Positions 1-64,000 of a stretch of 64,000 nucleotides of DNA are shown here, piece by piece. The translations under genes were made by a program, and so were the position numbers. Location: positions 1 to 64,000 of the forward strand of contig JANWVO010000004.1 in NCBI GenBank assembly GCA_025056865.1, read 5' to 3'. The notes beneath the pieces are model-generated. The model was not told the DNA's origin, did not search any database, and saw only the letters and a program-made list of their open reading frames with translations. Source of the stretch: Bryobacteraceae bacterium. Its GTDB lineage: Bacteria; Acidobacteriota; Terriglobia; Bryobacterales; Bryobacteraceae. The number at the start of each line of letters is the position of its first letter. The first letter of the stretch is position 1.

Positions 1-1
1 C

Positions 2-313
2 ATGATCGGCGGCGGCGTCCGCGTCAACCAGGACCTGCCCCCGTTCTTCCTCTACAGCGGCGTCTACGCCAGCCCCGTGGGACTGAACCTCGTCGGGCTG
101 AGGCGCGCCGGCTTCTCGACGGAGGAAATCACCGCCATCAAAAAGGCCTACCGCCTCCTGTACCGCTCGAAGCTGAAGCTGAAGGACGCCCTCGAGCGGA
201 TCGAGCGCGAAATCGACTCGCCCCACGCCCGCCACATCGTCGAGTTCGTGCGCGGCACCAAGCGCGGCATCGCTCACGAACACGAAGGACGCGCACGCTT
301 CCGCTTCGAGTGA
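2..313 (+). CDS. lpxA: UDP-N-acetylglucosamine acyltransferase LpxA, C-terminal part (5' truncated by window edge)
   Basis: This is the last 103 codons of an open frame that enters from the left edge, so the start is outside the window. The segment has the LpxA C-terminal helical domain: the end of the hexapeptide beta-helix (GGGVRVNQDLPPFFLYSG), then GLNLVGLRRAGFS and the helices around EEITAIKKAYRLLYRSKL. LpxA makes UDP-3-O-acyl-GlcNAc, the first step of lipid A synthesis, in the cytoplasm as a homotrimer. Its presence implies a lipopolysaccharide-type outer membrane. No following gene on this strand is close enough to share an operon. The family call is firm from the C-terminal signature; the catalytic histidine lies upstream and cannot be checked. 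Confidence 0.88.
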   Translation: MIGGGVRVNQDLPPFFLYSGVYASPVGLNLVGLRRAGFSTEEITAIKKAYRLLYRSKLKLKDALERIEREIDSPHARHIVEFVRGTKRGIAHEHEGRARFRFE

Positions 314-440
314 CCGGTCCCTCCGGCACGGCCCGCGGCATCCCCGCAACGCCGGCCATCGCCCCGTGCCTCATCCGCCTGCCGCGGTCCGTCTCGTCCT
401 GCGCGATGACCTCCCCACGGCGCGGTCCGCGTCAGCGGGG

Positions 441-600
441 AATCGCCGACAACGTTGCTGAAATCATCCACTTGCCGGACTCTGCCCCCGCAGGCAGGAT
501 GGCCCCCTATGGCCCGGCCCCCGGCGGCCCGAACGCGCCAACAAATACTTGCAGAATCAATCTTTTTCCGCCGATCTTCGGTTCGTTCTGCAAGTTTCCG
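441..600 (+). repeat. Direct repeat copy 1 with nested hairpin
   Basis: This copy aligns without gaps to 757-916 at a constant offset of 316 bases, roughly 85-90% identical by eye. Conserved blocks are TGAAATCATCCACTTGCCGG, GGATGGCCCCCTATGGCCC and the AT-rich core from 537. The core holds a 10-bp perfect inverted repeat, ACTTGCAGAA (547-556) with TTCTGCAAGT (586-595). Its loop contains a second small hairpin CCGA-TCT-TCGG (571-581). It could be a structured RNA, a dispersed intergenic repeat of MITE type, or a regulatory element; the sequence alone does not decide. Confidence 0.85.
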
Positions 601-756
601 TGCCTCGGTCGGCATTTCCTTGGTGGTTCGTTCCGCCCCGCCAGCCCGCCGAAGAGGCCCCCTCGGAACGCCTCCTCACACCCCCCCGCCGCCCCGCCAC
701 CGCGCCGCCCCCCCGCCTGCGGCGCATTCCCTAAGGCGCAGCCCGCGGCAGCCCAT

Positions 757-916
757 AATCGCCACCAACGGTCCTGAAATCATCCACTTGCCGGGATCCG
801 CCCCCGCAGCCAGGATGGCCCCCTATGGCCCATCCCCCCGGCGCCCGGACGCGCCAACAAATACTTGCAGAATCAATCTGTTTCCGCCGATCTTCGGTTC
901 GTTTTGCAAATTTCCG
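757..916 (+). repeat. Direct repeat copy 2 with nested hairpin
   Basis: This is the second copy of the 441-600 element. The inner CCGA-TCT-TCGG hairpin is unchanged. In the outer stem the left arm (863-872) is identical to copy 1. The right arm TTTTGCAAAT (902-911) differs by two transitions: one becomes a G-U pair if transcribed on this strand and the other becomes a C-A mismatch. Similarity starts at AATCGCC and ends at TTTCCGT, so the boundaries are sharp on the right. Confidence 0.85.
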
Positions 917-1059
917 TTCAGCGCTCCGCCCCTCGAGCGAAGTCCGGCCATCTGCCGTCCCTGCGCCCGCGCGTAGCTGCGGGTCGTGCTAGCGAATCCG
1001 GGCGGTTTGCAAGCGACCGGTAGGCTGTACGGGGAAAAATGCGGAGGGCGAAAAAGAAT

Positions 1060-1137
1060 TGGCGTCCCCAGCGGGATTCGAACCCGCGTTATCGCCGTGA
1101 AAGGGCGGTGTCCTAGGCCTGGCTAGACGATGGGGAC
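1060..1137 (-). tRNA. tRNA-Glu (anticodon TTC), CCA encoded
   Basis: Read on the minus strand it begins GTCCCCATCGTCTAG and ends GGGGACGCCA. The acceptor stem GTCCCCA pairs with TGGGGAC, the T arm is CGGGTTCGAATCCCG, and the anticodon loop is CTTTCAC with TTC at 1101-1099. It closely matches the usual bacterial tRNA-Glu; the D loop is two bases longer than in E. coli. The 3' CCA is genomically encoded. It is a single gene with its own upstream promoter candidate. Confidence 0.97.
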
Positions 1138-1174
1138 GCTTTGTTTGGAGCGGCCTGGCGGCCGCTACGCTCCC

Positions 1175-1204
1175 ATTGTAGCGGGCCGGGGCCGCGGCGG
1201 TCAA
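1175..1204 (-). promoter_or_regulatory. Sigma-70-type promoter for tRNA-Glu
   Basis: On the minus strand TTGACC (1204-1199) is followed after 18 bases by TACAAT (1180-1175). These are close matches to the -35 and -10 consensus in an otherwise G+C-rich spacer. Predicted initiation near 1168 gives about 30 bases of leader before the tRNA 5' end at 1137, which suits RNase P processing. Confidence 0.6.
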
Positions 1205-1219
1205 ATCCGCCACCCTGGC

Positions 1220-1543
1220 TCAGAGGGTCTTCAGGTAAGCCAGCAGGTGATCCTTCTCCTCTTTGGTCAGAATGTCTTCGTAGGCGGGCATCGTGCCCTT
1301 GCCCTTGTTGATGATCGCCAGCACGTTGGCCTCGGTGGGCTTCTGGCCGTTGGTCATCTTCGCTTTCTTGAAAAGCCCTTTCAGGGAGGGGCCCACCTTC
1401 TTCTCGTCCGTCGTGGCCGAGTGGCAGACGGCGCACTGATCGAAGACCTCCTTGCCCTTGGCCGGGTCGCCCGCTTTCTGGGCGGAGACGGGGAGGGCGC
1501 CAAGCAGAAATGCGGCGCAGGAAAGAATCCGGAAGCGTTTCAT
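1220..1543 (-). CDS. Small secreted class I c-type cytochrome
   Basis: A 107-residue precursor. Residues 1-22 form a signal peptide (MKRF, then a hydrophobic core, then ALPVSA), so export to the periplasm is expected. The mature part has one haem site, CAVCH (Cys37, Cys40, His41). It also has a probable distal Met ligand at residue 85 in GTMPAYED, the pattern of mono-haem cytochrome c553/c555-like electron carriers. The start at 1543 is chosen because the signal peptide begins there; the frame stays open 28 codons further upstream but without export features. It stands alone, between tRNA-Glu and a divergent fragment at 1694. The redox partner is not evident; complex IV or a dehydrogenase elsewhere is inferred. 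Confidence 0.85.
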   Translation of the reverse strand: MKRFRILSCAAFLLGALPVSAQKAGDPAKGKEVFDQCAVCHSATTDEKKVGPSLKGLFKKAKMTNGQKPTEANVLAIINKGKGTMPAYEDILTKEEKDHLLAYLKTL

Positions 1544-1693
1544 GGGATGGGTCTGAAACTCCTTGCGCAGAATGGCTGTCAACGAATTGGATGAACCGGG
1601 CGGCCGTTTTGTTGCCGTCCTCCCCATTGTAGGATGGCGTACCGCCGCCGCGATTCAAGTTCCTCCCGGCCGGACCGATGAGAGGGAAGGGTC

Positions 1694-1933
1694 GTGCGGA
1701 TCATCTCCTTGCGGAAATTCCTTGATCAGGCGGGCCGGGCAGGCAGCAGCGAGGATTGTGCGCGTGCCTGCCTTGGCTTCGCCGACGCGCTTTGCCGTGA
1801 AATCGGCTTCGAGCCGGCGGCCGAGGAGAGCGGGCCGCCCGATGGCCCCGGCGCGGGGCTGTTTGCGGAACTGCTGGAGCGTGTGAGGCAGTCTGCAGCG
1901 CGACATTGTGTGGGTTTGAGTAACCTCGAGTAA
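1694..1933 (+). pseudogene. Truncated paralogue of the N-terminal module of the gene at 5499
   Basis: GTG start, 79 codons. The first ~70 residues (MRIISLRKFLDQAG..., with two Cys near residues 22 and 26, CARACLGFADAL) align along their length with the first ~65 residues of the protein at 5499 (KIISLRRYLDRVG..., CAQTCLDFVEKL). After the shared FAELLERVRQ / FGALLDQIRQ segment the homology stops and the frame ends within about ten codons. DNA identity between the copies is only moderate, so this is not a recent duplication. The simplest reading is the 5' remnant of a second signalling gene, cut off at the left edge of the lower-G+C segment that follows. A free-standing small protein made of this module is an alternative. 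Confidence 0.5.
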
Positions 1934-2445
1934 CCTCCGCAAGGCTGAATCCCCAGGCGCTCGGCACGATCGATTAGGGCGTCCCAGAGTGTGGCGTCAG
2001 AATGCTTCGGCGCGGTAAGCTGATCCTCTCGCCTGGAGCTACAACTCCACTCCCTTGACGCGTGGAACCGTGAGAATCGGCTCATTCCCATGTCGCGGAT
2101 CCGGATCAGACTCACCGGCTGTGCCCCTCCAAAACTCTGGAGGGTCTCGCCTGAGTACCGGATCGGACTTAGGGGGCCTGCAATCAGAACTCGTCATCGG
2201 TTGGACTCCTGTTTCTGTCTCAATCCGCGTTGCATTTGCGAATGCTTCCGTACTGCCCGCGGAAGGCTGCTTGATGGGGGGAGTAGCGGGCTCGCTGAGC
2301 TTCTGGTTCCAACCAGTTCACTTAGACGGACGGAGGACTGCCTGCCGGCAGATCGGCATGAGTGCTGCCCTCCGAATCCGCTCCGCCAATTCACAGGCCT
2401 TGCGAAAAGATTTCGAGACTTCAGCCTAAATAACCCTCTCAGGCG
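1934..2445. other. Gene-free spacer at the left side of the lower-G+C segment
   Basis: No supported gene. Open frames here have no recognisable features. A 7-bp hairpin lies at 2125-2144 (CCCTCCA, loop AAACTC, TGGAGGG). Base composition visibly shifts from very G+C-rich to mixed across this stretch. No transposase remnant, terminal inverted repeat or tRNA fragment was seen. Confidence 0.55.
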
Positions 2446-4263
2446 ATGGGGGGGGTAGGGAGTTCTCTAACCTCGTTCGTGTTTTCCAGAGAAGGACTCG
2501 TGGAGTATACTTCATCTGAGTCAGTCACATCAACATTCTGTGCAGTGAGGAATATTGTTAACCAGGTGTCTTATCTCACTCGGACCTTTGGGACGCACAC
2601 AGTGAGCCGACTGTATTCCCTTGCAATTCGTCACGGACGAGCCGTGTACGGAACTTTTGCCGTTTTCGCTACGGCTGCCGCATTCGTCTTCAACTGGTTT
2701 GTCGGGCATCGCGGGCTGTTTCTACTAGACCAATCCATCATTTTTGATGGCGGATGGCGGATCTTGCAGGGGCAGGTGCCTTACAGAGATTTTCTGATGC
2801 CCTTCGGTCCCGTGACTTTTCTGATCCAGGCCGCCTTCTTCCGGGTGATGGGGGTGAGCTGGAGCGCGACTGTCATGCCAGCCGCTCTCATGAACGCTGT
2901 AGCTACTGCGTCGGTGATGCGTACGACCCGGCTCTTGACTGGATCGCGTCTAGCGGCGGCGTTTGGAGGGGCGATTACAGCGGTCTGCTTCGCGGCGCCC
3001 TTCGGAACGCTTTGGCTGGAACAGACGGCCATGTTCTTCGGTCTTCTGACGATCCAGGCCTCGGTAGAAGCTCTGTCTGTGAGTTCCCGGGTGCGCTTGG
3101 TTTTGGGAGCGGCCTCGGGAGTTTTCTTCGTGTTGGCGGTTCTTAGCAAACAGAACTTTGGTGTGTTGACGCTCCCGCTTGCTGCCGTGATCCTGTTGGC
3201 CGGAGGGCAGTTGAGCAAACGCGACAGGCTGATGCTGACCCTTGCCTTCACCATGTCTGCACTCATATCGGCAGGTGTGTTTCTTTTCGCGATCCGTGAT
3301 GGCTGGGAGAACTTCTGCGAGTACAGTCTTCGTGTTACACGAGAACTGGCACGGAGGAGGATTACGCCTGACAGTATTCGGGCTGCGCTGACGTTTTCCG
3401 GAGATGCCATCGAACACCAGCTGGATGTTGCCGGGTTCGTCTGTGGGGGTCTCTGCCTGGCACTGGCGTTTCCACGCCTAAGCCATCCGGCGTTCCGTCG
3501 ATCCACAACCGCGGGCGTGCTCGCTCTTCTGATTGCATGGTATCGCGCGTATGTCCAAAGCATCACCTTGAATGAACCAGTGAATTCATATTCCCTCGCT
3601 GGCTTTGGCGCAGCTCTGGGTTTGGGGGCGATCCTGGGTGTAGTGAATATCGTCGAAATCCGAACGCCAGCATACGGCGATTGCGAGGGTGTAATCGTGT
3701 CAAGCCAGGGGCTGAAGGCCATATGCATTGCGTTCGTGACAATTTGGGGCCTGCTCTTCTCGATACACACAGGGCGAGCGGCTTGGACAAGACATGTTCA
3801 GCAGTTTGATCGGAGAGCGCGCTTTGTGGGCCACGTCGAAGTAGCCGGTCTGGAGCGGCTTGTCTGGGGCGAGCCCACTCGGATCAAGAAAATGATTCTT
3901 CATCGGCACGATCTTGAGAAGATTGTGAGGCTGTTAAAGGATCTCCGTGTCCCCTTCTTTGTAATGGGGGATTCAACCATCTTATATGCCCTGAGCGGGG
4001 TGAGTCCTCCCCAGCCGATGCTCTATTTCCAGCCTCGACAGTCGTTTTTTCCTACCCAGGCTGCCGATCTCGATCGAAGAGTATACAAGGCGCTCGTGGA
4101 CAATAATGCGCGGTTGGTGATCCGAGAGAAAGAGACTTTTCTGCCAGGAGTAGCGAGATGTTTTCAAGACTTCCCACATTTAAATCAATGGTTTTTAAGT
4201 TCCTTCCGTTTGGTGTCGGAGGTTGGAATTTACGAGATTTGGGAGATGGTGGATCAAAAGTAG
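2446..4263 (+). CDS. Polytopic membrane protein, glycosyltransferase family 39/ArnT-like
   Basis: Up to 605 residues with many hydrophobic segments between about 62 and 430, then a soluble C-terminal part. The segment after the first membrane helix (FLLDQSIIFDGGWRILQGQ, then VPYRDFLMPFGP) resembles the first periplasmic loop of polyprenyl-phosphate-sugar-dependent transferases of the GT39/PMT/ArnT fold. In that loop an acidic residue is catalytic and a 'GQxPYxDFxxPxGP' pattern is common. Such enzymes move a sugar from a lipid carrier to an acceptor on the outer face of the inner membrane. The neighbouring UbiA gene, which could make a lipid-linked sugar, supports that. The start is uncertain: ATG 2446 has no clear ribosome site and GTG 2602 is an alternative. 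Codon use is markedly less G+C-biased than in flanking genes, which suggests transfer. Confidence 0.55.
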   Translation: MGGVGSSLTSFVFSREGLVEYTSSESVTSTFCAVRNIVNQVSYLTRTFGTHTVSRLYSLAIRHGRAVYGTFAVFATAAAFVFNWFVGHRGLFLLDQSIIFDGGWRILQGQVPYRDFLMPFGPVTFLIQAAFFRVMGVSWSATVMPAALMNAVATASVMRTTRLLTGSRLAAAFGGAITAVCFAAPFGTLWLEQTAMFFGLLTIQASVEALSVSSRVRLVLGAASGVFFVLAVLSKQNFGVLTLPLAAVILLAGGQLSKRDRLMLTLAFTMSALISAGVFLFAIRDGWENFCEYSLRVTRELARRRITPDSIRAALTFSGDAIEHQLDVAGFVCGGLCLALAFPRLSHPAFRRSTTAGVLALLIAWYRAYVQSITLNEPVNSYSLAGFGAALGLGAILGVVNIVEIRTPAYGDCEGVIVSSQGLKAICIAFVTIWGLLFSIHTGRAAWTRHVQQFDRRARFVGHVEVAGLERLVWGEPTRIKKMILHRHDLEKIVRLLKDLRVPFFVMGDSTILYALSGVSPPQPMLYFQPRQSFFPTQAADLDRRVYKALVDNNARLVIREKETFLPGVARCFQDFPHLNQWFLSSFRLVSEVGIYEIWEMVDQK

Positions 4264-4374
4264 GGAATGCATGCGTTCCATGGCACTGAAAAGGCCTTGG
4301 TGCCTGCGGAGTTTGACAGTCAGCGCTTACGAGAAGGATGTTCAAATGAGGCTGAAGGGAGGCACGCTGGAGCC

Positions 4375-5253
4375 ATGAGAGGCGTTGGGTTAATTTCCGC
4401 GCTCAGACCGAAGCATTGGACTAAGAACAGCCTCCTGTTCGTTCCGCTCGTGCTCTCGCACCGATTTTCGGATTGGCCTCTGGTCATCAGCTCCGCCATG
4501 GCCGCTCTGTCGATGTGCGCTTGCAGTTCCGGTTTATACCTCGCAAACGACGTATTCGACAAGGAAAGTGACTGCAGGCATCCCGTAAAAAGGTTGCGGC
4601 CCGTTGCCAGCGGCCGCCTGAAAATGACTTATGCTTTGTTGGCCAGCGTAACGCTGGTCGCAATCGGCATGGCTCTGGCCGCGATGGTAAATGCTGGCGT
4701 GTTGACCCTGATCGCCGGATATGTCATCGCCGGTTTGCTGTACTCTCTCTGGATCAAGCGGATTCTCGTCGTTGACGTGATCGTTTTAGCGGGCTTTTAT
4801 CTGCTCCGTGTCTACCTTGGAGGAGCAGCAACGGATATCCCGATATCGGACTGGACAGCATTGTTTTGTCTCATGACATTCATGTCTCTTGCGACCGCGA
4901 AGAGATATGCGGAAATTAGGAACAGCATACTTGACTGTGGCGATGTAAACAGGCGCAGGGCCTACCGGCAGGGTGACGAGGTAGTACTACTGGGGATGGG
5001 AGTCAGCGCGTCCATCGGAGCGGTGATCGCAATGGGGCTCTACACGGGAGGCACGGACGTGGTCAAGCTTTATCGTCGGCCGGATCTCCTGCGACTGGAA
5101 TGTGGCGTCCTGCTTGCTTGGTTCGGGCGGTTCTGGTTTGAAGTTCATCGTGGCGCGATGGTAGACGAGGATCCCATTTCTCTTGTATTGAAGGCGCGCT
5201 GGTCTCTCGCGCTAGGATTACTGACCATAGCGCTTTTCCTCATCTCCATATAG
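4375..5253 (+). CDS. UbiA-family prenyltransferase, decaprenyl-phosphate phosphoribosyltransferase-like
   Basis: 292 residues, eight or nine predicted membrane helices. It begins with LRPKHWTKNSLLFVPL and has the aspartate-rich motif NDVFDKESD followed by CRHPVKRLRPVASG. That combination (NDxxDxxxD, then HPxKRxRPxAxG) is typical of the UbiA branch that transfers phosphoribose to polyprenyl phosphate (DPPR synthase, Rv3806c type). The rest of the fold includes a second loop around KRYAEIRN. ATG 4375 is preceded by GGGAGG and places the usual LRPxxW motif near the N terminus; the frame extends upstream to 4267 without support. It follows the transferase-like gene at 2446 and probably shares its transcript. 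Inference: together they build and use a lipid-linked pentose for surface glycan. The exact substrate cannot be read from sequence. Confidence 0.72.
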   Translation: MRGVGLISALRPKHWTKNSLLFVPLVLSHRFSDWPLVISSAMAALSMCACSSGLYLANDVFDKESDCRHPVKRLRPVASGRLKMTYALLASVTLVAIGMALAAMVNAGVLTLIAGYVIAGLLYSLWIKRILVVDVIVLAGFYLLRVYLGGAATDIPISDWTALFCLMTFMSLATAKRYAEIRNSILDCGDVNRRRAYRQGDEVVLLGMGVSASIGAVIAMGLYTGGTDVVKLYRRPDLLRLECGVLLAWFGRFWFEVHRGAMVDEDPISLVLKARWSLALGLLTIALFLISI

Positions 5254-5365
5254 GACGGCGCACGGCCGATCCCATTCTGGTTGTGCAGATGAAACAGACC
5301 CTGAAGGAATAGCCAGGGGTAAGGGATATTCTTGGCCTGCTGGCGCTTGCGCGCGGCAGTTAAAA

Positions 5366-5406
5366 GAAGCAGGTGCCAGGGGCCGCGTCCAGCTGGCATC
5401 TGCTTC
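5366..5406 (+). repeat. Imperfect 14-bp inverted repeat (hairpin)
   Basis: GAAGCAGGTGCCAG (5366-5379) and CTGGCATCTGCTTC (5393-5406) pair over 14 positions with one G-U/A-C exception around a 13-base loop. It lies between the prenyltransferase gene and the signalling gene at 5499. No T run follows on either strand, so a classic intrinsic terminator is not supported; a Rho-assisted end or a protein-binding site is possible. Confidence 0.45.
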
Positions 5407-5498
5407 AGGTAGCACTGGACTATGGCAGTAATTTCTCGACACGAGTTTTTCCTTCCATTCAAATGTTTCCGGCCCTGGCCGATGAGACAACGGGGGCA

Positions 5499-6449
5499 GT
5501 GAAGATCATCTCGTTACGAAGATATCTGGACCGTGTCGGCCAGGCCGATGGTCGGTCCAGGTGTGCGCAGACCTGCCTGGATTTCGTCGAGAAACTCGGC
5601 CGGGAGCTGGGCCTTCAGCGGGGGCCGGAGGAAGAGGCGGCGGGCGAGTCCGGGGTGGGCGGGCCACCGTTTGGGGCGCTGTTAGATCAGATCCGGCAGT
5701 GGAAGGCGGAGCAGGCGCGCCGCGAGGAGCAGGCGCGGGTGGAGATGCAGTGGCTGCTGTCGGCCTTCAACCAGGCGGTGGTGGCGCTGGCCGAGGGCGG
5801 CGACCGCGCCGCCGAGCGCTTCGCCGCGGTTGGCCAGGTGCTGGAGCGCGCCGCGCGGGCCGACACTCTCGGCTCGATGCGGGCGGCCGTGCACGAGGCC
5901 GCCGAGGCGTTGCGGCGGGAGAGCGAGGCGCAGCGCCAGGACACGGCGGCGCGGGTGGAGGCGCTCGGGCGCCGGCTGGATGAAGCGCGGTCGCGGCAGC
6001 GCCCGGACCGCCGGGAGCGCTCGGGCAGAGAGGAGGGCGTCGAGGCCGTGCGCGCCGCGGCCGCGTCCGGGCGGCGCGCCGCCGTGGCGGGGGTCGTCTT
6101 CGAACGGCTGCCGGCGCTCGAGGCGAGGTTCGGCAGGGCGGTGGCTGAAGAGGCGCTGGCGGGCTTCGAGCAGGAGCGGATCTCCGCGCTCGCGCTGGAG
6201 GGCAGGGTCTATGCCTGGGCGCCGCGGATGCGGGTCTGGCTGATGGAAGCGGGCGATGAGAACGCCGTCCGCGAGCGGCTCGAGCAGGCTCTTGCGGAAC
6301 CGTTCGAATATCGGACGTTCGCGGCCGGCCGGCGCGTGACGCTGGCGCTCGAAGGCCGCTGGATGTGGGGCCTGCTCGGACGGGTGGGCACGGAGGCGCT
6401 GATCGAGGAGGTGGACCTGTTTGCTGCTGGCGCGCCGGCACGAAGATAG
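5499..6449 (+). CDS. Signalling protein: IISLR N-terminal module, coiled coil and degenerate GGDEF-like domain
   Basis: 316 residues from GTG 5499. That start is preferred over upstream in-frame ATGs because the paralogous fragment at 1694 begins at the equivalent codon. Residues 1-65 are the module shared with 1694, including two Cys. Residues ~65-175 are charged, Ala/Glu/Arg-rich and strongly heptad-like, predicting a coiled coil. Residues ~190-305 have the rhythm of a GGDEF fold (FERLPALEARFGRAV, then ALEGRVYAWAPRMRVWLM), but the GG(D/E)EF signature is absent. Diguanylate cyclase activity is therefore unlikely; a sensory or scaffolding role is inferred. Its 3' end overlaps the GGDEF-EAL gene at 6421 by 29 bases, which implies co-translation and a joint role in c-di-GMP control. 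Confidence 0.6.
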   Translation: MKIISLRRYLDRVGQADGRSRCAQTCLDFVEKLGRELGLQRGPEEEAAGESGVGGPPFGALLDQIRQWKAEQARREEQARVEMQWLLSAFNQAVVALAEGGDRAAERFAAVGQVLERAARADTLGSMRAAVHEAAEALRRESEAQRQDTAARVEALGRRLDEARSRQRPDRRERSGREEGVEAVRAAAASGRRAAVAGVVFERLPALEARFGRAVAEEALAGFEQERISALALEGRVYAWAPRMRVWLMEAGDENAVRERLEQALAEPFEYRTFAAGRRVTLALEGRWMWGLLGRVGTEALIEEVDLFAAGAPARR

Positions 6450-8220
6450 CGAGGCGGCTTCGCCGCAGGGCGGGCGGGCCGATGCGGTCCTCCGGCTGAA
6501 GCAGGTGTACCGCGCCATTGCGTCGCAGGCTCCCCTGGAATGCACGCTCGGCGAAATCGCCCGGTTGGCGCGGGAGGAGTCTGACGCGCGGCTGGCGGTC
6601 GTGTTCGTGCTCCGCGGCGAGGAGCTCGAAACGGTGGCTGCCGGCGGCGAGCTGCCCCAATGGCTGAAGCCGCCCGCGCGGATTCCGGCCGCGGCGGCTC
6701 CGTGGTGGGCCTTGCGCGGACGCATGGCGGAGATGGGATCCGGCGCGGGCTGGGCGCCCTATGCCGGCCTGGCGGGCGGCGCCCGCTACTGCTGGTCCGA
6801 CCGGCTCTGTACGGCTGCTGGCGAGCTGGCCGGATGCCTGACGCTGTTTGCGCAGCGTCCCTTCGACGAGGACCGCCTGCGCGAGGCGCTGGCAGAGCTG
6901 GCCGAGCTGGCGGCGCTGGCGATCGAACAGGCGAATCTGCTCGATGAGCTCCGCTACCGCGCGGAACACGATGGGGTGACCGGCCTCTGGAACCGCCAAC
7001 AGCTCGAGGAGCGCATCGCCGGGCTGCGCGAGCGGGGAGGCGCTGCCGGAGCAGCGCTGGTGCTGGTCTCGCTGGAGGGAGCCAAGCGCGTGCGCGAAAT
7101 CCTGGGCGAGGAGACCGGCGACGCGCTGCTGCGCAGCGCGGCCGGGCGGCTGATGCGGCTGCCCGAGGCGGACTTCGCGGCGCGGCTGAGCGGAGACGAG
7201 CTCGCCGTGCTGGCCTCGGGCGGCGATCCGCAGCAGATCGGGCAGCATCTGCTCCGCATGCTGGACGAGCCGTTCCTGCTGGACGGCCACGAGATCCATG
7301 CGCGGCCGGCGGTCGGTGTGGCGGCCGCCGAGGCGGATGAGGAGATCCGGCACTGGCTGCGGAGGGCGCGGGCAGCCACGGCCGCGGCACGGGCGCGCCG
7401 CAATGGCGGCCGCTGCGTGGTCTTCGATGCCACGCTGCGGCTGGAGGCGCTGGAGCGGCTGGAGCTCGAGCGCCGCCTGCGCGGCGCGGCGGCGCGGGGC
7501 GAGCTGGTGCTGCACTATCAGCCGCAGGTGCGGCTGGCCGACGGGCGCACGGTGGGCTATGAGGCGCTGATGCGATGGCGCAGCCCGGAGGTCGGCATGG
7601 TGTCTCCCGGTGCCTTCATTCCCGTGGCCGAGGAGACCGGGCTGATTGTCGAGCTGGGCCGCTGGGCGCTGGAAGAGGCCTGCCGGCAGGCGCGGCAATG
7701 GGAGCTGCGCGGCCTGCCGGCGCGCGTCGGCGTGAACGTGAGCGCGCTCCAGATGGCGGATGCGGGCTTTGTGGACGAGGTCGCCCGCGCACTCGAGGCC
7801 ACGGCCGTAGCTCCGCAGCTCATCGAGCTGGAAATCACCGAGAGCGCCGTGATGGAGAATCTCGGCCAGACGGCGGAGCGGATGCGCAAGCTGCGGCGGC
7901 TGGGCGTGCAGTTCGCGCTGGACGATTTCGGCACGGGTTCAAGTTCGCTGGCCTACCTGAAGGAGCTGCCGGTGGAGCGGATCAAGGTGGACCGCAGCTT
8001 CCTGCGGGAGCTCGAGCAGGGCCGCGCGCCGCTGCTGGAGTCGATCATCCGCATGGCGCACGGGCTGGGCCTTTCGGTGATCGTCGAAGGCGTCGAGACA
8101 GAGCAGCAACTGGCGGCGCTCCGGGCCATGGGCGCCGACGAGGTGCAGGGATTTCTCACGGGCAGGCCCATGCCGGCCGAAGACGCTGAAGCGCGCCGCG
8201 CGGCGGAGGGCCGCGACTAG
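6421..8220 (+). CDS. GGDEF-EAL cyclic di-GMP phosphodiesterase with N-terminal GAF-like region
   Basis: About 599 residues. Residues ~20-170 look like a GAF-type sensory domain ending in a signalling helix (LAALAIEQANLLDEL). The GGDEF domain follows from ~180 (AEHDGVTGLWNRQQLEERI), with its active-site loop changed to SGDEL at residues 257-261, so cyclase activity is doubtful. The EAL domain from ~340 is well preserved: YEALMRW (EAL at 381-383), ELEITESAVM, DDFGTGSSSL, KVDRSF and EGVETEQQ. Hydrolysis of c-di-GMP in the cytoplasm is therefore likely. No membrane segments are seen. The start is TTG 6421, inside the previous gene; no ATG occurs for 100 codons, so the exact start is uncertain. 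It is coupled to the gene at 5499. Confidence 0.85.
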   Translation: MLLARRHEDSEAASPQGGRADAVLRLKQVYRAIASQAPLECTLGEIARLAREESDARLAVVFVLRGEELETVAAGGELPQWLKPPARIPAAAAPWWALRGRMAEMGSGAGWAPYAGLAGGARYCWSDRLCTAAGELAGCLTLFAQRPFDEDRLREALAELAELAALAIEQANLLDELRYRAEHDGVTGLWNRQQLEERIAGLRERGGAAGAALVLVSLEGAKRVREILGEETGDALLRSAAGRLMRLPEADFAARLSGDELAVLASGGDPQQIGQHLLRMLDEPFLLDGHEIHARPAVGVAAAEADEEIRHWLRRARAATAAARARRNGGRCVVFDATLRLEALERLELERRLRGAAARGELVLHYQPQVRLADGRTVGYEALMRWRSPEVGMVSPGAFIPVAEETGLIVELGRWALEEACRQARQWELRGLPARVGVNVSALQMADAGFVDEVARALEATAVAPQLIELEITESAVMENLGQTAERMRKLRRLGVQFALDDFGTGSSSLAYLKELPVERIKVDRSFLRELEQGRAPLLESIIRMAHGLGLSVIVEGVETEQQLAALRAMGADEVQGFLTGRPMPAEDAEARRAAEGRD

Positions 8221-8482
8221 CCCGGGCCGCGGACGCGATTGCCGCGGCAAGACCGGCTGGCGCACCGGGCAGTCCCGGAAGCAGACCGCAGGCCGGGCGG
8301 CCCTCGGGAGCGGACGGCGCGGAGGGCACTGCGGGCCGGGCAGCGTCTGGCGGGCTGCGCGGCAGAGGGCAAGCGGCGGCGCGCGACATGCAGGAGGCGC
8401 GCGCAGGGGGATGGGGACAATCGGACATTTGACACCGATTTTGCCGGCGTGATATCCCTGAAACTTCAGTCAGGAATCTGCG

Positions 8483-9271
8483 ATGCCAGACGACGCGAAG
8501 CCGGAAGGCGCTCCCGCGCCCGAGCCAACCCGCGAGCCGGCCCAGCCGCCGGCCGCTCCTTCCGGGGCCGAACCCCCAGCCGGGGGGGCGGCCGAATCCG
8601 CAGCCGCCGGGCAGGCCGGCCCGCCGGAGCCGAAGACCCCGGCAGGTGCCGCGCCGGCTGCCAAGCCCGCCGCAGCCGCACCAAAGCCTGCCGCAACGCC
8701 GGGCGAAAAGCCGGCCGCAGCCGCCGGCGCTGCCCGGCCCGCACCGCCGAAAGCCCCCGCCGCGATGGCGGCGACGCCGTGGGAGAGCGAGCTGACGCGC
8801 GCGCTGAAGGAAGAGTTCGGCGACCAGATCCTCGAGTTCAGCTCCTACGTGGGCCAGAATTTCCTGGTGGCAAAGCCCGAGGCGGCGATTCCGATCCTTG
8901 AGTCGCTGAAAGAGAATCACGGCTTCGACTATCTGGTGGACATCACCGCCGTGCACTGGCCCGAACGGCCCGAGCCGTTCGACATCGTCTACATCATTTA
9001 CAGCTTCGGGCGCAATGAGCGGATCCGGATGAAGATCCGCATTGCGGAAGGCTACAGGCCGCGCACGGCGGTGCCGGTGCATCTGACGGCGAACTGGCTC
9101 GAGCGCGAAGTCTATGACATGTTCGGCATCGAGTTCGAGGGCCATCCCGACATGCGGCGCATCCTGCTGCCGGAGGAGTGGGAGACGTTCCCGCTGCGGA
9201 AGGAGAACAGCATCCTGAAGATGGACCAGCGCTGGGTGCAGGAAAATCTGGGCATTGAAAGCGGGCAATAG
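8483..9271 (+). CDS. nuoC: NADH-quinone oxidoreductase subunit C with long Pro/Ala-rich N-terminal extension
   Basis: 262 residues. The 30-kDa-subunit fold occupies about residues 98-262 ([38 protein letters not shown] and [17 protein letters not shown]). The first ~95 residues are almost entirely Pro, Ala, Gly, Glu and Lys, hence disordered. The AGGA before ATG 8483 and the lack of any ribosome site at the internal ATG 8765 indicate that the extension is translated. NuoC joins NuoD in the peripheral arm of complex I next to the N2 cluster. It is first in the tight cluster nuoC-D-I-J-K-L-M-N-H, two bases before nuoD. A 262-bp spacer upstream should hold the operon promoter, but no convincing hexamers were found. 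Confidence 0.93.
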
Positions 9272-9273
9272 CC

Positions 9274-10383
9274 ATGGCGGACACCTTCCTTGACGCAAGC
9301 GAGCTGGTTCTGAACATGGGGCCGCAGCACCCGTCGACGCACGGCGTGCTGCGCGTGATCCTGAAGCTGGACGGCGAGCGGGTGCTGTCGACCGAGTGCG
9401 TGATCGGCTATCTGCACCGGGGCGTGGAGAAGATCGCCGAGAACCGCACCTGGCAGATGTTCGCGCCGTACGTGGACCGCATGGACTACGTGGCGGCGGT
9501 GTCGAACGGGCTCGGCTACTGCCTGGCGGTGGAGAAGCTCCTTCAGGTGGAGGCGCCGCCGCGGGCGCAGGCGGTGCGGGTGATCCTGACGGAGCTGAAC
9601 CGGATCGCGAGCCACCTGCTGTGGCTGGGGACGCACGCGCTGGACATCGGCGCGATCACGCCGCTGTTCTACTGCATGCGCGAGCGCGAGCTGATCCTGA
9701 ACATTTACGAGAAATACTGCGGGGCGCGGCTGACGACGCATGCCTTCCGCATCGGCGGGCTGCAATACGAAACCTACGACGGTTTTGAAAAAGAGGTCCT
9801 GGATTTCTGCGACATTTTCGAAAAAAAGATTGACGAATACGAGGAGCTGCTGACGGGGAACCGGATCTGGCAGCAGCGGCTGAAGGGTGTCGGCATCCTC
9901 ACGGCGGCCGACTGCAAGGAGTATGGCGTCACCGGGCCGATGCTGCGCGCCGCCGGGGTGAAGTGGGACCTGCGCAAGGCGCAGCCGTACTCGGGCTACG
10001 AGAAGTACGACTTCGAGATCCCGACGGGCGAGAACGGCGACACATGGGACCGCTACGTCGTGCGCATGCAGGAGATGCGGCAAAGCGTGCGGATCGTGCG
10101 GCAGGCGGTGGCCGACATCCCCGCGGGGCCGATCATGGCGAAGGTCGGCAAGGTGATCAAGCCGCCCGTGGGCGAGGCCTATGTTTCCATCGAAGCGCCG
10201 AAGGGCGAGCTGGGCTATTACGTGGTGAGCGACGGCTCGACGCAGCCTTACCGGGTGCGCATCCGCCCGCCGTCTTTCGTCAACCTCCAGGCGCTGGACA
10301 AGATGTGCCGGGGCGCGCTGGTGGCCGACGTGGTGGCGATCATCGGCACGACCGACATCGTGCTGGGCGAGGTGGACCGGTGA
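9274..10383 (+). CDS. nuoD: NADH-quinone oxidoreductase subunit D (49-kDa subunit)
   Basis: 369 residues, separate from NuoC rather than fused. It starts with the hallmark [14 protein letters not shown] and keeps [46 protein letters not shown] and the C-terminal DIVLGEVDR. NuoD is related to the large subunit of NiFe hydrogenases but lacks the metal-binding cysteines. It forms the quinone head-group site with NuoB. The His of GPQHPSTHG and the Tyr of RMDYVA, the expected quinone-site residues, are present. The partner NuoB is not encoded in this window. Confidence 0.97.
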
Positions 10384-10414
10384 GCGGCGCGCGGCGGGCG
10401 AAAGGAGGGGCGCG

Positions 10415-10870
10415 ATGAAACAGCTTCTGCGGAAAGTGTTTCTGGTCGACCTGCTGGAGGGGCTGCGGGTGACGTTCCGCCACCAGCACCCGAAGCAGAT
10501 CGTCACCGAGCAGTATCCGTTCGAGCGGCCGAAGATCGGCGAGCGCTACCGGGGCGCGCCGCGGCTGAACATCAATCCGGAGAACGGCGACACGCTGTGC
10601 ATCGCCTGCGACCTGTGCGCGCTCGCCTGTCCGGAAAACCTGATCGTGGTGGGCTGGGAGCGCAACCCGGAGACGAAGAAGAAAGAGCTGGTCACGTTCA
10701 CCTATGACATCAGCCGGTGCATGTTCTGCGGGCTGTGCGAGGACGCCTGCCCGGTGGACGCGCTCGAGCTGACGCAGGATTTCGAGATGGCGGGCTACTC
10801 GCGGGAAGGCGCGATCCTCGACCGGCAGACGCTGGAGCAGGGATTGCTGCCGACGCAGTACCGCTACTAG
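10415..10870 (+). CDS. nuoI: NADH-quinone oxidoreductase subunit I (2x[4Fe-4S])
   Basis: 151 residues with two canonical eight-iron ferredoxin motifs, CIACDLCALACP and CMFCGLCEDACP, that bind clusters N6a and N6b and pass electrons towards N2 in NuoB. The N-terminal amphipathic part (EGLRVTFRHQHPKQ, VTEQYPFERP) is typical for the subunit resting on the membrane arm. A strong GGAGG precedes the ATG by eight bases. It sits 31 bases after nuoD; nuoG, E and F, which would carry the upstream clusters, are absent from the locus. Confidence 0.96.
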   Translation: MKQLLRKVFLVDLLEGLRVTFRHQHPKQIVTEQYPFERPKIGERYRGAPRLNINPENGDTLCIACDLCALACPENLIVVGWERNPETKKKELVTFTYDISRCMFCGLCEDACPVDALELTQDFEMAGYSREGAILDRQTLEQGLLPTQYRY

Positions 10871-10905
10871 TGCGTGCGCGGCGCGGGCCGCGCGGGAGCG
10901 CGAGG

Positions 10906-11415
<510 letters not shown>

Positions 11416-11419
11416 AGCG

Positions 11420-11731
11420 ATGCTGGCACCGATCACCACGGCGCATTACCTGGTGCTGAGCGCGATCCTGCTGCTTGTCGGCGTCATCGGAATCCTGACG
11501 CGGCGCAACGTGATCGTGCTGATGATGTCGATCGAAATCATCCTGAACGCGGTGAACGTGAACCTGATTGCGTTCGGGCGCAACCTGGATCAGCTCGAGG
11601 GGCAGGTGTTCGCCATTTTCGTCATCTGCGTGGCGGTGGCGGAGGCGGCAGTGGGGCTGGGCATCCTGATTGCGCTGTTCCGCAACCGGGAGACGGTGCA
11701 CGTGGACGAGATCGACCTGCTGAAGTGGTAG
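11420..11731 (+). CDS. nuoK: NADH-quinone oxidoreductase subunit K
   Basis: 103 residues with three membrane helices, the normal size. The two intramembrane Glu residues expected for proton transfer are in SIEIILNAVNVNL (helix 2) and VAVAEAAVGLGILIALFR (helix 3). It is homologous to MrpC. The gene starts four bases after nuoJ and ends ten bases before nuoL. Family identity is unambiguous. Confidence 0.96.
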   Translation: MLAPITTAHYLVLSAILLLVGVIGILTRRNVIVLMMSIEIILNAVNVNLIAFGRNLDQLEGQVFAIFVICVAVAEAAVGLGILIALFRNRETVHVDEIDLLKW

Positions 11732-11741
11732 GAGCCGGACG

Positions 11742-13778
11742 ATGAATTTCCTCGGACTGATCTGGCTGATTCCGCTGATTCCGCTGGCGGGCGCGGCGGC
11801 GATGCTGTTTGCCGGGCGGCGCCTGACGAAGGCGGCCATCAGCGTGATCGGCCCGGGCACGGTGGGCGCAAGCCTCGTGCTTTCGCTGGGCGCGGTGGCG
11901 CAACTGGCGGGGCTGGAGAAGAAGGCGCACGAGGTGGTGCTGTTCGAGTGGCTGCCGCTGATCGGGGCGCAGTGGGGCTTCCTGCTCGACCCGCTTTCGT
12001 CGGTGATGATCCTGGTGGTGACCTTCGTCGGGTTCCTGATCCACATTTACGCCACCGGATACATGGCGCACGAGCACGGGCCGAGGCACGGCGGGTTCTA
12101 CCGGTTTTTCGGCTATATGAACCTGTTCGTCTTCTTCATGCTCACCCTGGTGCTGGCCAACAATTATCCGCTGCTGTTCGTGGGCTGGGAAGGCGTGGGG
12201 CTGTGCTCGTACCTGCTGATCGGCTTCTACTTCCACAGGAAGAGCGCGTCGGACGCGGCCAACAAGGCGTTCATCGTGAACCGCATTGGCGACGCGGGCT
12301 TCCTTCTGGGGATGTTCTTCCTGTGGACGGTGGCGGGCTCGCTGCGGTTCACCGAGGTGAACGAGGCGCTCGCCTCGGCGCGGTTCGCGCCGGAGACGGG
12401 CGTGTTCGGCGTGCTGAGCCTGACGGCGCTGCTGCTGTTCGTGGGCGCGACCGGCAAGAGCGCGCAGATTCCGCTGTTCGTGTGGCTGCCGGACGCGATG
12501 GAAGGCCCGACGCCGGTGAGCGCGCTGATCCACGCGGCGACGATGGTGACGGCGGGCGTCTACATGTGCGCGCGGTCGAACGCCCTGCTGGCGCTGACGC
12601 CGGAGACGTCGCACATCATCGCGGCGGTGGGCGCGGCGACGGCGATCCTGGCGGCGTCGATCGGGCTGGTGCAGAACGACATCAAGCGGGTGCTGGCCTA
12701 CTCGACGGTGTCGCAGCTCGGCTACATGTTCGTGGCGGTGGGCGTGGGCGCCTACTGGGCGGCGATCTTCCACCTGTACACGCACGCCTTTTTCAAGGCG
12801 CTGCTGTTCCTCGGCGCGGGCAGCGTGATTCACGCCATGGGCGGCGAGCAGGACATGCGGCGCATGGGCGGGCTGAAGGACAGGATCCCGGTGACGTTCC
12901 GGACGATGTTCGTGGCGAGCCTGGCGATTGCGGGCATTCCGCCGCTGGCGGGGTTCTTCTCGAAAGACGAGATCCTGTGGCAGGCGTGGAGCTCGCCGCT
13001 CGGCTCGAAGGTGCTGTGGACGGTGGGCTGGGCGACGGCGGCGATGACCGCGTTCTACATGTGGCGGCTGATGTTCCTGACCTTCTATGGGGAGGGGCGG
13101 ATGGACGAGCACACGCGGCATCACATCCATGAGTCGCCGCGGTCGATGACGGTGCCGCTGACGGTGCTGGCCGCCGGGTCAGTCGCGGCGGGCTGGATCG
13201 GCATGCCGAAGGTGTTCGGCGAGAGCGGCTTCCAGCAGGCGTTCGAACACTGGCTGGCGCCGGTGTTCGAAGGGGCGCAGAAGATGCTGGCCGCGGGCCA
13301 CGCGGAAGCGCACCACGACGCGGCGATGGAGTGGGCGCTGATGGGGCTCTCCATCGGCGCGGCGCTGGGCGGCATCCTGCTGGCGCGGCACATCTACCTG
13401 CGGCTGAAGGAGCAGGAGCGGCCCACGGGCGGCCCGTTGTACCCGGTGCTCTACAACAAGTGGTACGTCGACGATGTTTACAATGCCGTGTTCGTGGAAG
13501 GGCTGGCCAAGGGGGGAGGCGGCGCGCTGGCGCGGTTCGACGCCGCGGTGGTGGACGGCGGCGTGAACGGCACGGCGTGGATGACGCGGGTGATCTCGAA
13601 GATTTCGATCTGGTACGACACGTGGATCGTGGACGGGCTGGTGAACCTGGGCGCGTTCACGGTGCGGGCGCTGTCGTTCCCGGTGCGTTTCCTCCAGACC
13701 GGTTTCATCCATTCCTATGCGCTCATGTTCCTGGCCGGCGTGCTGGCGATCTTCGGCTACTACTGGTGGGTGCGATAG
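11742..13778 (+). CDS. nuoL: NADH-quinone oxidoreductase subunit L (antiporter-like)
   Basis: 678 residues with about 16 membrane helices, the distal proton pump of complex I, related to MrpA. Visible signatures are FVGWEGVGLCSYLLIGFYFH with the helix-5 Glu, NRIGDAGFLLG, FVWLPDAMEGPTPVSALIH, AYSTVSQLGYMFVAVG and HAFFKALLFLGAGSVIH. The C-terminal ~150 residues contain the long lateral helix and terminal helix that clamp the membrane arm. It is somewhat longer than the ~610-residue E. coli protein, mostly in that tail. Ten bases separate it from nuoK and fifteen from nuoM. Confidence 0.97.
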   Translation: MNFLGLIWLIPLIPLAGAAAMLFAGRRLTKAAISVIGPGTVGASLVLSLGAVAQLAGLEKKAHEVVLFEWLPLIGAQWGFLLDPLSSVMILVVTFVGFLIHIYATGYMAHEHGPRHGGFYRFFGYMNLFVFFMLTLVLANNYPLLFVGWEGVGLCSYLLIGFYFHRKSASDAANKAFIVNRIGDAGFLLGMFFLWTVAGSLRFTEVNEALASARFAPETGVFGVLSLTALLLFVGATGKSAQIPLFVWLPDAMEGPTPVSALIHAATMVTAGVYMCARSNALLALTPETSHIIAAVGAATAILAASIGLVQNDIKRVLAYSTVSQLGYMFVAVGVGAYWAAIFHLYTHAFFKALLFLGAGSVIHAMGGEQDMRRMGGLKDRIPVTFRTMFVASLAIAGIPPLAGFFSKDEILWQAWSSPLGSKVLWTVGWATAAMTAFYMWRLMFLTFYGEGRMDEHTRHHIHESPRSMTVPLTVLAAGSVAAGWIGMPKVFGESGFQQAFEHWLAPVFEGAQKMLAAGHAEAHHDAAMEWALMGLSIGAALGGILLARHIYLRLKEQERPTGGPLYPVLYNKWYVDDVYNAVFVEGLAKGGGGALARFDAAVVDGGVNGTAWMTRVISKISIWYDTWIVDGLVNLGAFTVRALSFPVRFLQTGFIHSYALMFLAGVLAIFGYYWWVR

Positions 13779-13793
13779 AGGAGGCCGCGGGCG

Positions 13794-15335
13794 ATGACAT
13801 CGAATCTGCTGTCGATCGTGCTCTTCACGCCGCTGGCCGGGCTGCTGGTGCTGCTGTTCATCCCGCGCGAGAACCGGACGCTCATCAAATGGTGGGCAAA
13901 CCTGACGGCCGCGGCCGGCTTTCTGGCGTCGCTGCCGCTGCTGTTCCGGTTCGACCGCTCGGCGGGCGGCTATCAGTTCGTCGAGAAGGTGGAGTGGATC
14001 CCCTCGCTGGGCGTGAGCTATTTCATCGGCGTCGACGGCATCAGCCTGCTGCTGGTGATGCTGACGACGGCGATGGGGATGATCGCGATCTTCTATTCGT
14101 GGGACGCGATCCAGACGCGCGAGAAGGAATACTACGCGATGTTCCTGCTCCAGCAGACGGGCATGATCGGCGTGTTCGTCTCGCTGGACTTCCTGCTGTT
14201 CTACATCTTCTGGGAGCTGGTGCTGGTGCCGATGTATTTCATCATCGGCGTCTGGGGCGGCCCGCGGAAGCTGTATGCGGCGATCAAATTCTTCCTGTAC
14301 ACGCTGGCCGGCGGCGTGCTGATGCTGCTGGGCATCCTGACGCTGTATTTCCAGCACGCGGCGCAGTACGGCCGCTACACGTTCGAGATCACCGAACTGA
14401 TGAAGCTGAACCTGCCGCTGGGGCTTCAGCAGTGGGTGTTCTGGGCGTTCTTCCTAGGCTTCGCCATCAAGGTGCCGATGTTCCCGTTCCACACGTGGCT
14501 GCCGGACGCGCACACCGAGGCGCCGACGGCGGGCTCGGTGATCCTGGCGGCGGTGCTGCTGAAGATGGGCACCTACGGCTTCATCCGGTTCTCGCTGCCG
14601 CTGCTGCCTCGGGCGTCCTCGGACAAGACGATCGTGACGGCGCTGATCGTGCTGTCGCTCATCGGGATCCTTTACGGCGCGCTGGTGAGCCTGATGCAGC
14701 AGGACTGGAAGAAGCTGGTGGCTTATTCCTCGGTGAGCCACCTGGGCTTCTGCACGCTGGGCATCTTCGCGCTGAACGAGGCGGGGCTGGCGGGATCGGT
14801 GATCCAGCAGATCAACCACGGCATCTCGACCGGCATGCTGTTCCTCATCGTGGGCGTGATCTACGAGCGGCGGCACACGCGGCTGATCGCCGACTACGGC
14901 GGGCTGGCGCACGTGATGCCGAACTACGCGATCGTGTTCGCCTTCGCAATGCTGTCGAGCGCCGGGCTGCCGCTGCTGAACGGGTTCGTGGGCGAGTTCA
15001 CGATCCTTCAGGGGGCTTTCCAGGCCAACCGGTGGTGGGCGGCGTGGGCGGTGCCGGGCGTGGTGCTGGGCGCGGCCTATCTGCTGTGGCTGTACCAGCG
15101 GACGATGCTCGGCGAGGTGACGAATGAGAAGAACAGGGGGCTGCCGGACCTGAACTGGCGCGAGTGGGCGGTGTTCGTGCCGCTGATGCTGTGGGCGCTG
15201 TCGATTGGCGTGTATCCGAAGCCCTACTTTGAAATTCTGGAGAAGCCGGTGGCGGAGATCGTGCACCGCGTGCATCAGACGGCGACGTCGGTGGCGCAGG
15301 CCCCGGCGTCCGGGCTGGAGGCGATTTCGCGATGA
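13794..15335 (+). CDS. nuoM: NADH-quinone oxidoreductase subunit M (antiporter-like)
   Basis: 513 residues, about 14 membrane helices. The second pump module is identified by IFWELVLVPMYFIIG with the helix-5 Glu, GFAIKVPMFPFHTWLPDAH, HTEAPTAGSVILAAVLLK and AYSSVSHLGFCTLGIF. The stop overlaps the nuoN start as ATGA, so the two are translationally coupled. The C terminus has a short Ala/Thr-rich tail without obvious role. Confidence 0.97.
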   Translation: MTSNLLSIVLFTPLAGLLVLLFIPRENRTLIKWWANLTAAAGFLASLPLLFRFDRSAGGYQFVEKVEWIPSLGVSYFIGVDGISLLLVMLTTAMGMIAIFYSWDAIQTREKEYYAMFLLQQTGMIGVFVSLDFLLFYIFWELVLVPMYFIIGVWGGPRKLYAAIKFFLYTLAGGVLMLLGILTLYFQHAAQYGRYTFEITELMKLNLPLGLQQWVFWAFFLGFAIKVPMFPFHTWLPDAHTEAPTAGSVILAAVLLKMGTYGFIRFSLPLLPRASSDKTIVTALIVLSLIGILYGALVSLMQQDWKKLVAYSSVSHLGFCTLGIFALNEAGLAGSVIQQINHGISTGMLFLIVGVIYERRHTRLIADYGGLAHVMPNYAIVFAFAMLSSAGLPLLNGFVGEFTILQGAFQANRWWAAWAVPGVVLGAAYLLWLYQRTMLGEVTNEKNRGLPDLNWREWAVFVPLMLWALSIGVYPKPYFEILEKPVAEIVHRVHQTATSVAQAPASGLEAISR

Positions 15336-16801
15336 GCCAGTATTACACGGCGACGGACCATTTCGTGCTCCTGCCGGCGCTGCTGCTGGCGCTGTTCGGC
15401 TGCGCGACGCTGCTGTTCGACTTCCTGGTGTTTCCGGATCCGAAGCAGCGGCGGTGGCTGCTGATCTTCCTCGTGCTGGGCGAAGTGTTCGCGGGGGTGG
15501 CGTTCTGGCGGCAGCAGCAGTTCCTGCTCGAGCATGGCGGATCGCTGGCGGCGTTCCGCGGCGCGCTGGTGATCGACCACTACGCGCTGTTCTTCCACTG
15601 GCTGTTCCTGGCGGCGACGCTGATCACGGGACTGATCAGCTACCGGTATCTGGAAGTCCGCGACGAGCACCACGGCGAGTATTACGGGCTGCTGCTGATC
15701 GCGCAGACGGGGATGTTTTTCCTGGCGAGCGGCACGGAGCTGGTGACGCTGTTCGTCGGCCTGGAGACGATGGCGGTCACGTTCTACATCCTGGTGGGGT
15801 TCCTGCGCGCGGACAAGCGATCCAACGAGGCAGCGCTGAAGTATCTGATTCTCGGCTCGGTGAGCACGGGCTTCCTGGTCTACGGCTTTTCGGTGCTGTA
15901 CGGCATCAGCGGCTCGACGCGGCTGGGCGACATCGCCGCGGCGGTGGCGGCGCGCGACGCATGGGATCCGGTGCTGGTGCTGGCGCTGGCGACGGCGGGC
16001 GCGGGCCTGCTGTTCAAGATCTCGGCGGCGCCGTTCCACATGTGGGCTCCGGACGCCTATGAAGGCGCGCCGACGATGATCACCGGGTATCTGGCGACGG
16101 CGTCGAAAGCGGCGAGCTTCGCCCTGCTGGTGCGGCTGTTCGCGGGCCCGCTGGGGCCGGCGCGCGAGAGCTGGGAGCCGCTGCTGGCCGCGGCGGCGGT
16201 GCTGTCGATGACGGTGGGCAACCTGGCGGCGGTGACGCAGACCAACACGAAGCGGCTGCTGGCCTACAGCTCGATCAGCCACGCGGGCTACATCCTGCTG
16301 GGGCTGATTGCGGGCTCTCCGACGGGCCTGAAGGGCGTGCTCGTCTACCTGCTGGTGTACACGTTCATGACGCTGGGCGCGTTCCTGGTGCTGACATCGC
16401 TGGCGCGGCAGGGCATCGCCGGAGACGACATCAACGACCTGCGCGGGATGATGAAGCGGGCTCCGGGCCATGCGCTGTGGATGCTGGTGTTCATGGTGTC
16501 GCTGGCGGGCATTCCGCCGACGGCGGGCTTCATCGGCAAGTTTTACATCTTCTGGGCGCTGATCGAGACCGGCCACTATGTGCTGGCGGTGACCGGCGCG
16601 GTGTACGTGGTGGTGGCGATCTATTACTACTTCCGGATCGTGAAGGCGATCTTCGTGGAGCCGGAGGAAGCGGAGGCGGGCCCGCTGACGGTGAGCCTTG
16701 GCACGCGCGTGGGGCTGGCGGTGACGGGCGTGCTGACCCTCGTGGCGGGCGTGTATCCGGAGCCGTTCCTGCGGCTCGCGCAGATGAGCATCACGCGGTA
16801 A
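15332..16801 (+). CDS. nuoN: NADH-quinone oxidoreductase subunit N (antiporter-like)
   Basis: 489 residues, about 14 membrane helices. The third pump module has FVGLETMAVTFYILVGF with the conserved Glu, FKISAAPFHMWAPDAYEGAPT, AYSSISHAGYILLGLI and DDINDLRGMMKRAP. Its ATG lies in the last four bases of nuoM. In most genomes nuoN ends the operon; here nuoH follows after twelve bases. Confidence 0.97.
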   Translation: MSQYYTATDHFVLLPALLLALFGCATLLFDFLVFPDPKQRRWLLIFLVLGEVFAGVAFWRQQQFLLEHGGSLAAFRGALVIDHYALFFHWLFLAATLITGLISYRYLEVRDEHHGEYYGLLLIAQTGMFFLASGTELVTLFVGLETMAVTFYILVGFLRADKRSNEAALKYLILGSVSTGFLVYGFSVLYGISGSTRLGDIAAAVAARDAWDPVLVLALATAGAGLLFKISAAPFHMWAPDAYEGAPTMITGYLATASKAASFALLVRLFAGPLGPARESWEPLLAAAAVLSMTVGNLAAVTQTNTKRLLAYSSISHAGYILLGLIAGSPTGLKGVLVYLLVYTFMTLGAFLVLTSLARQGIAGDDINDLRGMMKRAPGHALWMLVFMVSLAGIPPTAGFIGKFYIFWALIETGHYVLAVTGAVYVVVAIYYYFRIVKAIFVEPEEAEAGPLTVSLGTRVGLAVTGVLTLVAGVYPEPFLRLAQMSITR

Positions 16802-16813
16802 GGGAAAACGGCG

Positions 16814-17998
16814 ATGAGCGACTTCTTTTCGCAGCCCTGGCTGATCCCCCTGGTCGTGGGGGCCTGCATCCTGCTGCTGGCTCCGCTGGCGGTGGCCTTC
16901 ACCGTGCTGCTGGAGCGCAAGGTGCTGGCGGACATGCAGGCGCGGCTTGGCCCGATGCGGGTGGGGCCGCACGGGCTGTTGCAGACGATCGCCGACGCGG
17001 TGAAGCTGCTGATGAAAGAAGACGTGGTGCCGGCGGAGGCCAACCGGATCATGTTCCGGCTGGCGCCGGTGGTGACGTTCTTCACGGCGGCGACGACGCT
17101 GACGGTGATTCCGTTTTCGGCGCGGTTCCAGGTGACGGACACCAACGTCGGGCTGCTGGTGATCACGGCGATGTCGTCGGTGGGCGTGCTGGGCATCATC
17201 CTGGGCGGGTGGTCGTCGAACTCGCACTATTCGCTGCTGGGCGGGCTGCGCTCCGGCGCGCAGCTCATCAGTTACGAAGTGGCGCTGGGGCTGGCGCTGG
17301 TGTGCGGCGTGATGATGGCGAACACGCTGTCGATGCAGGGCATCGTGCGGGCGCAGCTCGAGCGCGGCGTGTGGTTCGCGTTCGACAACTTCGGGCTGAT
17401 GCTGATTCCGGCGATGATCTTCCTGATCGCCTCCGTGGCGGAGACCAACCGCGCGCCGTTCGACCTGCCGGAGGCGGAGAGCGAGCTGGTGGCGGGCTTC
17501 CACACCGAGTACAGCGGCTTCCGCTGGGGCGTGTACATGCTGTCGGAGTACATCAGCATGTTCGCCATCGGCAGCGTGCAGGTAACGCTGTTTTTCGGCG
17601 GCTGGCTGAGGCCGTTTCCGAACGTGGCGTGGCTGGAGATTCCGTTCAACTACGGCGTGCCGCTGCTTGTGTTCGGCGGCTTCGGGCTGCTGTGCTTCCA
17701 CCTGATGCGGAAGCAGCCGACGCGCGCCTACGCGATGGGTCTGGCGGGCGTGGGCGCGCTGCTGTGGCTGGCGGCGCTCCTGTTCCTGATCCCCGGATTC
17801 AACCGCGAGGCGGCGCCGGTGTTCTGGTGGCTGCTGAAGCTGGTGGCGGTGCTCTACATTTTCATCTGGCTGCGGGGCACGTTTCCGCGGTACCGCTACG
17901 ACCAGCTCATGAATATCGGCTGGAAGGTGCTGATCCCGACGGGACTGGGGGCGATCCTGCTGAACGCGGTGGTCGGCATGGCGCGGGCGGGGCGCTGA
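16814..17998 (+). CDS. nuoH: NADH-quinone oxidoreductase subunit H, displaced to the end of the cluster
   Basis: 394 residues, eight or nine membrane helices. Key conserved loops are LLERKVLADMQARLGPMRVGPHGLLQ-type, ADAVKLLMKED, and SVAETNRAPFDLPEAESELV followed by GFHTEYSGFRWG. This subunit forms the entry to the quinone chamber and links the peripheral arm with the proton channels; the Glu residues of the ETNRAPFD and EAESELV loops are intact. It normally lies between nuoG and nuoI, so its place after nuoN is a rearrangement. The gene ends convergently with the DinB gene. Confidence 0.97.
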   Translation: MSDFFSQPWLIPLVVGACILLLAPLAVAFTVLLERKVLADMQARLGPMRVGPHGLLQTIADAVKLLMKEDVVPAEANRIMFRLAPVVTFFTAATTLTVIPFSARFQVTDTNVGLLVITAMSSVGVLGIILGGWSSNSHYSLLGGLRSGAQLISYEVALGLALVCGVMMANTLSMQGIVRAQLERGVWFAFDNFGLMLIPAMIFLIASVAETNRAPFDLPEAESELVAGFHTEYSGFRWGVYMLSEYISMFAIGSVQVTLFFGGWLRPFPNVAWLEIPFNYGVPLLVFGGFGLLCFHLMRKQPTRAYAMGLAGVGALLWLAALLFLIPGFNREAAPVFWWLLKLVAVLYIFIWLRGTFPRYRYDQLMNIGWKVLIPTGLGAILLNAVVGMARAGR

Positions 17999-18006
17999 GA
18001 GAGCGC

Positions 18007-18024
18007 GCGGCTGGCCGCAGCCGC
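18007..18024. terminator. Candidate shared terminator hairpin between nuoH and the DinB gene
   Basis: GCGGCT (18007-18012) and AGCCGC (18019-18024) form a 6-bp stem with a GGCCGC loop in the 28-bp gap between two convergent stop codons. There is no T tract. Position is the main argument. Confidence 0.3.
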
Positions 18025-18026
18025 CC

Positions 18027-18488
18027 TCAGCCCTGCGCGAGCCCGGCGCGGATGTGGTTCAGGTGTTTTTCGCTGTGGGCGGCGTAGGTTTCCAGCAGCC
18101 GCTCGAGCGTGACGGCGCCGTATTCGGGGTGGTATCCCTTGCGCGACCAGGCGTCTTCGGGGACGGCGCGGAAGAAAGCGGCCCAGCGGGCATGCAGTCC
18201 GTCGAGGATCGCCAGAGAAGGCTCGATGGGGCCTTCGGCGGAGTCGGGCAGGAGAGCCCAGGCGTCTTGGTCGTAGGGCTTCAGCGGCGGGTCGTTCTCC
18301 AGCAGGATGAAGCGGCAACGGATGTAGGCGTGCATGTGGGAGTCGGCCAGATGGTGGATGACCTGGCGCGACGTCCAGCCGCCCGGCCGATAGGGGCGGT
18401 TCAACTGCTCCGACGTGGCGCCGGAGACGAGGCGGCGGAGCTCGGCGGGCAGCGATTCGATCTTTGCGATCAGTTCCTGGCGAGTCAC
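18027..18488 (-). CDS. DinB/YfiT-like metal-dependent four-helix-bundle protein
   Basis: 153 residues. The N-terminal helix (TRQELIAKIESLPAELRRLV) and the metal-site helices match DinB_2/YfiT proteins. Candidate metal ligands are His46/47 in RQVIHHLADSHMHA and the two His of YAAHSEKHLNHIR near the C terminus. Members act as thiol-dependent transferases or putative hydrolases; the YfiT branch is close in size and in the HPxYG-like motif (GYHPEYGAVTL). The specific thiol cofactor is not known here. It is a single gene, divergent from the ferredoxin gene at 18601. Confidence 0.75.
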   Translation of the reverse strand: MTRQELIAKIESLPAELRRLVSGATSEQLNRPYRPGGWTSRQVIHHLADSHMHAYIRCRFILLENDPPLKPYDQDAWALLPDSAEGPIEPSLAILDGLHARWAAFFRAVPEDAWSRKGYHPEYGAVTLERLLETYAAHSEKHLNHIRAGLAQG

Positions 18489-18552
18489 AAAATCCCTCCT
18501 ACTGCTGGGATCGGTTCCGGTCTTTCATTGTGACAGAACGCGGGGCGCGAGA

Positions 18553-18566
18553 GTGACCGGAGTCAC
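18553..18566. promoter_or_regulatory. Palindrome GTGAC-N4-GTCAC upstream of the NapH-like gene
   Basis: This perfect 5-bp inverted repeat with a CGGA spacer lies 35 bases before ATG 18601, in the 112-bp divergent interval with the DinB gene. A further TGTGAC half-site occurs at 18526-18531. The arms resemble CRP/FNR-superfamily half-sites, although the spacing is shorter than the usual six. A role as operator for the electron-transfer gene is inferred only. Confidence 0.3.
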
Positions 18567-18600
18567 GGAAGGCGTGCGCGGACCGCGGGAAGCTGGAAGC

Positions 18601-19647
18601 ATGATAGCCGCGCCTCCGAGGGTCCTGCGGGAGAGGAAGGCGTACCGGAAGCGCGCCGGCAGGGACCGTTCGCAGCAGATCCGGCTTGCGGTGCAGGCGG
18701 CCTTTCTGCTGCTGAACGTGTGGATCGGGGTCGAGTTCTACCTGTGGGTGCGGGCGTATGAAAGCGGCGGCGCGCCGCCCGTAGCGCGGCCGCCCGGAGT
18801 GGAGGGCTGGCTGCCGATCGCGGGGATGATGAACTCGAAGTACTTCTTCGAGACCGGGCGCGTGCCGGCCGTGCATCCGGCAGCGATGGTCCTGTTCCTG
18901 GCATTTGTCGCCATTTCCCTTCTTCTGCGGAAGTCTTTCTGCGGGTGGTTGTGCCCGGTGGGGACGCTTTCCGAGTACCTCTGGAAACTCGGCCGGGACA
19001 CGTTCCGGAGGAATTTTTTCCTGCCGCGCTGGCTGGATCTTGGGCTAAGGAGCCTGAAGTACGTGCTGCTGGGGCTGTTCGCCTACGCCGTGGGGTCGAT
19101 GAAGGCGGAGGCGATTGCGCAGTTTCTGGGGTCGCCTTACGGGATCGTGGCGGACGTCAAGATGCTGAATTTCTTCCGGCATCTGAGCATTACGGCGGCG
19201 ATTGTGATTGGAATTCTGGTGATTTTGTCGATTTTCATCCAGAATTTCTGGTGCCGGTATCTGTGTCCTTACGGCGCGCTGATGGGGCTGGCGGCTCTGG
19301 CCAGCCCGCTGCGGATCCGCCGCAATGCGGCGTCCTGCATCGACTGCGGGAAGTGCGCGAAGGCATGCCCCGAGCGGCTTCCGGTGGACCGGCTGGTGCA
19401 GATCCGCTCGGCCGAATGCATCGGGTGCCTGGAGTGCGTGGCGGCGTGCCCGGTGGAAGACACGCTCGAGATGCGGGCGTTGGGCGGGAAGCGCCGGGTG
19501 CCGGCCTGGGCGATGGCGGCGGCGATGGCGGCCCTTTTCTCCGGGGCGACCGGCTGGGCGATGTGGGCGGGGCATTGGCAGACGCACGTGCCTTCGGAAG
19601 TGTACCGGGAGCTGATCCCGCGGGCGCACGAGTTCCGGCATCCGTGA
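18601..19647 (+). CDS. NapH/CcoG-like membrane-bound ferredoxin (polyferredoxin)
   Basis: 348 residues. Four or five membrane helices carry two CxxxCP motifs, CGWLCPVG and CRYLCPYG, typical of the NapH/NosR/CcoG group. Two [4Fe-4S] ferredoxin motifs follow in the C-terminal half, CIDCGKCAKACP and CIGCLECVAACP. Proteins of this type move electrons between the quinone pool and periplasmic or membrane oxidoreductases. No cognate nitrate, nitrous-oxide or amine reductase gene is nearby, so the partner is unknown. The start ATG 18601 follows GCTGGAAGC; earlier in-frame codons overlap the DinB gene and lack membrane character. It is a monocistronic unit ending convergently with the DUF2461 gene. 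Confidence 0.8.
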   Translation: MIAAPPRVLRERKAYRKRAGRDRSQQIRLAVQAAFLLLNVWIGVEFYLWVRAYESGGAPPVARPPGVEGWLPIAGMMNSKYFFETGRVPAVHPAAMVLFLAFVAISLLLRKSFCGWLCPVGTLSEYLWKLGRDTFRRNFFLPRWLDLGLRSLKYVLLGLFAYAVGSMKAEAIAQFLGSPYGIVADVKMLNFFRHLSITAAIVIGILVILSIFIQNFWCRYLCPYGALMGLAALASPLRIRRNAASCIDCGKCAKACPERLPVDRLVQIRSAECIGCLECVAACPVEDTLEMRALGGKRRVPAWAMAAAMAALFSGATGWAMWAGHWQTHVPSEVYRELIPRAHEFRHP

Positions 19648-19648
19648 G

Positions 19649-20368
19649 TCAGGCTCCGGGCGGGGCGAGCGGGAGGCGCTTCCTGCGCATGGCCAGCAGG
19701 GGCTCGTTGAAGAAGTCGATGACGGGCTTCATGAGGCGGAAGCGGTTGACGACTTCAGGCAGGAGCTTTTTCGAGGTGGCGAGATCGGCGGGCAGCTCCT
19801 TCCAGAAATACCAGTGCTTGAACTTGAGCCATTCCACGGAGGGATGATCCGGCGGGAAGCCTTTGGGCGGACGCGCGAGCTTCTCGCCGGTGAGGGGCCC
19901 CATGGCGGCGAGCAGCTTCCGGTCGCGGGCGAGAGAGTCGAACCGCTCGAAATTCTCCATGATGTGGACGCGGATGAGGCGGAGGTTTTCGGGCGTGGGC
20001 ATGTAGACGCCGCCGGCGACGCCGACCCAGCGGTGGGAGATTTCGACGTAGTAGCCGCCGGCGACGTGGCGGCCGAGGTCGGAGCGGAAGAAGGAGGCGG
20101 CGATGTGGGTCTTGTACGGACTCTTGTCGGGCGAGAAGCGCGTGTCGCGGTAGATGCGGTAGATGGCGCGCTCGGGCAGCGTGACGGCTTCGGGGGCGAA
20201 GGAGGCGAGGGCGGCGTCGATGGCGGCGACGAACTCTTCCATCGGCGCGCGGACGGAGTCCAGGAAGACCTGCTTGCGGGGTTCGAACCAGTCGCGGCGG
20301 TTGTTGCGTTCGAGCTGGCGGAAGAAGCGGAGAGCCTCGGGCGGGAAGCCCGCGAAACTGGCAGGCAT
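19649..20368 (-). CDS. DUF2461 (TIGR02453-type) protein
   Basis: 239 residues. FRQLERNNRRDWFEPRK at the start, RIYRDTRFSPDKSPYKTHI in the middle and GGYYVEISH further on are the conserved signatures of this family. Its function is unproven; it is widespread and usually solitary. No signal peptide or membrane segment is present, so it is cytoplasmic. The start ATG 20368 is only 28 bases from the divergent murB start. The chosen start gives MPASFAGFPPEALRFFR, as in typical members. Confidence 0.82.
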   Translation of the reverse strand: MPASFAGFPPEALRFFRQLERNNRRDWFEPRKQVFLDSVRAPMEEFVAAIDAALASFAPEAVTLPERAIYRIYRDTRFSPDKSPYKTHIAASFFRSDLGRHVAGGYYVEISHRWVGVAGGVYMPTPENLRLIRVHIMENFERFDSLARDRKLLAAMGPLTGEKLARPPKGFPPDHPSVEWLKFKHWYFWKELPADLATSKKLLPEVVNRFRLMKPVIDFFNEPLLAMRRKRLPLAPPGA

Positions 20369-20382
20369 GGCAAGATGTCCCC

Positions 20383-20388
20383 TACAAT
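20383..20388 (+). promoter_or_regulatory. Possible -10 element directly before murB
   Basis: TACAAT ends eight bases before ATG 20397, in the 28-bp gap between divergent start codons. If used, transcription would begin at or next to the murB start codon, giving a leaderless or near-leaderless mRNA. The -35 region (around CTGGCA, 20359-20364) is weak and lies inside the neighbouring gene. Confidence 0.3.
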
Positions 20389-20396
20389 TGAGAGCG

Positions 20397-21389
20397 ATGG
20401 AAGGCCTCGAGGAGGCGCACCGGCGCCTCGCCCGGATCCCCCTGTTACAGGTTACTCTCAATGAGCCCCTCTGGCGGCACACGCGGTTCGGGCTGGGCGG
20501 GCCGGCGGCAGTGTTTGCGAGCACCGGGGACGAGCAGGCGTTCCTTGAAGCGGTGCGGACGGCGCGGGCGGCGGGCGTGCCGTGGGTGCTGATCGGGATG
20601 GGAACGAACCTGATCGTCGCCGACGAGGGGTTTGCGGGGATCGTGCTCCGCTACGATGGCGGGCGGATCGAGATCCGGGGCGAGCGGGCGGCGGCGCAGG
20701 CGGGCGCGCCGCTACAGTCGCTGGTGGATGCGACGATCGAGGCGGGCCTCCAGGGATACGAGCCGATGACCGGCATTCCGGGCAATGTGGGGGCGGCGAT
20801 TTACGGCAACGCGGGGGCCTACGGGGCGTCGATCGCCGACCGGCTTGTGCGCGTGCGGTATTTCGACGGGGAGCAGGTGCGCGAGACGGATGGCGCCGGC
20901 TGCGGGTTCCGGTACCGGGAGAGCGAGTTCAAGCGGCGGCGGCTGGCGGGGGAGCCGTGGCTGGTGCTGGAGGCGGAGTTCGCCTTTCCGCGGGGAAATG
21001 CGGAAGAAATGCGGAAAAAAGCGGAGGAAATTCTCGCAATCCGCAACCGGAAATATCCGCCGGAGATGAAATGCGCCGGCAGCATTTTCAAGAATCTTCT
21101 CTGGGACAGGCTGCCGGAGCGGGCGCGGCAGGCCGTGCCGCCGGAAATGGTCCGGGGCGGCAAGGTGCCGGCCGCCTGGTTTCTGGAGCAGGCGGGAGCG
21201 AAGGGGATGGCGCGCGGGGGCGTGCGCGTTTCGGCCGATCACGCCAACACGCTTTATAATGCAGGCGGCGGGACGGCGGCGGACTTCTGCGCGCTGGCCT
21301 CGGAACTGAAGCGCCGCGTGCGCGAGCGTTTCGGCATCGAGCTGGAGGAAGAGGTCCAATACATCGGATTCCGGGAGGCGCCGAAATGA
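20397..21389 (+). CDS. murB: UDP-N-acetylenolpyruvoylglucosamine reductase
   Basis: 330 residues. This FAD-dependent enzyme reduces enolpyruvyl-UDP-GlcNAc to UDP-MurNAc with NADPH in peptidoglycan synthesis. The FAD-binding PCMH-type domain is visible from GMGTNLIVADEGFAGIV through GYEPMTGIPGNVGAAIYGNA. Catalytic positions are present: Arg in CGFRYRESEFK, Ser in CAGSIFKN and the C-terminal Glu region (IELEEEVQYIGF). The short form without the extra Tyr loop suggests a type II MurB. The start ATG 20397 follows GAGAGCG closely. Its stop overlaps the start of the beta-propeller gene as ATGA. An unlinked murB outside the dcw cluster is not unusual. Confidence 0.95.
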   Translation: MEGLEEAHRRLARIPLLQVTLNEPLWRHTRFGLGGPAAVFASTGDEQAFLEAVRTARAAGVPWVLIGMGTNLIVADEGFAGIVLRYDGGRIEIRGERAAAQAGAPLQSLVDATIEAGLQGYEPMTGIPGNVGAAIYGNAGAYGASIADRLVRVRYFDGEQVRETDGAGCGFRYRESEFKRRRLAGEPWLVLEAEFAFPRGNAEEMRKKAEEILAIRNRKYPPEMKCAGSIFKNLLWDRLPERARQAVPPEMVRGGKVPAAWFLEQAGAKGMARGGVRVSADHANTLYNAGGGTAADFCALASELKRRVRERFGIELEEEVQYIGFREAPK

Positions 21390-22396
21390 AAGGGATGGCA
21401 GCGTTTGTGCTGGCCGCGGGCGCGGTTTTCGCCCAACAGCCGCTCAAAAAGGGCAGCCCGCTGGACAGCCTTCCGCCGGACATGGAGATCCTGACGCACT
21501 TCGGCGAGCGCGCGGACTTCTCGCCGGACAACCGCGAGATCGCCTTCATGGCGAAAAGCTTCGGCGACGCTTTCGTGATCGACCTCAAGACGCGCAGGAT
21601 CCGCTGCCTGACCTGCAACGTGCCGGGCGCGGCGTTCCTGCGCGTGATGCACCTGGCGACGGGGGATTATCTGCTGATTGGCCCGGAGCGCTTCACCGAC
21701 ATCCGGACGAGCCGCAGCCGGGACAACGAACTCTGGCTGCTGCGGCGCGCGGCGGGCGCAAGGCCGGTGCGGCTGGGCCAGAAGATGAGCGAAGGGGCGG
21801 CCGTGTCCAAGAAGGCGCTGCGAATCGCATTCGCCGAGACAGCGGCGCAGAATCCGGAGCTGTCGCCGCGGCGGTCGCGCATCTGGGTGGCGGAAGTGGA
21901 CGTCGAGAAGGGGGAGCTCCGGAACCGGCGCGTGGCGGTGGAGAGCCCGGACGACTCCTGCACGCTGGAAGCCCAGGATTTCTTCGACAACGACCGCAAG
22001 CTCACATACACCTGCTACGAGCGGGGCGGCACGGCGAGCGTGTGGACGGTGGATCTGGAGACGGGGGAGCGGACGAATCAGTCGAAGGCGATCGGCAGCT
22101 ACAACGAGGTGGAAGGCATTTTCCCGGACGGGCTGCACACGTGCGTGGAGAGCGACCGGCAGGCAGTGCTGCGGGGCAGCACGCAACTGTTCCGCGACAT
22201 CGACATCTGGAAGCTGCGGCTGGACGGGACCGGGCGCAGTTTCGAGCGGCTGACGTTTTTCAACGACTACGAAGGCTGGAAGGCATCCAACCCGGTGGTG
22301 AGCACCGACGGGCGCTACTTGGCGTTCCAGATTGCGAGAACGGCCGATGAGGCGGGCGTGGGCTACGGAATCGTGCTGAAAAGACTGCGGCAATAG
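21386..22396 (+). CDS. Secreted TolB/WD40-like beta-propeller protein
   Basis: 336 residues. A short signal peptide (MKGMAAFVLAAGAVFA) is followed by repeated blades with PD40/WD40-like patterns: ADFSPDNREIAFMAK, AVSKKALRIAFAE and VVSTDGRYLAFQIA. Each couples a 'S-x-D-x-x-x-[IL]-A-F' strand to a turn. Such periplasmic propellers bind proteins or sugars. No catalytic residues are evident. It is translationally coupled to murB (ATGA) and 11 bases upstream of the small FGE-like gene, making a three-gene unit. The functional link to cell-wall synthesis is unproven. Confidence 0.65.
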   Translation: MKGMAAFVLAAGAVFAQQPLKKGSPLDSLPPDMEILTHFGERADFSPDNREIAFMAKSFGDAFVIDLKTRRIRCLTCNVPGAAFLRVMHLATGDYLLIGPERFTDIRTSRSRDNELWLLRRAAGARPVRLGQKMSEGAAVSKKALRIAFAETAAQNPELSPRRSRIWVAEVDVEKGELRNRRVAVESPDDSCTLEAQDFFDNDRKLTYTCYERGGTASVWTVDLETGERTNQSKAIGSYNEVEGIFPDGLHTCVESDRQAVLRGSTQLFRDIDIWKLRLDGTGRSFERLTFFNDYEGWKASNPVVSTDGRYLAFQIARTADEAGVGYGIVLKRLRQ

Positions 22397-22407
22397 CGGG
22401 GAAGGCG

Positions 22408-22905
22408 GTGACCGTCGAAGGGAAAAAAGTGGTGCTGGCGGCCGTAGCCATTGTGCTCTGCGTGACCGGTGTTTTTGCCTGGCTGACGCTTGCGAATCTG
22501 GACAAAATCCGGACGGCCGTGGCGATCCGGAGGTCGGAGAGGCCGCTGCTGGCGACGCCGACGGGCGTGATGGTAATCGTGCCGGAAGGAGAATTCCAGG
22601 TTCCGGACTGGGAAAAGCCTCCGGCATTGAAGGCTTTTTATATTGATCGAGAGCCTGTTTCCGCAGAAATGTATGTGAGATTTCTGCGGGAAACCGGAGC
22701 CGCGCAGCAGGCCGGCGGCGGGCCGGACGCGCGGGGGTTCTGCGCCTGGGCAGGCAAGCGCCTGCCCACGGCGGAAGAGCTGGCCAAGGCGAAGAGGGGC
22801 GCCACGCTGGCCGAAGACGTGAGCATTTACGGGGTGCGCGGGCTGGCGCGCGGCGAAGGGTTCCGGTGCGCGCTGGACGCGGCGGAGGCGCGGAAGTTCC
22901 GCTAA
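22408..22905 (+). CDS. Compact membrane-anchored formylglycine-generating-enzyme-like domain protein
   Basis: 165 residues from GTG 22408. An N-terminal membrane anchor (VVLAAVAIVLCVTGVFAWLTL) precedes a shortened FGE-sulfatase-like domain. Its pieces are VIVPEGEFQVPDW, FYIDREPVSAEMYVRFLRETG, FCAWAGKRLPTAEELAKA and a final GFRCAL. Family members normally have 230-280 residues in this domain, here about 120, with the middle missing. The copper-binding cysteine pair of true FGE is not evident, so enzyme activity is doubtful. A small carbohydrate- or protein-binding role like other degenerate members is possible. It is last in the murB unit; the VWFA gene converges 13 bases downstream. Confidence 0.6.
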   Translation: MTVEGKKVVLAAVAIVLCVTGVFAWLTLANLDKIRTAVAIRRSERPLLATPTGVMVIVPEGEFQVPDWEKPPALKAFYIDREPVSAEMYVRFLRETGAAQQAGGGPDARGFCAWAGKRLPTAEELAKAKRGATLAEDVSIYGVRGLARGEGFRCALDAAEARKFR

Positions 22906-22918
22906 GGCCGCAGGGGCC

Positions 22919-23875
22919 TTACTGCGCTTCGGCGGCGGGCGTGTAATAGCCGGCGCGATGCCGCAGTTCCGCGCCGGGATAGCGGGCGCGGGCGGACGGG
23001 GCAAGCTCGACCGCGAGGCTGTGGAACTGGCCGGGCGGGCCCGGGGCAGGGCGGATGAGCAGCGTATAGCGGAGGCGGATGCGTGCGACGAGGTCCCGGA
23101 GGCGGGAGCCGGCGTCGGAGGACCGCATCACCTCGCCGCCGGTGGCGTCGGCAATGCGGAAAATATTGGCCGGCGTGAAATCGGGGTTGACCCCGGGACC
23201 GTTGGCGGGGCGCGGCGGGCGGGCGTTTTCCGGGACGATGGCGTTGACGACGGCATTCACGCCGGAGAGCGCGCGGATCACCTCGTCGTCGGGGAGCCGG
23301 TAATGAACGCCGCCATTGTCGGTGAGCACGATGAGGGCGCGGCGGCCGGAGAACACGGGGAGCCGCTCGAGATAGCGGGCGGCTTCGAGCAGGGCGTCAT
23401 TGAGCGATGTGCCGGCGCCGAGGCCGCTTTCCACGGCGGCTTCCTGCAAGGCGCGGGCGGCGGCGCGTTTGTCGGGACTGAGCTCCTGCACGAGCCGGGC
23501 GCGGCGGGCGAAGAAAAAAACGGCGACTTCGTCCTGCGGGGCGAGCTGCTCGAGCGCCTGGCGGCCGGTCTCGGCGGCCGAGCGCAGCATGCGGCCCATG
23601 CTGCCCGAGACGTCGAGCAGGAGCAGGACCTGCAACGGCGCGGCCTCGTGGGCGAAGCCTTCGATGGGGCGGGCCGATCCGTTTTCGCGGACGATGAAGT
23701 CGGCGGCGGCGAGGCCGGAGACGGGCCGGCCGCGCTGGGTGACGAGCGTGTCCACAGCCACGAGGGCCGCGGTGGAGCGGAAGACGGGGGGAGCCTCGGG
23801 CGGCTGCGGCGGGGTTTGCGCGAGCGCCGCCGCGGCGGCGAGGATGAAGAACAGCGGGCCGCAGAGAGCGAACAT
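22919..23875 (-). CDS. Secreted VWFA-domain protein (Acidobacteria 'VWFA-related' type)
   Basis: 318 residues. The signal peptide ends near ALAQTPPQPP. Next comes a conserved VDTLVTQRGRPVSGLAAADFIVRENG segment (a beta-sandwich typical of these proteins), then a von Willebrand A domain. Its MIDAS is LLLDVSGSM (DxSxS), with GTSLNDALLEA and ALIVLTDNGG completing the metal site. The C-terminal strands (HSLAVELAPSARARYPGAEL, HRAGYYTP) match the family form numerous in Acidobacteriota. Protein binding outside the cytoplasm is presumed. ATG 23875 gives the best signal peptide; an upstream ATG at 23896 would overlap the divergent selB start. Confidence 0.78.
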   Translation of the reverse strand: MFALCGPLFFILAAAAALAQTPPQPPEAPPVFRSTAALVAVDTLVTQRGRPVSGLAAADFIVRENGSARPIEGFAHEAAPLQVLLLLDVSGSMGRMLRSAAETGRQALEQLAPQDEVAVFFFARRARLVQELSPDKRAAARALQEAAVESGLGAGTSLNDALLEAARYLERLPVFSGRRALIVLTDNGGVHYRLPDDEVIRALSGVNAVVNAIVPENARPPRPANGPGVNPDFTPANIFRIADATGGEVMRSSDAGSRLRDLVARIRLRYTLLIRPAPGPPGQFHSLAVELAPSARARYPGAELRHRAGYYTPAAEAQ

Positions 23876-23894
23876 GCGGGCCGCCGGGAGTCCC

Positions 23895-25745
23895 ATGAAG
23901 AACATTATCGTCGGCACGGCGGGCCACATCGATCACGGCAAGACGGCGCTGGTGCGGGCGCTGACGGGGATCGACACGGACCGGCTGGAGGAAGAGAAGC
24001 GCCGGGGCATTTCGATCGACCTTGGGTTCGCGCATCTGGAGGCCGGAGGCGTGCGGTTCGGGTTTGTCGATGTGCCGGGCCACGAGCGGTTTGTGAAGAA
24101 CATGCTGGCCGGCGTGGGGGGCATCGACCTGGTGCTGCTGGTGGTGGCCGCCGATGAGGGCGTCAAGCCGCAGACGCGCGAGCACTTCGAGATCTGCCGG
24201 CTGCTGGGGATCCGGCACGGCATGATCGTGTTGACCAAGAAAGACCTGGCCGATGAGCAGATGCTGGAACTGGCGCGGCTGGAGGCTGCCGAGCTGGCGA
24301 GGGGCTCCTTTCTGGAGGGCGCCCCGGCAGTGGCCGTGAGCGCCGTGACGGGGGACGGGCTGGCGGAGTTGCGGGAACGGCTGGTGGAGCTGGCGCGGCG
24401 GGTGGAGGAGAGGAACGCCGATGGAATTCCACGGCTGCCCATCGACCGGTCCTTTGCCTTGCATGGATTCGGCACCGTGGTGACCGGGACGCTGGCCGAG
24501 GGACGGCTGCGGGCGGGCGAGGAAGTGGAGGTGCAGCCCGGCGGAAGGCGGCTTCGGATCCGGGGACTGCAAGTGCACGGGGAGAGCGTGCCGGAGGCCG
24601 TGGCCGGGCAGCGGACGGCGGTGAACCTGGCGGGCGCCGAGGCGGGCGAGCTGCGCCGGGGGATGACGCTGACGCGGCCGGGCGTGTGGGAGGCGGCAGG
24701 AGTGCTGGATGCGCGCGTGGAGCTGCTGAGGTCGTCGCCGCCGCTGAAGCACGGTGCGCCGGTGCATTTCCACGCATGGACGGCGGAGACGGAGGCCGAG
24801 GTGCGGCTGTTTGCCGCAGGCGCGCCGCTGGAGGCAGGCAGCAGCGGATATGCGCGGCTGCTGCTGCGCGAACCCGTGCTGTTGAAGCCGGGCGACCGGT
24901 TCATTCTCCGGCGGTTTTCCCCGGTGGAGACGATCGGAGGGGGCGTGGTGATCGATCCGCAGCCGCCGCTGCGGTTGAAAAAGGCGCTGGTGGCGGCGCG
25001 GCTGGCCGAGCTGGAAAGAGGGCCAGTGGAGCGGCGGCTGGCCCTGTGGGCGGCCGAGGAGCCGATGGGCGCCGTGGGGGTGCGGCTGGCCGCGCGGGCC
25101 GGGCTTGCGCCGGAACGGCTGCCGGAGCTGGCGGCGCGGGCGGGGCTGCTGGCGCTTCGGGGCGAGCCGGCGCGGCTGGTCAGCCGGGAGAGGGTGGCCG
25201 AGGAAGCGGACCGTCTGCGGCGGCGGCTGGAGGAGTTCCATCAGGCCCATCCGCTGCTGCCCGGGATGCCGCGCGCCGCGGCCGGACTGGATGCCGCGTG
25301 GCTGGAGGCGGTGCTGGAGGCGGACTCTTCGATCGTGGCGGAAGGCGAGCTGTTGCGGTTGCGGCCGTTCACGCCGCAGAGAAAGACCGAGGAGGCAGTT
25401 GCGGAGCAGCGGATGGAGGAGATCTTCCGGCAGGCCGGGCTTGCCGTTCCGCCGGTGGAGGAGGCGCTGGCAAAATCGGGGGTGGACCCGGCGAGGGCGC
25501 GGACGCTGCTGCAACTGATGATCCGCGACGGGCGGCTGGTGCGGGTGTCGCCGGAGCTGATCTTCCACCGGCAGGCCATTGAGGAGCTGAAAACCCTGCT
25601 CCGGCAGAAAAAAGGGCAGCGGTTTGGCGTGGCTGAATTCAAGGACTGGACGGGAATCAGCCGGAAATATGCGATCCCATTGCTGGAGTTTCTGGACCGG
25701 GAGCGGGTGACGCGGCGGGAGGGAAACTCGCGCCTGATTCTCTGA
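23895..25745 (+). CDS. selB: Selenocysteine-specific elongation factor SelB
   Basis: 616 residues. The GTPase domain at the N terminus has [19 protein letters not shown], then [32 protein letters not shown] and LTKKDLAD, the SelB version of the EF-Tu motifs. Domains II and III follow ([34 protein letters not shown]). The last ~200 residues are the winged-helix repeats that bind the SECIS element of mRNA. SelB delivers Sec-tRNA to in-frame UGA, so the organism should encode selA, selC, selD and at least one selenoprotein. None of these was seen in the window. The start ATG 23895 abuts the divergent VWFA gene. Confidence 0.95.
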
Positions 25746-25907
25746 AAGGCCCCGGGAAGGCCGCGGCCGTTTCCGGCAGGATGGCGGCTCCGGAGCTGAA
25801 GGAAGGCGAGTGGTTGGAGCGGGCCGCGGGGCGCGCCGGAAGCGGTGGAGGACCAAGGCCGGACAGCGGCGGAGCGGCGGGGAAAGCGCCCGCCGGCTCC
25901 TGGCATC

Positions 25908-26801
25908 CTACCGCGGTGCGCTTGCGGCCTGGGCCTTCAGCCGGCGGAGAATGGCAGCGACATAGTCCTGCGTCTCGGCGAATGGCGGAATGCCGCCGAA
26001 AGCCTCCACGCGGGAAGGTCCGGCATTGTAGGCGCCAAGGGCGAGGGCGAGGTCGTCGTCAAAGCGGTTCAGAAGGAAGCGCAGGAAACGCGCGCCGCCA
26101 AAGATGTTCTGCTCGGCGTCGAAGGGATCGCTGATGCCGAGCCATGCGGCTGTTTCGGGCATGAGCTGCATCAGCCCCATGGCTCCCGCGGGGCTGACGG
26201 CGCAGGGCCGCAAAGAAGACTCCTTCTGGGCCACGGCGCGCAGGAGCTCCGGTGCGAGCCCGTAGGCGCCCGCAGCGCGCTCGAACAGGGGCGAAAGCAC
26301 CGCCGCAGGCAGGGGGGCACAGGCGGGCGGCGCTGGCTCCGGCGGGGGCTCCGGCCACGCGGGGCGCGGTTGAAGCGCGGCGGCAAGCAACTGCCGGCTG
26401 AAGGGCGAGTGCTGGTTCAAGGCCGGATCGTCGACAGCATGGCCATGTGGTGGAGCTGCCGCATCAAAGAGCTCCGGCGATTGCGCGACTGCCATGGGCG
26501 GCGGAGATCCCACGAAGGCTCTCAGGCTCTCCTGTTGGCGTTCGACCGAGGCACGCTGGTGCTGGAGAGCGTCAAGGAAAGATTCCCGCCGTGCAGGAAG
26601 GGGGGAGCCGGCAGCGGGCGGCGGTCCTGCAATGGGGGAGCTGCGGGGTGCGGGAGCGGAGTTCTGCCGCACCGGAAAATGGCGCGAGAGCGCCTCCTCC
26701 TGAAGAGCGATGCTCTGCCGCTGTCTGGCTGCCGCGACTTCCTGTGGGGACTGCGCCCTACAGAGGCAGGCCAGCACGGCGAAGGCGGCCATGCGCCTCA
26801 C
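25908..26801 (-). CDS. Lytic transglycosylase (SLT domain), secreted
   Basis: About 297 residues. The signal sequence (MRRMAAFAVLACLCRA) is short. A Pro/Ala/Gln-rich linker of ~150 residues follows. The SLT catalytic domain is C-terminal: APELLRAVAQKESSLRPCAVS with the catalytic Glu in KESSLRP, SPAGAMGLMQLMPETAAWLGI, FDAEQNIFGGARFLRFLL and ALGAYNAGPSRVE. It cleaves peptidoglycan glycan strands to 1,6-anhydro-MurNAc in the periplasm. GTG 26801 is preferred because it supplies the two Arg of the signal n-region; ATG 26792 is nearly equivalent. It lies 162 bases downstream of selB in opposite orientation and is probably monocistronic. Confidence 0.85.
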   Translation of the reverse strand: MRRMAAFAVLACLCRAQSPQEVAAARQRQSIALQEEALSRHFPVRQNSAPAPRSSPIAGPPPAAGSPLPARRESFLDALQHQRASVERQQESLRAFVGSPPPMAVAQSPELFDAAAPPHGHAVDDPALNQHSPFSRQLLAAALQPRPAWPEPPPEPAPPACAPLPAAVLSPLFERAAGAYGLAPELLRAVAQKESSLRPCAVSPAGAMGLMQLMPETAAWLGISDPFDAEQNIFGGARFLRFLLNRFDDDLALALGAYNAGPSRVEAFGGIPPFAETQDYVAAILRRLKAQAASAPR

Positions 26802-27496
26802 AATCGGGGCATCGGCTGGCCTGCCGGGGAACTTTAGAGCGGGAAGGCTGGCAGCGGAACCGGCGGCATCGCGAGGGGCCTCCCGCCAGCCGTGCCGTCC
26901 GCGCATCGACCGAAAATGCCATTAGGGACGCCGGGAACGGCGATGCCGTGAGAATCGCCGGCACAACAGCGAAAAGAGAGGGGCAGGCGGGCGCCTATTT
27001 GGGGTGTTGGGGTGAGGGCGCCCGCACTCGTAACGGGGATTGCCTATAGTGACGTTGCCGGGGCTGGCCGAGGTTACAGGGTGGGAATTCCGGCGAGGAT
27101 TTCTCGCCGAAGCCGTGGCGGGAAAATAGAGCTTCGAGCCGGCGGAGCACCGGGGCGCGGTCCGGCTCCAGAACGTCCATGGCTCCCGCCCGAAGGCGCA
27201 TGGACGGTTTGCGCAGCAGGTGCGCGGCTCCCCGCGCGGGAGGGCGCCGAACCCGTCTCCGGGAATCTGCTTCGGTGGCTGACGGGCGTCGGTGCGTGGG
27301 GGCCTGTTCCGGACGGGGCTTCGGAGCAAGTCCTGGTGCCGCGCCCAGAGCCTCGCTGCCGCAATGGGCCAGAGAGCTGGCGCGGGCGCACCGGCGCACG
27401 GGAAGTCCGGCGGGCAGGACCGGAAATCCCCGCCGCTGGCTGAAGAATGCGAAGGAGGACGAGGCGGAGAAAGGCGGAATCTGATAGAACGCCTGT
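26802..27496. other. Gene-poor interval between the transglycosylase and GH127 genes
   Basis: Divergent promoters for the two flanking genes must lie here, but none stands out. An open frame of 143 codons (27012-27443, plus) exists. Its translation is Arg/Gly/Pro-rich with no recognisable motif, and overlapping frames on both strands are equally open, so it is not called. No hairpin or repeat of note was seen. Confidence 0.5.
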
Positions 27497-29452
27497 ATGC
27501 GTTGCGTGGTGCTGTGCGCGGTTCTTCTGGGGGGCGTGTGCGCTGGCCAGGATGCATGGCGGGAGCAGGGACTGCTGCATCTGGCGCAGAGTCCGCATGC
27601 GCGGATGCATCCGGTGCCTGTGAGGGCGGCGAGGCTGGAGGCGGGCTTCTGGAAGGCGCGCCAGGATGTCACGATCGAGAGGTCGCTTCCCACGCTGCTG
27701 GAGCTGCTGGAACAGCACGGCGTGGTGGACAACTTCCGGCGGCTGGCGAGGGCGGACCGGCAACCGCCGCGGCGGGGTCCGCTCTACACGGATTCAGACC
27801 TCTACAAATGGATGGAGGCGGCGGCGTGGAGCCTTCAGGTGCGGCCCGACGCGAAGCTGGAAGCGAAGCTGGACGAGCTGACGGATATCATTCTGGCCGC
27901 GCAGGAGCCGTCGGGCTATCTCAATACATGGTTTGTGGATGAGAGGGCGCCGCTGCGATGGCAGCAGCAGACGAGCGGACATGAGCTGTACTGTCTGGGG
28001 CATCTGTTGCAGGCGGGCATCGCGTATTACCGCTCCACCGGCAAGCGGAAGCTGCTGGATGGCGGCATCCGCTTTGTGGAGTATCTGCTGCGGGATTTCG
28101 GACCCGCGCCGAAGCAGCCGCTGCTGACCGGGCATCCTGAGCTCGAGCTGGCGCTGGCCGAGCTGTACCGCACGAGCGGCGACCGCAGGTATCTGGACCT
28201 GGCGGCGTATCTGTTCAGCGGCGTGGAACGGGAACGGCTGAAGCTGCGCGAGCGGGACCTCGTGTACCTGTTCTCGGGCAAGCCGTTCCCGGAGCGGACG
28301 CAACTGGAGGGGCACGCGGTGCGGGCGCTGTACGCATCGACAGGCGCCGCCGACTACGTGCTGGAAACCGGGGATGCGGCGTTTCGCCGGACGGTTCTGC
28401 GGCTGTGGGAGGATCTGGCTTTCCGCAAGGTGTATGTGACCGGCGGCGCGGGGGCGCGGGCGGCCGGAGAGACTTTTGGCGACGCCTATGAATTGCCCAA
28501 CCAGCAGGCCTATTCGGAGAGTTGCGCGGCGATTGCCGGGATGATTTTCAGCCAGCGGATGCTGCATCTGACCGGCGAAGCCAGATATGCGGAGCTGATG
28601 GAGAGGGCGTTGTATAACGGAATCTGCTCGGGAATGTCCTCGAGCGGGACGCTGTATTGCTACCGCAATCCGCTGGCGGCTCCGGCCAGCGACCGGATCC
28701 GCAATCCCTGGTACGACACGACCTGCTGCCCGCCCAATCTGCAACGGACGTTCACGGCGCTGGGGGCGTATTTCTTCAGCACGTCGCGAGAGGGCATCTG
28801 GGTGCACTTTTATGACAATGCAGCTCTGGAATGGAAGCTGGAATCGGGAACGCCGCTGCGGCTGAAGGTGAAGACCGGGATGCCCTGGCACGGGGAGACG
28901 GAGATCGCCGTGGAGCCGGGAAAGGCAGAGGAATTTACGGTTTTTCTGCGGATTCCCGGGTGGTCTTTGTCCACAAAGGCGGAGGTGAATGGCGAAGGCA
29001 TTTCCAATGTAAAGCCGGGCGAATATCTGGCAATCCGGCGGAGATGGAGAGCGGGCGACAGGGTGCGGATCGTTTTTGATCTGACGCCGCGGCGGGTGTT
29101 TGCGAATCCGCGCGTCAGCGAAGATTACGGGAAAGCCGCGCTGCAACGCGGGCCGATCGTCTACTGCCTGGAGAAGCACGACAATCCGGACGTGGATGTT
29201 TTCGAAGTGGCTCTGGATGGCGGGGCGCCGCTGGAAACGGAGGCGGCGACGGGCGCGCTGGCTGGCGCGGTTCTGCTGAAGACGCAGGGGCTGGCTTACG
29301 AGGGGCCGCTGGGCCGAAGACCCCTGTATGAGTTCCAGCCGGCGGTTCCTGCAAGACGCGTCCCGCTGGTCTTTGTCCCGTATTTTGCATTTCACGACCG
29401 CGGTCCGGCGGACTTCACGGTCTGGCTGCCGTGCCGCGGGTGCGGCTTCTAG
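27497..29452 (+). CDS. Glycoside hydrolase family 127 (DUF1680), beta-L-arabinofuranosidase-like, secreted
   Basis: 651 residues with a signal peptide (MRCVVLCAVLLGGVCAGQ). The (alpha/alpha)6 barrel starts with LEAGFWKARQDVTIE and SDLYKWMEAAAWSL. Family catalytic and zinc residues are in place: Glu341 and Cys343 in YSESCAA and the Cys410-Cys411 pair in TTCCPPN. These correspond to the Glu/Cys zinc site of the characterised HypBA1 enzyme. C-terminal beta-sandwich domains follow (KVKTGMPWHGETEIAVEPGK, KAALQRGPIVYCLEKHD). Likely role: removal of beta-L-arabinofuranose from plant glycans or glycoproteins in the periplasm or outside. It converges with the DUF1080 gene, 21 bases apart. Confidence 0.9.
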   Translation: MRCVVLCAVLLGGVCAGQDAWREQGLLHLAQSPHARMHPVPVRAARLEAGFWKARQDVTIERSLPTLLELLEQHGVVDNFRRLARADRQPPRRGPLYTDSDLYKWMEAAAWSLQVRPDAKLEAKLDELTDIILAAQEPSGYLNTWFVDERAPLRWQQQTSGHELYCLGHLLQAGIAYYRSTGKRKLLDGGIRFVEYLLRDFGPAPKQPLLTGHPELELALAELYRTSGDRRYLDLAAYLFSGVERERLKLRERDLVYLFSGKPFPERTQLEGHAVRALYASTGAADYVLETGDAAFRRTVLRLWEDLAFRKVYVTGGAGARAAGETFGDAYELPNQQAYSESCAAIAGMIFSQRMLHLTGEARYAELMERALYNGICSGMSSSGTLYCYRNPLAAPASDRIRNPWYDTTCCPPNLQRTFTALGAYFFSTSREGIWVHFYDNAALEWKLESGTPLRLKVKTGMPWHGETEIAVEPGKAEEFTVFLRIPGWSLSTKAEVNGEGISNVKPGEYLAIRRRWRAGDRVRIVFDLTPRRVFANPRVSEDYGKAALQRGPIVYCLEKHDNPDVDVFEVALDGGAPLETEAATGALAGAVLLKTQGLAYEGPLGRRPLYEFQPAVPARRVPLVFVPYFAFHDRGPADFTVWLPCRGCGF

Positions 29453-29473
29453 AAATGGCGTCTGCCCCCGTTC

Positions 29474-30340
29474 TTATTTGTCGTATTGGCAGAGGTGGTT
29501 CTCGGCCTTGATGTACCAGGCCTTGTAATTTTTCGCTTTCGGGTCCATGCAGCCGGCCAGCGGCAGCAGTTCCACCTTGCGGAACTCGACCGGGTGGCTT
29601 TCCGCCTGCAACGAGATGGAGCCGCCGCGCAGCAGCACGCCGTCGCGCTTGACCTGCGGGTCGAAATTGTTCACGTTGCCGCCGCCGATCTGGGGCATCT
29701 CGTAGGCGAGCACGACTTCGCCGTCGATGATGTGCTTGATGGCGCCGTCGCCATGGACTTCCACCTCGACGCGCACCCACTGGTCGCCGTCATAGGTCTT
29801 CGACTTCGAATTGATGCAGTGGCGCGTCTCGAGCCGGTCATTCATGACGACATGCGTTCCCGGCGTGCAGAGATTGGCGGTCGTGCGCGGGCCCTCTCCG
29901 AGCCCGCCCAGAAGCTGCACTTCGATGGAAATCGGGAAGTCCTGATCCTTGCGCATCGTCTTCGGCGGCTGCCCGTGGATCATGATGCCGCTGTTGCGGC
30001 GGGCCCAGGCGGGGCCGCCCGGGCACTGCTGGCCGACGAAGCGGTACTCGACGGCGAGCCGGTAGTAAGAGAAGGGCTCCTTGTAGAAGAGATGGCCGAA
30101 ACGGTTGTTGAACTGGTCGTACTGGTCGTAGGAGACCTTCAGCACACCGTTTTCGACCCGGAAGGTATTGCCGAAGTTTTCACCAAGCTCGTAGCCGGTG
30201 ATCTTCGGAATCCATCCGTCCAGATCCTTGCCGTTGAAGAGCTGGATCCAGTCTTCCGGGGCCGGGCCCTGCTGGGGCTGGGCGGCCGCAGGGATTCCGC
30301 AAAACAGCAGGGAAAGCAGAATGAACGGAAGCAGCTTCAT
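29474..30340 (-). CDS. Secreted DUF1080 protein (3-keto-disaccharide hydrolase family)
   Basis: 288 residues. The signal peptide is clear (MKLLPFILLSLLFCGIPAAAQ). The concanavalin-like fold begins with WIQLFNGKDLDGW, then FRVENGVLKVSYD, ARRNSGIMIHGQPP and WVRVEVEVHGDG, and ends in SIQLQAESHPVEFRKVEL-like strands (here SISLQAESHPVEFRKVEL). Family members hydrolyse 3-keto-glycosides or bind polysaccharide. After the domain is a short extension with two Cys (CMDPKAKNYKAWYIKAENHLCQYDK region). It is 36 bases downstream of pduT and may be the last gene of the sensor-kinase/pduST unit, hinting that sugar breakdown products feed the compartment. Confidence 0.82.
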   Translation of the reverse strand: MKLLPFILLSLLFCGIPAAAQPQQGPAPEDWIQLFNGKDLDGWIPKITGYELGENFGNTFRVENGVLKVSYDQYDQFNNRFGHLFYKEPFSYYRLAVEYRFVGQQCPGGPAWARRNSGIMIHGQPPKTMRKDQDFPISIEVQLLGGLGEGPRTTANLCTPGTHVVMNDRLETRHCINSKSKTYDGDQWVRVEVEVHGDGAIKHIIDGEVVLAYEMPQIGGGNVNNFDPQVKRDGVLLRGGSISLQAESHPVEFRKVELLPLAGCMDPKAKNYKAWYIKAENHLCQYDK

Positions 30341-30376
30341 GCTGCCATGATATGCCTGCCAGCGGCGCGGCGGCGG

Positions 30377-30928
30377 TCAGATCATTTCGCGCAGCAGCTC
30401 GGGCCGCGGCTGCGGGATCACGACCTTGTTGACCAGGAGCCCTTTGCGCGCCACAGTCTGCGCACCGGCCTCCACCGCCGCGCGCACGGCAGCGACGCTG
30501 CCTGTGCAGGAGGCAAAGGCCTTGCCGCCGAGGGCCATCGCGAGGCGCACTTCGACGAGCCGCACGTTGGCCGCCTTGGCCATCGCGTCGGCGGCTTCGA
30601 TCAGGCTGGCGACGGAGAAGGACTCGACGATGCCGAGGGCTTCGAGCTCGCCGGTCATGGCCGTGCCGCTGATGGCAGGAAAGATGTCTTCATGGACGTT
30701 GGGGATCACGAAGGTGTCGATGACGGAAAAATCGCCCGCCTGGGAGCCCGCCTCGACCGCCGCGCGCACGGCGGCCACGTCGCCCCTCACAAGCACCATG
30801 TACTTGCCGCTGCAAATGGTCCGGGCGAGCACGAGCTCCACATCCGCCGCTTTCAGCATCGCGTCGCAGACTTCAAATCCGGCGGCGATGCTGGACAGCT
30901 CAATCAACCCGATCGAATTGCGTGCCAC
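30377..30928 (-). CDS. pduT: Tandem-BMC-domain shell protein PduT with conserved Fe-S cysteine
   Basis: 183 residues made of two BMC domains: residues ~5-85 (SIGLIELSSIAAGFEVCDAM) and ~100-180 (ALGIVESFSVASLIEAAD). The length and the C-terminal PRPELLREMI follow Salmonella PduT, a trimeric shell protein of bacterial microcompartments. Cys39 in ARTICSGKYMVLV matches the cysteine (Cys38 of PduT) that holds one [4Fe-4S] cluster on the trimer axis, so electron passage through the shell is likely. GTG 30928 is chosen: AGGAG precedes it by six bases and it gives the usual N terminus; GTG 30952 would add eight residues and overlap pduS. No other shell gene (PduA/J/B/N type) is in the window. Confidence 0.88.
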   Translation of the reverse strand: MARNSIGLIELSSIAAGFEVCDAMLKAADVELVLARTICSGKYMVLVRGDVAAVRAAVEAGSQAGDFSVIDTFVIPNVHEDIFPAISGTAMTGELEALGIVESFSVASLIEAADAMAKAANVRLVEVRLAMALGGKAFASCTGSVAAVRAAVEAGAQTVARKGLLVNKVVIPQPRPELLREMI

Positions 30929-30948
30929 GGTGCGCTCCTGTCCTCGAC

Positions 30949-32262
30949 TCACGCTTCGATTTCAATCTCACTGGCCGACACGCGTGCGATGCGGCCGTCG
31001 ATGCTGGCATGGACAAATGCGCCCAGCTCGCCCTCGTTCATGCGGGCGATGACATCGCCGCGCTTCACGCGCTGGCCCTCGGCCACCACAGGCGTGGCGG
31101 GCTTGCCGGCGTGCTGCTTCGTGGGAATGCGCACGCGCGCCGGCTGGAGCCCGGCGCTCAGGAACGGCGTTGGCGCCTCATACTGCTCCACCTGCAACCG
31201 CTGCCTGAGAAGCGTTTGCGGAACGCGCCGGTATTCCTTCATGGGATGCACGCGGACGGGCTTCGTCTGCACGAAGCGGATGCCCGCGGCGCGCAGATCC
31301 GCCTTGGCCTGGTCGCACGCCTCCTTGGGATAGAGGTCCTCCGGGCAGGCGTAGAGGGTGCAGAGGCCGCAGGCGCAGCACAGCTCGGCCCACTGGCTCC
31401 AGTTCTCACGGCCGGAGAGCGTGAAGCCGAGAGTGCGCATCACCTTGTGGGGCTGCACGTCGTAGCCGAGCAGGTAGCGCGGGCAGAACTCGGTGCAGTA
31501 GCTGCACTGGTCGCACGCGCTCTTGCCGATGTGAGCCATGGCCTGCGCCGGGCGGCTCTTCCGCTGCACGAGCATGTGATCCTCAGGCAGCACGATGAGG
31601 CCGCAGGTGGTCTTGGTGACGACGCCGGAAAGGTCGAACGTCAGCGTGCCCATCATGAGGCCGCTGACGAAGATGCCGGCCCGCTCTACGGTCATGCCTC
31701 CGGCGACGGCGATCAGGTCGGCGAAGCTGGTGCCGACGGGAGCCCAGAAGGCGCAGGGCCGCTTCACCGCGCCGCTGATGGAGACGAACTTGTCCGTCAC
31801 AGGCTCCCCGCGCGCCGCGCGCTCGACATTGAGCAGCGTCTCCACGTTGTTGACGACGCAGCCCACCTGGAGCGGGATGCCCGCCGGAGGGATCAGCCGC
31901 CCGGTAGCGGCGTAAACAATCTCGTATTCGTCGCCCGAGGGATAGAAGTCTCCGAGCAGGGTCAGTCCGATGCCGGCCTTGCGCGCCACGGGCTCCACGG
32001 CTTCCACCGCCTCGCGGTTCTTCTCCTTGAGACAGAACCTGCCCTGCGAGGCGGAGACGGACTCCATCATGCGCTTCATCCCGGCGACGATCTCGCCGGG
32101 GTAGCGCTTCATCAGCTCAAAATCCTTGTGGAGCAGCGGCTCGCACTCGGCGCCGTTGGCGAGCACATATTCGGCTTTCGACGCAGCCTTCACTTCGGCC
32201 GGAAAGCCCGCGCCGCCGGCGCCAACGACGCCCATTTCCCGCAATGTCTGGCTCAGATTCAC
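30949..32262 (-). CDS. pduS: PduS-like RnfC-type flavoprotein/iron-sulfur electron carrier
   Basis: 437 residues. The N-terminal RnfC/NqrF-like flavin domain shows VVGAGGAGFPAEVKA, ANGAECEPLLHKD and NNVETLLNV. A SLBB segment and two [4Fe-4S] motifs follow, CDQCSYCTEFCP and CCACGLCTLYACP. A C-terminal biotinyl-like hairpin comes last (AEGQRVKRGDVIARM). PduS reduces cob(III/II)alamin, or otherwise shuttles electrons, for microcompartment enzymes and docks on PduT. Its direct linkage to pduT here matches that pairing. Forty-five bases separate it from the upstream sensor-kinase gene. No B12-dependent diol dehydratase or aldehyde dehydrogenase is nearby, so the compartment must be encoded elsewhere. 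Confidence 0.9.
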   Translation of the reverse strand: MNLSQTLREMGVVGAGGAGFPAEVKAASKAEYVLANGAECEPLLHKDFELMKRYPGEIVAGMKRMMESVSASQGRFCLKEKNREAVEAVEPVARKAGIGLTLLGDFYPSGDEYEIVYAATGRLIPPAGIPLQVGCVVNNVETLLNVERAARGEPVTDKFVSISGAVKRPCAFWAPVGTSFADLIAVAGGMTVERAGIFVSGLMMGTLTFDLSGVVTKTTCGLIVLPEDHMLVQRKSRPAQAMAHIGKSACDQCSYCTEFCPRYLLGYDVQPHKVMRTLGFTLSGRENWSQWAELCCACGLCTLYACPEDLYPKEACDQAKADLRAAGIRFVQTKPVRVHPMKEYRRVPQTLLRQRLQVEQYEAPTPFLSAGLQPARVRIPTKQHAGKPATPVVAEGQRVKRGDVIARMNEGELGAFVHASIDGRIARVSASEIEIEA

Positions 32263-32307
32263 GGCTCGGGAGAAAACACCAGAATAGCGCAGGGGAGGGC
32301 CGAGGAT

Positions 32308-35046
32308 TCACCCCTGCGCCGCCACGGCGCTGCGAATCTCGGTGATCAGCCTTTCGGGGGAGAAGGGCTTGGCAAGAACCGGCCAGCTCAGGCTTTCATT
32401 CCGTTTCGGGTAGCCGCTCATCAGAAGCACGCGCATCTGCGGGTGGCTTCTTGTCAGCACGTGGGCGAGCTCCTCGCCGTCCATGCCCGGCATCGACACG
32501 TCCGTCAGGAGAAGGTGAAGCTCTCCAGCGCGACTGGCCACCTGCATGGCTTCCTCGGCGCCTTCCGCTTCGAACACGTGGCATCCCGCCTGGCGGAGCA
32601 CTTCCGAAACGAAGCGGCGCACCTCGGGCTGGTCTTCGACGAGCAGGACGCGGAGATTGAGGGCGCCGGCGGCTTCGTCCGGCGCTTCCTTCCGGGTCTC
32701 GGGCGCGCCGTCCGCGGCGGGAAGCCTGATGAGGAAGCTGGCGCCTTCTCCCTGCCGGCTGAGCACTTCGATGCTGCCGCCGCTCTGGGTGATGATGCCG
32801 TAGACGACGCTCAGCCCGAGTCCGGTGCCCTGGCCCTTCGGCTTCGTGGTGAAGAACGGCTCGAAGATCTGGCTGGCGATTTCCGGCGGAATCCCCGGGC
32901 CCGTGTCGGACACTTCGAGGAAAATCCGGCTGTGATTGCCCCAGGCTTTGATGGAAATGCGGCCCTTGCCCTGCATGGCGTCGCGGGCATTGACACAGAG
33001 GTTGAGGATCACCTGCTGGAATTGCGCGGCATCCATCAGCACGGGAGGGAGGCCAGGGGCGATTTCGAAATGGAGCTCGCACCCCTCGCCGAGGAGGCTG
33101 TTCAGGATCGGGGCCATTTTCTCCAGCGTGCCGCCGATGTCCAGCCGTTCCGGCTGGCTTGGCTGCCGCCGGCTGAAAGCCAGAAGCTGGCGCGTCAGCT
33201 CGGCGGCGCGGTCTCCTGCCGCGAGCGCCGCCTCGATGCGGCTCCGCGCCGGGTGGTCCGGCCCGGTCTGCATCAGGGCGAGCTGGCAGTTGCCATTGAT
33301 GACGGTGAGCAGGTTGTTGAAGTCATGGGCGACGCCGCCGGCGAGCTTGCCGATGGATTCCATTTTTTGCGCCTGGCGGACCTGCTCGGCCAGCGCGATC
33401 TCCTGGGTGATGTCCCGTTTGACGGCGACGAAGTACTCAATGTCGCTGTCCTGGTTGAACACCGGAGATATGGTGCACTGTTCGAGGAAAATCGAGCCAT
33501 CTTTTCTTCTGTTCTCGAATCGCCCGGTCCAGCTCCGGCCGGAAAGAATGGTCTCCCAAAGCTCCCGGTAAAACTCCTGGCTCTGGCGGCCGCTCTTGAG
33601 AATTCTCGGATTTTTCCCGATCGCTTCCTCACGCCGGTAGCCGGTGACGCGCTCAAACGCGGGATTGACAAACAGGATGGTTCCGTTGCGGTCCGTGATG
33701 ACCACGGAGTCGGACGCCTGCCGGACGGCCTCTGCCAATTGCCGCGCCTCGGCCTGCGCCTCGACGAGGTCGGTGATGTCGCGCTCGCTGCCGCGGACGC
33801 CGATCTGGCGGCCGCTCTCGTCCCAGATGGGTCCCCACGAGGCGGCCATCCAGCGGGTCTGGCCTCCTTTGGTGAGGAGCCGATAAGGCGCGAGATGGAA
33901 TTCGTGGCCCTCGAAGCAGCGTTTCCAGCGGCGTTCGAGGCGCTCTTTTTCGCGCGGGTGGATCCAGCAGCCGAAGCCCAGCGCGGCCAGCTCTTCGGCC
34001 GGGCGGCCGGTGAGCCGCTCGGCGGCAGGGTTGGCGTAGGTCAGCCGGCCCTGCATGTCGTAGGCGAGGATCATTTCGGTGAGGCTGTCGGCGACCAGCG
34101 TGAGCCGCTGTTGCGCCTCGCGCCGCGCCTGTTCGCTGGCGGCGGCCGTGCGGCGCTGGCGGCGGTAGGCGGCGAAGAGAATGACGCTGAGCAGGAGCAG
34201 CGCGGCGAGGACCGTGGCGGCGAGGCGCAGCCGCTCTACCTGCCGCAGCGCCCGGAGCAGCAGGGCCATCTCGTGGGCGTCACGGATGGTGGCGCGGCCC
34301 CAGCGGGTGAGAATCGAGGCCAGCTCCCCGCCAAGGGCCATCTGCTCGATTTCGGCGCGAAGGGCGTCTGCGGCCTGCCGCGCTTCGAAAGAAGCGCCAA
34401 TGGCGAGCTGGAAAGGAGGGACTTCCGTGTCGATTTCTGACAGCTCCACGCCTTCCTTGAGAGCGCCCTGCATCAGCGCCATGCTGATGGTCATGTCGTC
34501 GCCCATCATGGCGTCGACCGCTCCCGTGGCGAGCATCGAAAGCGCTACTTTCGTGGTCGGCACGGGGACGACCAAGGCGCCGGAAGCCCACTGCCGCGTC
34601 TTGGCGATGTTGATGGGCAGGTCCTTGGTGGCAATTCTCCGGCCCCGCAGATCCTCGACCCGGCGCAGCCCGGAATCCTTCCGCACCACGAATTTCATGT
34701 AGTTGTTCAGGTACGGCGCCGAGAAATAGACGAAGGGCCTGCGCTCCTGGAGCACGGTCATCGTCGGCCAGAGGTCCACTTTGCCGCTTCGCAAGGCCCG
34801 CTCCGAACTCTCCGGACAGAACACCCACTCCAGGCGGATGCCGCGCCTTCTGGCCGCTTCGTTGACCAGATCGACGCCGAAACCGGCAGGGCGGCCGTCA
34901 TCGCCGGTGAACATGTTGGGAGGGTCTTCTTCCCAGCCGATGCGGTAGATGCGCTCCCGCAGGACACGCTCGCTGTGCCATCGCCAGCCGAAGAAGGCGA
35001 GCAGCAAAGATGCTGCCAGCCCGGCGCCAGTGAGAAGACGTTTCAT
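32308..35046 (-). CDS. Hybrid sensor histidine kinase with periplasmic solute-binding (SBP_bac_3) domain
   Basis: 912 residues. The order is: signal/membrane helix (~5-22); periplasmic SBP_bac_3 domain (~32-255: YRIGWEEDPPNMFTGDDGRP, GKVDLWPTMTVLQERRPFVYFS, GAVDAMMGDD); membrane helix ~275-295; two PAS domains (AEELAALGFGCWIHP; VVITDRNGTILFVNPAFERVTG); HisKA with AHDFNNLLTVI; HATPase (NLCVNARDAM, DTGPGIPP, GTGLGLSVV); receiver domain (RVLLVEDQPEV, LLTDVSMPGMDG, LAKPFSPE). It senses a periplasmic small molecule, amino acid-like by fold, and phosphorylates its own receiver; no DNA-binding partner lies next to it. It heads the run pduS-pduT-DUF1080 on the same strand, which suggests that the ligand is linked to the compartment substrate. 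Confidence 0.88.
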   Translation of the reverse strand: MKRLLTGAGLAASLLLAFFGWRWHSERVLRERIYRIGWEEDPPNMFTGDDGRPAGFGVDLVNEAARRRGIRLEWVFCPESSERALRSGKVDLWPTMTVLQERRPFVYFSAPYLNNYMKFVVRKDSGLRRVEDLRGRRIATKDLPINIAKTRQWASGALVVPVPTTKVALSMLATGAVDAMMGDDMTISMALMQGALKEGVELSEIDTEVPPFQLAIGASFEARQAADALRAEIEQMALGGELASILTRWGRATIRDAHEMALLLRALRQVERLRLAATVLAALLLLSVILFAAYRRQRRTAAASEQARREAQQRLTLVADSLTEMILAYDMQGRLTYANPAAERLTGRPAEELAALGFGCWIHPREKERLERRWKRCFEGHEFHLAPYRLLTKGGQTRWMAASWGPIWDESGRQIGVRGSERDITDLVEAQAEARQLAEAVRQASDSVVITDRNGTILFVNPAFERVTGYRREEAIGKNPRILKSGRQSQEFYRELWETILSGRSWTGRFENRRKDGSIFLEQCTISPVFNQDSDIEYFVAVKRDITQEIALAEQVRQAQKMESIGKLAGGVAHDFNNLLTVINGNCQLALMQTGPDHPARSRIEAALAAGDRAAELTRQLLAFSRRQPSQPERLDIGGTLEKMAPILNSLLGEGCELHFEIAPGLPPVLMDAAQFQQVILNLCVNARDAMQGKGRISIKAWGNHSRIFLEVSDTGPGIPPEIASQIFEPFFTTKPKGQGTGLGLSVVYGIITQSGGSIEVLSRQGEGASFLIRLPAADGAPETRKEAPDEAAGALNLRVLLVEDQPEVRRFVSEVLRQAGCHVFEAEGAEEAMQVASRAGELHLLLTDVSMPGMDGEELAHVLTRSHPQMRVLLMSGYPKRNESLSWPVLAKPFSPERLITEIRSAVAAQG

Positions 35047-35168
35047 GATGTCTGCCCGGGGGGGCGCGAATCGGATAAAAAGGAGCCTACTCCCTGATTA
35101 TACGGAGCGAGGCTGCGGCCCCGCTTCTGAGGCAACGCGTCAGGCCGTGATAAAAGGGAGTCATGGGT

Positions 35169-35663
35169 ATGAATCGCGAGACCAGCATCCGGCTGCTCAA
35201 TCAGGCAGTCGCCGACGAATTGCAGGCCGTCCACCAGTACATGTATTTCCACTTCCATCTGGCCGACCAGGGCTTCGGGCCGCTGTCGATGCTGTTCAAG
35301 CGCATCGCGATCATGGAAATGGGCCACGTGGAGCGGCTCGCCGAGCGCGTGCTGTTCCTGAAGGGCGATGTGGAGATGCGGCTGGCCGGGCCGGTGGAGA
35401 AGATCACTGATCCGGAGGCGATGCTCGCCAAGGCGATGGCGATGGAAGAGGAGAGCGCCGCGGCCTACAACCGGGCGGCGCAGGAGTGCGCGGCCAACGC
35501 CGATGCCGCTTCCAAGCAGATCTTCGAGGCGCTGGTGAACGACGAAGAGAACCATTTCGACCAGTTCGAGAAGCAACTCGAGCACATCCGGCGTTACGGC
35601 CCGGCCTATCTGGCCTTGCAGTCTTTCGGAGAAGGCGAGCCCGAGGCGGGCGGGGCGAAATAG
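35169..35663 (+). CDS. bfr: Bacterioferritin
   Basis: 164 residues from ATG 35169, which lies eight bases after GGGAG; the ATG at 35163 is too close. This four-helix ferritin has the diiron ferroxidase ligands: Glu17 (ADELQAVHQ), Glu50 and His53 (IMEMGHVERL), Glu94-region (AMEEESAAAYN) and Glu126/His129 (NDEENHFD). Met51 sits where bacterioferritins bind the inter-subunit haem. The protein oxidises and stores iron in a 24-mer shell. No bfd-like ferredoxin is adjacent. Monocistronic, divergent from the sensor kinase. Confidence 0.9.
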   Translation: MNRETSIRLLNQAVADELQAVHQYMYFHFHLADQGFGPLSMLFKRIAIMEMGHVERLAERVLFLKGDVEMRLAGPVEKITDPEAMLAKAMAMEEESAAAYNRAAQECAANADAASKQIFEALVNDEENHFDQFEKQLEHIRRYGPAYLALQSFGEGEPEAGGAK

Positions 35664-36127
35664 GCCGCGCCGCGCCAGGCAGGGAAGCCGCGGCTGCGCG
35701 GAGAACAGGCCCGAGGCGGGAAGAGACGGCGCCGCCTTCGCTGCCCGGATTCCGCTTCCGGCAAGCGCGCCGGTAGCAGGCCACCGGCCGATGGGGGTGC
35801 GGCGGGGCCCCCTCAGCGGCGCGTTCCATTTGCGGCGGCGTGAGTGGAGAGCACGGCGGGCGCGCGGATTTGCCGCCGCGGCGTGCCCCGCGTCCCGCGC
35901 GGCAACAGAGAAGCCGGGGCTGCGCCGTGGGCCGGCTGTGCGGAGGTGAGAGCCACGAAGCCGGCCCTGTGGTGGAATGGCCTATGTGCGGCGCCGTTGG
36001 CATCGCATGCCGAAGCGTCCGGCGTGGAAGCAGTCCACGCCGGAAATCTTCGCGCGCGGGCGGATTGGACGGAGAGCCGCGCCGCGAATGCGCTGATGCC
36101 TGCGAAATGTCCGCGCGCGGGCGCGGA
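35664..36127. other. Gene-free G+C-rich convergent spacer
   Basis: This interval lies between the 3' ends of bfr and gluQ. Open frames here lack protein features. Its one notable structure is the strong hairpin at 36019-36043, listed separately. Confidence 0.55.
36019..36043 (-). terminator. Strong 10-bp hairpin downstream of gluQ
   Basis: CCGGCGTGGA (36019-36028) and TCCACGCCGG (36034-36043) are perfectly complementary around an AGCAG loop. It lies about 85 bases beyond the gluQ stop and 355 beyond the bfr stop. No T tract follows on either strand; a Rho-independent-like terminator or an RNA-processing hairpin is possible. Confidence 0.4.
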
Positions 36128-36964
36128 TCAGACACCCAGGCTGTGCAAACGCGGCACCCACTGGCCGCGCGCCCAGGCGAGCAGCTCCGCGCCGCAGAGG
36201 TCATCCGGCGGGGCGAGGCCCAGGAAGGCGAGCGCGGCGAGGAGGTTCTCGCGGTCGCGCGCGGGATCGAGCGCCGGGGCGCGGTTCTGCTTGCTCAGTT
36301 TGCGGCCTTCGCCATCGGTGGCGACCGGATGGTGCAGGTAGGCCGGGCGAGGGTAGCCGAGGGCGCGCTGAAGCAGGAGCTGGCGGGGCGTCGAATCGAG
36401 CAGATCGGCGCCACGCACCACATGGGTGACCCCCTGCGCGGCGTCGTCGACGACCACCGCGAGCTGATAAGCGAAGAAGCCATCGGCGCGCAGAAGGATG
36501 AAATCGCCCGCTTCGGCTTCCACGTCCTGCTCGAACCAGCCCTGCCACCGGTCCTGAAAGCCGATGCGTCCGGCAGGCACGCGGAAGCGCCATGCGCGCG
36601 GCGCCCGCCCTGGCGGCAGCCCGGCGCGGCAGGTGCCCGGGTAGCGGCCCGCCGCTTCGCGCCGCGTGCAGCCGCAGGGGTAGGCAAGGCCGGCCTGGCG
36701 CAGGCGCTCGAGCGCGGCGTGGTAGAGTTCTTTGCGCCCGCTTTGCCGGACGACGGCTCCGTCCCAATGCAGCCCGAGCCGCTCGAGGGTGCGCAGAATC
36801 GCATCGGCCCACTCGGCGCGGCAGCGCGGTTCGTCGACATCCTCGATCCGCACCAGCCACCGCCCGCCGTGCGCGCGGGCATCGAGCCAGGAGGCCACGG
36901 CCGCCACCAGAGACCCGAAATGCAGCGGCCCGGTCGGCGAGGGAGCGAACCGTCCGCAGTACAT
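36128..36964 (-). CDS. gluQ: Glutamyl-Q tRNA(Asp) synthetase
   Basis: 278 residues. It is a shortened class I glutamyl-tRNA synthetase lacking the anticodon-binding half. The HIGH-like motif is [15 protein letters not shown], the KMSKS-like motif is GRKLSKQN. The zinc-binding pattern [16 protein letters not shown] in the middle is characteristic of GluQ/YadB. It attaches glutamate to queuosine at the wobble base of tRNA-Asp, so the genome should encode the queuosine pathway. ATG 36964 gives the standard start [12 protein letters not shown]; in-frame GTG codons at 36967 and 36994 are alternatives. Seventy-one bases separate it from the divergent gene at 37036. Confidence 0.93.
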
Positions 36965-37035
36965 CACTCCGCCATTTTGCCGCGGGATTGACACCGTGCG
37001 CGGGCTGAGGCAGACGAATAAGACAGGAGGATCCG

Positions 37036-37662
37036 ATGATCGGGTTCATGCTGGCCCTTCTGTTGCAGACCGCGCCCATCCACGGCCTGTACGTCGAGGA
37101 CCGCTCGAACCACGTGCACGGCTGCTACTGCGAGTGGTCCGGCGAGAGCCAGACCGGGGGCAGGGAAGCGATCCTAGCCTGGCATTTCCTCGGCGGCGAG
37201 CACGATGGCGTGAGCCTGGCGGGCGCGAAGGCCGCCGCCGTGCTGCGCGGCGAGTCGACGCTCTCCATGGGGTACGCGACGCGCGCGAGCGTGCTGTTCA
37301 TCGACGGCGCCACGGCCGAGCAGCGCCGCGCCGTGGAGTCGCTTCTGCGGGAGAAGTACGGATACTTCTTCGGACGCGTGCTGCGCGTGGCGCATGCGGA
37401 GATCGACATGGAGGTCACGCCGGCAGGCGCCCGCGTGCGCGTGCCCGGCGCGCTGGCGCTCGAAGTGCGCAAGGCGGTGCTGCCCGACGACGCGCTGCCG
37501 GGAGCGACCCGGTGGTACGACCCGTTCGTGCCGCTGGTGGAAGCCGAGCTGGGCACGCGGCTGCTGAGCCGGTTCATGGCGCGCGATTTCGGCTACGTCT
37601 GGAACGACCACGAGCCGGCCACCTCCGGCTATTACGGCCGCTTCGTCCTCTATCCGAGGTGA
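37036..37662 (+). CDS. DUF1326-like protein, probably exported
   Basis: 208 residues. A short hydrophobic start ([17 protein letters not shown]) may be a signal peptide. The pattern that follows, [29 protein letters not shown], then [19 protein letters not shown], resembles DUF1326 proteins. Those carry a CxC near the start, a 'GVxLAGL' turn and a stretch counting residues after 'QxxAL'. The function of that family is unknown. AGGAGG lies six bases before the ATG, a strong ribosome site. It is 12 bases upstream of the epimerase-like gene, probably co-transcribed. Confidence 0.5.
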
Positions 37663-37674
37663 TAGGATCACAGC

Positions 37675-38535
37675 ATGATCCGCACCACCCGCCGCAGCCT
37701 GCTGGCAGCCCCGGCGCTGCCGCTTCTCGCCATGAAATTCACGCGCCCGCTGGGCGTGCAGCTCTACACGGTGCGCACGCTGATGCCGAAGGACGCGCGA
37801 GGCACGCTGGCGGCCATCGCTTCGATGGGCTACGTGTTCGTCGAGCCCGGCCGCGGCCAACTGGCGCAACTGGAGCCGCACCTGAAGGAGCTGAAGCTCG
37901 CCACGCCGAGCGTTGGGCTGGAACTGCCGCTGGTCACCGGAGCGGCGATGCCCGCCGGCGGGCCGCAGTCGCTGGCCGACGCCATCGGGCCTCTGCCGGA
38001 GAAAGGCGTGCGCTTCGCCGTGATCGCATACGTCGGCAGGCCGCAGCGCGACGAGCCCGGCTTTTATGACCGCTTCGCCGAACAGATGAACCGCGCCGGC
38101 GAGGAATGCCGCAAGCGCGGCGTGCAGCTCTGCTATCACCACCACTCCTTCGAATTCGACCCGGCCGGCGGCCGGAGGCCGTTCGATCTGCTCGTCGAGA
38201 AGTTCGACCCGAAGGCCGTGCACTTCGAGCTGGACACCTTCTGGCTGAAGATTGCCGGCGAGGATCCGGCGCGGATGCTGCGGCGGCTGAAGGGGCGCGT
38301 CTCGCTGATTCACCTGAAGGACATCGCCCGCGGCACGGCCGTCGAGTACAACGAGGGCAAGGTGGCGCGCGAGGCCTTCAAGGAGGTCGGCAACGGCGAG
38401 CTCAACTGGCCCGACATTCTCAAGGCCTGCGAAGAAGCGGGCGTGAAGCACTACATCGTCGAGCAGGACTGGTGGCCCGGCGATCCGCTCGACAGCCTGA
38501 AGCAGAGCATCCGCTACCTGCGCGGCCTCGCCTGA
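37675..38535 (+). CDS. Exported sugar phosphate isomerase/epimerase-like TIM-barrel protein
   Basis: 286 residues. The N terminus TTRRSLLAAPALPLLA looks like a Tat-type signal. The xylose-isomerase-like barrel is indicated by LGVQLYTVRTLMPKDA, CYHHHSFEF, HFELDTFWLKIAG, LIHLKDI and YIVEQDWW. The His, Glu and Asp residues in these strands would bind a divalent metal. Many secreted members occur in Acidobacteriota and Planctomycetes next to sugar-catabolic genes and probably epimerise or isomerise keto-sugars. The substrate is not identifiable. It follows the DUF1326-like gene at 12 bases. Confidence 0.78.
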   Translation: MIRTTRRSLLAAPALPLLAMKFTRPLGVQLYTVRTLMPKDARGTLAAIASMGYVFVEPGRGQLAQLEPHLKELKLATPSVGLELPLVTGAAMPAGGPQSLADAIGPLPEKGVRFAVIAYVGRPQRDEPGFYDRFAEQMNRAGEECRKRGVQLCYHHHSFEFDPAGGRRPFDLLVEKFDPKAVHFELDTFWLKIAGEDPARMLRRLKGRVSLIHLKDIARGTAVEYNEGKVAREAFKEVGNGELNWPDILKACEEAGVKHYIVEQDWWPGDPLDSLKQSIRYLRGLA

Positions 38536-38859
38536 AGCAGGGCGGAGCCGCGCGTCGTCCGGGAGGCGGGGACGAACGCCCGCAGCCGCGCCCGCCGCGC
38601 CCCGCCCGGCTCCCGGGAACCGGATTCCGCTCCCACCGGAACGGCGGGGCGCCGCAGCCCTGGCACCCCGCGGCCCAACCCTGACCGAACCTTCGGGCAC
38701 CCCTCTGCCGGCATCCGCTCCACGCCCTGGGTCCGGCGGAAGAGACAGAGGGCGGACGGTACCGCTTGCCGCGAGCTGCCGGGGCGGGCGCGGCGCCGCC
38801 CGGGCATTCAGTGTCCGGCCATTTCGGGATTGGGTGGAAGCATCGGGCGAGGCTCGCGG
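38536..38859. other. Gene-free G+C-rich spacer upstream of the Rrf2-cysK promoter
   Basis: No supported gene. The first ~280 bases are extremely G+C-rich without a clear open frame of coding character. The last part is the promoter region described next. Confidence 0.5.
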
Positions 38860-38900
38860 TTGACAGCGCGGCGAAAAATTACTATTCTCTAGAGAGAATA
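38860..38900 (+). promoter_or_regulatory. Rrf2-cysK promoter with palindromic operator on the -10 box
   Basis: TTGACA (38860-38865) and TATTCT (38883-38888) are spaced by 17 bases. The -10 box is part of a perfect 8-bp inverted repeat, TATTCTCT-AG-AGAGAATA (38883-38900), that stands out by its A+T content. The repeat ends five bases before the ATG of the Rrf2 gene, so a bound dimer would block both RNA polymerase and the ribosome. Autorepression by the Rrf2 protein is the direct inference. Confidence 0.7.
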
Positions 38901-38905
38901 GGGAC

Positions 38906-39343
38906 ATGGCCTCCACCACGCTGATGAATGTCTCCGTCAAGTGCGAGTACGCGCTGCGCGCGGTGTTTGAGCTGGCGCTGCGCGCCGGCAGCGAGCCGAC
39001 GCGAATCGCCGACATCGCGCAGAGGCAGAACATCCCGCAGAAGTTCCTGGAGTCGATTCTCGCGGAGCTGAAGAAGAGCGGATTTCTCGAGTCGAAGCGG
39101 GGCGCCGAGGGCGGCTACATGCTTGGGCGCGCGCCGGAGCTGATTACGGTGGGCGAGGTGCTGCGGGCAGTGGAGGGGGGCCGTGTGGGGAGGGCCACGC
39201 TGGAAGCGGGCGGGTCGCTGGACTTCTTCTGGGAGCGGGTCGACGCCGCGGTGGCGGAGATCATCGACCGGACGAGCTTCGCCGACCTCGTGCGGGAATG
39301 GCGGGAGCGGCAGGCGCAATTTGTACCGAACTGGGAGATCTAG
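38906..39343 (+). CDS. Rrf2-family transcriptional regulator, CymR-like
   Basis: 145 residues. The winged helix-turn-helix shows [36 protein letters not shown] and [19 protein letters not shown], the Rrf2 pattern. The three-cysteine Fe-S cluster region of IscR/NsrR is absent (only one Cys near the N terminus). A CymR-like repressor of cysteine synthesis, often complexed with CysK, is therefore favoured, and the next gene is cysK. ATG 38906 fits the promoter; ATG 38927 ([11 protein letters not shown]) would match the family start even better. The stop codon forms part of the cysK ribosome site. Confidence 0.85.
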
Positions 39344-39353
39344 GAGAGAAGCG

Positions 39354-40310
39354 ATGAGGGTATACGCAGACAACTCATTGAGCATCGGGCGGACGCCGCT
39401 GGTGAAGCTGAACCGCGTGACCGACGGCGCCCGGGCGACGGTGCTGGCCAAGATCGAGGGGCGCAATCCGGCGTACTCGGTGAAGTGCCGCATCGGGGCA
39501 TCGATGATCTGGGACGCCGAACAGCGCGGCATCCTTGGGCCGGGCAAGGAGCTGGTGGAGCCGACCTCCGGCAACACGGGCATCGCGCTGGCCTTCGTGG
39601 CGGCGGCGCGCGGATATCCGATCACGCTGACGATGCCGGAGACGATGTCGCTGGAGCGGCGCAAGATCCTGAAGATCTTCGGCGCGAAGCTGGTTCTGAC
39701 CGAAGGGGCCAAAGGCATGAAGGGCGCCGTGGCCAAGGCGCAGGAGATTGCGGCTTCGGACCCGGACCGCTATGTGCTGCTTCAGCAGTTCGAGAATCCG
39801 GCCAATCCGAAGATCCACTTCGAGACCACGGGTCCGGAGATCTGGGAAGACACCGAAGGCGCCATCGATGTGCTGGTCTCTGGCGTCGGCACGGGCGGAA
39901 CCATCACGGGCGTGTCGCGCTACATCAAGCATGTGAAGGGCAAGCCCATCACTTCCATTGCGGTGGAGCCGGCGGCCAGCCCGGTGATCACGCAGACGCT
40001 GCGCGGCGAGCCGGTGCAGCCGGGGCCGCACAAGATCCAGGGCATTGGCGCGGGCTTCATTCCGGGCACGCTGGACCTGTCCATCGTCGACCGCGTGGAG
40101 CAGGTGACCAACGAGGAGGCGATGGAGATGGCGCGGCGGCTGGCTCGGGAGGAGGGCATCCTGTCCGGCATCTCGTGCGGCGCGGCCGCGGCGGTGGCGG
40201 TGCGCGTGGCCAAGGAGCCGGAGATGGAAGGCAAGACGATCGTCGTCATTCTGCCGGACTCCGGCGAGCGCTACCTGTCCTCGGCGCTGTTCGAAGGGAT
40301 GTTCGATTAG
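39354..40310 (+). CDS. cysK: Cysteine synthase A (O-acetylserine sulfhydrylase)
   Basis: 318 residues. It is PLP-dependent and makes cysteine from O-acetylserine and sulfide. Lys44 in [13 protein letters not shown] binds [14 protein letters not shown] is the substrate loop and [16 protein letters not shown] the phosphate-binding loop. [15 protein letters not shown] and [15 protein letters not shown] are typical of CysK rather than cystathionine beta-synthase; no CBS domains are present. AGGAGAGAAGCG precedes the ATG. It lies ten bases after the Rrf2 gene under the same palindromic promoter. CysK may also signal cysteine status to the regulator, as known for CymR. Confidence 0.95.
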
Positions 40311-40449
40311 AAGGCCTGCGGCGATCTCCGGGGCGGCGGCTTCCGCATGCGGCGCGGGGCTGCCGCCCTTCCTGCTTCCTCCGGCGCGAGCGCAGCGACC
40401 GGGCCTGCGCAGCGGGAAGGGAAGGGGAAGCGTTGCGGACCGTGGGGCG

Positions 40450-40527
40450 TGGGGCGCGTGGTGGGATTCGAACCCACGACATCCAGAACCACAATCTGGC
40501 GCTACTACCAGCTGAGCTACACGCGCC
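40450..40527 (-). tRNA. tRNA-His (anticodon GTG), CCA encoded
   Basis: On the minus strand GGCGCGTGTAGCTCAG starts the gene and CACGCGCC-CCA ends it. The first G is position -1 and pairs with C73, the hallmark of tRNA-His. The anticodon loop TTGTGGT carries GTG (40492-40490), and the T arm is GTGGGTTCGAATCCCAC. A TAGAAT (40545-40540) just upstream may be its -10 box. Confidence 0.97.
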
Positions 40528-40539
40528 GCACTTGCTTCG

Positions 40540-40545
40540 ATTCTA
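40540..40545 (-). promoter_or_regulatory. Possible -10 element of tRNA-His
   Basis: TAGAAT on the minus strand ends 12 bases before the tRNA 5' end, in a short A+T-richer patch. No good -35 hexamer lies at the right distance, so the call rests on the -10 and position only. Confidence 0.35.
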
Positions 40546-40582
40546 ACAAACCTTCGCGGCCCGCTTCCAGCGGCGACCGCGT

Positions 40583-42031
40583 TCAGCCCAGACCGGCGCG
40601 CTGCCAGAGCTCGTCGACGCGGCGCTTCACGTCCTCCGACATCCGGATGCGCTCCGGCCAGCGGCGCGTGAATCCTTCGCCGGGCCACTTGCGCGTGGCG
40701 TCGATGCCCATCTTGGAGCCGAAATCGGGCAGGCGGCTGGCATGGTCGAGCGAGTCCACGGGGCCGAGCACGAACTCGATGTCGCGTTCTGGGTCGATGT
40801 TGTTGAGGGCGATCCAGGCGGCTTCGCTCAGGTTCTGCACGTCGACGTCCTCGTCGAAGACGACGATCACCTTGGTGAACATCGCCTGGCCGAGGCCCCA
40901 GATGGCGTGCATCACTTTGCGCGCGTGGCCCGGATAGGACTTGCGGATGGAGACCAGCATCAGGTTGTGGAAGACGCCTTCGGCCGGCATGCAGATGTCG
41001 CGGATTTCCGGCAGTTGGAGCCGCATCAGCGGCAGGAAGATCCGCTCGATGGCCTTGCCCATGAAGTAGTCCTCCATGGGCGGCGGGCCGACGATGGTGG
41101 TGGCGTAGATCGGATCGCGGCGGTGGGTGATGCACTCGACGTGGAAGACCGGGTAGTCGTCATCGAGCGAGTAGAAGCCGGTGTGGTCGCCAAAGGGGCC
41201 CTCGCGGCGCATTTCGCCGATCTCGACGTAGCCTTCGAGCACGATTTCGGCGTTGGCCGGGACTTCGAGGTCGACCGTCTCGCACTTCACCATCTCGACG
41301 GGGCGGTTGCGCAGGAAGCCGGCGATCATCATCTCGTCGAGGTCCGGCGGCAGCGGCAGGATGGCCGAGTACATGGTGGCCGGATCGGCGCCGATGGCCA
41401 CGGCGACGGGCATGCGCGTGACGCCCTGCTTCTGGAGCCGGCGGTAGTGCTCGGCGCCCTGCTTGTGGGTCTGCCAGTGCATGCCGGTGGTGCGGTCGCC
41501 GTAGACCTGCATGCGGTACATGCCGCAGTTGCGCTTGCCGGTTTCGGGGTTGCGGGTGAACACCATCGGCAGGGTGATGAACGGGCCGGCGTCGCCCGGC
41601 CAGCAGGTGAGCACGGGGAGCTCGCGGAGCGAGAAGCCGTCGCGGCGGATCACTTCCTTGCAGGGCCCGGTGGAGACGGTTTTCGGAAAGAAGTTCGCCA
41701 TGTCGGCGAGCTTCGGCAGCATTTTCAGCTTGTTGATCAGGCCCTGCGGCATGCGCATCTCGAGCATTTCCGAGATGCGGGCGGCGTGCTCTTCCACCGA
41801 GCCGACGCCAAGGGCGATCTCCATGCGCCGCATGCTGGCGAAAGCGTTGATGAGGACGGGCATGGACGAGCCGCGGGGCTTTTCAAACAGCAGCGCGGGC
41901 CCGCCGCGCTTCACCGCGCGGTCAGCGAACTCGGTGATTTCGAGCCGCGGGTCCACTTCGAAGGGAATGCGCCGGAGCTCGCCGGCCTCTTCAAGGGCGC
42001 GAATGAATTCTCTGAGATCGGTGTAGGCCAT
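40583..42031 (-). CDS. ubiD: UbiD-family prenylated-FMN decarboxylase
   Basis: 482 residues. Typical UbiD segments are LREFIRALEEAGELRRI, GGPALLFEKPRGS, GMYRMQVYGDRTTGMHWQTHK and GPFGDHTGFYSLDDDYPVFH. The Glu-Arg-Glu type catalytic region falls in MRREGPFGDHTGFY. The family decarboxylates 4-hydroxy-3-polyprenylbenzoate in ubiquinone synthesis or the equivalent aromatic acid in menaquinone routes. With complex I in the window a quinone role is likely, but other aromatic acids cannot be excluded. ATG 42031 gives the usual MAYTDLREF start; ATG 42061 is in frame but without a ribosome site. UbiX is not in the window. Confidence 0.88.
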   Translation of the reverse strand: MAYTDLREFIRALEEAGELRRIPFEVDPRLEITEFADRAVKRGGPALLFEKPRGSSMPVLINAFASMRRMEIALGVGSVEEHAARISEMLEMRMPQGLINKLKMLPKLADMANFFPKTVSTGPCKEVIRRDGFSLRELPVLTCWPGDAGPFITLPMVFTRNPETGKRNCGMYRMQVYGDRTTGMHWQTHKQGAEHYRRLQKQGVTRMPVAVAIGADPATMYSAILPLPPDLDEMMIAGFLRNRPVEMVKCETVDLEVPANAEIVLEGYVEIGEMRREGPFGDHTGFYSLDDDYPVFHVECITHRRDPIYATTIVGPPPMEDYFMGKAIERIFLPLMRLQLPEIRDICMPAEGVFHNLMLVSIRKSYPGHARKVMHAIWGLGQAMFTKVIVVFDEDVDVQNLSEAAWIALNNIDPERDIEFVLGPVDSLDHASRLPDFGSKMGIDATRKWPGEGFTRRWPERIRMSEDVKRRVDELWQRAGLG

Positions 42032-42106
42032 GGGAGGGGAACCTGGGTGCCGGTGCGGCATTTACTATCATGAGAGACGAAACGCTTATTGCTCAAGGAG
42101 TCCCTC

Positions 42107-42841
42107 ATGTTTCACCGGGTGGCGCTGGTGACGGGCGCGAGCCGCGGCATCGGCCGCGAAATCGCCCTCACCCTCTGCCGCAGTAATTTTGATGTTGTCG
42201 TCGCCTCGCCGGAGGTGGAAAAGAACGAGGAAGTGGCCGAGGCGATCCGCCAGTGCGGCGGAACGACGATGACGCTGGATCTGGACGTTTCCAGCCGCGA
42301 TTCGGTCAAGGCGGGCGTGGAGACCGTGCTGAAGCAGATGGGCCGCATCGACGTGCTCGTCAACAACGCCGGCATCACCCGCGACGCGCTCGCGCTGCGC
42401 ATGAAGCCCGAAGACTGGGAGCGCGTGCTCCAGATCAACCTGACGGGCGCGTTCTACATGGCGCAGGCGGTGATCCCGGCGATGATGAAAGAGCGCTGGG
42501 GGCGCATCATCAACATTGCGAGCGTCGTGGGGGAGATGGGCAATGCGGGCCAGGCCAATTATGTCTCGTCGAAGGCCGGCCTGATCGGGCTCACCAAGTG
42601 CCTGGCGCAGGAGCTGGCCTCGCGCAACATCACCGTCAACGCCATCGCGCCGGGATATATCGAGACCGACATGACGGCGGTGCTGCCCCAGGAAGTGAAG
42701 GACCGGATGCTGGCGATGATCCCGCTGCGGCGTTTCGGCCAGCCGAAGGACATCGCCTACGCCGTGAAGTTCCTTGCCAGCGAGGAAGCGGGCTACATCA
42801 CCGGCGCGGTGCTGCGGGTCAACGGCGGGATGTACATGTAG
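42107..42841 (+). CDS. fabG: 3-oxoacyl-ACP reductase
   Basis: 244 residues. The short-chain dehydrogenase fold has TGASRGIGREIA for NADP(H), LVNNAGITRD, the catalytic Ser in NIASVVGEMGN and Tyr152/Lys156 in QANYVSSKAG. The C-terminal NAIAPGYIETDMT and GAVLRVNGGMYM are those of FabG in fatty-acid elongation. AAGGAG stands six bases before ATG 42107. It is divergent from ubiD with 75 bases between starts, and 32 bases upstream of the DUF2490 gene. Other SDR substrates cannot be fully excluded, but the match to FabG is strong. Confidence 0.9.
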   Translation: MFHRVALVTGASRGIGREIALTLCRSNFDVVVASPEVEKNEEVAEAIRQCGGTTMTLDLDVSSRDSVKAGVETVLKQMGRIDVLVNNAGITRDALALRMKPEDWERVLQINLTGAFYMAQAVIPAMMKERWGRIINIASVVGEMGNAGQANYVSSKAGLIGLTKCLAQELASRNITVNAIAPGYIETDMTAVLPQEVKDRMLAMIPLRRFGQPKDIAYAVKFLASEEAGYITGAVLRVNGGMYM

Positions 42842-42873
42842 CCGGGGCAACTTTTTTCCTGGAGTGCAGCCCG

Positions 42874-43674
42874 TTGTCCCGCTTCCGTTCCAGGCAATCC
42901 CGTTCGAGGCGCGCTGGGCGCGCCGCGCTCTGCGTTGTGGCCTGGCTGGCCGCCGCGCCGGCGCTCCAGGCGGAGAATGGCGCGCTGCCCCACGACAAGC
43001 GCATCTCCTGGCTGTCCTATAACGCCGACCATCCGGTGAACCGGCGCTGGAGCCTGCATTTCGACGGCAGCTACCGGCCGATGTACGGAGCCGACTGGCG
43101 GCAGTGGCTGGTGCGGCCCGGCGTGAATTACCGGTTCACCGACCGCTGGCAGGTCTCGCTGACCTACTCCTACTTCAGCACGCATCCCAACGGCCTGGCC
43201 GAGTCCGATGGCGCGGTGGCCGAGCACCGCATGCATCAGCAGGCCGAGTACTCCCATCCCTGGCACGGCAACGTGTTGCGGCACCGCTTCCGGATGGAAG
43301 AGCGCTGGGTGTCCTCGCCGTGGCGCGAAGGCGAGCCGCGGAGCTGGCGGTGGCAGGACCGCCCGCGCTACATGCTGCGGATGGACAGGCCGCTGCGGCG
43401 CAACGGGCCGGGGGGCGCGCCGCTGACGCTGACGCTGTACGACGAGATCTTTGTCAGCTTCCGCGCGAGAAGCGCTTCGGCGTTCGACCAGAACCGCGTG
43501 TACGCCGGCGTCACCTGGAAGCTGGGCCGCCACTTCGCCGCCGACATGGGCGCGTTTTACCAGACGCTGAAGCCGCAGAACGGCGGCGCGCTGGAACACA
43601 ACATCGTCTTCGTCACGCTGCTGCGCAACAACACGCCGCTGCGCGAGCTATTCGGCTGGCTTCACCGGCGCTGA
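42874..43674 (+). CDS. DUF2490 outer-membrane beta-barrel protein
   Basis: 266 residues from TTG 42874, preceded by GGAG at ten bases. A signal peptide with an Arg-rich n-region is followed by a hydrophobic core ending ALQAENG. The mature protein consists of alternating amphipathic strands ending in aromatic residues (WSLHFDGSYRPMY, WQVSLTYSYFSTHP, HRFRMEERWVSS, DMGAFYQTLKP). This is typical of a small barrel with the DUF2490 pattern. Function unknown; presumably in the outer membrane. Its 3' end overlaps by 27 bases the 3' end of the lyase-like gene on the other strand. Confidence 0.68.
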   Translation: MSRFRSRQSRSRRAGRAALCVVAWLAAAPALQAENGALPHDKRISWLSYNADHPVNRRWSLHFDGSYRPMYGADWRQWLVRPGVNYRFTDRWQVSLTYSYFSTHPNGLAESDGAVAEHRMHQQAEYSHPWHGNVLRHRFRMEERWVSSPWREGEPRSWRWQDRPRYMLRMDRPLRRNGPGGAPLTLTLYDEIFVSFRARSASAFDQNRVYAGVTWKLGRHFAADMGAFYQTLKPQNGGALEHNIVFVTLLRNNTPLRELFGWLHRR

Positions 43675-44898
43675 AGGAGCGCCGCCCGGCTCGACGCGGA
43701 CCGCGAAGACGTAGCTCGGCCCGAACATGTTGGAGCGGAACACGACCCACTTCGCGTCCGGCGTGAAGCTGACGTTCGGCTCCAGCCGGTAGTCGTGCTT
43801 CGCCATGTTGACGAGCTTCTTCGCGCGCAGGACGCCCGGGCGGATGAAGGACGGATCTTCCACGCCGCGGTTGGGGATGCGCTCCGGGCGGAAGAGGTAG
43901 ATCCAGCGGCCATCGGGGGCGCGCGCCACCTGCCCGGGATCGCCGCCGTCGCCGCAGAACAGCGCGCCGTCGCGGGAGACGTTGAAGTGGATGGACCACT
44001 CGTTGCGCTCGAGGTGGTACCAGGTGCGCGCGCCGGTGTCGAGTTCCACGCCGGCCAGCCAGAACACCTCGCCGCGCGGCGTTTGCAGGTCGTACCAGAC
44101 GGTGCGGCCGTCGGCGCTCCAGAACTCGTGGCCGAAGATCTCCATTTCCATCGTGCGGACGTGGAGCTTGCGGAGCCCCGTGCCGTCGGCGCGGATCAGC
44201 CAGATGCGGTCCACCTTGTGCCAGGGGCCTTCGTGGCAGAACAGCAGCAGGGAGGGGTCGGCAGGGCTGAAGAGCAGGTGGTTGAACCAGTCGTTGCCGC
44301 GGTGGATGACGCGCACTTCGCCCGTGTCGATGCGCATGGTGAAGATGGCCATTGGCAGGCGCGCGGCCCAGCGCTGCTCGATCATCTGGCCGCGGTTGCG
44401 GGGCATTTCGAGCGTATGGCCCTGGCCGGCGGCGGGCGGCTGCGCCATCGGGACCTGCGCATCGCCTTCGATGGAAGTGCCGGCGGCGAGCGTTTCGTCG
44501 GCGTTGATGGTGGCGATGGAGGCGCGCGGCGGCAGCGGGCCCACGCGGCGCGTTTCGCCCGTGTCTACATTCGTCCAGTGCAGCGCCCCGTCCTGGATGT
44601 AATACACGCGGGGATGCCTGCGCCCGGCCTCGATGAGGCGCACGCGGCCGCTCACCACCTGCCGGGCCTGGCGCGTTTCCCAACGGACGACGGAGATGCC
44701 CGCGGGCGTCGTATAGACGAGCCGCTGGCCGTCGGGCAGGTAGCCGTTCTGGTTGAAGTAGAGGCTTGCGCTGCCTGGCTCGTCGGTGAGCCGGCGCACG
44801 AGGTGGCCAGTGTCGGGGTCGATCCATTCCACGGGCGGATCCGCAGACGCAGCCAGCGTGCGGGCCACGAGCAGCGTGGTGGCGAAGAGCCGCTTCAT
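43648..44898 (-). CDS. Oligogalacturonate-lyase-like secreted beta-propeller (PL22 type)
   Basis: 416 residues with an N-terminal signal peptide (MKRLFATTLLVARTLAASA). Seven-bladed propeller repeats include WIDPDTGHLVRRLT, YFNQNGYLPDGQRLVY, FNHLLFSPADPSLLLFCHEGP-like and WSIHFNVSRDGALFCGDGG. The pattern NHLLFSP...CHEGPWHKVDRIW...GHEFWSADGRTVWYD agrees with PL22 lyases, where His and Gln/Arg residues bind manganese and substrate. Likely role: split of unsaturated digalacturonate from pectin. Unlike cytoplasmic PL22 enzymes this one appears exported. Other propellers of similar repeats are an alternative. Confidence 0.68.
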   Translation of the reverse strand: MKRLFATTLLVARTLAASADPPVEWIDPDTGHLVRRLTDEPGSASLYFNQNGYLPDGQRLVYTTPAGISVVRWETRQARQVVSGRVRLIEAGRRHPRVYYIQDGALHWTNVDTGETRRVGPLPPRASIATINADETLAAGTSIEGDAQVPMAQPPAAGQGHTLEMPRNRGQMIEQRWAARLPMAIFTMRIDTGEVRVIHRGNDWFNHLLFSPADPSLLLFCHEGPWHKVDRIWLIRADGTGLRKLHVRTMEMEIFGHEFWSADGRTVWYDLQTPRGEVFWLAGVELDTGARTWYHLERNEWSIHFNVSRDGALFCGDGGDPGQVARAPDGRWIYLFRPERIPNRGVEDPSFIRPGVLRAKKLVNMAKHDYRLEPNVSFTPDAKWVVFRSNMFGPSYVFAVRVEPGGAPSAPVKPAE

Positions 44899-44944
44899 AG
44901 CGCCAGCAATATCATGGAACGCCGGCGGCGCGCAGGGCGGGCCT

Positions 44945-46114
44945 TCAGGGGAGCCATCCGCGCCAGCCTGCCAGCGCCCCGGCGGCCAGCAGCAGCGCCG
45001 GATGCAGCCGTGCCGCGGTCAACAACAGGAACGAGGCGGCCACGGCGGCCATGGAAGTCCACGAGCCCAGGTGGCCCGCGCCCAGCGCGAAGGCCGCGCT
45101 CAACACCATGCCTGCCACCGCCGGATTGACGCCGGCCAGGAAGCGGCGCGCCCACGGCTCCTGGTGCCGCCGCTCGTACTGGCGGCACAGGAAAAGCATG
45201 AACGCGGCGCCGGGCGCAAACAGGGCCGCCGTGGCCACCAGCGCGCCCGCCACTCCGCCCAGATGGTAGCCCGCAAAGGTGGCCAGCACTGCGATGGGAC
45301 CCGGCGTGAGCTGGCTGATGGCGACGCCGTCAAGGAACTCGCGGGGCGTGAGCCAGCCCAGCCCGGTCACCAGATGCGCGTGGAGCACGGGCAGCAGCAC
45401 GAATCCGCCGCCGAAGAAGACCAGCCCGATGCGGAAGAAGACCCATGCGAGGTTCCCCATCGCCGCGCCCGCCAGGATCCCCCCGGGCGCCAGCAGCGCG
45501 GGCAATGAAGCGCGTCCGGCGGCGTCTTCCGCGGGGGCAGGGGCGGGTGATCCGCTCTTCTCTGCGGGGAAGAAGAACCCGGCAGCCCCGGCGGCCAGCA
45601 GGATCCAGACGGGATTCATATGCCCGAGGGACGCGCCCAGCGCGCCTGCGAACACCAGCCACGCGGGCCCGCTCCGCAGAACCCGCTGGCCGATGCTCCA
45701 TGCGGCGGCCAGGATCAGGGCGACGACGACGGGCGTGAGCCCTGCCACCGCGCTCTGCATCGCCGGGACGGCATGGTAGCGGAAATAGAGCGCGGACAGC
45801 AGGATCACCAGCGCCACGGAAGGCGCGAGGAAAGAGACGCCGGCCACCAGCGCCCCGGGCCAGCCAGCCAGCCTGTATCCGCAGAACAACGCCGCATTCA
45901 CCGCAAACGATCCGAGCACCTGGCCGAGTCCGACGCCGTGCAGGAATTCCTCCGGCGGCAGCAGCCCGCGCTTCCGGATCAGCTCCCTCTCCATCAGGGC
46001 GATGACCGCCATGCCGCCGCCAAAGCCGGTGGCACCGATGCGCACGAACCACCCCGCAAGGCGAACCAGGGACGTCACCGGCGCGCGGCCGCGGGCATCT
46101 TCAGAACAGGCCAT
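44945..46114 (-). CDS. chrA: Chromate transporter ChrA (two-domain)
   Basis: 389 residues in two homologous halves. Each opens with the family motif: residues ~18-40 FVRIGATGFGGGMAVIALME and ~225-250 FFRIGLVFFGGGFVLLPVL. The second-half FLDGVAISQLTPGPIAVLATFAG and first-half FLHGVGLGQVLGSFAVNAA are the paired PGP-type loops. In the first half the usual PGP is replaced by GSF. About 10-12 membrane helices. ChrA exports chromate or related oxyanions, often with sulfate limitation. No ChrB regulator is adjacent. The start overlaps nothing; the divergent sigma-54-type promoter at 46214 is 100 bases away. Confidence 0.9.
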   Translation of the reverse strand: MACSEDARGRAPVTSLVRLAGWFVRIGATGFGGGMAVIALMERELIRKRGLLPPEEFLHGVGLGQVLGSFAVNAALFCGYRLAGWPGALVAGVSFLAPSVALVILLSALYFRYHAVPAMQSAVAGLTPVVVALILAAAWSIGQRVLRSGPAWLVFAGALGASLGHMNPVWILLAAGAAGFFFPAEKSGSPAPAPAEDAAGRASLPALLAPGGILAGAAMGNLAWVFFRIGLVFFGGGFVLLPVLHAHLVTGLGWLTPREFLDGVAISQLTPGPIAVLATFAGYHLGGVAGALVATAALFAPGAAFMLFLCRQYERRHQEPWARRFLAGVNPAVAGMVLSAAFALGAGHLGSWTSMAAVAASFLLLTAARLHPALLLAAGALAGWRGWLP

Positions 46115-46213
46115 GTCTACCTGAAGTTTACGAATTCAGGCAGCGGGCGCAGGAACCGGGCAGCGGCACGGCGGAACGGAATACGCGGGAAATTCTGAAC
46201 CGCGGTCCCGCTT

Positions 46214-46229
46214 TGGCACGTCAGGTGCA
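46214..46229 (+). promoter_or_regulatory. Sigma-54 (-24/-12) promoter
   Basis: TGGCACG-TCAG-GTGCA matches the RpoN consensus TGGCACG-N4-TTGCW at all positions but one. The invariant GG (46215-46216) and GC (46227-46228) have the required spacing. Initiation is expected near 46240, 22 bases before the microprotein ATG. It lies in the divergent interval after chrA. An NtrC-type activator is encoded at 58406, but no enhancer site was identified. Confidence 0.65.
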
Positions 46230-46261
46230 GTAGGGGCCGATAAGAGAAAGTGGGGGTTGCG

Positions 46262-46348
46262 ATGCTGATTGGAGCCATTATCACGGGGCTGATGATTCTA
46301 GGGCTCTTCTTCTCGATGCTGGGCTCGTCGCCGCGCAGCTCGGACTGA
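46262..46348 (+). CDS. 28-residue single-helix membrane microprotein downstream of a sigma-54-type promoter
   Basis: The frame is ATG to TGA, 28 codons. Residues 1-20 are a continuous hydrophobic helix starting MLIGAIITGLMILGLFF, followed by a short Ser/Arg tail (GSSPRSSD). A GGGGG ribosome site lies eight bases upstream. The gene fits inside a complete small unit: -24/-12 promoter at 46214-46229, ORF, and hairpin at 46360-46388. Inner-membrane location is expected. No known family was recognised; similar small proteins act as regulators of transporters or kinases. Its existence as a gene rests on this layout and not on homology. Confidence 0.45.
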   Translation: MLIGAIITGLMILGLFFSMLGSSPRSSD

Positions 46349-46359
46349 GTCGCATCGTT

Positions 46360-46388
46360 GCCCGGCTGTGTCGCTTCGACACACGGGC
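46360..46388 (+). terminator. Hairpin after the microprotein ORF
   Basis: GCCCG-GC-TGTGTCG (46360-46373) pairs with CGACACA-CGGGC (46377-46388): a 7-bp upper stem with a three-base loop, a two-base bulge and a 5-bp lower stem. It begins 12 bases after the TGA. It is not followed by a T tract, so it may need Rho or serve as the 3' end of a stable small RNA. Confidence 0.4.
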
Positions 46389-46528
46389 CGCAAGCGGAAG
46401 GCGGCGGCCGGGCCGGATGGGGAAGGGATTTCCGAAACGCTCCTGGCGGGGCGCAGCGCAGGCGGAGGCGGGGTTCAGCGGCGGGTGGTCCGCGGGCAGG
46501 AGAAGCTCAAGGAGCGGCGGGCCATGTC

Positions 46529-47113
46529 CTAAGCTCCGCCTGCCTCGTGCTGCGGCGCGTGGTTGAACACGGCGCGGACCTCGGCAGAGAAGATGGCAGC
46601 GAGCCGCGCGCCAATGCCCGCCGTGCACCTCTCCGAAAAAACCGCGGCGAGGCTCTCGTAATACCACCGCTGCTTGTCGCGGCCCCGGCGGAAGCGCAGC
46701 CAGGCCAGCTCGCCATTCAGGGCGAGGTCTTCGCGGATGGAGCGGATGTTGTCGAGCTTGTCGGCCAGGCACACGAGGAGCTGATCCTCGGCAGCCGTGC
46801 GCAGGAAGTCGATGGTATGCTGCTTGCGCACTTCCCACGGCTGGCTCTTGTCGGGCTCGCTGGCTCCGGCCACCAGCTCGGCGATGCGCGCCCCGAACAG
46901 GCGTCGGATCTGGTCGAGCGTGACGAAACAGTCCTCGACAGTGTCATGGAGCACGGCGGCGACCGCCAGATCCTCCGGGCAGCCGGATTCCAGCAGAATG
47001 GCGGCCACGCGCAACGGGTGGATCAGGTAAGGGATGCGCGTGCCCTTGCGGTACTGGCCGGCGTGCGCGGCAGCGGCGAACTGGATGGCATGGAAGATGA
47101 GCGGCGAGTCCAT
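46529..47113 (-). CDS. Stand-alone HD-domain (p)ppGpp hydrolase (small alarmone hydrolase)
   Basis: 194 residues. The HD domain motifs of RelA/SpoT hydrolases are complete: YLIHPLRVAAIL, VLHDTVEDC with the HD pair, and VCLADKLDNIRSI. FRRGRDKQRWYYESLAAVF corresponds to the last helix pair. No synthetase, TGS or ACT domain is present. It would degrade ppGpp or related alarmones, as Mesh1/SAH proteins do. ATG 47113 is the first Met before the domain; the frame is open far upstream without homology. It converges with the microprotein unit and stands 50 bases from the TolC-like gene, both on minus. Confidence 0.87.
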   Translation of the reverse strand: MDSPLIFHAIQFAAAAHAGQYRKGTRIPYLIHPLRVAAILLESGCPEDLAVAAVLHDTVEDCFVTLDQIRRLFGARIAELVAGASEPDKSQPWEVRKQHTIDFLRTAAEDQLLVCLADKLDNIRSIREDLALNGELAWLRFRRGRDKQRWYYESLAAVFSERCTAGIGARLAAIFSAEVRAVFNHAPQHEAGGA

Positions 47114-47163
47114 CCCGGATATCCTCCAGTTCACCACAAGCGGCGCCGGGCCGGCGGCGCGCC

Positions 47164-48447
47164 TCACGGCAAAGATGCCAGCAGCGCGTGCGTGCGGCGC
47201 ATCAGTTCGAGCCGGGCCAGCTCGAGGTCGTAGACCGCGTTGTAGTAGAGGATCCAGCGTTCCTGCTCCTCGAAGCGCGCCTGCTCGAGCTGCCGCAGCG
47301 AGGCGCGGCCTTCCTCCACCTGGGCGAGCACGCTGGAGACCTGCTCGCGGGCCAGGTCGAGATCCATGCGCGCCAGCTCGCGGGCGGCTTCGGCGTCGCG
47401 CACCTTCTGCCACGCGGCGCGCGTGTCGCTTTCAATGCGGCGGCGCAGGTCCTGCAACTGCGTGCGCAGGCGGCGGGCCTCGATTTCGGCCTGCGAGGCG
47501 CGCGCCTCGTCCTGGCTGCTGGAGAAGATCGGGATCTGGATGGAGGCGCCGAGCTGGCCGTTGTGGCGCTCGAAACGGTTGAAGAATTTTTCGTAGTTGT
47601 TGAACTTGGCCAGCAGGCCGTACTGGGCCACCAGGTCGATGCGCGGAAGCCGCATGGCGCGCCACGAGCGGGCTTCGAGGTGTCTGGCGGCGATCTCCGC
47701 CTCCAGACGGCGGATTTCGGGATCGTCGCGGAGCGCTTCGGCGACGGAGGCGTCTTCTTCCAGCGGCAGAGGCGGCGCGGGACGCTCCTCGCGGGCCGGA
47801 ACAATCTCCTCCGACGGATCCAGGCCCAGGGCGGCCGCCAGGGCCATGGAGGCCGCCCTGCGCTGCGAGGCCAGTTGTTGCAGGCGGAGCCTCGCCCGCG
47901 CCGTTTCCAGCGCTGCCCGGCGCGCTTCGATGGGCGCGTCGCGGCCCTCTTCGGCGCGCAGGCGGGCGGCCGCCTCGATCTTCTGGAGATGCTCGACCTG
48001 GCGCTGGACCGCCTCCGCCTGCCGCACGGCCCGCTCCAGGTCCAGGAAGAGAGAAGCGACGCGGAGCGCGGCGTCCTCGCGCGCCGCGGCGGCGGCTGCT
48101 GCGGCGCCGCGCGCGCTTTCCCGCGCCTGCGCCGCATGATAGCCCTGCGGCCGGTTCCACAGCGTCCGCACGGCGCGGGCCTGGACCACGGCGGGCGTGG
48201 AACCTTCAATCGACATCGGCATGCCGCTCGAGTAGGCCAGCCCGCTGCCGACGAACAGCCGCGGCAGTCCGGGCTCGCGCACCGCCTGGATGCCCAGCGC
48301 GGCACGCTGCTCCTCCAGCCGCGCCAGCACCACATCCGGGTTTTGCCGCGCAGCCAGATCGACGGCCTCCCGCAGCGTCATCACGCGTTCGGCCGCACGG
48401 ACCGGCGAAAGCAGGCAGAGAAAGGCAAGGACAGACGCGATTCGCAT
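47164..48447 (-). CDS. TolC-like outer-membrane efflux protein
   Basis: 427 residues. The signal peptide (MRIASVLAFLCLLSPVRAAE) is followed by the OEP pattern: VMTLREAVDLAARQNPDVVLARLEEQ, long Ala/Arg/Glu-rich coiled-coil helices, and a second repeat (LDLAREQVSSVLAQVEEGRASLRQLEQARFEEQ, divided by a strand pair near DLVAQYGLLAKFNN). Trimeric TolC channels connect inner-membrane pumps with the outside. No pump or adaptor is adjacent. It is divergent from the M48 protease gene, 84 bases apart. SAH hydrolase follows 50 bases downstream, perhaps in the same transcript. Confidence 0.87.
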   Translation of the reverse strand: MRIASVLAFLCLLSPVRAAERVMTLREAVDLAARQNPDVVLARLEEQRAALGIQAVREPGLPRLFVGSGLAYSSGMPMSIEGSTPAVVQARAVRTLWNRPQGYHAAQARESARGAAAAAAAAREDAALRVASLFLDLERAVRQAEAVQRQVEHLQKIEAAARLRAEEGRDAPIEARRAALETARARLRLQQLASQRRAASMALAAALGLDPSEEIVPAREERPAPPLPLEEDASVAEALRDDPEIRRLEAEIAARHLEARSWRAMRLPRIDLVAQYGLLAKFNNYEKFFNRFERHNGQLGASIQIPIFSSSQDEARASQAEIEARRLRTQLQDLRRRIESDTRAAWQKVRDAEAARELARMDLDLAREQVSSVLAQVEEGRASLRQLEQARFEEQERWILYYNAVYDLELARLELMRRTHALLASLP

Positions 48448-48531
48448 GGGAGTCTCTCCACAGGGTAGCGTGAGCGCGGCCGGCGGAATCCGGCGGCAAA
48501 CGCTGCTAGAATCCGTTAGCACGAGGTGCGC

Positions 48532-50016
48532 ATGAGCCAGACTCCCTTTCCGGCCGCGTCCCGCGGCTGGCGCCGTGCCGTGTCGTTGGCCACATCTCTG
48601 GCGTTGATGGTTTCCCCGGCCGCGGCCCAGAGCGGCCGCGCCCAGCTCGCTCCCGAGGTCCGCCAGGCCCTGCGCCAGGCGCTGCTGAAATCCTACGCGG
48701 AGCTGTTTGAAGAGGCGCCGAGGCTCGAATTCAGCGCGTCCCAGATTGCCGCGATGCGGAAAATCCTCGAGGACGCGCAGAAGAATTGCAGCGCGAATTT
48801 CCGCCGCCGCGCCGACGATCTGGGCCGGCAGCTTCGCGACGAGCAGAACCGCCTCCGCGCCGACACCGCCCGCATCGATGACGCGGAGCGCAAGAAGCGG
48901 CACTGTTCCATCCAGAACCTCCGGGCGCTTGAGTCGCAGGCGCGCGTGCTGGCGGAGCACGCGATCCCGGTGGCTTACGAGAACCGCAAGGCGAAGCTCG
49001 AGCTGATCGAGAAGTGGCCCGCGGAGCTGAAGCAGATCCAGGCCGACATCGCTTCGGGCGCCCACCTGAAGCGGAAATGGGGCGACGTCAAGGATATCGG
49101 CTTCCGCGAGCTCGTGCCCGATCAGGAAAAGGACATCAAGACGGGGCAGGACGCCGTCCGCGAGATGAAAATGGCCGGGCTGATGCCGCCGGAAGTGGAC
49201 AATCCGGTGGTGAAGAAGTACGTCACCAGCCTCGCGCAACGCATCGGCAGGCACAGCGACCTGCGCGTGCCGCTGAACGTCAGCGTGCTCAATTCGAAAG
49301 AGGTGAACGCGTTCGCGCTGCCCGGGGGCTTCCTGTTCATCCAGCGCGGGCTGCTGGAGGCGGCGGAAAACGAGGCGCAACTGGCGGGCGTCATCGCGCA
49401 TGAGATCGCCCACGTCACCGGAAGGCACGGCCACCGGCTGATGAAGCGCGCGACCATCTCGTCCATCATCTACCAGGCGGCCCAGGTGGCCGCCCTCATC
49501 CTCACCGGCGGCGCCGCCACCATCGGCACCTATTACGCACTGCAATACGGCTTCTACGGGCTGGGGCTTGTCCTCAGCCTGGATCTGCTCGGCGTGAGCC
49601 GCGAAATGGAGCTCGAGGCCGATCAGCTCGGCGTGCAATACGCCTGGAATGCCGGTTTCGATCCGAACGGCTTCATCCATTTCTTCGACAAAATGGCCAC
49701 GCGCGAGGGCTACGTGAACGGGCTGAGCTGGTTCCGCACGCACCCGCCTTTTTACGAGCGCATGGTCCAGTGCAGGAAAGAAATCCTGTTCCTGCCTCCG
49801 AAGGAAGGGCTTGCCGTCAACAGCGCGGAATTCGAGCAGATGAAGGCCGAGCTGAAGAAGGTGACCGCGCAGGCGGCGGAAGAAGAGAAAGACCGGCCCA
49901 GCCTGCTTGCTCCCGTGCAGGGCTGTCCCGCGCCGGAGAAGATCGAGTACAAGCCTGGAGAGCCGATCGAGAAGCTATGCCCAGAACCCGGCGAATCCTC
50001 CTCCGGTGCGCGCTAG
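48532..50016 (+). CDS. Secreted M48-family zinc metalloprotease (BepA-like)
   Basis: 494 residues from ATG 48532, five bases after GAGG. A signal peptide precedes ~170 residues rich in charged helices, an unusual N-terminal extension. The peptidase domain has NAFALPGGFLFIQRGLLEAA, HEIAH (290-294) in GVIAHEIAHVTGRHGHRLM, a pair of hydrophobic helices, and the third zinc ligand Glu in REMELEADQLGVQYA. Periplasmic M48 enzymes of the BepA/LoiP kind survey outer-membrane proteins. The TPR tail of BepA is missing; the C terminus is short, Glu/Lys-rich. Its last 40 bases overlap the following VWFA-like gene. Confidence 0.85.
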   Translation: MSQTPFPAASRGWRRAVSLATSLALMVSPAAAQSGRAQLAPEVRQALRQALLKSYAELFEEAPRLEFSASQIAAMRKILEDAQKNCSANFRRRADDLGRQLRDEQNRLRADTARIDDAERKKRHCSIQNLRALESQARVLAEHAIPVAYENRKAKLELIEKWPAELKQIQADIASGAHLKRKWGDVKDIGFRELVPDQEKDIKTGQDAVREMKMAGLMPPEVDNPVVKKYVTSLAQRIGRHSDLRVPLNVSVLNSKEVNAFALPGGFLFIQRGLLEAAENEAQLAGVIAHEIAHVTGRHGHRLMKRATISSIIYQAAQVAALILTGGAATIGTYYALQYGFYGLGLVLSLDLLGVSREMELEADQLGVQYAWNAGFDPNGFIHFFDKMATREGYVNGLSWFRTHPPFYERMVQCRKEILFLPPKEGLAVNSAEFEQMKAELKKVTAQAAEEEKDRPSLLAPVQGCPAPEKIEYKPGEPIEKLCPEPGESSSGAR

Positions 50017-50891
50017 GCGCACTGCTGCTGGCGTCCGCGAGCGCTGCCCAGAGCCTGGGCCAGCGCTCGCTCTACTTCACCGTGGAGGATGGCGAGAGGC
50101 TCGTGACCGGCCTCCGGGAGCAGAATTTCCGGCTTTACGAGGACGGCCAGCCGGTGCCTTTCCGGCTGGCCGAGCCTGAGAAGCCGGTCCTGGTGACCAT
50201 CCTCGTGGAATACAGCCAGGCGTCGGGACTTTACCTGAACGACATCGTCACGGCCGTCCGCGAGCTCTGGGACGCGGCGCCCGAAGACAACTGGTACGCG
50301 CTGGCGACATACTCGCAGGAGCTGCAAATCCACCAGGATTTTACGCGGCTCAAGGGAGAAATCCGCTCGGCTTTTGAGGGATTGGGGCAGCCTTTCTGGG
50401 GCGAAGTGAACACTTATGACGCCGTATACGAAGTCCTCGAGAAGCTGGAATTCCTGGAGCGGCGCCGGGTGATCGTGCTTGTCGGCTCCGGGCTGAACAC
50501 GCTCAGCCGCCACACGATGAGCGACGTGCAGAAGAAGCTGGAGGCCACCAACGTCACCATCTTCGTCATGGGCGCCGGGTCGCTGCTGCGCGGGCAGTAC
50601 GACGCGTATCTGGACTCGATGTCGCGCATGACGCTGCTCCAGTCGGAGGCCTTCCTGAACATGCTGGCGAAGAAGAGCGGGGGGCAGGCTTTCTTCCCCC
50701 GCTTCGAGACCGCCTACCGGGACATCGCCCGCACCATTTTCACCATGCTCGACTGCCAGTACCGGCTGCTGTATGAGTCCCGCGTCCGTCCGGACAACCG
50801 TTTCCACCGGCTGAGGCTGGAGGCATTCGACCCGAACGACCCGAAGAAGCAGTACACGGTGCGCGTGCGCGAGGGCTGGCGCTGGTACTGA
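49977..50891 (+). CDS. Secreted VWFA-like protein with altered metal site
   Basis: 304 residues. The signal peptide is RRILLRCALGALLLASASAA. The N-terminal sandwich (RSLYFTVEDGERLVTGLREQNFRLYEDGQPV) is like that of the protein at 22919. The VWFA part follows, but its MIDAS motif reads LVEYSQAS: Asp is replaced by Glu in the first position. RRVIVLVGSGLNTLS is the later strand and loop. The C-terminal HRLRLEAFDPNDPKKQYTVRVREGW is typical of the Acidobacteria 'VWFA-related' form. Metal binding may be weak. ATG 49977 lies within the M48 gene, implying coupling; a joint envelope function is inferred. Confidence 0.72.
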   Translation: MPRTRRILLRCALGALLLASASAAQSLGQRSLYFTVEDGERLVTGLREQNFRLYEDGQPVPFRLAEPEKPVLVTILVEYSQASGLYLNDIVTAVRELWDAAPEDNWYALATYSQELQIHQDFTRLKGEIRSAFEGLGQPFWGEVNTYDAVYEVLEKLEFLERRRVIVLVGSGLNTLSRHTMSDVQKKLEATNVTIFVMGAGSLLRGQYDAYLDSMSRMTLLQSEAFLNMLAKKSGGQAFFPRFETAYRDIARTIFTMLDCQYRLLYESRVRPDNRFHRLRLEAFDPNDPKKQYTVRVREGWRWY

Positions 50892-51033
50892 CGGCTGTCA
50901 GGGGGCAGGCGAAGCGCACGGCCCTCCGGGGGCGCGGGAGCCGCGCCGGATCCGGAAGGAATGCTGGCCGCTGGCGGCCGCCGTGCGGAGCCGCAGCGAA
51001 GCGGAGCCGCGGCCCGGCACGGCGGCCCGTGTC

Positions 51034-53802
51034 CTACTGGCGTTGCTCTTCTTCCGCTCCGCCGCGCACGGCCGGCCCCGGGAAGCGGAACACGGCATTC
51101 AGGAACAGCACGTTCAGGCCGTCGTGAAAGGCGCGGAAGTTGGGGTCTTCCGTGAATCCCACCACAACGCCTCGGCCCTGGTTCGATATCACGACGAACG
51201 GCTTGAAGCCAAGCTGCCTGCGGTTCTCCTCCCAGAGATAGCCGGACAGCAGCAGACGGTCGGGCGCATCGAAGATGACCGCATTGACGCCGCGGTCACG
51301 CCGGATGGGCGTGTAGATGTCCCGGCCGTCCACCAGCACGTTGACCGTCTCGGGCAGCCCCGCAGTGACCCATGTTTCGGGATCCACGCGGGCGCGGACG
51401 ATGACGCCGGCCACCGCATCCGGCAGGCGCGTCTCAGGCTCGACCGCCTTCTCGAAATCTTCCTCTTTCGTCAGCAGTCTGCCCGGCACGGGAGCGGCCT
51501 GTGCGGCGGCCGCCTGCGGAGCGGCGGCCGCGGGGGCGGATGGCGGCGGAGCGGCCGCAGGCTTGGCAGGCTCGGGCTGGCGCGTTCCCGCCGCCGGCGC
51601 GCCCTCGCGCGCCAACTGCTCCTGCTGGATGGCGAGCAGGTTCACCTGCGGGTTGGAGAGCCAGGAAAGGGCCGCACCGATTCCGATCAGCACGCCGCCT
51701 TCGCGCACCCACTGCTGAATGCGCGGGGCAGCCGCATTCAGCGCCGTGCCGTAGCCGCCGCCGAAGCCGCCGGCATCCGGAAGGATCAGCACATGGAAAC
51801 GGTTCAGATCCGCGGCGGCGAGGTTCGACGCGCGGATCACCGTCACCGGGTATCCATACTGTCTTTCGAGCACGAAGCGCGTGGCGCCAGCGCCCAGCGA
51901 GGAGGTGGGCGCGTCCCAGACCAGCGCGATGGAGGGCCGCCGCACTACGCTGACATGGTTGCTGCCGAAGTCGATGCCGTCGTCCACCCAGCTCGAATTC
52001 GTGGCGATGACTTCGGCGCCGCTGGCGGCGGCCAGGCGGGCCACACGGTCGTGCACATCGGCGCCGTTCTGCTTCACCATCACGATCAGCGTGCCGGAGG
52101 GGTACTTCCGCCCGTTCTGCGTAAAGGGCTTGTTTGCGGTGAGGATGCGGAGGCCGCTGCGCAGTGCCGCGGTCAGGAACCTGCCCGACGCCTGCGTGCC
52201 CCAGGGCACCAGATAGGCGACCTCGGCGCGCCCGCTCACCGAGCCCTTCGGCTGGTAGGGAGGCGCAACCGGCGCTGACGCCACGTTGACGGCGGTCTCC
52301 AGCGGGTCGCACTCGACGTTGTACATCAGCGGAAGGCTCCAGCCGGTGACATCGTAGATCTCATCCGGAAGTCCCTTCTTCCGCCGCCGTTCCTGTTCCT
52401 TCACGAACGCCTCGTCCATCGGCACGTTGCGGTCGAGCAGCGCACGGATGAGCCGCTTGCGGGGCTGCGCGGCGCTGATCAGGTACGAACCGGCAGGGTA
52501 CTTCTTCCCGGCGGCTTCGAAGTCGGCGCCGGCGCGCAGCACTTCGATGCCATGCTCGGCCAGGAGCGCGGCCAGCTTGTCCACCGCGCTCGTGTCCCCG
52601 CGGCGCGGCAGGACGTAAGTCTTCACCGGTTCGCTTCTGCCCTCTTCGATGGCCGTCACCTGGTAGCGCCAGAAGCTTTCGAGGAGCTGCTGGCGCTGCC
52701 GCGCGGCGGTCTCGCAGGTGGCGATGGAGGCGACGAAGTGCTTCTGGACGCTCTCCTGATAGCCGTACAGCGTGTCGTCGGAGCGGCGCACCACGAGCCC
52801 GCGCACGCTCGCGTTCTCGTAGGTCATGCCCATGCCGCCATAGAACCACGGCCACGAGGCGCCATAGCCCGGATAAAACTCATCGAAGACCTCGCGCGTG
52901 AAATAGGGCCAGCCGAAGCGGTCGAAGTATTTCGCGTTGTTCTGGCCGAACCACTGCATCTGCTTTTTCTGGTCCGCGGTGATGTGCGGGTTGTAGGGCG
53001 GCGCGCCGGGCGTGAAGAAGTAAGTGGAGTTCGTGCCCATCTCGTGCAGGTCCACCACCACGTGCGGCAGCCACTCGCGCAGATAGCGCACGCGGCCCTG
53101 CGTCTCGGGCTGGGTGAGCGCGAACCAGTCGCGGTTCATGTCGAACAGATAGTGGTTGGACCGGCCGCCCGGCCACGGCTCGGCGCGTTCGGCAGCGGCA
53201 GGATTCGGGTCCGGTTCGAGCCCGAGGTTGGTGACGAAGTTGTAGATGAAGCGCTCGCGGCCGTCGGGGTTCTGAAGCGGATCCAGCAGCACCACGACAT
53301 GGCGCCGCACCTGGTCCATCATCGCGTCGTTGCGCGCGGCCAACAGGTGGTAGGCGGTGAGCAGCGCCGCGTCCGGCGAGGAGATCTCGTTGCCGTGCAC
53401 GCCGTACATCAGCGCCAGCACGGAAGGCGAGGACGCGATGAGCTTCTTCGCTTCTGCTTCGGGCGTCTTGCGCGGGTCAGCCAGCCGCTGCTGCGCCGCC
53501 CTGATCTCGGCGAGGCGGCGGATGTTGTCTTCGCCCGAGATGGCGGCGTAGAAGAGCCGGCGGCCTTCCCACGTCCTGCCGTAGTCGAACAGGCGGATGC
53601 GCGAAGGCGCGGCTGCGGCCAGCGCCTCGAAGTAGCGCACGATGTCGGCGTGCGTGGCGTGGCGCGTGCCGGGCTCGAATCCCAGCACTTTCTCCACCGT
53701 GGGGATGGCCGGATCGTATTGCGCGCCCGGCCAGAACTCGAACTTCTGCTGCGCGGAAACGGCGACGGCGGCGGCCGCCAGAAGGAACAGACTGCGACGC
53801 AT
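51034..53802 (-). CDS. Secreted M14-family zinc carboxypeptidase, large
   Basis: 922 residues. The signal peptide is MRRSLFLLAAAAVAVSAQ. The M14 domain lies at about 40-400: ISGEDNIRRL, the zinc pair in YGVHGNEISSPDAAL (HxxE), substrate-side LLDPLQNPDGRERF and the third ligand in VVVDLHEMGTNSTYFF. The ~500 residues behind it contain a further domain (GKKYPAGSYLISAAQP, SGLRILTANKPFTQNG) and a glutamine-amidotransferase-like fold with HVLILPDAGG. A low-complexity Ala/Pro linker lies near residue 750. This long arrangement is common in Acidobacteriota and Bacteroidota. It degrades peptides outside the cytoplasm. 42 bases downstream of the Dabb gene. Confidence 0.85.
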   Translation of the reverse strand: MRRSLFLLAAAAVAVSAQQKFEFWPGAQYDPAIPTVEKVLGFEPGTRHATHADIVRYFEALAAAAPSRIRLFDYGRTWEGRRLFYAAISGEDNIRRLAEIRAAQQRLADPRKTPEAEAKKLIASSPSVLALMYGVHGNEISSPDAALLTAYHLLAARNDAMMDQVRRHVVVLLDPLQNPDGRERFIYNFVTNLGLEPDPNPAAAERAEPWPGGRSNHYLFDMNRDWFALTQPETQGRVRYLREWLPHVVVDLHEMGTNSTYFFTPGAPPYNPHITADQKKQMQWFGQNNAKYFDRFGWPYFTREVFDEFYPGYGASWPWFYGGMGMTYENASVRGLVVRRSDDTLYGYQESVQKHFVASIATCETAARQRQQLLESFWRYQVTAIEEGRSEPVKTYVLPRRGDTSAVDKLAALLAEHGIEVLRAGADFEAAGKKYPAGSYLISAAQPRKRLIRALLDRNVPMDEAFVKEQERRRKKGLPDEIYDVTGWSLPLMYNVECDPLETAVNVASAPVAPPYQPKGSVSGRAEVAYLVPWGTQASGRFLTAALRSGLRILTANKPFTQNGRKYPSGTLIVMVKQNGADVHDRVARLAAASGAEVIATNSSWVDDGIDFGSNHVSVVRRPSIALVWDAPTSSLGAGATRFVLERQYGYPVTVIRASNLAAADLNRFHVLILPDAGGFGGGYGTALNAAAPRIQQWVREGGVLIGIGAALSWLSNPQVNLLAIQQEQLAREGAPAAGTRQPEPAKPAAAPPPSAPAAAAPQAAAAQAAPVPGRLLTKEEDFEKAVEPETRLPDAVAGVIVRARVDPETWVTAGLPETVNVLVDGRDIYTPIRRDRGVNAVIFDAPDRLLLSGYLWEENRRQLGFKPFVVISNQGRGVVVGFTEDPNFRAFHDGLNVLFLNAVFRFPGPAVRGGAEEEQRQ

Positions 53803-53844
53803 AAACTTCAGAATACACGCCCGCAGCCGCCGCGCCGGGCAGCG

Positions 53845-54279
53845 TCAGTTGGTGATGTCGTGCGTGTAGGAGTAGCCGCGCACGGGCAGATAGATCTTGT
53901 CCGCCCAGGCGCGGTGGGCCGGGTGGTCCTCGTAGGCCTTGAAGGCCGCTTCGCTTTCAAATTCGATGACGAAGGCGTCCGTCATCGGCCGCATCCGGTA
54001 GCTGCCGTCCGGCTGGCGTTCGGCGCGCGTGCCCTGCACCTTCATCGGCTTCAGCCAGACGTTCCGGATGCCAGGGATTTCGGCGGCCATCTTCTCGACG
54101 CCTTCCAGCACGGCCTGCTTCTGCTCTTCGGTGGTGCCGTCGCGGTAGTACAGCGTGACGACATGCAGCACGGTCTTCGGCTTGCCGTACTTATTCGCCG
54201 CCGCTCCCAGCCCCGCGCCCAGCGCCAGCAGCAGCGCAGCCGCCGCCCAGTTTCTCCATCGGTTCCGTTCTGTCTGCAT
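53845..54279 (-). CDS. Exported Dabb (stress-responsive A/B barrel) domain protein
   Basis: 144 residues. An N-terminal signal/anchor (WAAAALLLALGAGLGAAA) precedes an alpha/beta barrel of about 100 residues with VLHVVTLYYRDGTTEEQKQAVLEGV, TDAFVIEFESEAAFKAYEDHPAHRA and a final YSYTHDI. These are the marks of dimeric Dabb domains. The function of exported members is unknown. It overlaps the upstream gene by 89 bases; if that is real, both frames are read through a dual-coding segment encoding the signal peptide here and a Gly/Ala tail there. Confidence 0.72.
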   Translation of the reverse strand: MQTERNRWRNWAAAALLLALGAGLGAAANKYGKPKTVLHVVTLYYRDGTTEEQKQAVLEGVEKMAAEIPGIRNVWLKPMKVQGTRAERQPDGSYRMRPMTDAFVIEFESEAAFKAYEDHPAHRAWADKIYLPVRGYSYTHDITN

Positions 54280-54676
54280 CCTGTGGCTCCTTTCTGACAG
54301 TGATCGCCGGCAGCCCCGACCATTCCTCGCAAAGGATGATGGAGTTGGCCGGGTTGCGCGGGTCGTATTTCACATGGACCGGCCCGATCAGCCGCCCCGG
54401 ATCCGGCGGCAGCAGATGCCGCAGCGAGGAGACGTCCTGCGACGCCGAATAGGCCACGCCGCGCAGCTCGTACTGATAGTGGATCAGCTCCGGCCCGGCA
54501 TCGAGCACCAGCCCCTCGGCGGTGCGCTGCCAGCGGTTCAGCGCCAGGCGGCGCCGCCGCTCCTTCTCTTCGGGCGTCAGCCGGCGCTGGTATACGATCC
54601 AGACGAGAGCGCCGAGCAGCAGGGCGGCGGCCACGGCCCCGGCGGCGATGCGCGGATCGGACCAGATCACTTCCAT
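54191..54676 (-). CDS. DUF3592-like single-pass membrane protein
   Basis: 161 residues. One membrane helix at ~12-30 (AGAVAAALLLGALVWIVY) is followed by a charged stretch and a DUF3592-type beta domain. That domain holds ELIHYQYELRGVAYSASQDVS and VHVKYDPRNPANSII, the 'V.YdP.nP..s' motif. The terminal ~35 residues are Gly/Ala-rich and overlap the Dabb gene by 89 bases. Function unknown. It lies 25 bases downstream of the FAH gene. Confidence 0.6.
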   Translation of the reverse strand: MEVIWSDPRIAAGAVAAALLLGALVWIVYQRRLTPEEKERRRRLALNRWQRTAEGLVLDAGPELIHYQYELRGVAYSASQDVSSLRHLLPPDPGRLIGPVHVKYDPRNPANSIILCEEWSGLPAITVRKEPQDADRTEPMEKLGGGCAAAGAGRGAGSGGE

Positions 54677-54701
54677 ACAAGAATGTTTTACACCCGGAGG
54701 C

Positions 54702-55478
54702 TCAGGCTGTCTCTCTTTCGATCCGGTTTTGCAGCGTTCCGATGCCGGCGATTTCCACCTCCACCACGTCGCCCGGCTCGAGCGCGCCCACTCCCGGCGG
54801 CGTGCCGGTGGCGATCAGGTCGCCCGGCTCCAGCGTGAGGAACGCGGTGATGTACTCGATGAGCTGCGGCACGCCGAAGATCATCCCGGTGACGGAGGCG
54901 TCCTGCTTCACCACGCCATTGACGCGCGTCACGATGCGCAGGTCCTCGAAGCGCACCGTTTCCTTCGGGACCCAGCAAGGGCCCACGGGGCAGAAGGTGT
55001 CGGCGCCTTTGGCGCGCGTCCATTGCCCGTCTTTCTTCTGCCAGTCGCGGGCGGTGATGTCGTTGAGCACGGTGAAGCCGGCGATCACGTCCCAGGCCGC
55101 GGCGGCGGCCACGCGCCGGGCGCGGCGGCCGATCACCAGCCCGAGCTCGCCCTCGTAGGAAAGCGTCTGCGCGCCGCGAGGAAACACGACGGGCGCGCGG
55201 TGCGCGTTGAGCGAGGAAGGCGGCTTGAGGAACAGCAGCGGCTCCGCAGGCACTTCGTTGCCCAGCTCGCGCGCGTGCTCGGCGTAGTTGCGGCCCACGC
55301 ACACAATCTTGGAAGGACGCACGGGGGGCAGGAAGAGTACGGATTCCAGCGGGAGGCTCGCGCCGGCGGGAGCGATGAAACGGCCGTTTTCGATGCGGCC
55401 GCAGACGACGCCCGGATGATGGTCGGGAGCGTCCATGGGAACGCCGGCGTCCCGGGCGATTCTGGCGTAGAAAGGCAT
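54702..55478 (-). CDS. Fumarylacetoacetate hydrolase (FAH) family protein
   Basis: 258 residues. The fold is identified by VCVGRNYAEHARELG, the metal ligands in SYEGELGLVIG (ExE) and FTVLNDITARDWQ, and the C-terminal DLIATGTPPGVGALEPGDVVEVEI. Relatives hydrolyse or decarboxylate beta-diketo acids such as acylpyruvates, or 5-oxopent-3-ene-tricarboxylate in aromatic breakdown. The substrate cannot be told from sequence. ATG 55478 is close behind the FN3 gene (5 bases) in a tight run starting at hslV. Confidence 0.85.
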   Translation of the reverse strand: MPFYARIARDAGVPMDAPDHHPGVVCGRIENGRFIAPAGASLPLESVLFLPPVRPSKIVCVGRNYAEHARELGNEVPAEPLLFLKPPSSLNAHRAPVVFPRGAQTLSYEGELGLVIGRRARRVAAAAAWDVIAGFTVLNDITARDWQKKDGQWTRAKGADTFCPVGPCWVPKETVRFEDLRIVTRVNGVVKQDASVTGMIFGVPQLIEYITAFLTLEPGDLIATGTPPGVGALEPGDVVEVEIAGIGTLQNRIERETA

Positions 55479-55483
55479 CTCTT

Positions 55484-56464
55484 CTATGGTGCGACGATTT
55501 CCACCGGCTCGCATGGCCGGCTCTCATTGCCCTTTTCGTCGATGGCGGAGACCGCATAGCGGTAGCGCCTGCCGGAAACCGCCGTCGTATCGCTGAAAAC
55601 GGAGGCCGCCTGCGGCTCGCCGAGCCGGACCAGCCCGCCGCCGTTCTCGGCGCGCCACACCTGATAGGCCTTCCAGTCCGGCTCCGTGTTCCGTTCCCAG
55701 CTCAGCTCCACTGCGCCGGGGCCTGCGATGGCGCGCAGTCCGGAAGGGGGCGCCGGCGGGAACCGGTCTTCATATTCGATCCGCGCCACGGCGGACAGCT
55801 CGCTCAGCGCGGGCGCGGCGCCCGTTTCCACCACCTGCTGCACCGCATACTCGTACGCATTGCCGTACTGCGCCTCTTCATCGAGCCACTCGTGCCCCTC
55901 CACCTCCGCGGCCAGCATGCGCTCCTGCCCGCGCAGGCGGAACACGCGCCAGCGGCCGCCTCCGCCCTCCCACACGACGCGCACGCCGCGCGGCGCGCCT
56001 TCCGCCCTCACGTTGCGGGGCGGCTGCGGCGGCGGCACCACGCGGATCACCAGCAGGTTGGACCATTCCGAGGCGCGGCGCTTCGGCCCGATGGCGCGCA
56101 CCGCGAACACCATCTCCCTGCCGATCCATGCGGCCACGGGGGCGCGCACTTCCGCTCTGCCTTCACGGACCTCTGCACCTTCCAGCCGCACGCTCGCCTC
56201 CAGCCAGCGTTGCATGTCGAAGCCGCCCTCCGGATTCGGAGCGGCGCGCAGCTCGATTTCCGGGGGCGCCTTCAGCGGCAGGTCTTCGGTCGTCCGGTCC
56301 GGCACGCTGAAGCGGAGCACGAAGGAGTCTCCCTGCTGGTGCCCTTCGAGGTCCCGCACCGGCTGCGGGATCATCAGCGCCGGCGGCAGCGGATCCCCGG
56401 TGTAGCCGCAGTGCAGGAGCAGCAGCAGCAGGAAAAAAGCGGCCGGTTTCAGCGCGGGTTTCAC
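55484..56464 (-). CDS. Lipoprotein with fibronectin type III domains
   Basis: 326 residues from GTG 56464, overlapping the hslU stop (GTGA). The signal sequence ends in the lipobox LLHC, giving an N-terminal Cys in [18 protein letters not shown]. Three Fn3-like modules follow; the last is clear ([32 protein letters not shown], then [17 protein letters not shown]). The surface or periplasmic binding partner is unknown. The link to hslUV is positional. Confidence 0.72.
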
Positions 56465-57819
56465 AGGATATAGCGGCTCAGATCCTGGTCTTCGACGATG
56501 TCTTTCAACTGCTTCCGCACGTATTCGGCGTCGATTACCACCTTTTTCTTCCGCAGATCCGGGCCTTCGAAGCTGATTTCCTCCAGCACCTTCTCCATGA
56601 TCGTGTGCAGGCGCCGCGCGCCGATGTTCTCGCTGGTTTCATTGACGATCCGGGCGAAGCGCGCCATCTCGCGGATCGCGTCCGGCGTGAACGTGAGCTT
56701 GATGCCCTCGGTCTCGAGCAGCGCCGCATACTGCCGGGTCAGCGCGTTCCTCGGCTCGGTGAGGATGCGGACGAAGTCGTCCTCCGTGAGCGATTTCAGC
56801 TCGACGCGGATGGGGAAGCGGCCCTGAAGCTCGGGAATCAGGTCGCTCGGCTTGGACACGTGGAAAGCGCCGGCGGCGATGAAGAGGATGTGGTCTGTGC
56901 GGACGAAGCCGTAGCGCGTGTTGACGGTGGTGCCCTCGACGATGGGCAGGATGTCGCGCTGCACGCCCTCGCGGCTGACGTCGGGGCCGTGGCCGGACTC
57001 GCGGCCGGCGATCTTGTCGATCTCGTCGAGGAAGATGATGCCGCTGCGCTCGACGCGCTCGATGGCGATGCGCGTCACCTGGTCCATGTCGATCAGCCGG
57101 TTTTCCTCTTCCTGCACCAGGTAGTCGAACGCCTCGTAGACGCGCATGGAGCGGCGCGTGGTGCGCGGACCGAACAGTTGCGGGAGGAACTCCCGCAGGT
57201 TCATGTCCATCTCCTCGCTGCCGGTGTTGCCGAAAATTTCGAAGGAAGGGCCGCGCTCCTTCACTTCGATCTCCACCATCCTGTCGTCCAGGCGGCCCGC
57301 CCGCAGCCGCTCCCGCAGCTTCTCTCTCGCGCGCTCGGCCGACTCGCCGGGCTCGGGCGAAGCCTGCATCAGCGCATCCAGAAGACGTTCTTCGGCCAGC
57401 TCCTCGGCGCGGTCGGCCACTTCGTCCAGCTTCTGCTCGCGCACCATGTCGATGGCGACCTCCACGAGATCGCGGATCATCGAGTCGACGTCGCGGCCGA
57501 TGTAGCCCACCTCGGTGAACTTCGAAGCCTCCACCTTGAGAAACGGCGAGTTGGAGAGCTTGGCCAGCCGCCGCGCCAGCTCCGTCTTGCCGACGCCCGT
57601 CGGGCCGATCATGAGGATGTTCTTGGGCATCACATCCTCGGCGATTTCGGCGTCCAGCTTCTGGCGGCGGATGCGGTTGCGCAGGGCGATGGCGATGGCG
57701 CGCTTGGCCTCGGCCTGGCCGATGACATATTTGTCGAGTTCGGCGACGATCTGGCGCGGCGTCAGTTCGTCGAGCAGCGGTTCGTCGCGCGAGGCGTCGC
57801 CGGGCAGATACAGCACCAT
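56461..57819 (-). CDS. hslU: ATP-dependent protease ATPase subunit HslU
   Basis: 452 residues. It has [23 protein letters not shown], the Walker [29 protein letters not shown], the Walker [12 protein letters not shown] and the C-terminal [15 protein letters not shown]. That terminus inserts in HslV to activate it. The intermediate I-domain is present (residues ~110-240). HslU unfolds substrates for HslV in the cytoplasm. The start ATG 57819 is one base after the hslV stop; upstream in-frame codons overlap hslV. Typically heat-shock induced; no sigma-32-like site was noted. Confidence 0.96.
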
Positions 57820-57820
57820 C

Positions 57821-58360
57821 TCAGCCAATCTCCTGGATCTGGAAATTGTGGTTCGTGTAGATGCAGATGTCGGCGGCAATGGCCATCGCTTTCTCGACGA
57901 TGGTCCGGGCGTCCAGATCGGTGTTTTCCAGCAGCGCCCGCGCGGCCGCCTGGGCGATGGTTCCGCCGCTGCCGATGGCGGCGCAGTCGGAGTCCGGCTC
58001 GATGACGTCGCCGTTGCCGCTCAGCAGGTAGATGTGTTCGCCGTCGGTGACCAGCAGCAGCGCTTCCAGATGGCGCAGCACGCGGTCCGTGCGCCAGTCC
58101 TTGGCCAGCTCGACGACGCTGCGCGGGAGGTTGCCGTTGAACTGCTCGAGCTTCGATTCAAAGCGCGAAAACAGCGCAAAGGCGTCCGCCGTGGAGCCGG
58201 CGAAGCCGGCGAGGATCCGGTCCTTGTGCAGCCGGCGGAGCTTGTTGGCGCGCGCCTTCAGCACCTCCGTGCCGAACGTCACCTGGCCGTCGCCGGCCAT
58301 GACGGTTTTTCCGTTGCGGCGCACAACCAGAATGGTCGTGCCGTGAAAGCTGGATTTCAT
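57821..58360 (-). CDS. hslV: ATP-dependent protease proteolytic subunit HslV
   Basis: 179 residues. The catalytic Thr pair is in [23 protein letters not shown], with Thr8 as the expected nucleophile. It must become the N terminus, so MKSSFHG should be removed by processing. Lys and Gly positions of the active site ([24 protein letters not shown]) and the C-terminal [15 protein letters not shown] are intact. It makes the double hexamer of HslUV. It is 45 bases downstream of the NtrC-type regulator gene. Confidence 0.95.
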
Positions 58361-58405
58361 GAGCGGTCCGACACCCTCAGTGTAGCGCGCCGCCTCCGGC
58401 TGGGC

Positions 58406-59719
58406 TCAGGCCAGCCCCATGCGCTCGAGCTTGCGGTAGAGCGTCTTGCGTTCAATGCCGAGGATGCGCGCGGCGCGGCTCTTGTTTCCGCCGGTGGCGG
58501 CCAGCACCTTGCGGATCTGCTCGGCTTCGGCCTCGGCCAGCGTCTCGCCGGGTTCCTCCCTCGGGCTGGAGGCGCGGATGGCTTCTTCCACCGCGTCCTC
58601 GGTGATGCGTCCGCCGGGCGCGAGGATCACCAGCCGCTCGATCATGTGCTGAAGCTGGCGCACGTTGCCCGGCCAGGTGTACCCGGTCAGCGCGCGCATG
58701 CCGCTTTCGGTGATCCTCGCATCCAGCCCGTAGCGCTCGTTGTAGCGCTTCAGGAACGCCGCCGCCAGCAGCGGAATGTCCCCGTGGCGCTCCCGCAGCG
58801 GCGGCACGGTGATCCGCACCACGTCGAGCCGGTACCAGAGGTCTTCGCGGAACTTGCCCTCCTCCACCATCTTCCGCAGGTTGCGGTTGGTGGCGGCGAT
58901 CACGCGCACGTCCACCTTCTTCGGCCGGGAAGAGCCCAGCGGGCGGATCTCTTTTTCCTGAAGGAAACGCAGCAGCTTGAGCTGGAAATTCAGGTCGATT
59001 TCGCCGATCTCGTCGAGGAAAACCGTGCCGCCATTGGCCGCTTCGAAAACGCCGGTGCGGTCGCGGTCGGCGCCGGTGTAGGCTCCGCGCATCGCGCCGA
59101 ACAGCTCGCTTTCGATCAGCGAAGGCGCCAGCGAGGCGCAGTCCACCGGCACGAATGGCATATGGGCGCGCGGCGAATTGCGGTGGATCATGTGGGCGAT
59201 CAGTTCCTTGCCGGTGCCGGTTTCGCCCTCGATCAGGACCAGCGCGTCGGTGGGCGCCACGCGGGAAATGGTCTTGTAAATCTCGACCATTTTCGGGCTG
59301 CTGCCGATCATTTCCGTCGGCAGCGGCTCCTCCGGCTCCACCTCTTCGTCGCCGTCGCCGCCCGCGCCTTCGGCCCGCTTCAGGATCTGGAGCAGCTCGT
59401 CGAACTCGAAGGGTTTGGCGATGTAGTCGTAGGCGCCGCCCCGCGTCGCGGCCATCACCGTCTCCATGCTGCCGCGCGCCGACATCAGGATCACCTTCGT
59501 GTCCGGCGACGAGGCGCGCGCCGCCTGAAGGATGTCCAGCCCGGTGCGGCTGTCGATGTAGATGTCGCTGACGACCAGCGGATAAGTGCGGGAAGAGAGC
59601 CGCTCGAGCGCCTCGCGCGTCGACGACACGGCATCGACGGCGTAGCCCTCCAGTTCAAGAAAAGTGGCCAGCGTCGAGCGGACGCTGTCGTCGTCTTCGA
59701 CGAGCAGCAGCGGGGTCAT
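58406..59719 (-). CDS. NtrC-family sigma-54-dependent response regulator
   Basis: 437 residues. Receiver (1-120) with phospho-acceptor Asp52 in VVSDIYIDSRTG and Lys in AKPFEFDEL. The AAA+ domain (~135-370) has the Walker A GETGTGKE, the sigma-54 contact loop as GAYTGA (Tyr for the usual Phe), FLDEIGEID and the arginine-finger region FREDLWYRLDVV. The Fis-type helix-turn-helix comes last: NKSRAARILGIERKTLYRKLERMGLA. It activates RpoN promoters after phosphorylation. The histidine kinase gene 14 bases upstream is the evident partner. A candidate target in the window is the promoter at 46214. Confidence 0.93.
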   Translation of the reverse strand: MTPLLLVEDDDSVRSTLATFLELEGYAVDAVSSTREALERLSSRTYPLVVSDIYIDSRTGLDILQAARASSPDTKVILMSARGSMETVMAATRGGAYDYIAKPFEFDELLQILKRAEGAGGDGDEEVEPEEPLPTEMIGSSPKMVEIYKTISRVAPTDALVLIEGETGTGKELIAHMIHRNSPRAHMPFVPVDCASLAPSLIESELFGAMRGAYTGADRDRTGVFEAANGGTVFLDEIGEIDLNFQLKLLRFLQEKEIRPLGSSRPKKVDVRVIAATNRNLRKMVEEGKFREDLWYRLDVVRITVPPLRERHGDIPLLAAAFLKRYNERYGLDARITESGMRALTGYTWPGNVRQLQHMIERLVILAPGGRITEDAVEEAIRASSPREEPGETLAEAEAEQIRKVLAATGGNKSRAARILGIERKTLYRKLERMGLA

Positions 59720-59733
59720 GCCGAATACCCAGT

Positions 59734-61554
59734 TTAGCGTGCGGGCAGCACCAGCGTGAACGTCGAGCCCCTGCCGGGCGCGCTCTGGACGCGGATGTCG
59801 CCCTCATGCAGCTCCACGATCTGCCGCACGATCGACAGCCCGATGCCCGTGCCCGTCTCGCCGGACTGTTCGGCGCGCTTCGTCCGGTAGAACTTGCGGA
59901 ACAGGTTCTTCATCTCGGCTTCGTCCATGCCGATGCCCTGGTCGGTCACCCAAAGGCGGACCTGTCCGTTCTCCGCGGCAGCGCCGACGCGCACTTCGGT
60001 CTCTTCGGGCGAATACTTCACCGCATTGGTGAGCAGATTGTAAACGGCATATTCGAGCAGCTCCGCATCGGCTTTCAGGCGCAGGTCCGGCGGGACCAGA
60101 TTCGACAGCCGGATGCGCTTGCGCTCGGCCAGCGGAGCGGCGCGGCGGCAGCAGGCATCGACCAGGGCGGCGGCGTCGATCTCCGCCAGCCGCAGCTCCA
60201 TCTGGCCGGCGCTGAGCTTCTCGACGTCGAGGAAGGTCGTGATCATCCGCGCCAGCCGCTTCGATTCGGCGTTGATCATCTGGCTCAGCTCGCGCCGCTT
60301 GGCCTCCGGCAGGTTGTAGCGCGAGATGAGTTCGCTGGATCCCTGGATGGCCGTGAGCGGCGTGCGCATCTCGTGGGCGACGAAGTGGAACGCCTGCTGG
60401 TAGCGCCGGGTGGCCGCTTCGCTCGCCTCCAGGCGGCGGCGCACGTAGAAGTAGCGGAAGGCTCCGCCGGCGGCCAGCGCCAGCCACGCCGTGGCGGCCG
60501 GCGCCGACGCCGGAAGGACCACGTCCTGTTTGAAACAGATCAGCGGAAGAATGTGCAGGGCTGCCGCCGCGGCGCCCGCCAGCGCCCACCCGTGCCAGCG
60601 CATCACTGCCGCCAGCGGGCCGGCGATGAGCAGCGCCCCGGCCAGCGCCAGCAGCAGGCCGAGCCAGGCCGGCGCATCCGGAAGGAAAGCGCCCGAATGC
60701 ATGGTCTGGAACGCCTGCGCGTGAATGGCGACGCCCGCCATGGGCAGGCCCCGGGAAAGCGGCGTGAACAGCCGGTCCGGCGCGGCGGAGATGGCGGTGA
60801 CCCCGATGAAGACGGCCTTGCCCGCCAGCGCATCCGCCGGAGCGCCGTCGAGCAGGTCGCCCGCGGAAACGGACGGGATGCCGCCCTCCGAGTAGCGCAC
60901 CCGCAGCGGCCGGCCTTCGTCCCAGCGGGAAGGAATCACGCGTCCGCCGACAGAGAGATCCGCGGGCGAGGCGAGGATCTCGCCGCCTCCAGAGAGCACG
61001 CGCAGCGTCTCCAGCGACAGCGCCCAGCGGCGCTCGCGGCCCGCGACCCGCTCGAGCGTGATGCGCCGGTTCACGTCATCGTAAGGCCCGGCGAGCGTAG
61101 AGACGTGGCCGAGCGCGGCGGCATGGCGGCGGAAGGGCGCGATGGGATCCTGCCAGCCGGAACCATCGGGCATCATCTCGCAGGCCAGCACGAGGCCGGG
61201 CACGCGCGCCATCGCGGCCGCCAGGCGCGCGTCCTCCTGGGGATCGCCGGGATCGGCCAGCGTGATGTCGACCGCCACTGCCGCGGGCCTCGCATCGGCG
61301 ATGCGCTCCAGGAGACGCGCGAGGTTGGCCCGCAGGCGGCGGATGCCACCGTGGCGCTGGAACGTCCGCTCGTCGAAGACCACCAGCACGGCCGGCGAAG
61401 TGGCCGCCCGCGGCGGAAAGGCGCGGTAAAGGAAATCGTAGGCGTTGTTGTCGAACTGCCCGCCCAGCGAGGAGAAAGAGAACAGCGCCGCCAGCGCCCA
61501 TGCCGCCAGCGCGACCGCTCCCGCATACAGCAGTGTGCGCCGTGGCCCTTTCAT
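59734..61554 (-). CDS. CHASE2-domain sensor histidine kinase
   Basis: 606 residues. An N-terminal membrane helix (~10-28) is followed by the periplasmic CHASE2 domain (~35-280: QFDNNAYDFLYRAFPPRAA, VLVVFDERTFQRHGGIRR, AVAVDITLADPGD, GKAVFIGVTAISAAPDRLFTP). Three helices follow (~295-370), then HisKA with FVAHEMRTPLTAIQGSSE and HATPase with NLLTNAVKYSP, DQGIGMDEAE and GTGIGLSIVRQIVELHEGD. The ligand of CHASE2 domains is unknown. It is paired with the NtrC-type regulator, 14 bases apart. Confidence 0.92.
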   Translation of the reverse strand: MKGPRRTLLYAGAVALAAWALAALFSFSSLGGQFDNNAYDFLYRAFPPRAATSPAVLVVFDERTFQRHGGIRRLRANLARLLERIADARPAAVAVDITLADPGDPQEDARLAAAMARVPGLVLACEMMPDGSGWQDPIAPFRRHAAALGHVSTLAGPYDDVNRRITLERVAGRERRWALSLETLRVLSGGGEILASPADLSVGGRVIPSRWDEGRPLRVRYSEGGIPSVSAGDLLDGAPADALAGKAVFIGVTAISAAPDRLFTPLSRGLPMAGVAIHAQAFQTMHSGAFLPDAPAWLGLLLALAGALLIAGPLAAVMRWHGWALAGAAAAALHILPLICFKQDVVLPASAPAATAWLALAAGGAFRYFYVRRRLEASEAATRRYQQAFHFVAHEMRTPLTAIQGSSELISRYNLPEAKRRELSQMINAESKRLARMITTFLDVEKLSAGQMELRLAEIDAAALVDACCRRAAPLAERKRIRLSNLVPPDLRLKADAELLEYAVYNLLTNAVKYSPEETEVRVGAAAENGQVRLWVTDQGIGMDEAEMKNLFRKFYRTKRAEQSGETGTGIGLSIVRQIVELHEGDIRVQSAPGRGSTFTLVLPAR

Positions 61555-61624
61555 GCCCGCACCGGCGCCCGCGCGGCCGCGCCGCAGCCGGGCGCCCGGT
61601 TCCCATGATACGCGCCCGCACCGC

Positions 61625-62467
61625 TCATCGAGTGCGCAGGGCCTTCAGCTTCCGCTGCTGGATCTCCTGCGGCGAAAGCGAGCGGTCGAAACCGTACAGC
61701 GAATCCTCCCACGAGCCATACATCGGGTTGGGCAGGATGATCCAGCGCTCGCCCCACCAGGAATCGTAGGAGCGCGCCTTCGCCATGCGCTCCTCCGGAG
61801 AGAGCCGCGCCGGGAAGAAATCGTTGAGATCGTCGCCGCAGAGCAGGATCACGCGGTAATGAGCCGCCACCGCGGCGCGGCGCGGGCCTTTGTCGGAGGT
61901 CCACTCGGGCTTCTCGCCGCGCAGCAGCAATGCATCGCCGAGACCGCCCGCCGTCGATTCGCGGAACGGGAAGCCCTGTTCGATGAGGTTTTCGCGCGTG
62001 GCCTGCGCCTCGCCCCCGCCGCGGTTTGAGATGTAGAAGACGGTGACGCCGCGCGCCGCGGCCGCCTGAAGGAACTCGCGCGCGCCCGGCACGGGCAACG
62101 CGCGCTTCTCCGCGGTCCACTTCTCCCACAGCTCCTGCGAGTAGCGCCCGTTGCCCTCGAGCAGGAAGCGCGCCTGGCCGGGCGAATTGTCGAGCACCGT
62201 TTCGTCGATGTCGACGATGATCGCCGGCGGCAGCCGGCGCGGATCCGAGGCCTGCTCCAGCGCGGCGGTCCAGCGCCGGTCCTTCAGCGCGCGCTCCAGC
62301 GAGAGGCGCGCCGAACGCCACGCCTGGAGCACGCAGGCGCGGTACTCCACCGACGTTTGCACCCAGGCCGTCGCGTTCAGCCCGTCCATGACCGGCTGCG
62401 TCTGGGCCAGGCCCGCCGCGCAGAGCAGCGCGGCCAGGGCAGGGAAGGAGCGGAATCCTTTCATCAC
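61625..62467 (-). CDS. Exported acid phosphatase, class B/P4 (HAD) type
   Basis: 280 residues. The signal peptide is MMKGFRSFPALAALLCAAGLA. HAD motif I is IIVDIDETVLDNS, motif II FYISNRG and motif IV GDDLNDF, and the general layout follows the e(P4)/5'-nucleotidase lipoprotein group. No lipobox Cys is seen after the signal core, so it is probably soluble in the periplasm. It removes phosphate from nucleotides or other esters. 70 bases before the CHASE2 kinase gene and 25 after the acyl-CoA synthetase. Confidence 0.85.
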   Translation of the reverse strand: MMKGFRSFPALAALLCAAGLAQTQPVMDGLNATAWVQTSVEYRACVLQAWRSARLSLERALKDRRWTAALEQASDPRRLPPAIIVDIDETVLDNSPGQARFLLEGNGRYSQELWEKWTAEKRALPVPGAREFLQAAAARGVTVFYISNRGGGEAQATRENLIEQGFPFRESTAGGLGDALLLRGEKPEWTSDKGPRRAAVAAHYRVILLCGDDLNDFFPARLSPEERMAKARSYDSWWGERWIILPNPMYGSWEDSLYGFDRSLSPQEIQQRKLKALRTR

Positions 62468-62492
62468 ATCCCGATTATGGCGGATGCCGGCC

Positions 62493-64000
62493 TCAGGCCG
62501 TTGCCGTGCGGGCCACGGCCTCGAGGCCGCGCTCGCGGATTTCCTGCTCGCGGATGCGGAACTTCTGGACCTTGCCGCTGGCCGTCATCGGAAACGAGTC
62601 GACGAAGCGGATGTGCCCGGGGATCTTGAAGTATGCGATCCTGCCGTCGCAGAACGCGCGGATTTCCTCCGGCGTGGCCGTCTCTCCGGGCTTCAGGCGG
62701 ATCCAGGCGAGCACCACCTCGCCCAGCCTCGCGTCCGGAATGCCCACCACCTGCACCTCGGCGATCTTTGGATGCGTGTAAAGGAACTCCTCGATTTCGC
62801 GCGGGTAGATGTTTTCGCCGCCGCGCAGGATCATGTCCTTCAGCCGACCGGTGATGCGGACGCAGCCGTCGGGGCGCATGACCGCGAGGTCTCCGGAATG
62901 CAGCCAGCCGTCGGCGTCGATGGCCGCCGCCGTGGCGGCAGGATCTCCATCGTAGCCTTTCATGACGAGATAGCCGCGGGTGCAGAGCTCGCCCTGCTGG
63001 CCCGGCGGCACGGTGGCGCCGGTGGCGGGATCTACGATCCTGATCTCGGTGGCAGGCATCGCACGGCCCACCGTCGTGCAGCGGATTTCGATGTCGTCGT
63101 CCACGCTGGACATCGTGCTCACAGGACTCGACTCCGTCTGCCCGTAGCAGATGGTGATCTGCGGGCAGTGCATCTCCGTCATCACGCGCCGCATGACTTC
63201 GATGGGGCACGGCGCGCCGGCCATCACGCCGGTGCGGAGGCTCGTCAGATCGTAGCGGCCGAAGTCCGGCAGGTTCAGCTCGGCGATGAACATGGCGGGC
63301 ACGCCGTAGAGCGCGGTGGCGCGTTCCGCCTCCACCGCTTCCAGCGTCTTCGCGGCGTCGAAGGAAGGCGCCGGCAGGATCATCGCCGCGCCGGAAGCAG
63401 CGGCGACCAGCGTTCCAATCACGCATCCGAAGCAGTGGTAGAGCGGCACCGGAATGCAGATGCGGTCAGAGGCTCCCGCCCGCAGCCGCTCTGCGATGAA
63501 ACGGCCGTTGTTGATCAGATTGCGGTGCGTGAGCAGCACGCCTTTGGGCGCGCCGGTCGTCCCTGACGTGTACTGGATGTTGGCGACATCGTCCGGGCGC
63601 ACGTGCGGAAGGCGCCGCGGTCCGCGCTTCCGCAGCAGCCCTTCCCACTCCTTCCCGCCGAAAGCGATCGTCTTTTCCAGCCGGCAGCGGAGTCCGCGCA
63701 GCGATTCTTCGAGGATTTCCAGATAGTCGGCGCGCCGGTCCAGTTCGTGGAGGAACAGCACGCGCAGCCCGCTTCTCTCGAGCACATAGCGCAGCTCATG
63801 CGACCGGTACGCCGGATTGATGTTGACGAGCACCAGCCCCGCCAGCGCGCACGCGTACTGCAACTCGATCCATTCGGCGCAATTGGTGGACCATACGCCC
63901 ACGCGGTCGCCCGGCTCGAGCCCGAGCGACAGCAGGCCCGCGGCCAGGCGCTCGCCGGCTTCGAGCAGTTCCGCCCACGTGAGCCGCACATTCTGATGGC
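62493..64000 (-). CDS. Acyl-CoA synthetase (AMP-binding), 5' truncated by window edge
   Basis: 502 codons of an adenylate-forming enzyme; the frame continues past the right edge (HQN before VRLTWAEL), so the N-terminal ~40 residues are missing. The P-loop is YTSGTTGAPKGVLLTHRN. Further motifs are CYGQTESSPVST, GWLHSGDLAVMRPDG, GRLKDMILRGGENIYPREIEE, and the acyl-activating Lys in MTASGKVQKFRIRE. Medium- or long-chain fatty acids (FadD/AcsA-type 'fatty-acyl-CoA synthase' FACL family) are likely substrates. Last gene in view and first of the long minus-strand array. Confidence 0.92.
   Translation of the reverse strand, partial: HQNVRLTWAELLEAGERLAAGLLSLGLEPGDRVGVWSTNCAEWIELQYACALAGLVLVNINPAYRSHELRYVLERSGLRVLFLHELDRRADYLEILEESLRGLRCRLEKTIAFGGKEWEGLLRKRGPRRLPHVRPDDVANIQYTSGTTGAPKGVLLTHRNLINNGRFIAERLRAGASDRICIPVPLYHCFGCVIGTLVAAASGAAMILPAPSFDAAKTLEAVEAERATALYGVPAMFIAELNLPDFGRYDLTSLRTGVMAGAPCPIEVMRRVMTEMHCPQITICYGQTESSPVSTMSSVDDDIEIRCTTVGRAMPATEIRIVDPATGATVPPGQQGELCTRGYLVMKGYDGDPAATAAAIDADGWLHSGDLAVMRPDGCVRITGRLKDMILRGGENIYPREIEEFLYTHPKIAEVQVVGIPDARLGEVVLAWIRLKPGETATPEEIRAFCDGRIAYFKIPGHIRFVDSFPMTASGKVQKFRIREQEIRERGLEAVARTATA

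Follow-up and report, generated by a model that had tools for sequence, protein, structure and literature searches.

A conserved sigma-54 microgene of Bryobacteraceae with a putative activator dyad behind its reading frame

Organization of the locus

Within the 64,000-nucleotide stretch of Bryobacteraceae DNA analyzed here (herein the window), positions 46213 through 46383 hold a predicted sigma-54 promoter, a 28-codon open reading frame (ORF), and a 17-bp dyad; the flanking genes both lie on the opposite strand. The promoter, TTGGCACGTCAGGTGCA (46213 through 46229, plus strand), has its GG and GC dinucleotides at 46215 through 46216 and 46227 through 46228, and the predicted transcription start lies at ∼46240. 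A G-rich ribosome-binding stretch (G-run, 46252 through 46256, plus strand) ends 5 nt before the ATG; the leader is G-rich across 103 distinct aligned sites from family loci. The ORF runs from the ATG at 46262 to the stop at 46348 (plus strand) and encodes the 28-residue protein MLIGAIITGLMILGLFFSMLGSSPRSSD; an alternative in-frame GTG at 46250 would give 32 codons. Behind it stands the dyad, TGTGTCGCTTCGACACA (46367 through 46383), proposed here as an enhancer, that is, a putative sigma-54 activator site, on the strength of sequence conservation and spacing; its center is 147 bp past the GC of the −12 box.

On one side lies chrA, encoding a two-domain chromate transporter (Pfam PF02417; 44945 through 46114, minus strand), which is absent from the set of widely conserved neighbors of the microgene. 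The other neighbor is an ORF with an HD_4 domain (PF13328; 46529 through 47413, minus strand) whose true start is probably internal. No further gene is evident between the two. An initial annotation of this DNA had placed a promoter, a ribosome site, an ORF, and a hairpin, in that order, in a gene-free interval, with a predicted transcript start near 46240; coordinates, order, ribosome site, predicted start, and empty interval all hold. An Rfam scan of the window at gathering thresholds returned two tRNAs (genes at 1063 through 1137 and 40453 through 40526, both on the minus strand) and nothing else.

The microprotein family and its promoter

A protein search of 101 relatives matched all four congeners and, weak matches included, 45 of the 101 genomes at E ≤ 10. 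In Paludibaculum, Bryobacter, Candidatus Sulfopaludibacter, and Bryobacteraceae records, 16 loci were confirmed among 76 candidate stretches. Profile A1, built on 34 members, found a match in 165 of 237 Bryobacteraceae genomes at E ≤ 0.1, and the broader profile A3 (64 members) matched 161 of the 237 at E ≤ 0.01, covering 61 of 76 genera and leaving 76 genomes without a match. Outside the family, profile searches matched none of 20 other genomes of the order, and a phylum sample of 396 genomes gave three matches, each within the family. A match to genome G012 from an early search looks like chance, with no microprotein ORF behind it, and was dropped. Genus g42 (e.g., G104 through G119) has no genome among the A3 matches and three weak A1 matches (E 0.027 to 0.058); comparing its activators with those of other genera could point to the regulator.

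The counts below refer to 131 loci, the stronger matches of two protein searches, from 130 genomes (G242 gives two); weaker protein matches fall outside this set. Tandem copies of the microgene occur in G029 and in G033, whose second copies are likewise left out of the counts. In G033 (L066) a sigma-54-like element precedes each copy; in G029 (L069/L035) such an element is seen by eye before the second copy and falls below threshold before the first. Part of genus g5 (L168, L179, L187, L199, L204, L206, L209, L212) has a second paralog with the core LYILSLFLTSLTSRPP or similar, beginning about 136 to 206 nt upstream of the microprotein; the DNA upstream of this paralog reads TTGACGCGTTA or similar, and a sigma-54 element is not evident there.

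Members of the family share the core M-(L/I)-(V/I)-hydrophobic-GLF(F/L)SMLSSSP(K/R). Across 23 within-genus pairs, pN is 0.10 and pS 0.51 (binomial p = 1e-49), the loci having been collected by protein similarity, a choice that favors low pN; dN/dS lies between 0.02 and 0.15 in all 16 genus groups tested. Judged by this pattern of substitution, the microprotein is a real, conserved coding family under purifying selection. The check proposed in the initial annotation, conservation of promoter plus ORF in relatives with synonymous compared with nonsynonymous change, thus comes out in favor of a gene, with pS far above pN and the promoter kept at most loci. That annotation had also allowed that the transcript might be a small regulatory RNA with an incidental ORF, as the shortness of the sigma-54 unit might suggest. 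Because the reading frame is under such strong purifying selection, we regard this alternative as extremely improbable; moreover, no Rfam family matches at the locus, and the 161-nt transcript folds no better than its shuffles (z = 0.06).

Sequence searches of Pfam, NCBIfam, and the Protein Data Bank with family members gave no significant match, only weak, scattered ones. The best Pfam match (E = 0.0046, 5 of 64 members) is below the curated cutoff, the remaining Pfam and NCBIfam matches are weaker and scattered, and PHROGs adds only matches of the same weak, scattered sort (best E = 0.0025). None of the libraries searched classifies the protein family. A phage or plasmid origin was considered and rejected: a plasmid collection and viral contigs hold no match to the microprotein, and those in PHROGs are weak.

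The window protein has a single hydrophobic segment (best 18-residue Kyte-Doolittle mean, 2.3). Lys or Arg occurs within 10 residues past the helix in 122 of the 131 proteins, and net positive charge ahead of the helix in none of them; since there is one hydrophobic helix with no net positive charge before it and Lys or Arg after it, the sequences suggest an N-out, C-in topology. A charged residue among the first 18, found in 21 of 131 proteins, counts against a membrane location. On balance the microprotein is probably a single-pass membrane protein, hydrophobicity being the one property from which action at the membrane is read. The earlier description of a membrane microprotein of no recognized family thus agrees with what we find: a conserved protein with one hydrophobic helix and no Pfam or NCBIfam family. 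Its size, its single helix, and the tandem copies in a few genomes would also fit a membrane-depolarizing toxin of the TisB, or type I, kind. We consider this improbable, as there is mostly one copy per genome, spread widely through the family, while the plasmid and viral collections contain no match and the tRNAs are the only Rfam matches in the window.

The element upstream of the ORF fits 12 of the 13 specified positions of the sigma-54 consensus, YTGGCACGN4TTGCW. It is the sole site in the window within one mismatch of TTGGCACGN4TTGCA (shuffles average 0.08), and its GG and GC dinucleotides stand 10 bp apart inside TGGCAC-N5-TTGCW. Similar elements precede most family members. Within 110 nt upstream, 91 of 130 loci have a best score of at least 10, compared with 0.9% of shuffled sequences and 1.5% of other windows taken from these loci; at least 12 is reached by 22 of 130 loci and by no control, and at least 9 by 105 of 130, against 5 to 6% of controls (G016, with short upstream DNA, was left out of these counts). 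In 98 of the 105 loci scoring at least 9, the −24/−12 element starts 35 to 52 nt before the first matched codon. Among the genus alignments inspected, a subset of all genera, the GG and GC of the −24 and −12 boxes form islands in g1, g5, g35, g43, g47, g55, and g90 and do not stand out in g25. Scores fall below 9 in 25 of 130 loci, including all three of g97, both of g87 (G163 and G164), G019, and the first copy in G029.

RpoN (PF04552, over the cutoff) is encoded in the window genome (G000) and in 37 of 37 family genomes examined. Genome-wide, the bare sigma-54 pattern does not exceed its reversed control (29/27 vs. 31/23 matches), so the case for the promoter rests on its conservation rather than on the match itself. 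On that comparative basis we regard the predicted sigma-54 promoter before the ORF as real and conserved. The near-perfect −24/−12 promoter of the initial annotation is thereby upheld: it is unique in the window, and a like element is present in 105 of 130 loci.

Two genes are the usual neighbors of the microgene, one LarA-like (PF09861) and divergent, the other encoding an amidohydrolase (PF07969) and lying downstream. Both are present at 41 of the 131 loci, larA only at 28, the amidohydrolase only at 28, and neither at 34, the window included; contig ends cut some of the flanks on which these counts are based. One could read the ORF as encoding a leader peptide, or as an upstream ORF, that acts in cis on the amidohydrolase or on the divergent larA. 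In 69 of 131 loci the amidohydrolase follows on the same strand, in 69 of 131 the larA-like gene is divergent, and a promoter scoring at least 9 is better kept where a neighbor is present (84 of 96 loci) than where both are missing (20 of 33). We consider this quite improbable, given that the 34 loci have neither gene in the flanks examined, that neighborless loci still keep the promoter in those 20 cases and the dyad (at least 9) in 18 of 33, compared with 61 of 96 others, and that the feature under selection is a hydrophobic helix. The unit can stand alone, surviving at part of the loci without the usual neighbors, and to this extent the description of a self-contained sigma-54 unit, with promoter and ORF conserved together, is sustained. 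A role of the dyad as operator for the amidohydrolase or larA was rejected on the same 18 of 33 loci. A −35 box serving the following gene was also rejected, since TTGACA with TACAAT 15 to 19 nt on occurs in 0 of 131 loci. TACAAT itself occurs behind the microgene in 28 of 131 loci (e.g., L046 and L074), against 0 of 124 controls; in some it stands a short way ahead of the following gene's ATG, which suggests a −10 box with a very short leader.

The palindrome behind the reading frame

GACACA lies near the stop codon in 46 of 131 loci but in only 7 of 1,357 control windows. Loci anchored on GACAC(A/G), present in 62 of 131, show a second island with G at −10 and −8, giving the dyad TGTGTC-N5-GACACA; in 55 of 131 loci the scanned stretch contains neither GACAC(A/G) nor its complement. 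We chose the scores, patterns, and thresholds ourselves; the checks on them are reversed-pattern and window controls, a gap scan, and a second unit found in five congeners. Among the 129 loci scanned for the dyad (one more was dropped beyond G016), 79 match at least 9 of 12 positions, against 2.4% of 870 control windows, and 31 match at least 10, against 0.3%; because these loci also served to define the dyad, part of the enrichment is post hoc. Over the same 129 windows, the reversed pattern gives 10 matches at the lower threshold and none at the higher, and 50 of the 129 loci have no dyad scoring at least 9. The dyad is also confined in position: 86 matches start +50 to +149 from the match start, compared with 0 to 3 per 50-bp bin elsewhere within 700 bp.

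The distance from dyad to −12 box is mostly 122 to 178 bp, with outliers at 94 and 210. For the 70 loci in which promoter and dyad both score at least 9, this spacing appears periodic near 10.5 to 11 bp; when each genus is represented by a single locus (n = 27), R is 0.65 at 10.5 bp (Rayleigh p ∼ 1e-5), and with all 70 loci it is 0.49, or 0.41 when measured from the start codon. Within genera, the jumps in spacing are only weakly helical (14 jumps, p = 0.047), several of them being near half turns.

The palindrome might instead act as an RNA hairpin that ends or stabilizes a short mRNA. It lies behind the stop codon in most loci, some of which have long perfect GACACA...TGTGTC stems with 3- to 5-nt loops and paired changes, and the strong hairpin reported in the initial annotation is present in the window (−17.9 kcal/mol, against a control mean of −13.1 and SD of 3.4; 12% of controls reach −17). 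Family-wide, however, hairpins after the ORF are as stable as controls (means of −13.6 and −13.2), and no terminator-like site (GC-rich stem plus T-run) occurs between 46000 and 46700 in the window. In 32 of the 79 dyad loci, the dyad begins before the end of the stop codon; as it starts 7 to 77 nt ahead of the stop in 19 of these (nine from one genus), a terminator is unlikely, and with no terminator-like site and family folding at control level this function is disfavored. Further against an RNA hairpin, the half-sites and the 5-bp spacer are conserved in sequence, the spacing to the promoter appears periodic across genera, and the same dyad lies upstream of another sigma-54-like promoter. 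We therefore hold the hairpin explanation to be unlikely. Because sequence conservation, position, and spacing fit activator dyads better than a mere 3′ stem-loop, that part of the earlier description does not carry over, and the palindrome is probably an activator site, a candidate enhancer at looping distance.

A second arrangement of the same half-sites occurs behind the ORF (e.g., L174 in G157). GACACA-N3/4/5-TGTGTC scores at least 10 in 40 loci, whereas the N5 dyad does so in 32; the inverse arrangement occurs alone in 25 loci, the N5 dyad alone in 17, and the two together in 15. Our first reading, of a second and unexplained motif, was revised after a scan of gaps in the outer flanks. 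Around the 40 inverse cores, chosen without regard to their flanks, outer half-sites (at least 4 of 6) peak at an exact 5-bp gap on each side (16 and 13 of 40) and number 0 to 2 at other gaps, except for 11 at a right gap of 7, which may reflect the same CA repeat displaced by two bases. Since outer half-sites stand at the exact 5-bp gap on both sides, the inverse arrangement suggests the junction of two tandem dyads 21 to 22 bp (two helical turns) apart. On a given side, 24 to 27 of the 40 cores lack a good outer half-site, and outer half-sites are degenerate in many loci. The window has one clear dyad only.

TGTGTCGCTTCGACACA has no other match within one mismatch in the whole genome and one within two mismatches, as many as its reversed control pattern. 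That one match belongs to a second sigma-54-like unit, which lies on contig 17 of the window genome (G000:C17:17299-17382; L238 and L216) and recurs in congeners (L263 through L266). In five of five congeners, a dyad matching 10 to 11 of 12 positions stands 74 to 75 bp upstream of the −12 box of a sigma-54-like site scoring 10 to 12. In the window genome the distance is 74 bp, and the site is followed by the gene for a 180-residue protein with a signal-peptide-like start and no Pfam match. The unit adjoins a putative Nramp-like transporter with a UspA-like end. Judging by the shared dyad, the activator of the microgene probably also drives this unit. No large regulon is visible, because in five genomes of genus g43 GACACA-N4-TGTGTC is no commoner than its reversed control; on these counts the dyad was rejected as a general terminator or as the site of a large regulon. 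Among 13 g43 sites away from the microgene (one of them, L252, shortened and of uncertain placement), the score of a sigma-54-like site within 400 bp reaches 10 at three and exceeds it at none.

The initial annotation had pointed to an NtrC-type regulator and a CHASE2 kinase encoded 12 kb away. The pair is real, comprising a response-regulator activator (PF00158 and a Fis-type helix-turn-helix) and a CHASE2 histidine kinase (58406 through 61554, minus strand), but its link to the unit is not supported: a gene like the window activator (tblastn E ≤ 1e-20) is close to the unit in G001 only. None occurs in the stretches around the unit in G002 through G004 (about 19 kb per side; about 8 kb on one side in G003) or at a further 29 loci of the family (at most about 8 kb per side, less at contig ends). 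The window contains no second dyad within three mismatches. The pair is a candidate by nearness only. PilR-type TGTC sites were also considered; a literature search found no paper.

Proposed mechanism and comparison with known systems

Taken together, we find it reasonably likely that the locus is a monocistronic sigma-54 microgene with a putative activator bound behind its ORF and a single-pass membrane regulator as its product. On arrival of a signal, an NtrC-type enhancer-binding protein would bind the dyad, or two tandem dyads, and loop to the RNA polymerase-sigma-54 complex waiting at 46213 through 46229; this contact would start transcription from about 46240, with the body of the gene lying inside the promoter-dyad loop. 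The product would insert with its N terminus outside and its C terminus (SSP-K/R) inside, where it may bind and modulate a membrane partner, such as a transporter, a kinase, or an enzyme complex, in the manner of other very small membrane regulators. A further step is speculative and in our view doubtful: polymerase leaving the promoter crosses the activator site and may evict the activator, giving self-limited pulses of a lineage-specific microprotein that shares one signal with at least one co-regulated protein. If pulses do occur, the unit would be a minimal promoter-gene-enhancer cassette able to stay whole as its neighbors change.

These findings add an unclassified microprotein family, widespread in one acidobacterial family, together with a switch that can be put to the test. 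For conserved microproteins there is often no hint of the conditions of expression; here the microgene seems to carry its activator site along, so that the dyad can serve as bait for the regulator. If conserved and helically spaced, a downstream enhancer of this kind would also lend itself to asking how an enhancer acts while it is itself being transcribed. Searches of the literature on sigma-54 together with Acidobacteria, Bryobacteraceae, or small proteins, covering few subscription papers, found nothing on this system.

Small regulatory single-pass membrane proteins of 20 to 50 residues with one helix include KdpF, CydX, and TisB. The microprotein is like them in size and in its single helix, without a sequence match; the NCBIfam model for K+-transporting ATPase subunit F hits a single member of the 34 tested, at an E value of 0.11 that amounts to chance.

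In its control logic, the unit is a variation on established sigma-54 enhancer control. NtrC boxes have a 6-N5-6 geometry. The unit resembles the NtrC/glnA system in combining a sigma-54 promoter with a distant dyad, and it differs in its half-site, TGTGTC-N5-GACACA, and in the downstream position. At glnA, distant tandem sites act on a sigma-54 promoter through looping, and face-of-helix effects are known in some systems (review PMC7408454). The usual activator site lies about 100 to 150 bp upstream (PMC7057263), and known or predicted downstream sites extend to 1.5 kb (PMC7408454). The closest likeness in placement is to the Class III flagellar promoters of Vibrio cholerae, where FlrC sites are typically downstream of the transcription start and are true enhancers (review PMC6504787); in our unit, the putative activator site is likewise downstream of a start, here predicted from sequence. 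FlrC serves flagellar genes, whereas the dyad described here is found where a 28-codon gene ends or farther on, its spacing appears to vary with helical periodicity across genera, and its activator is putative.
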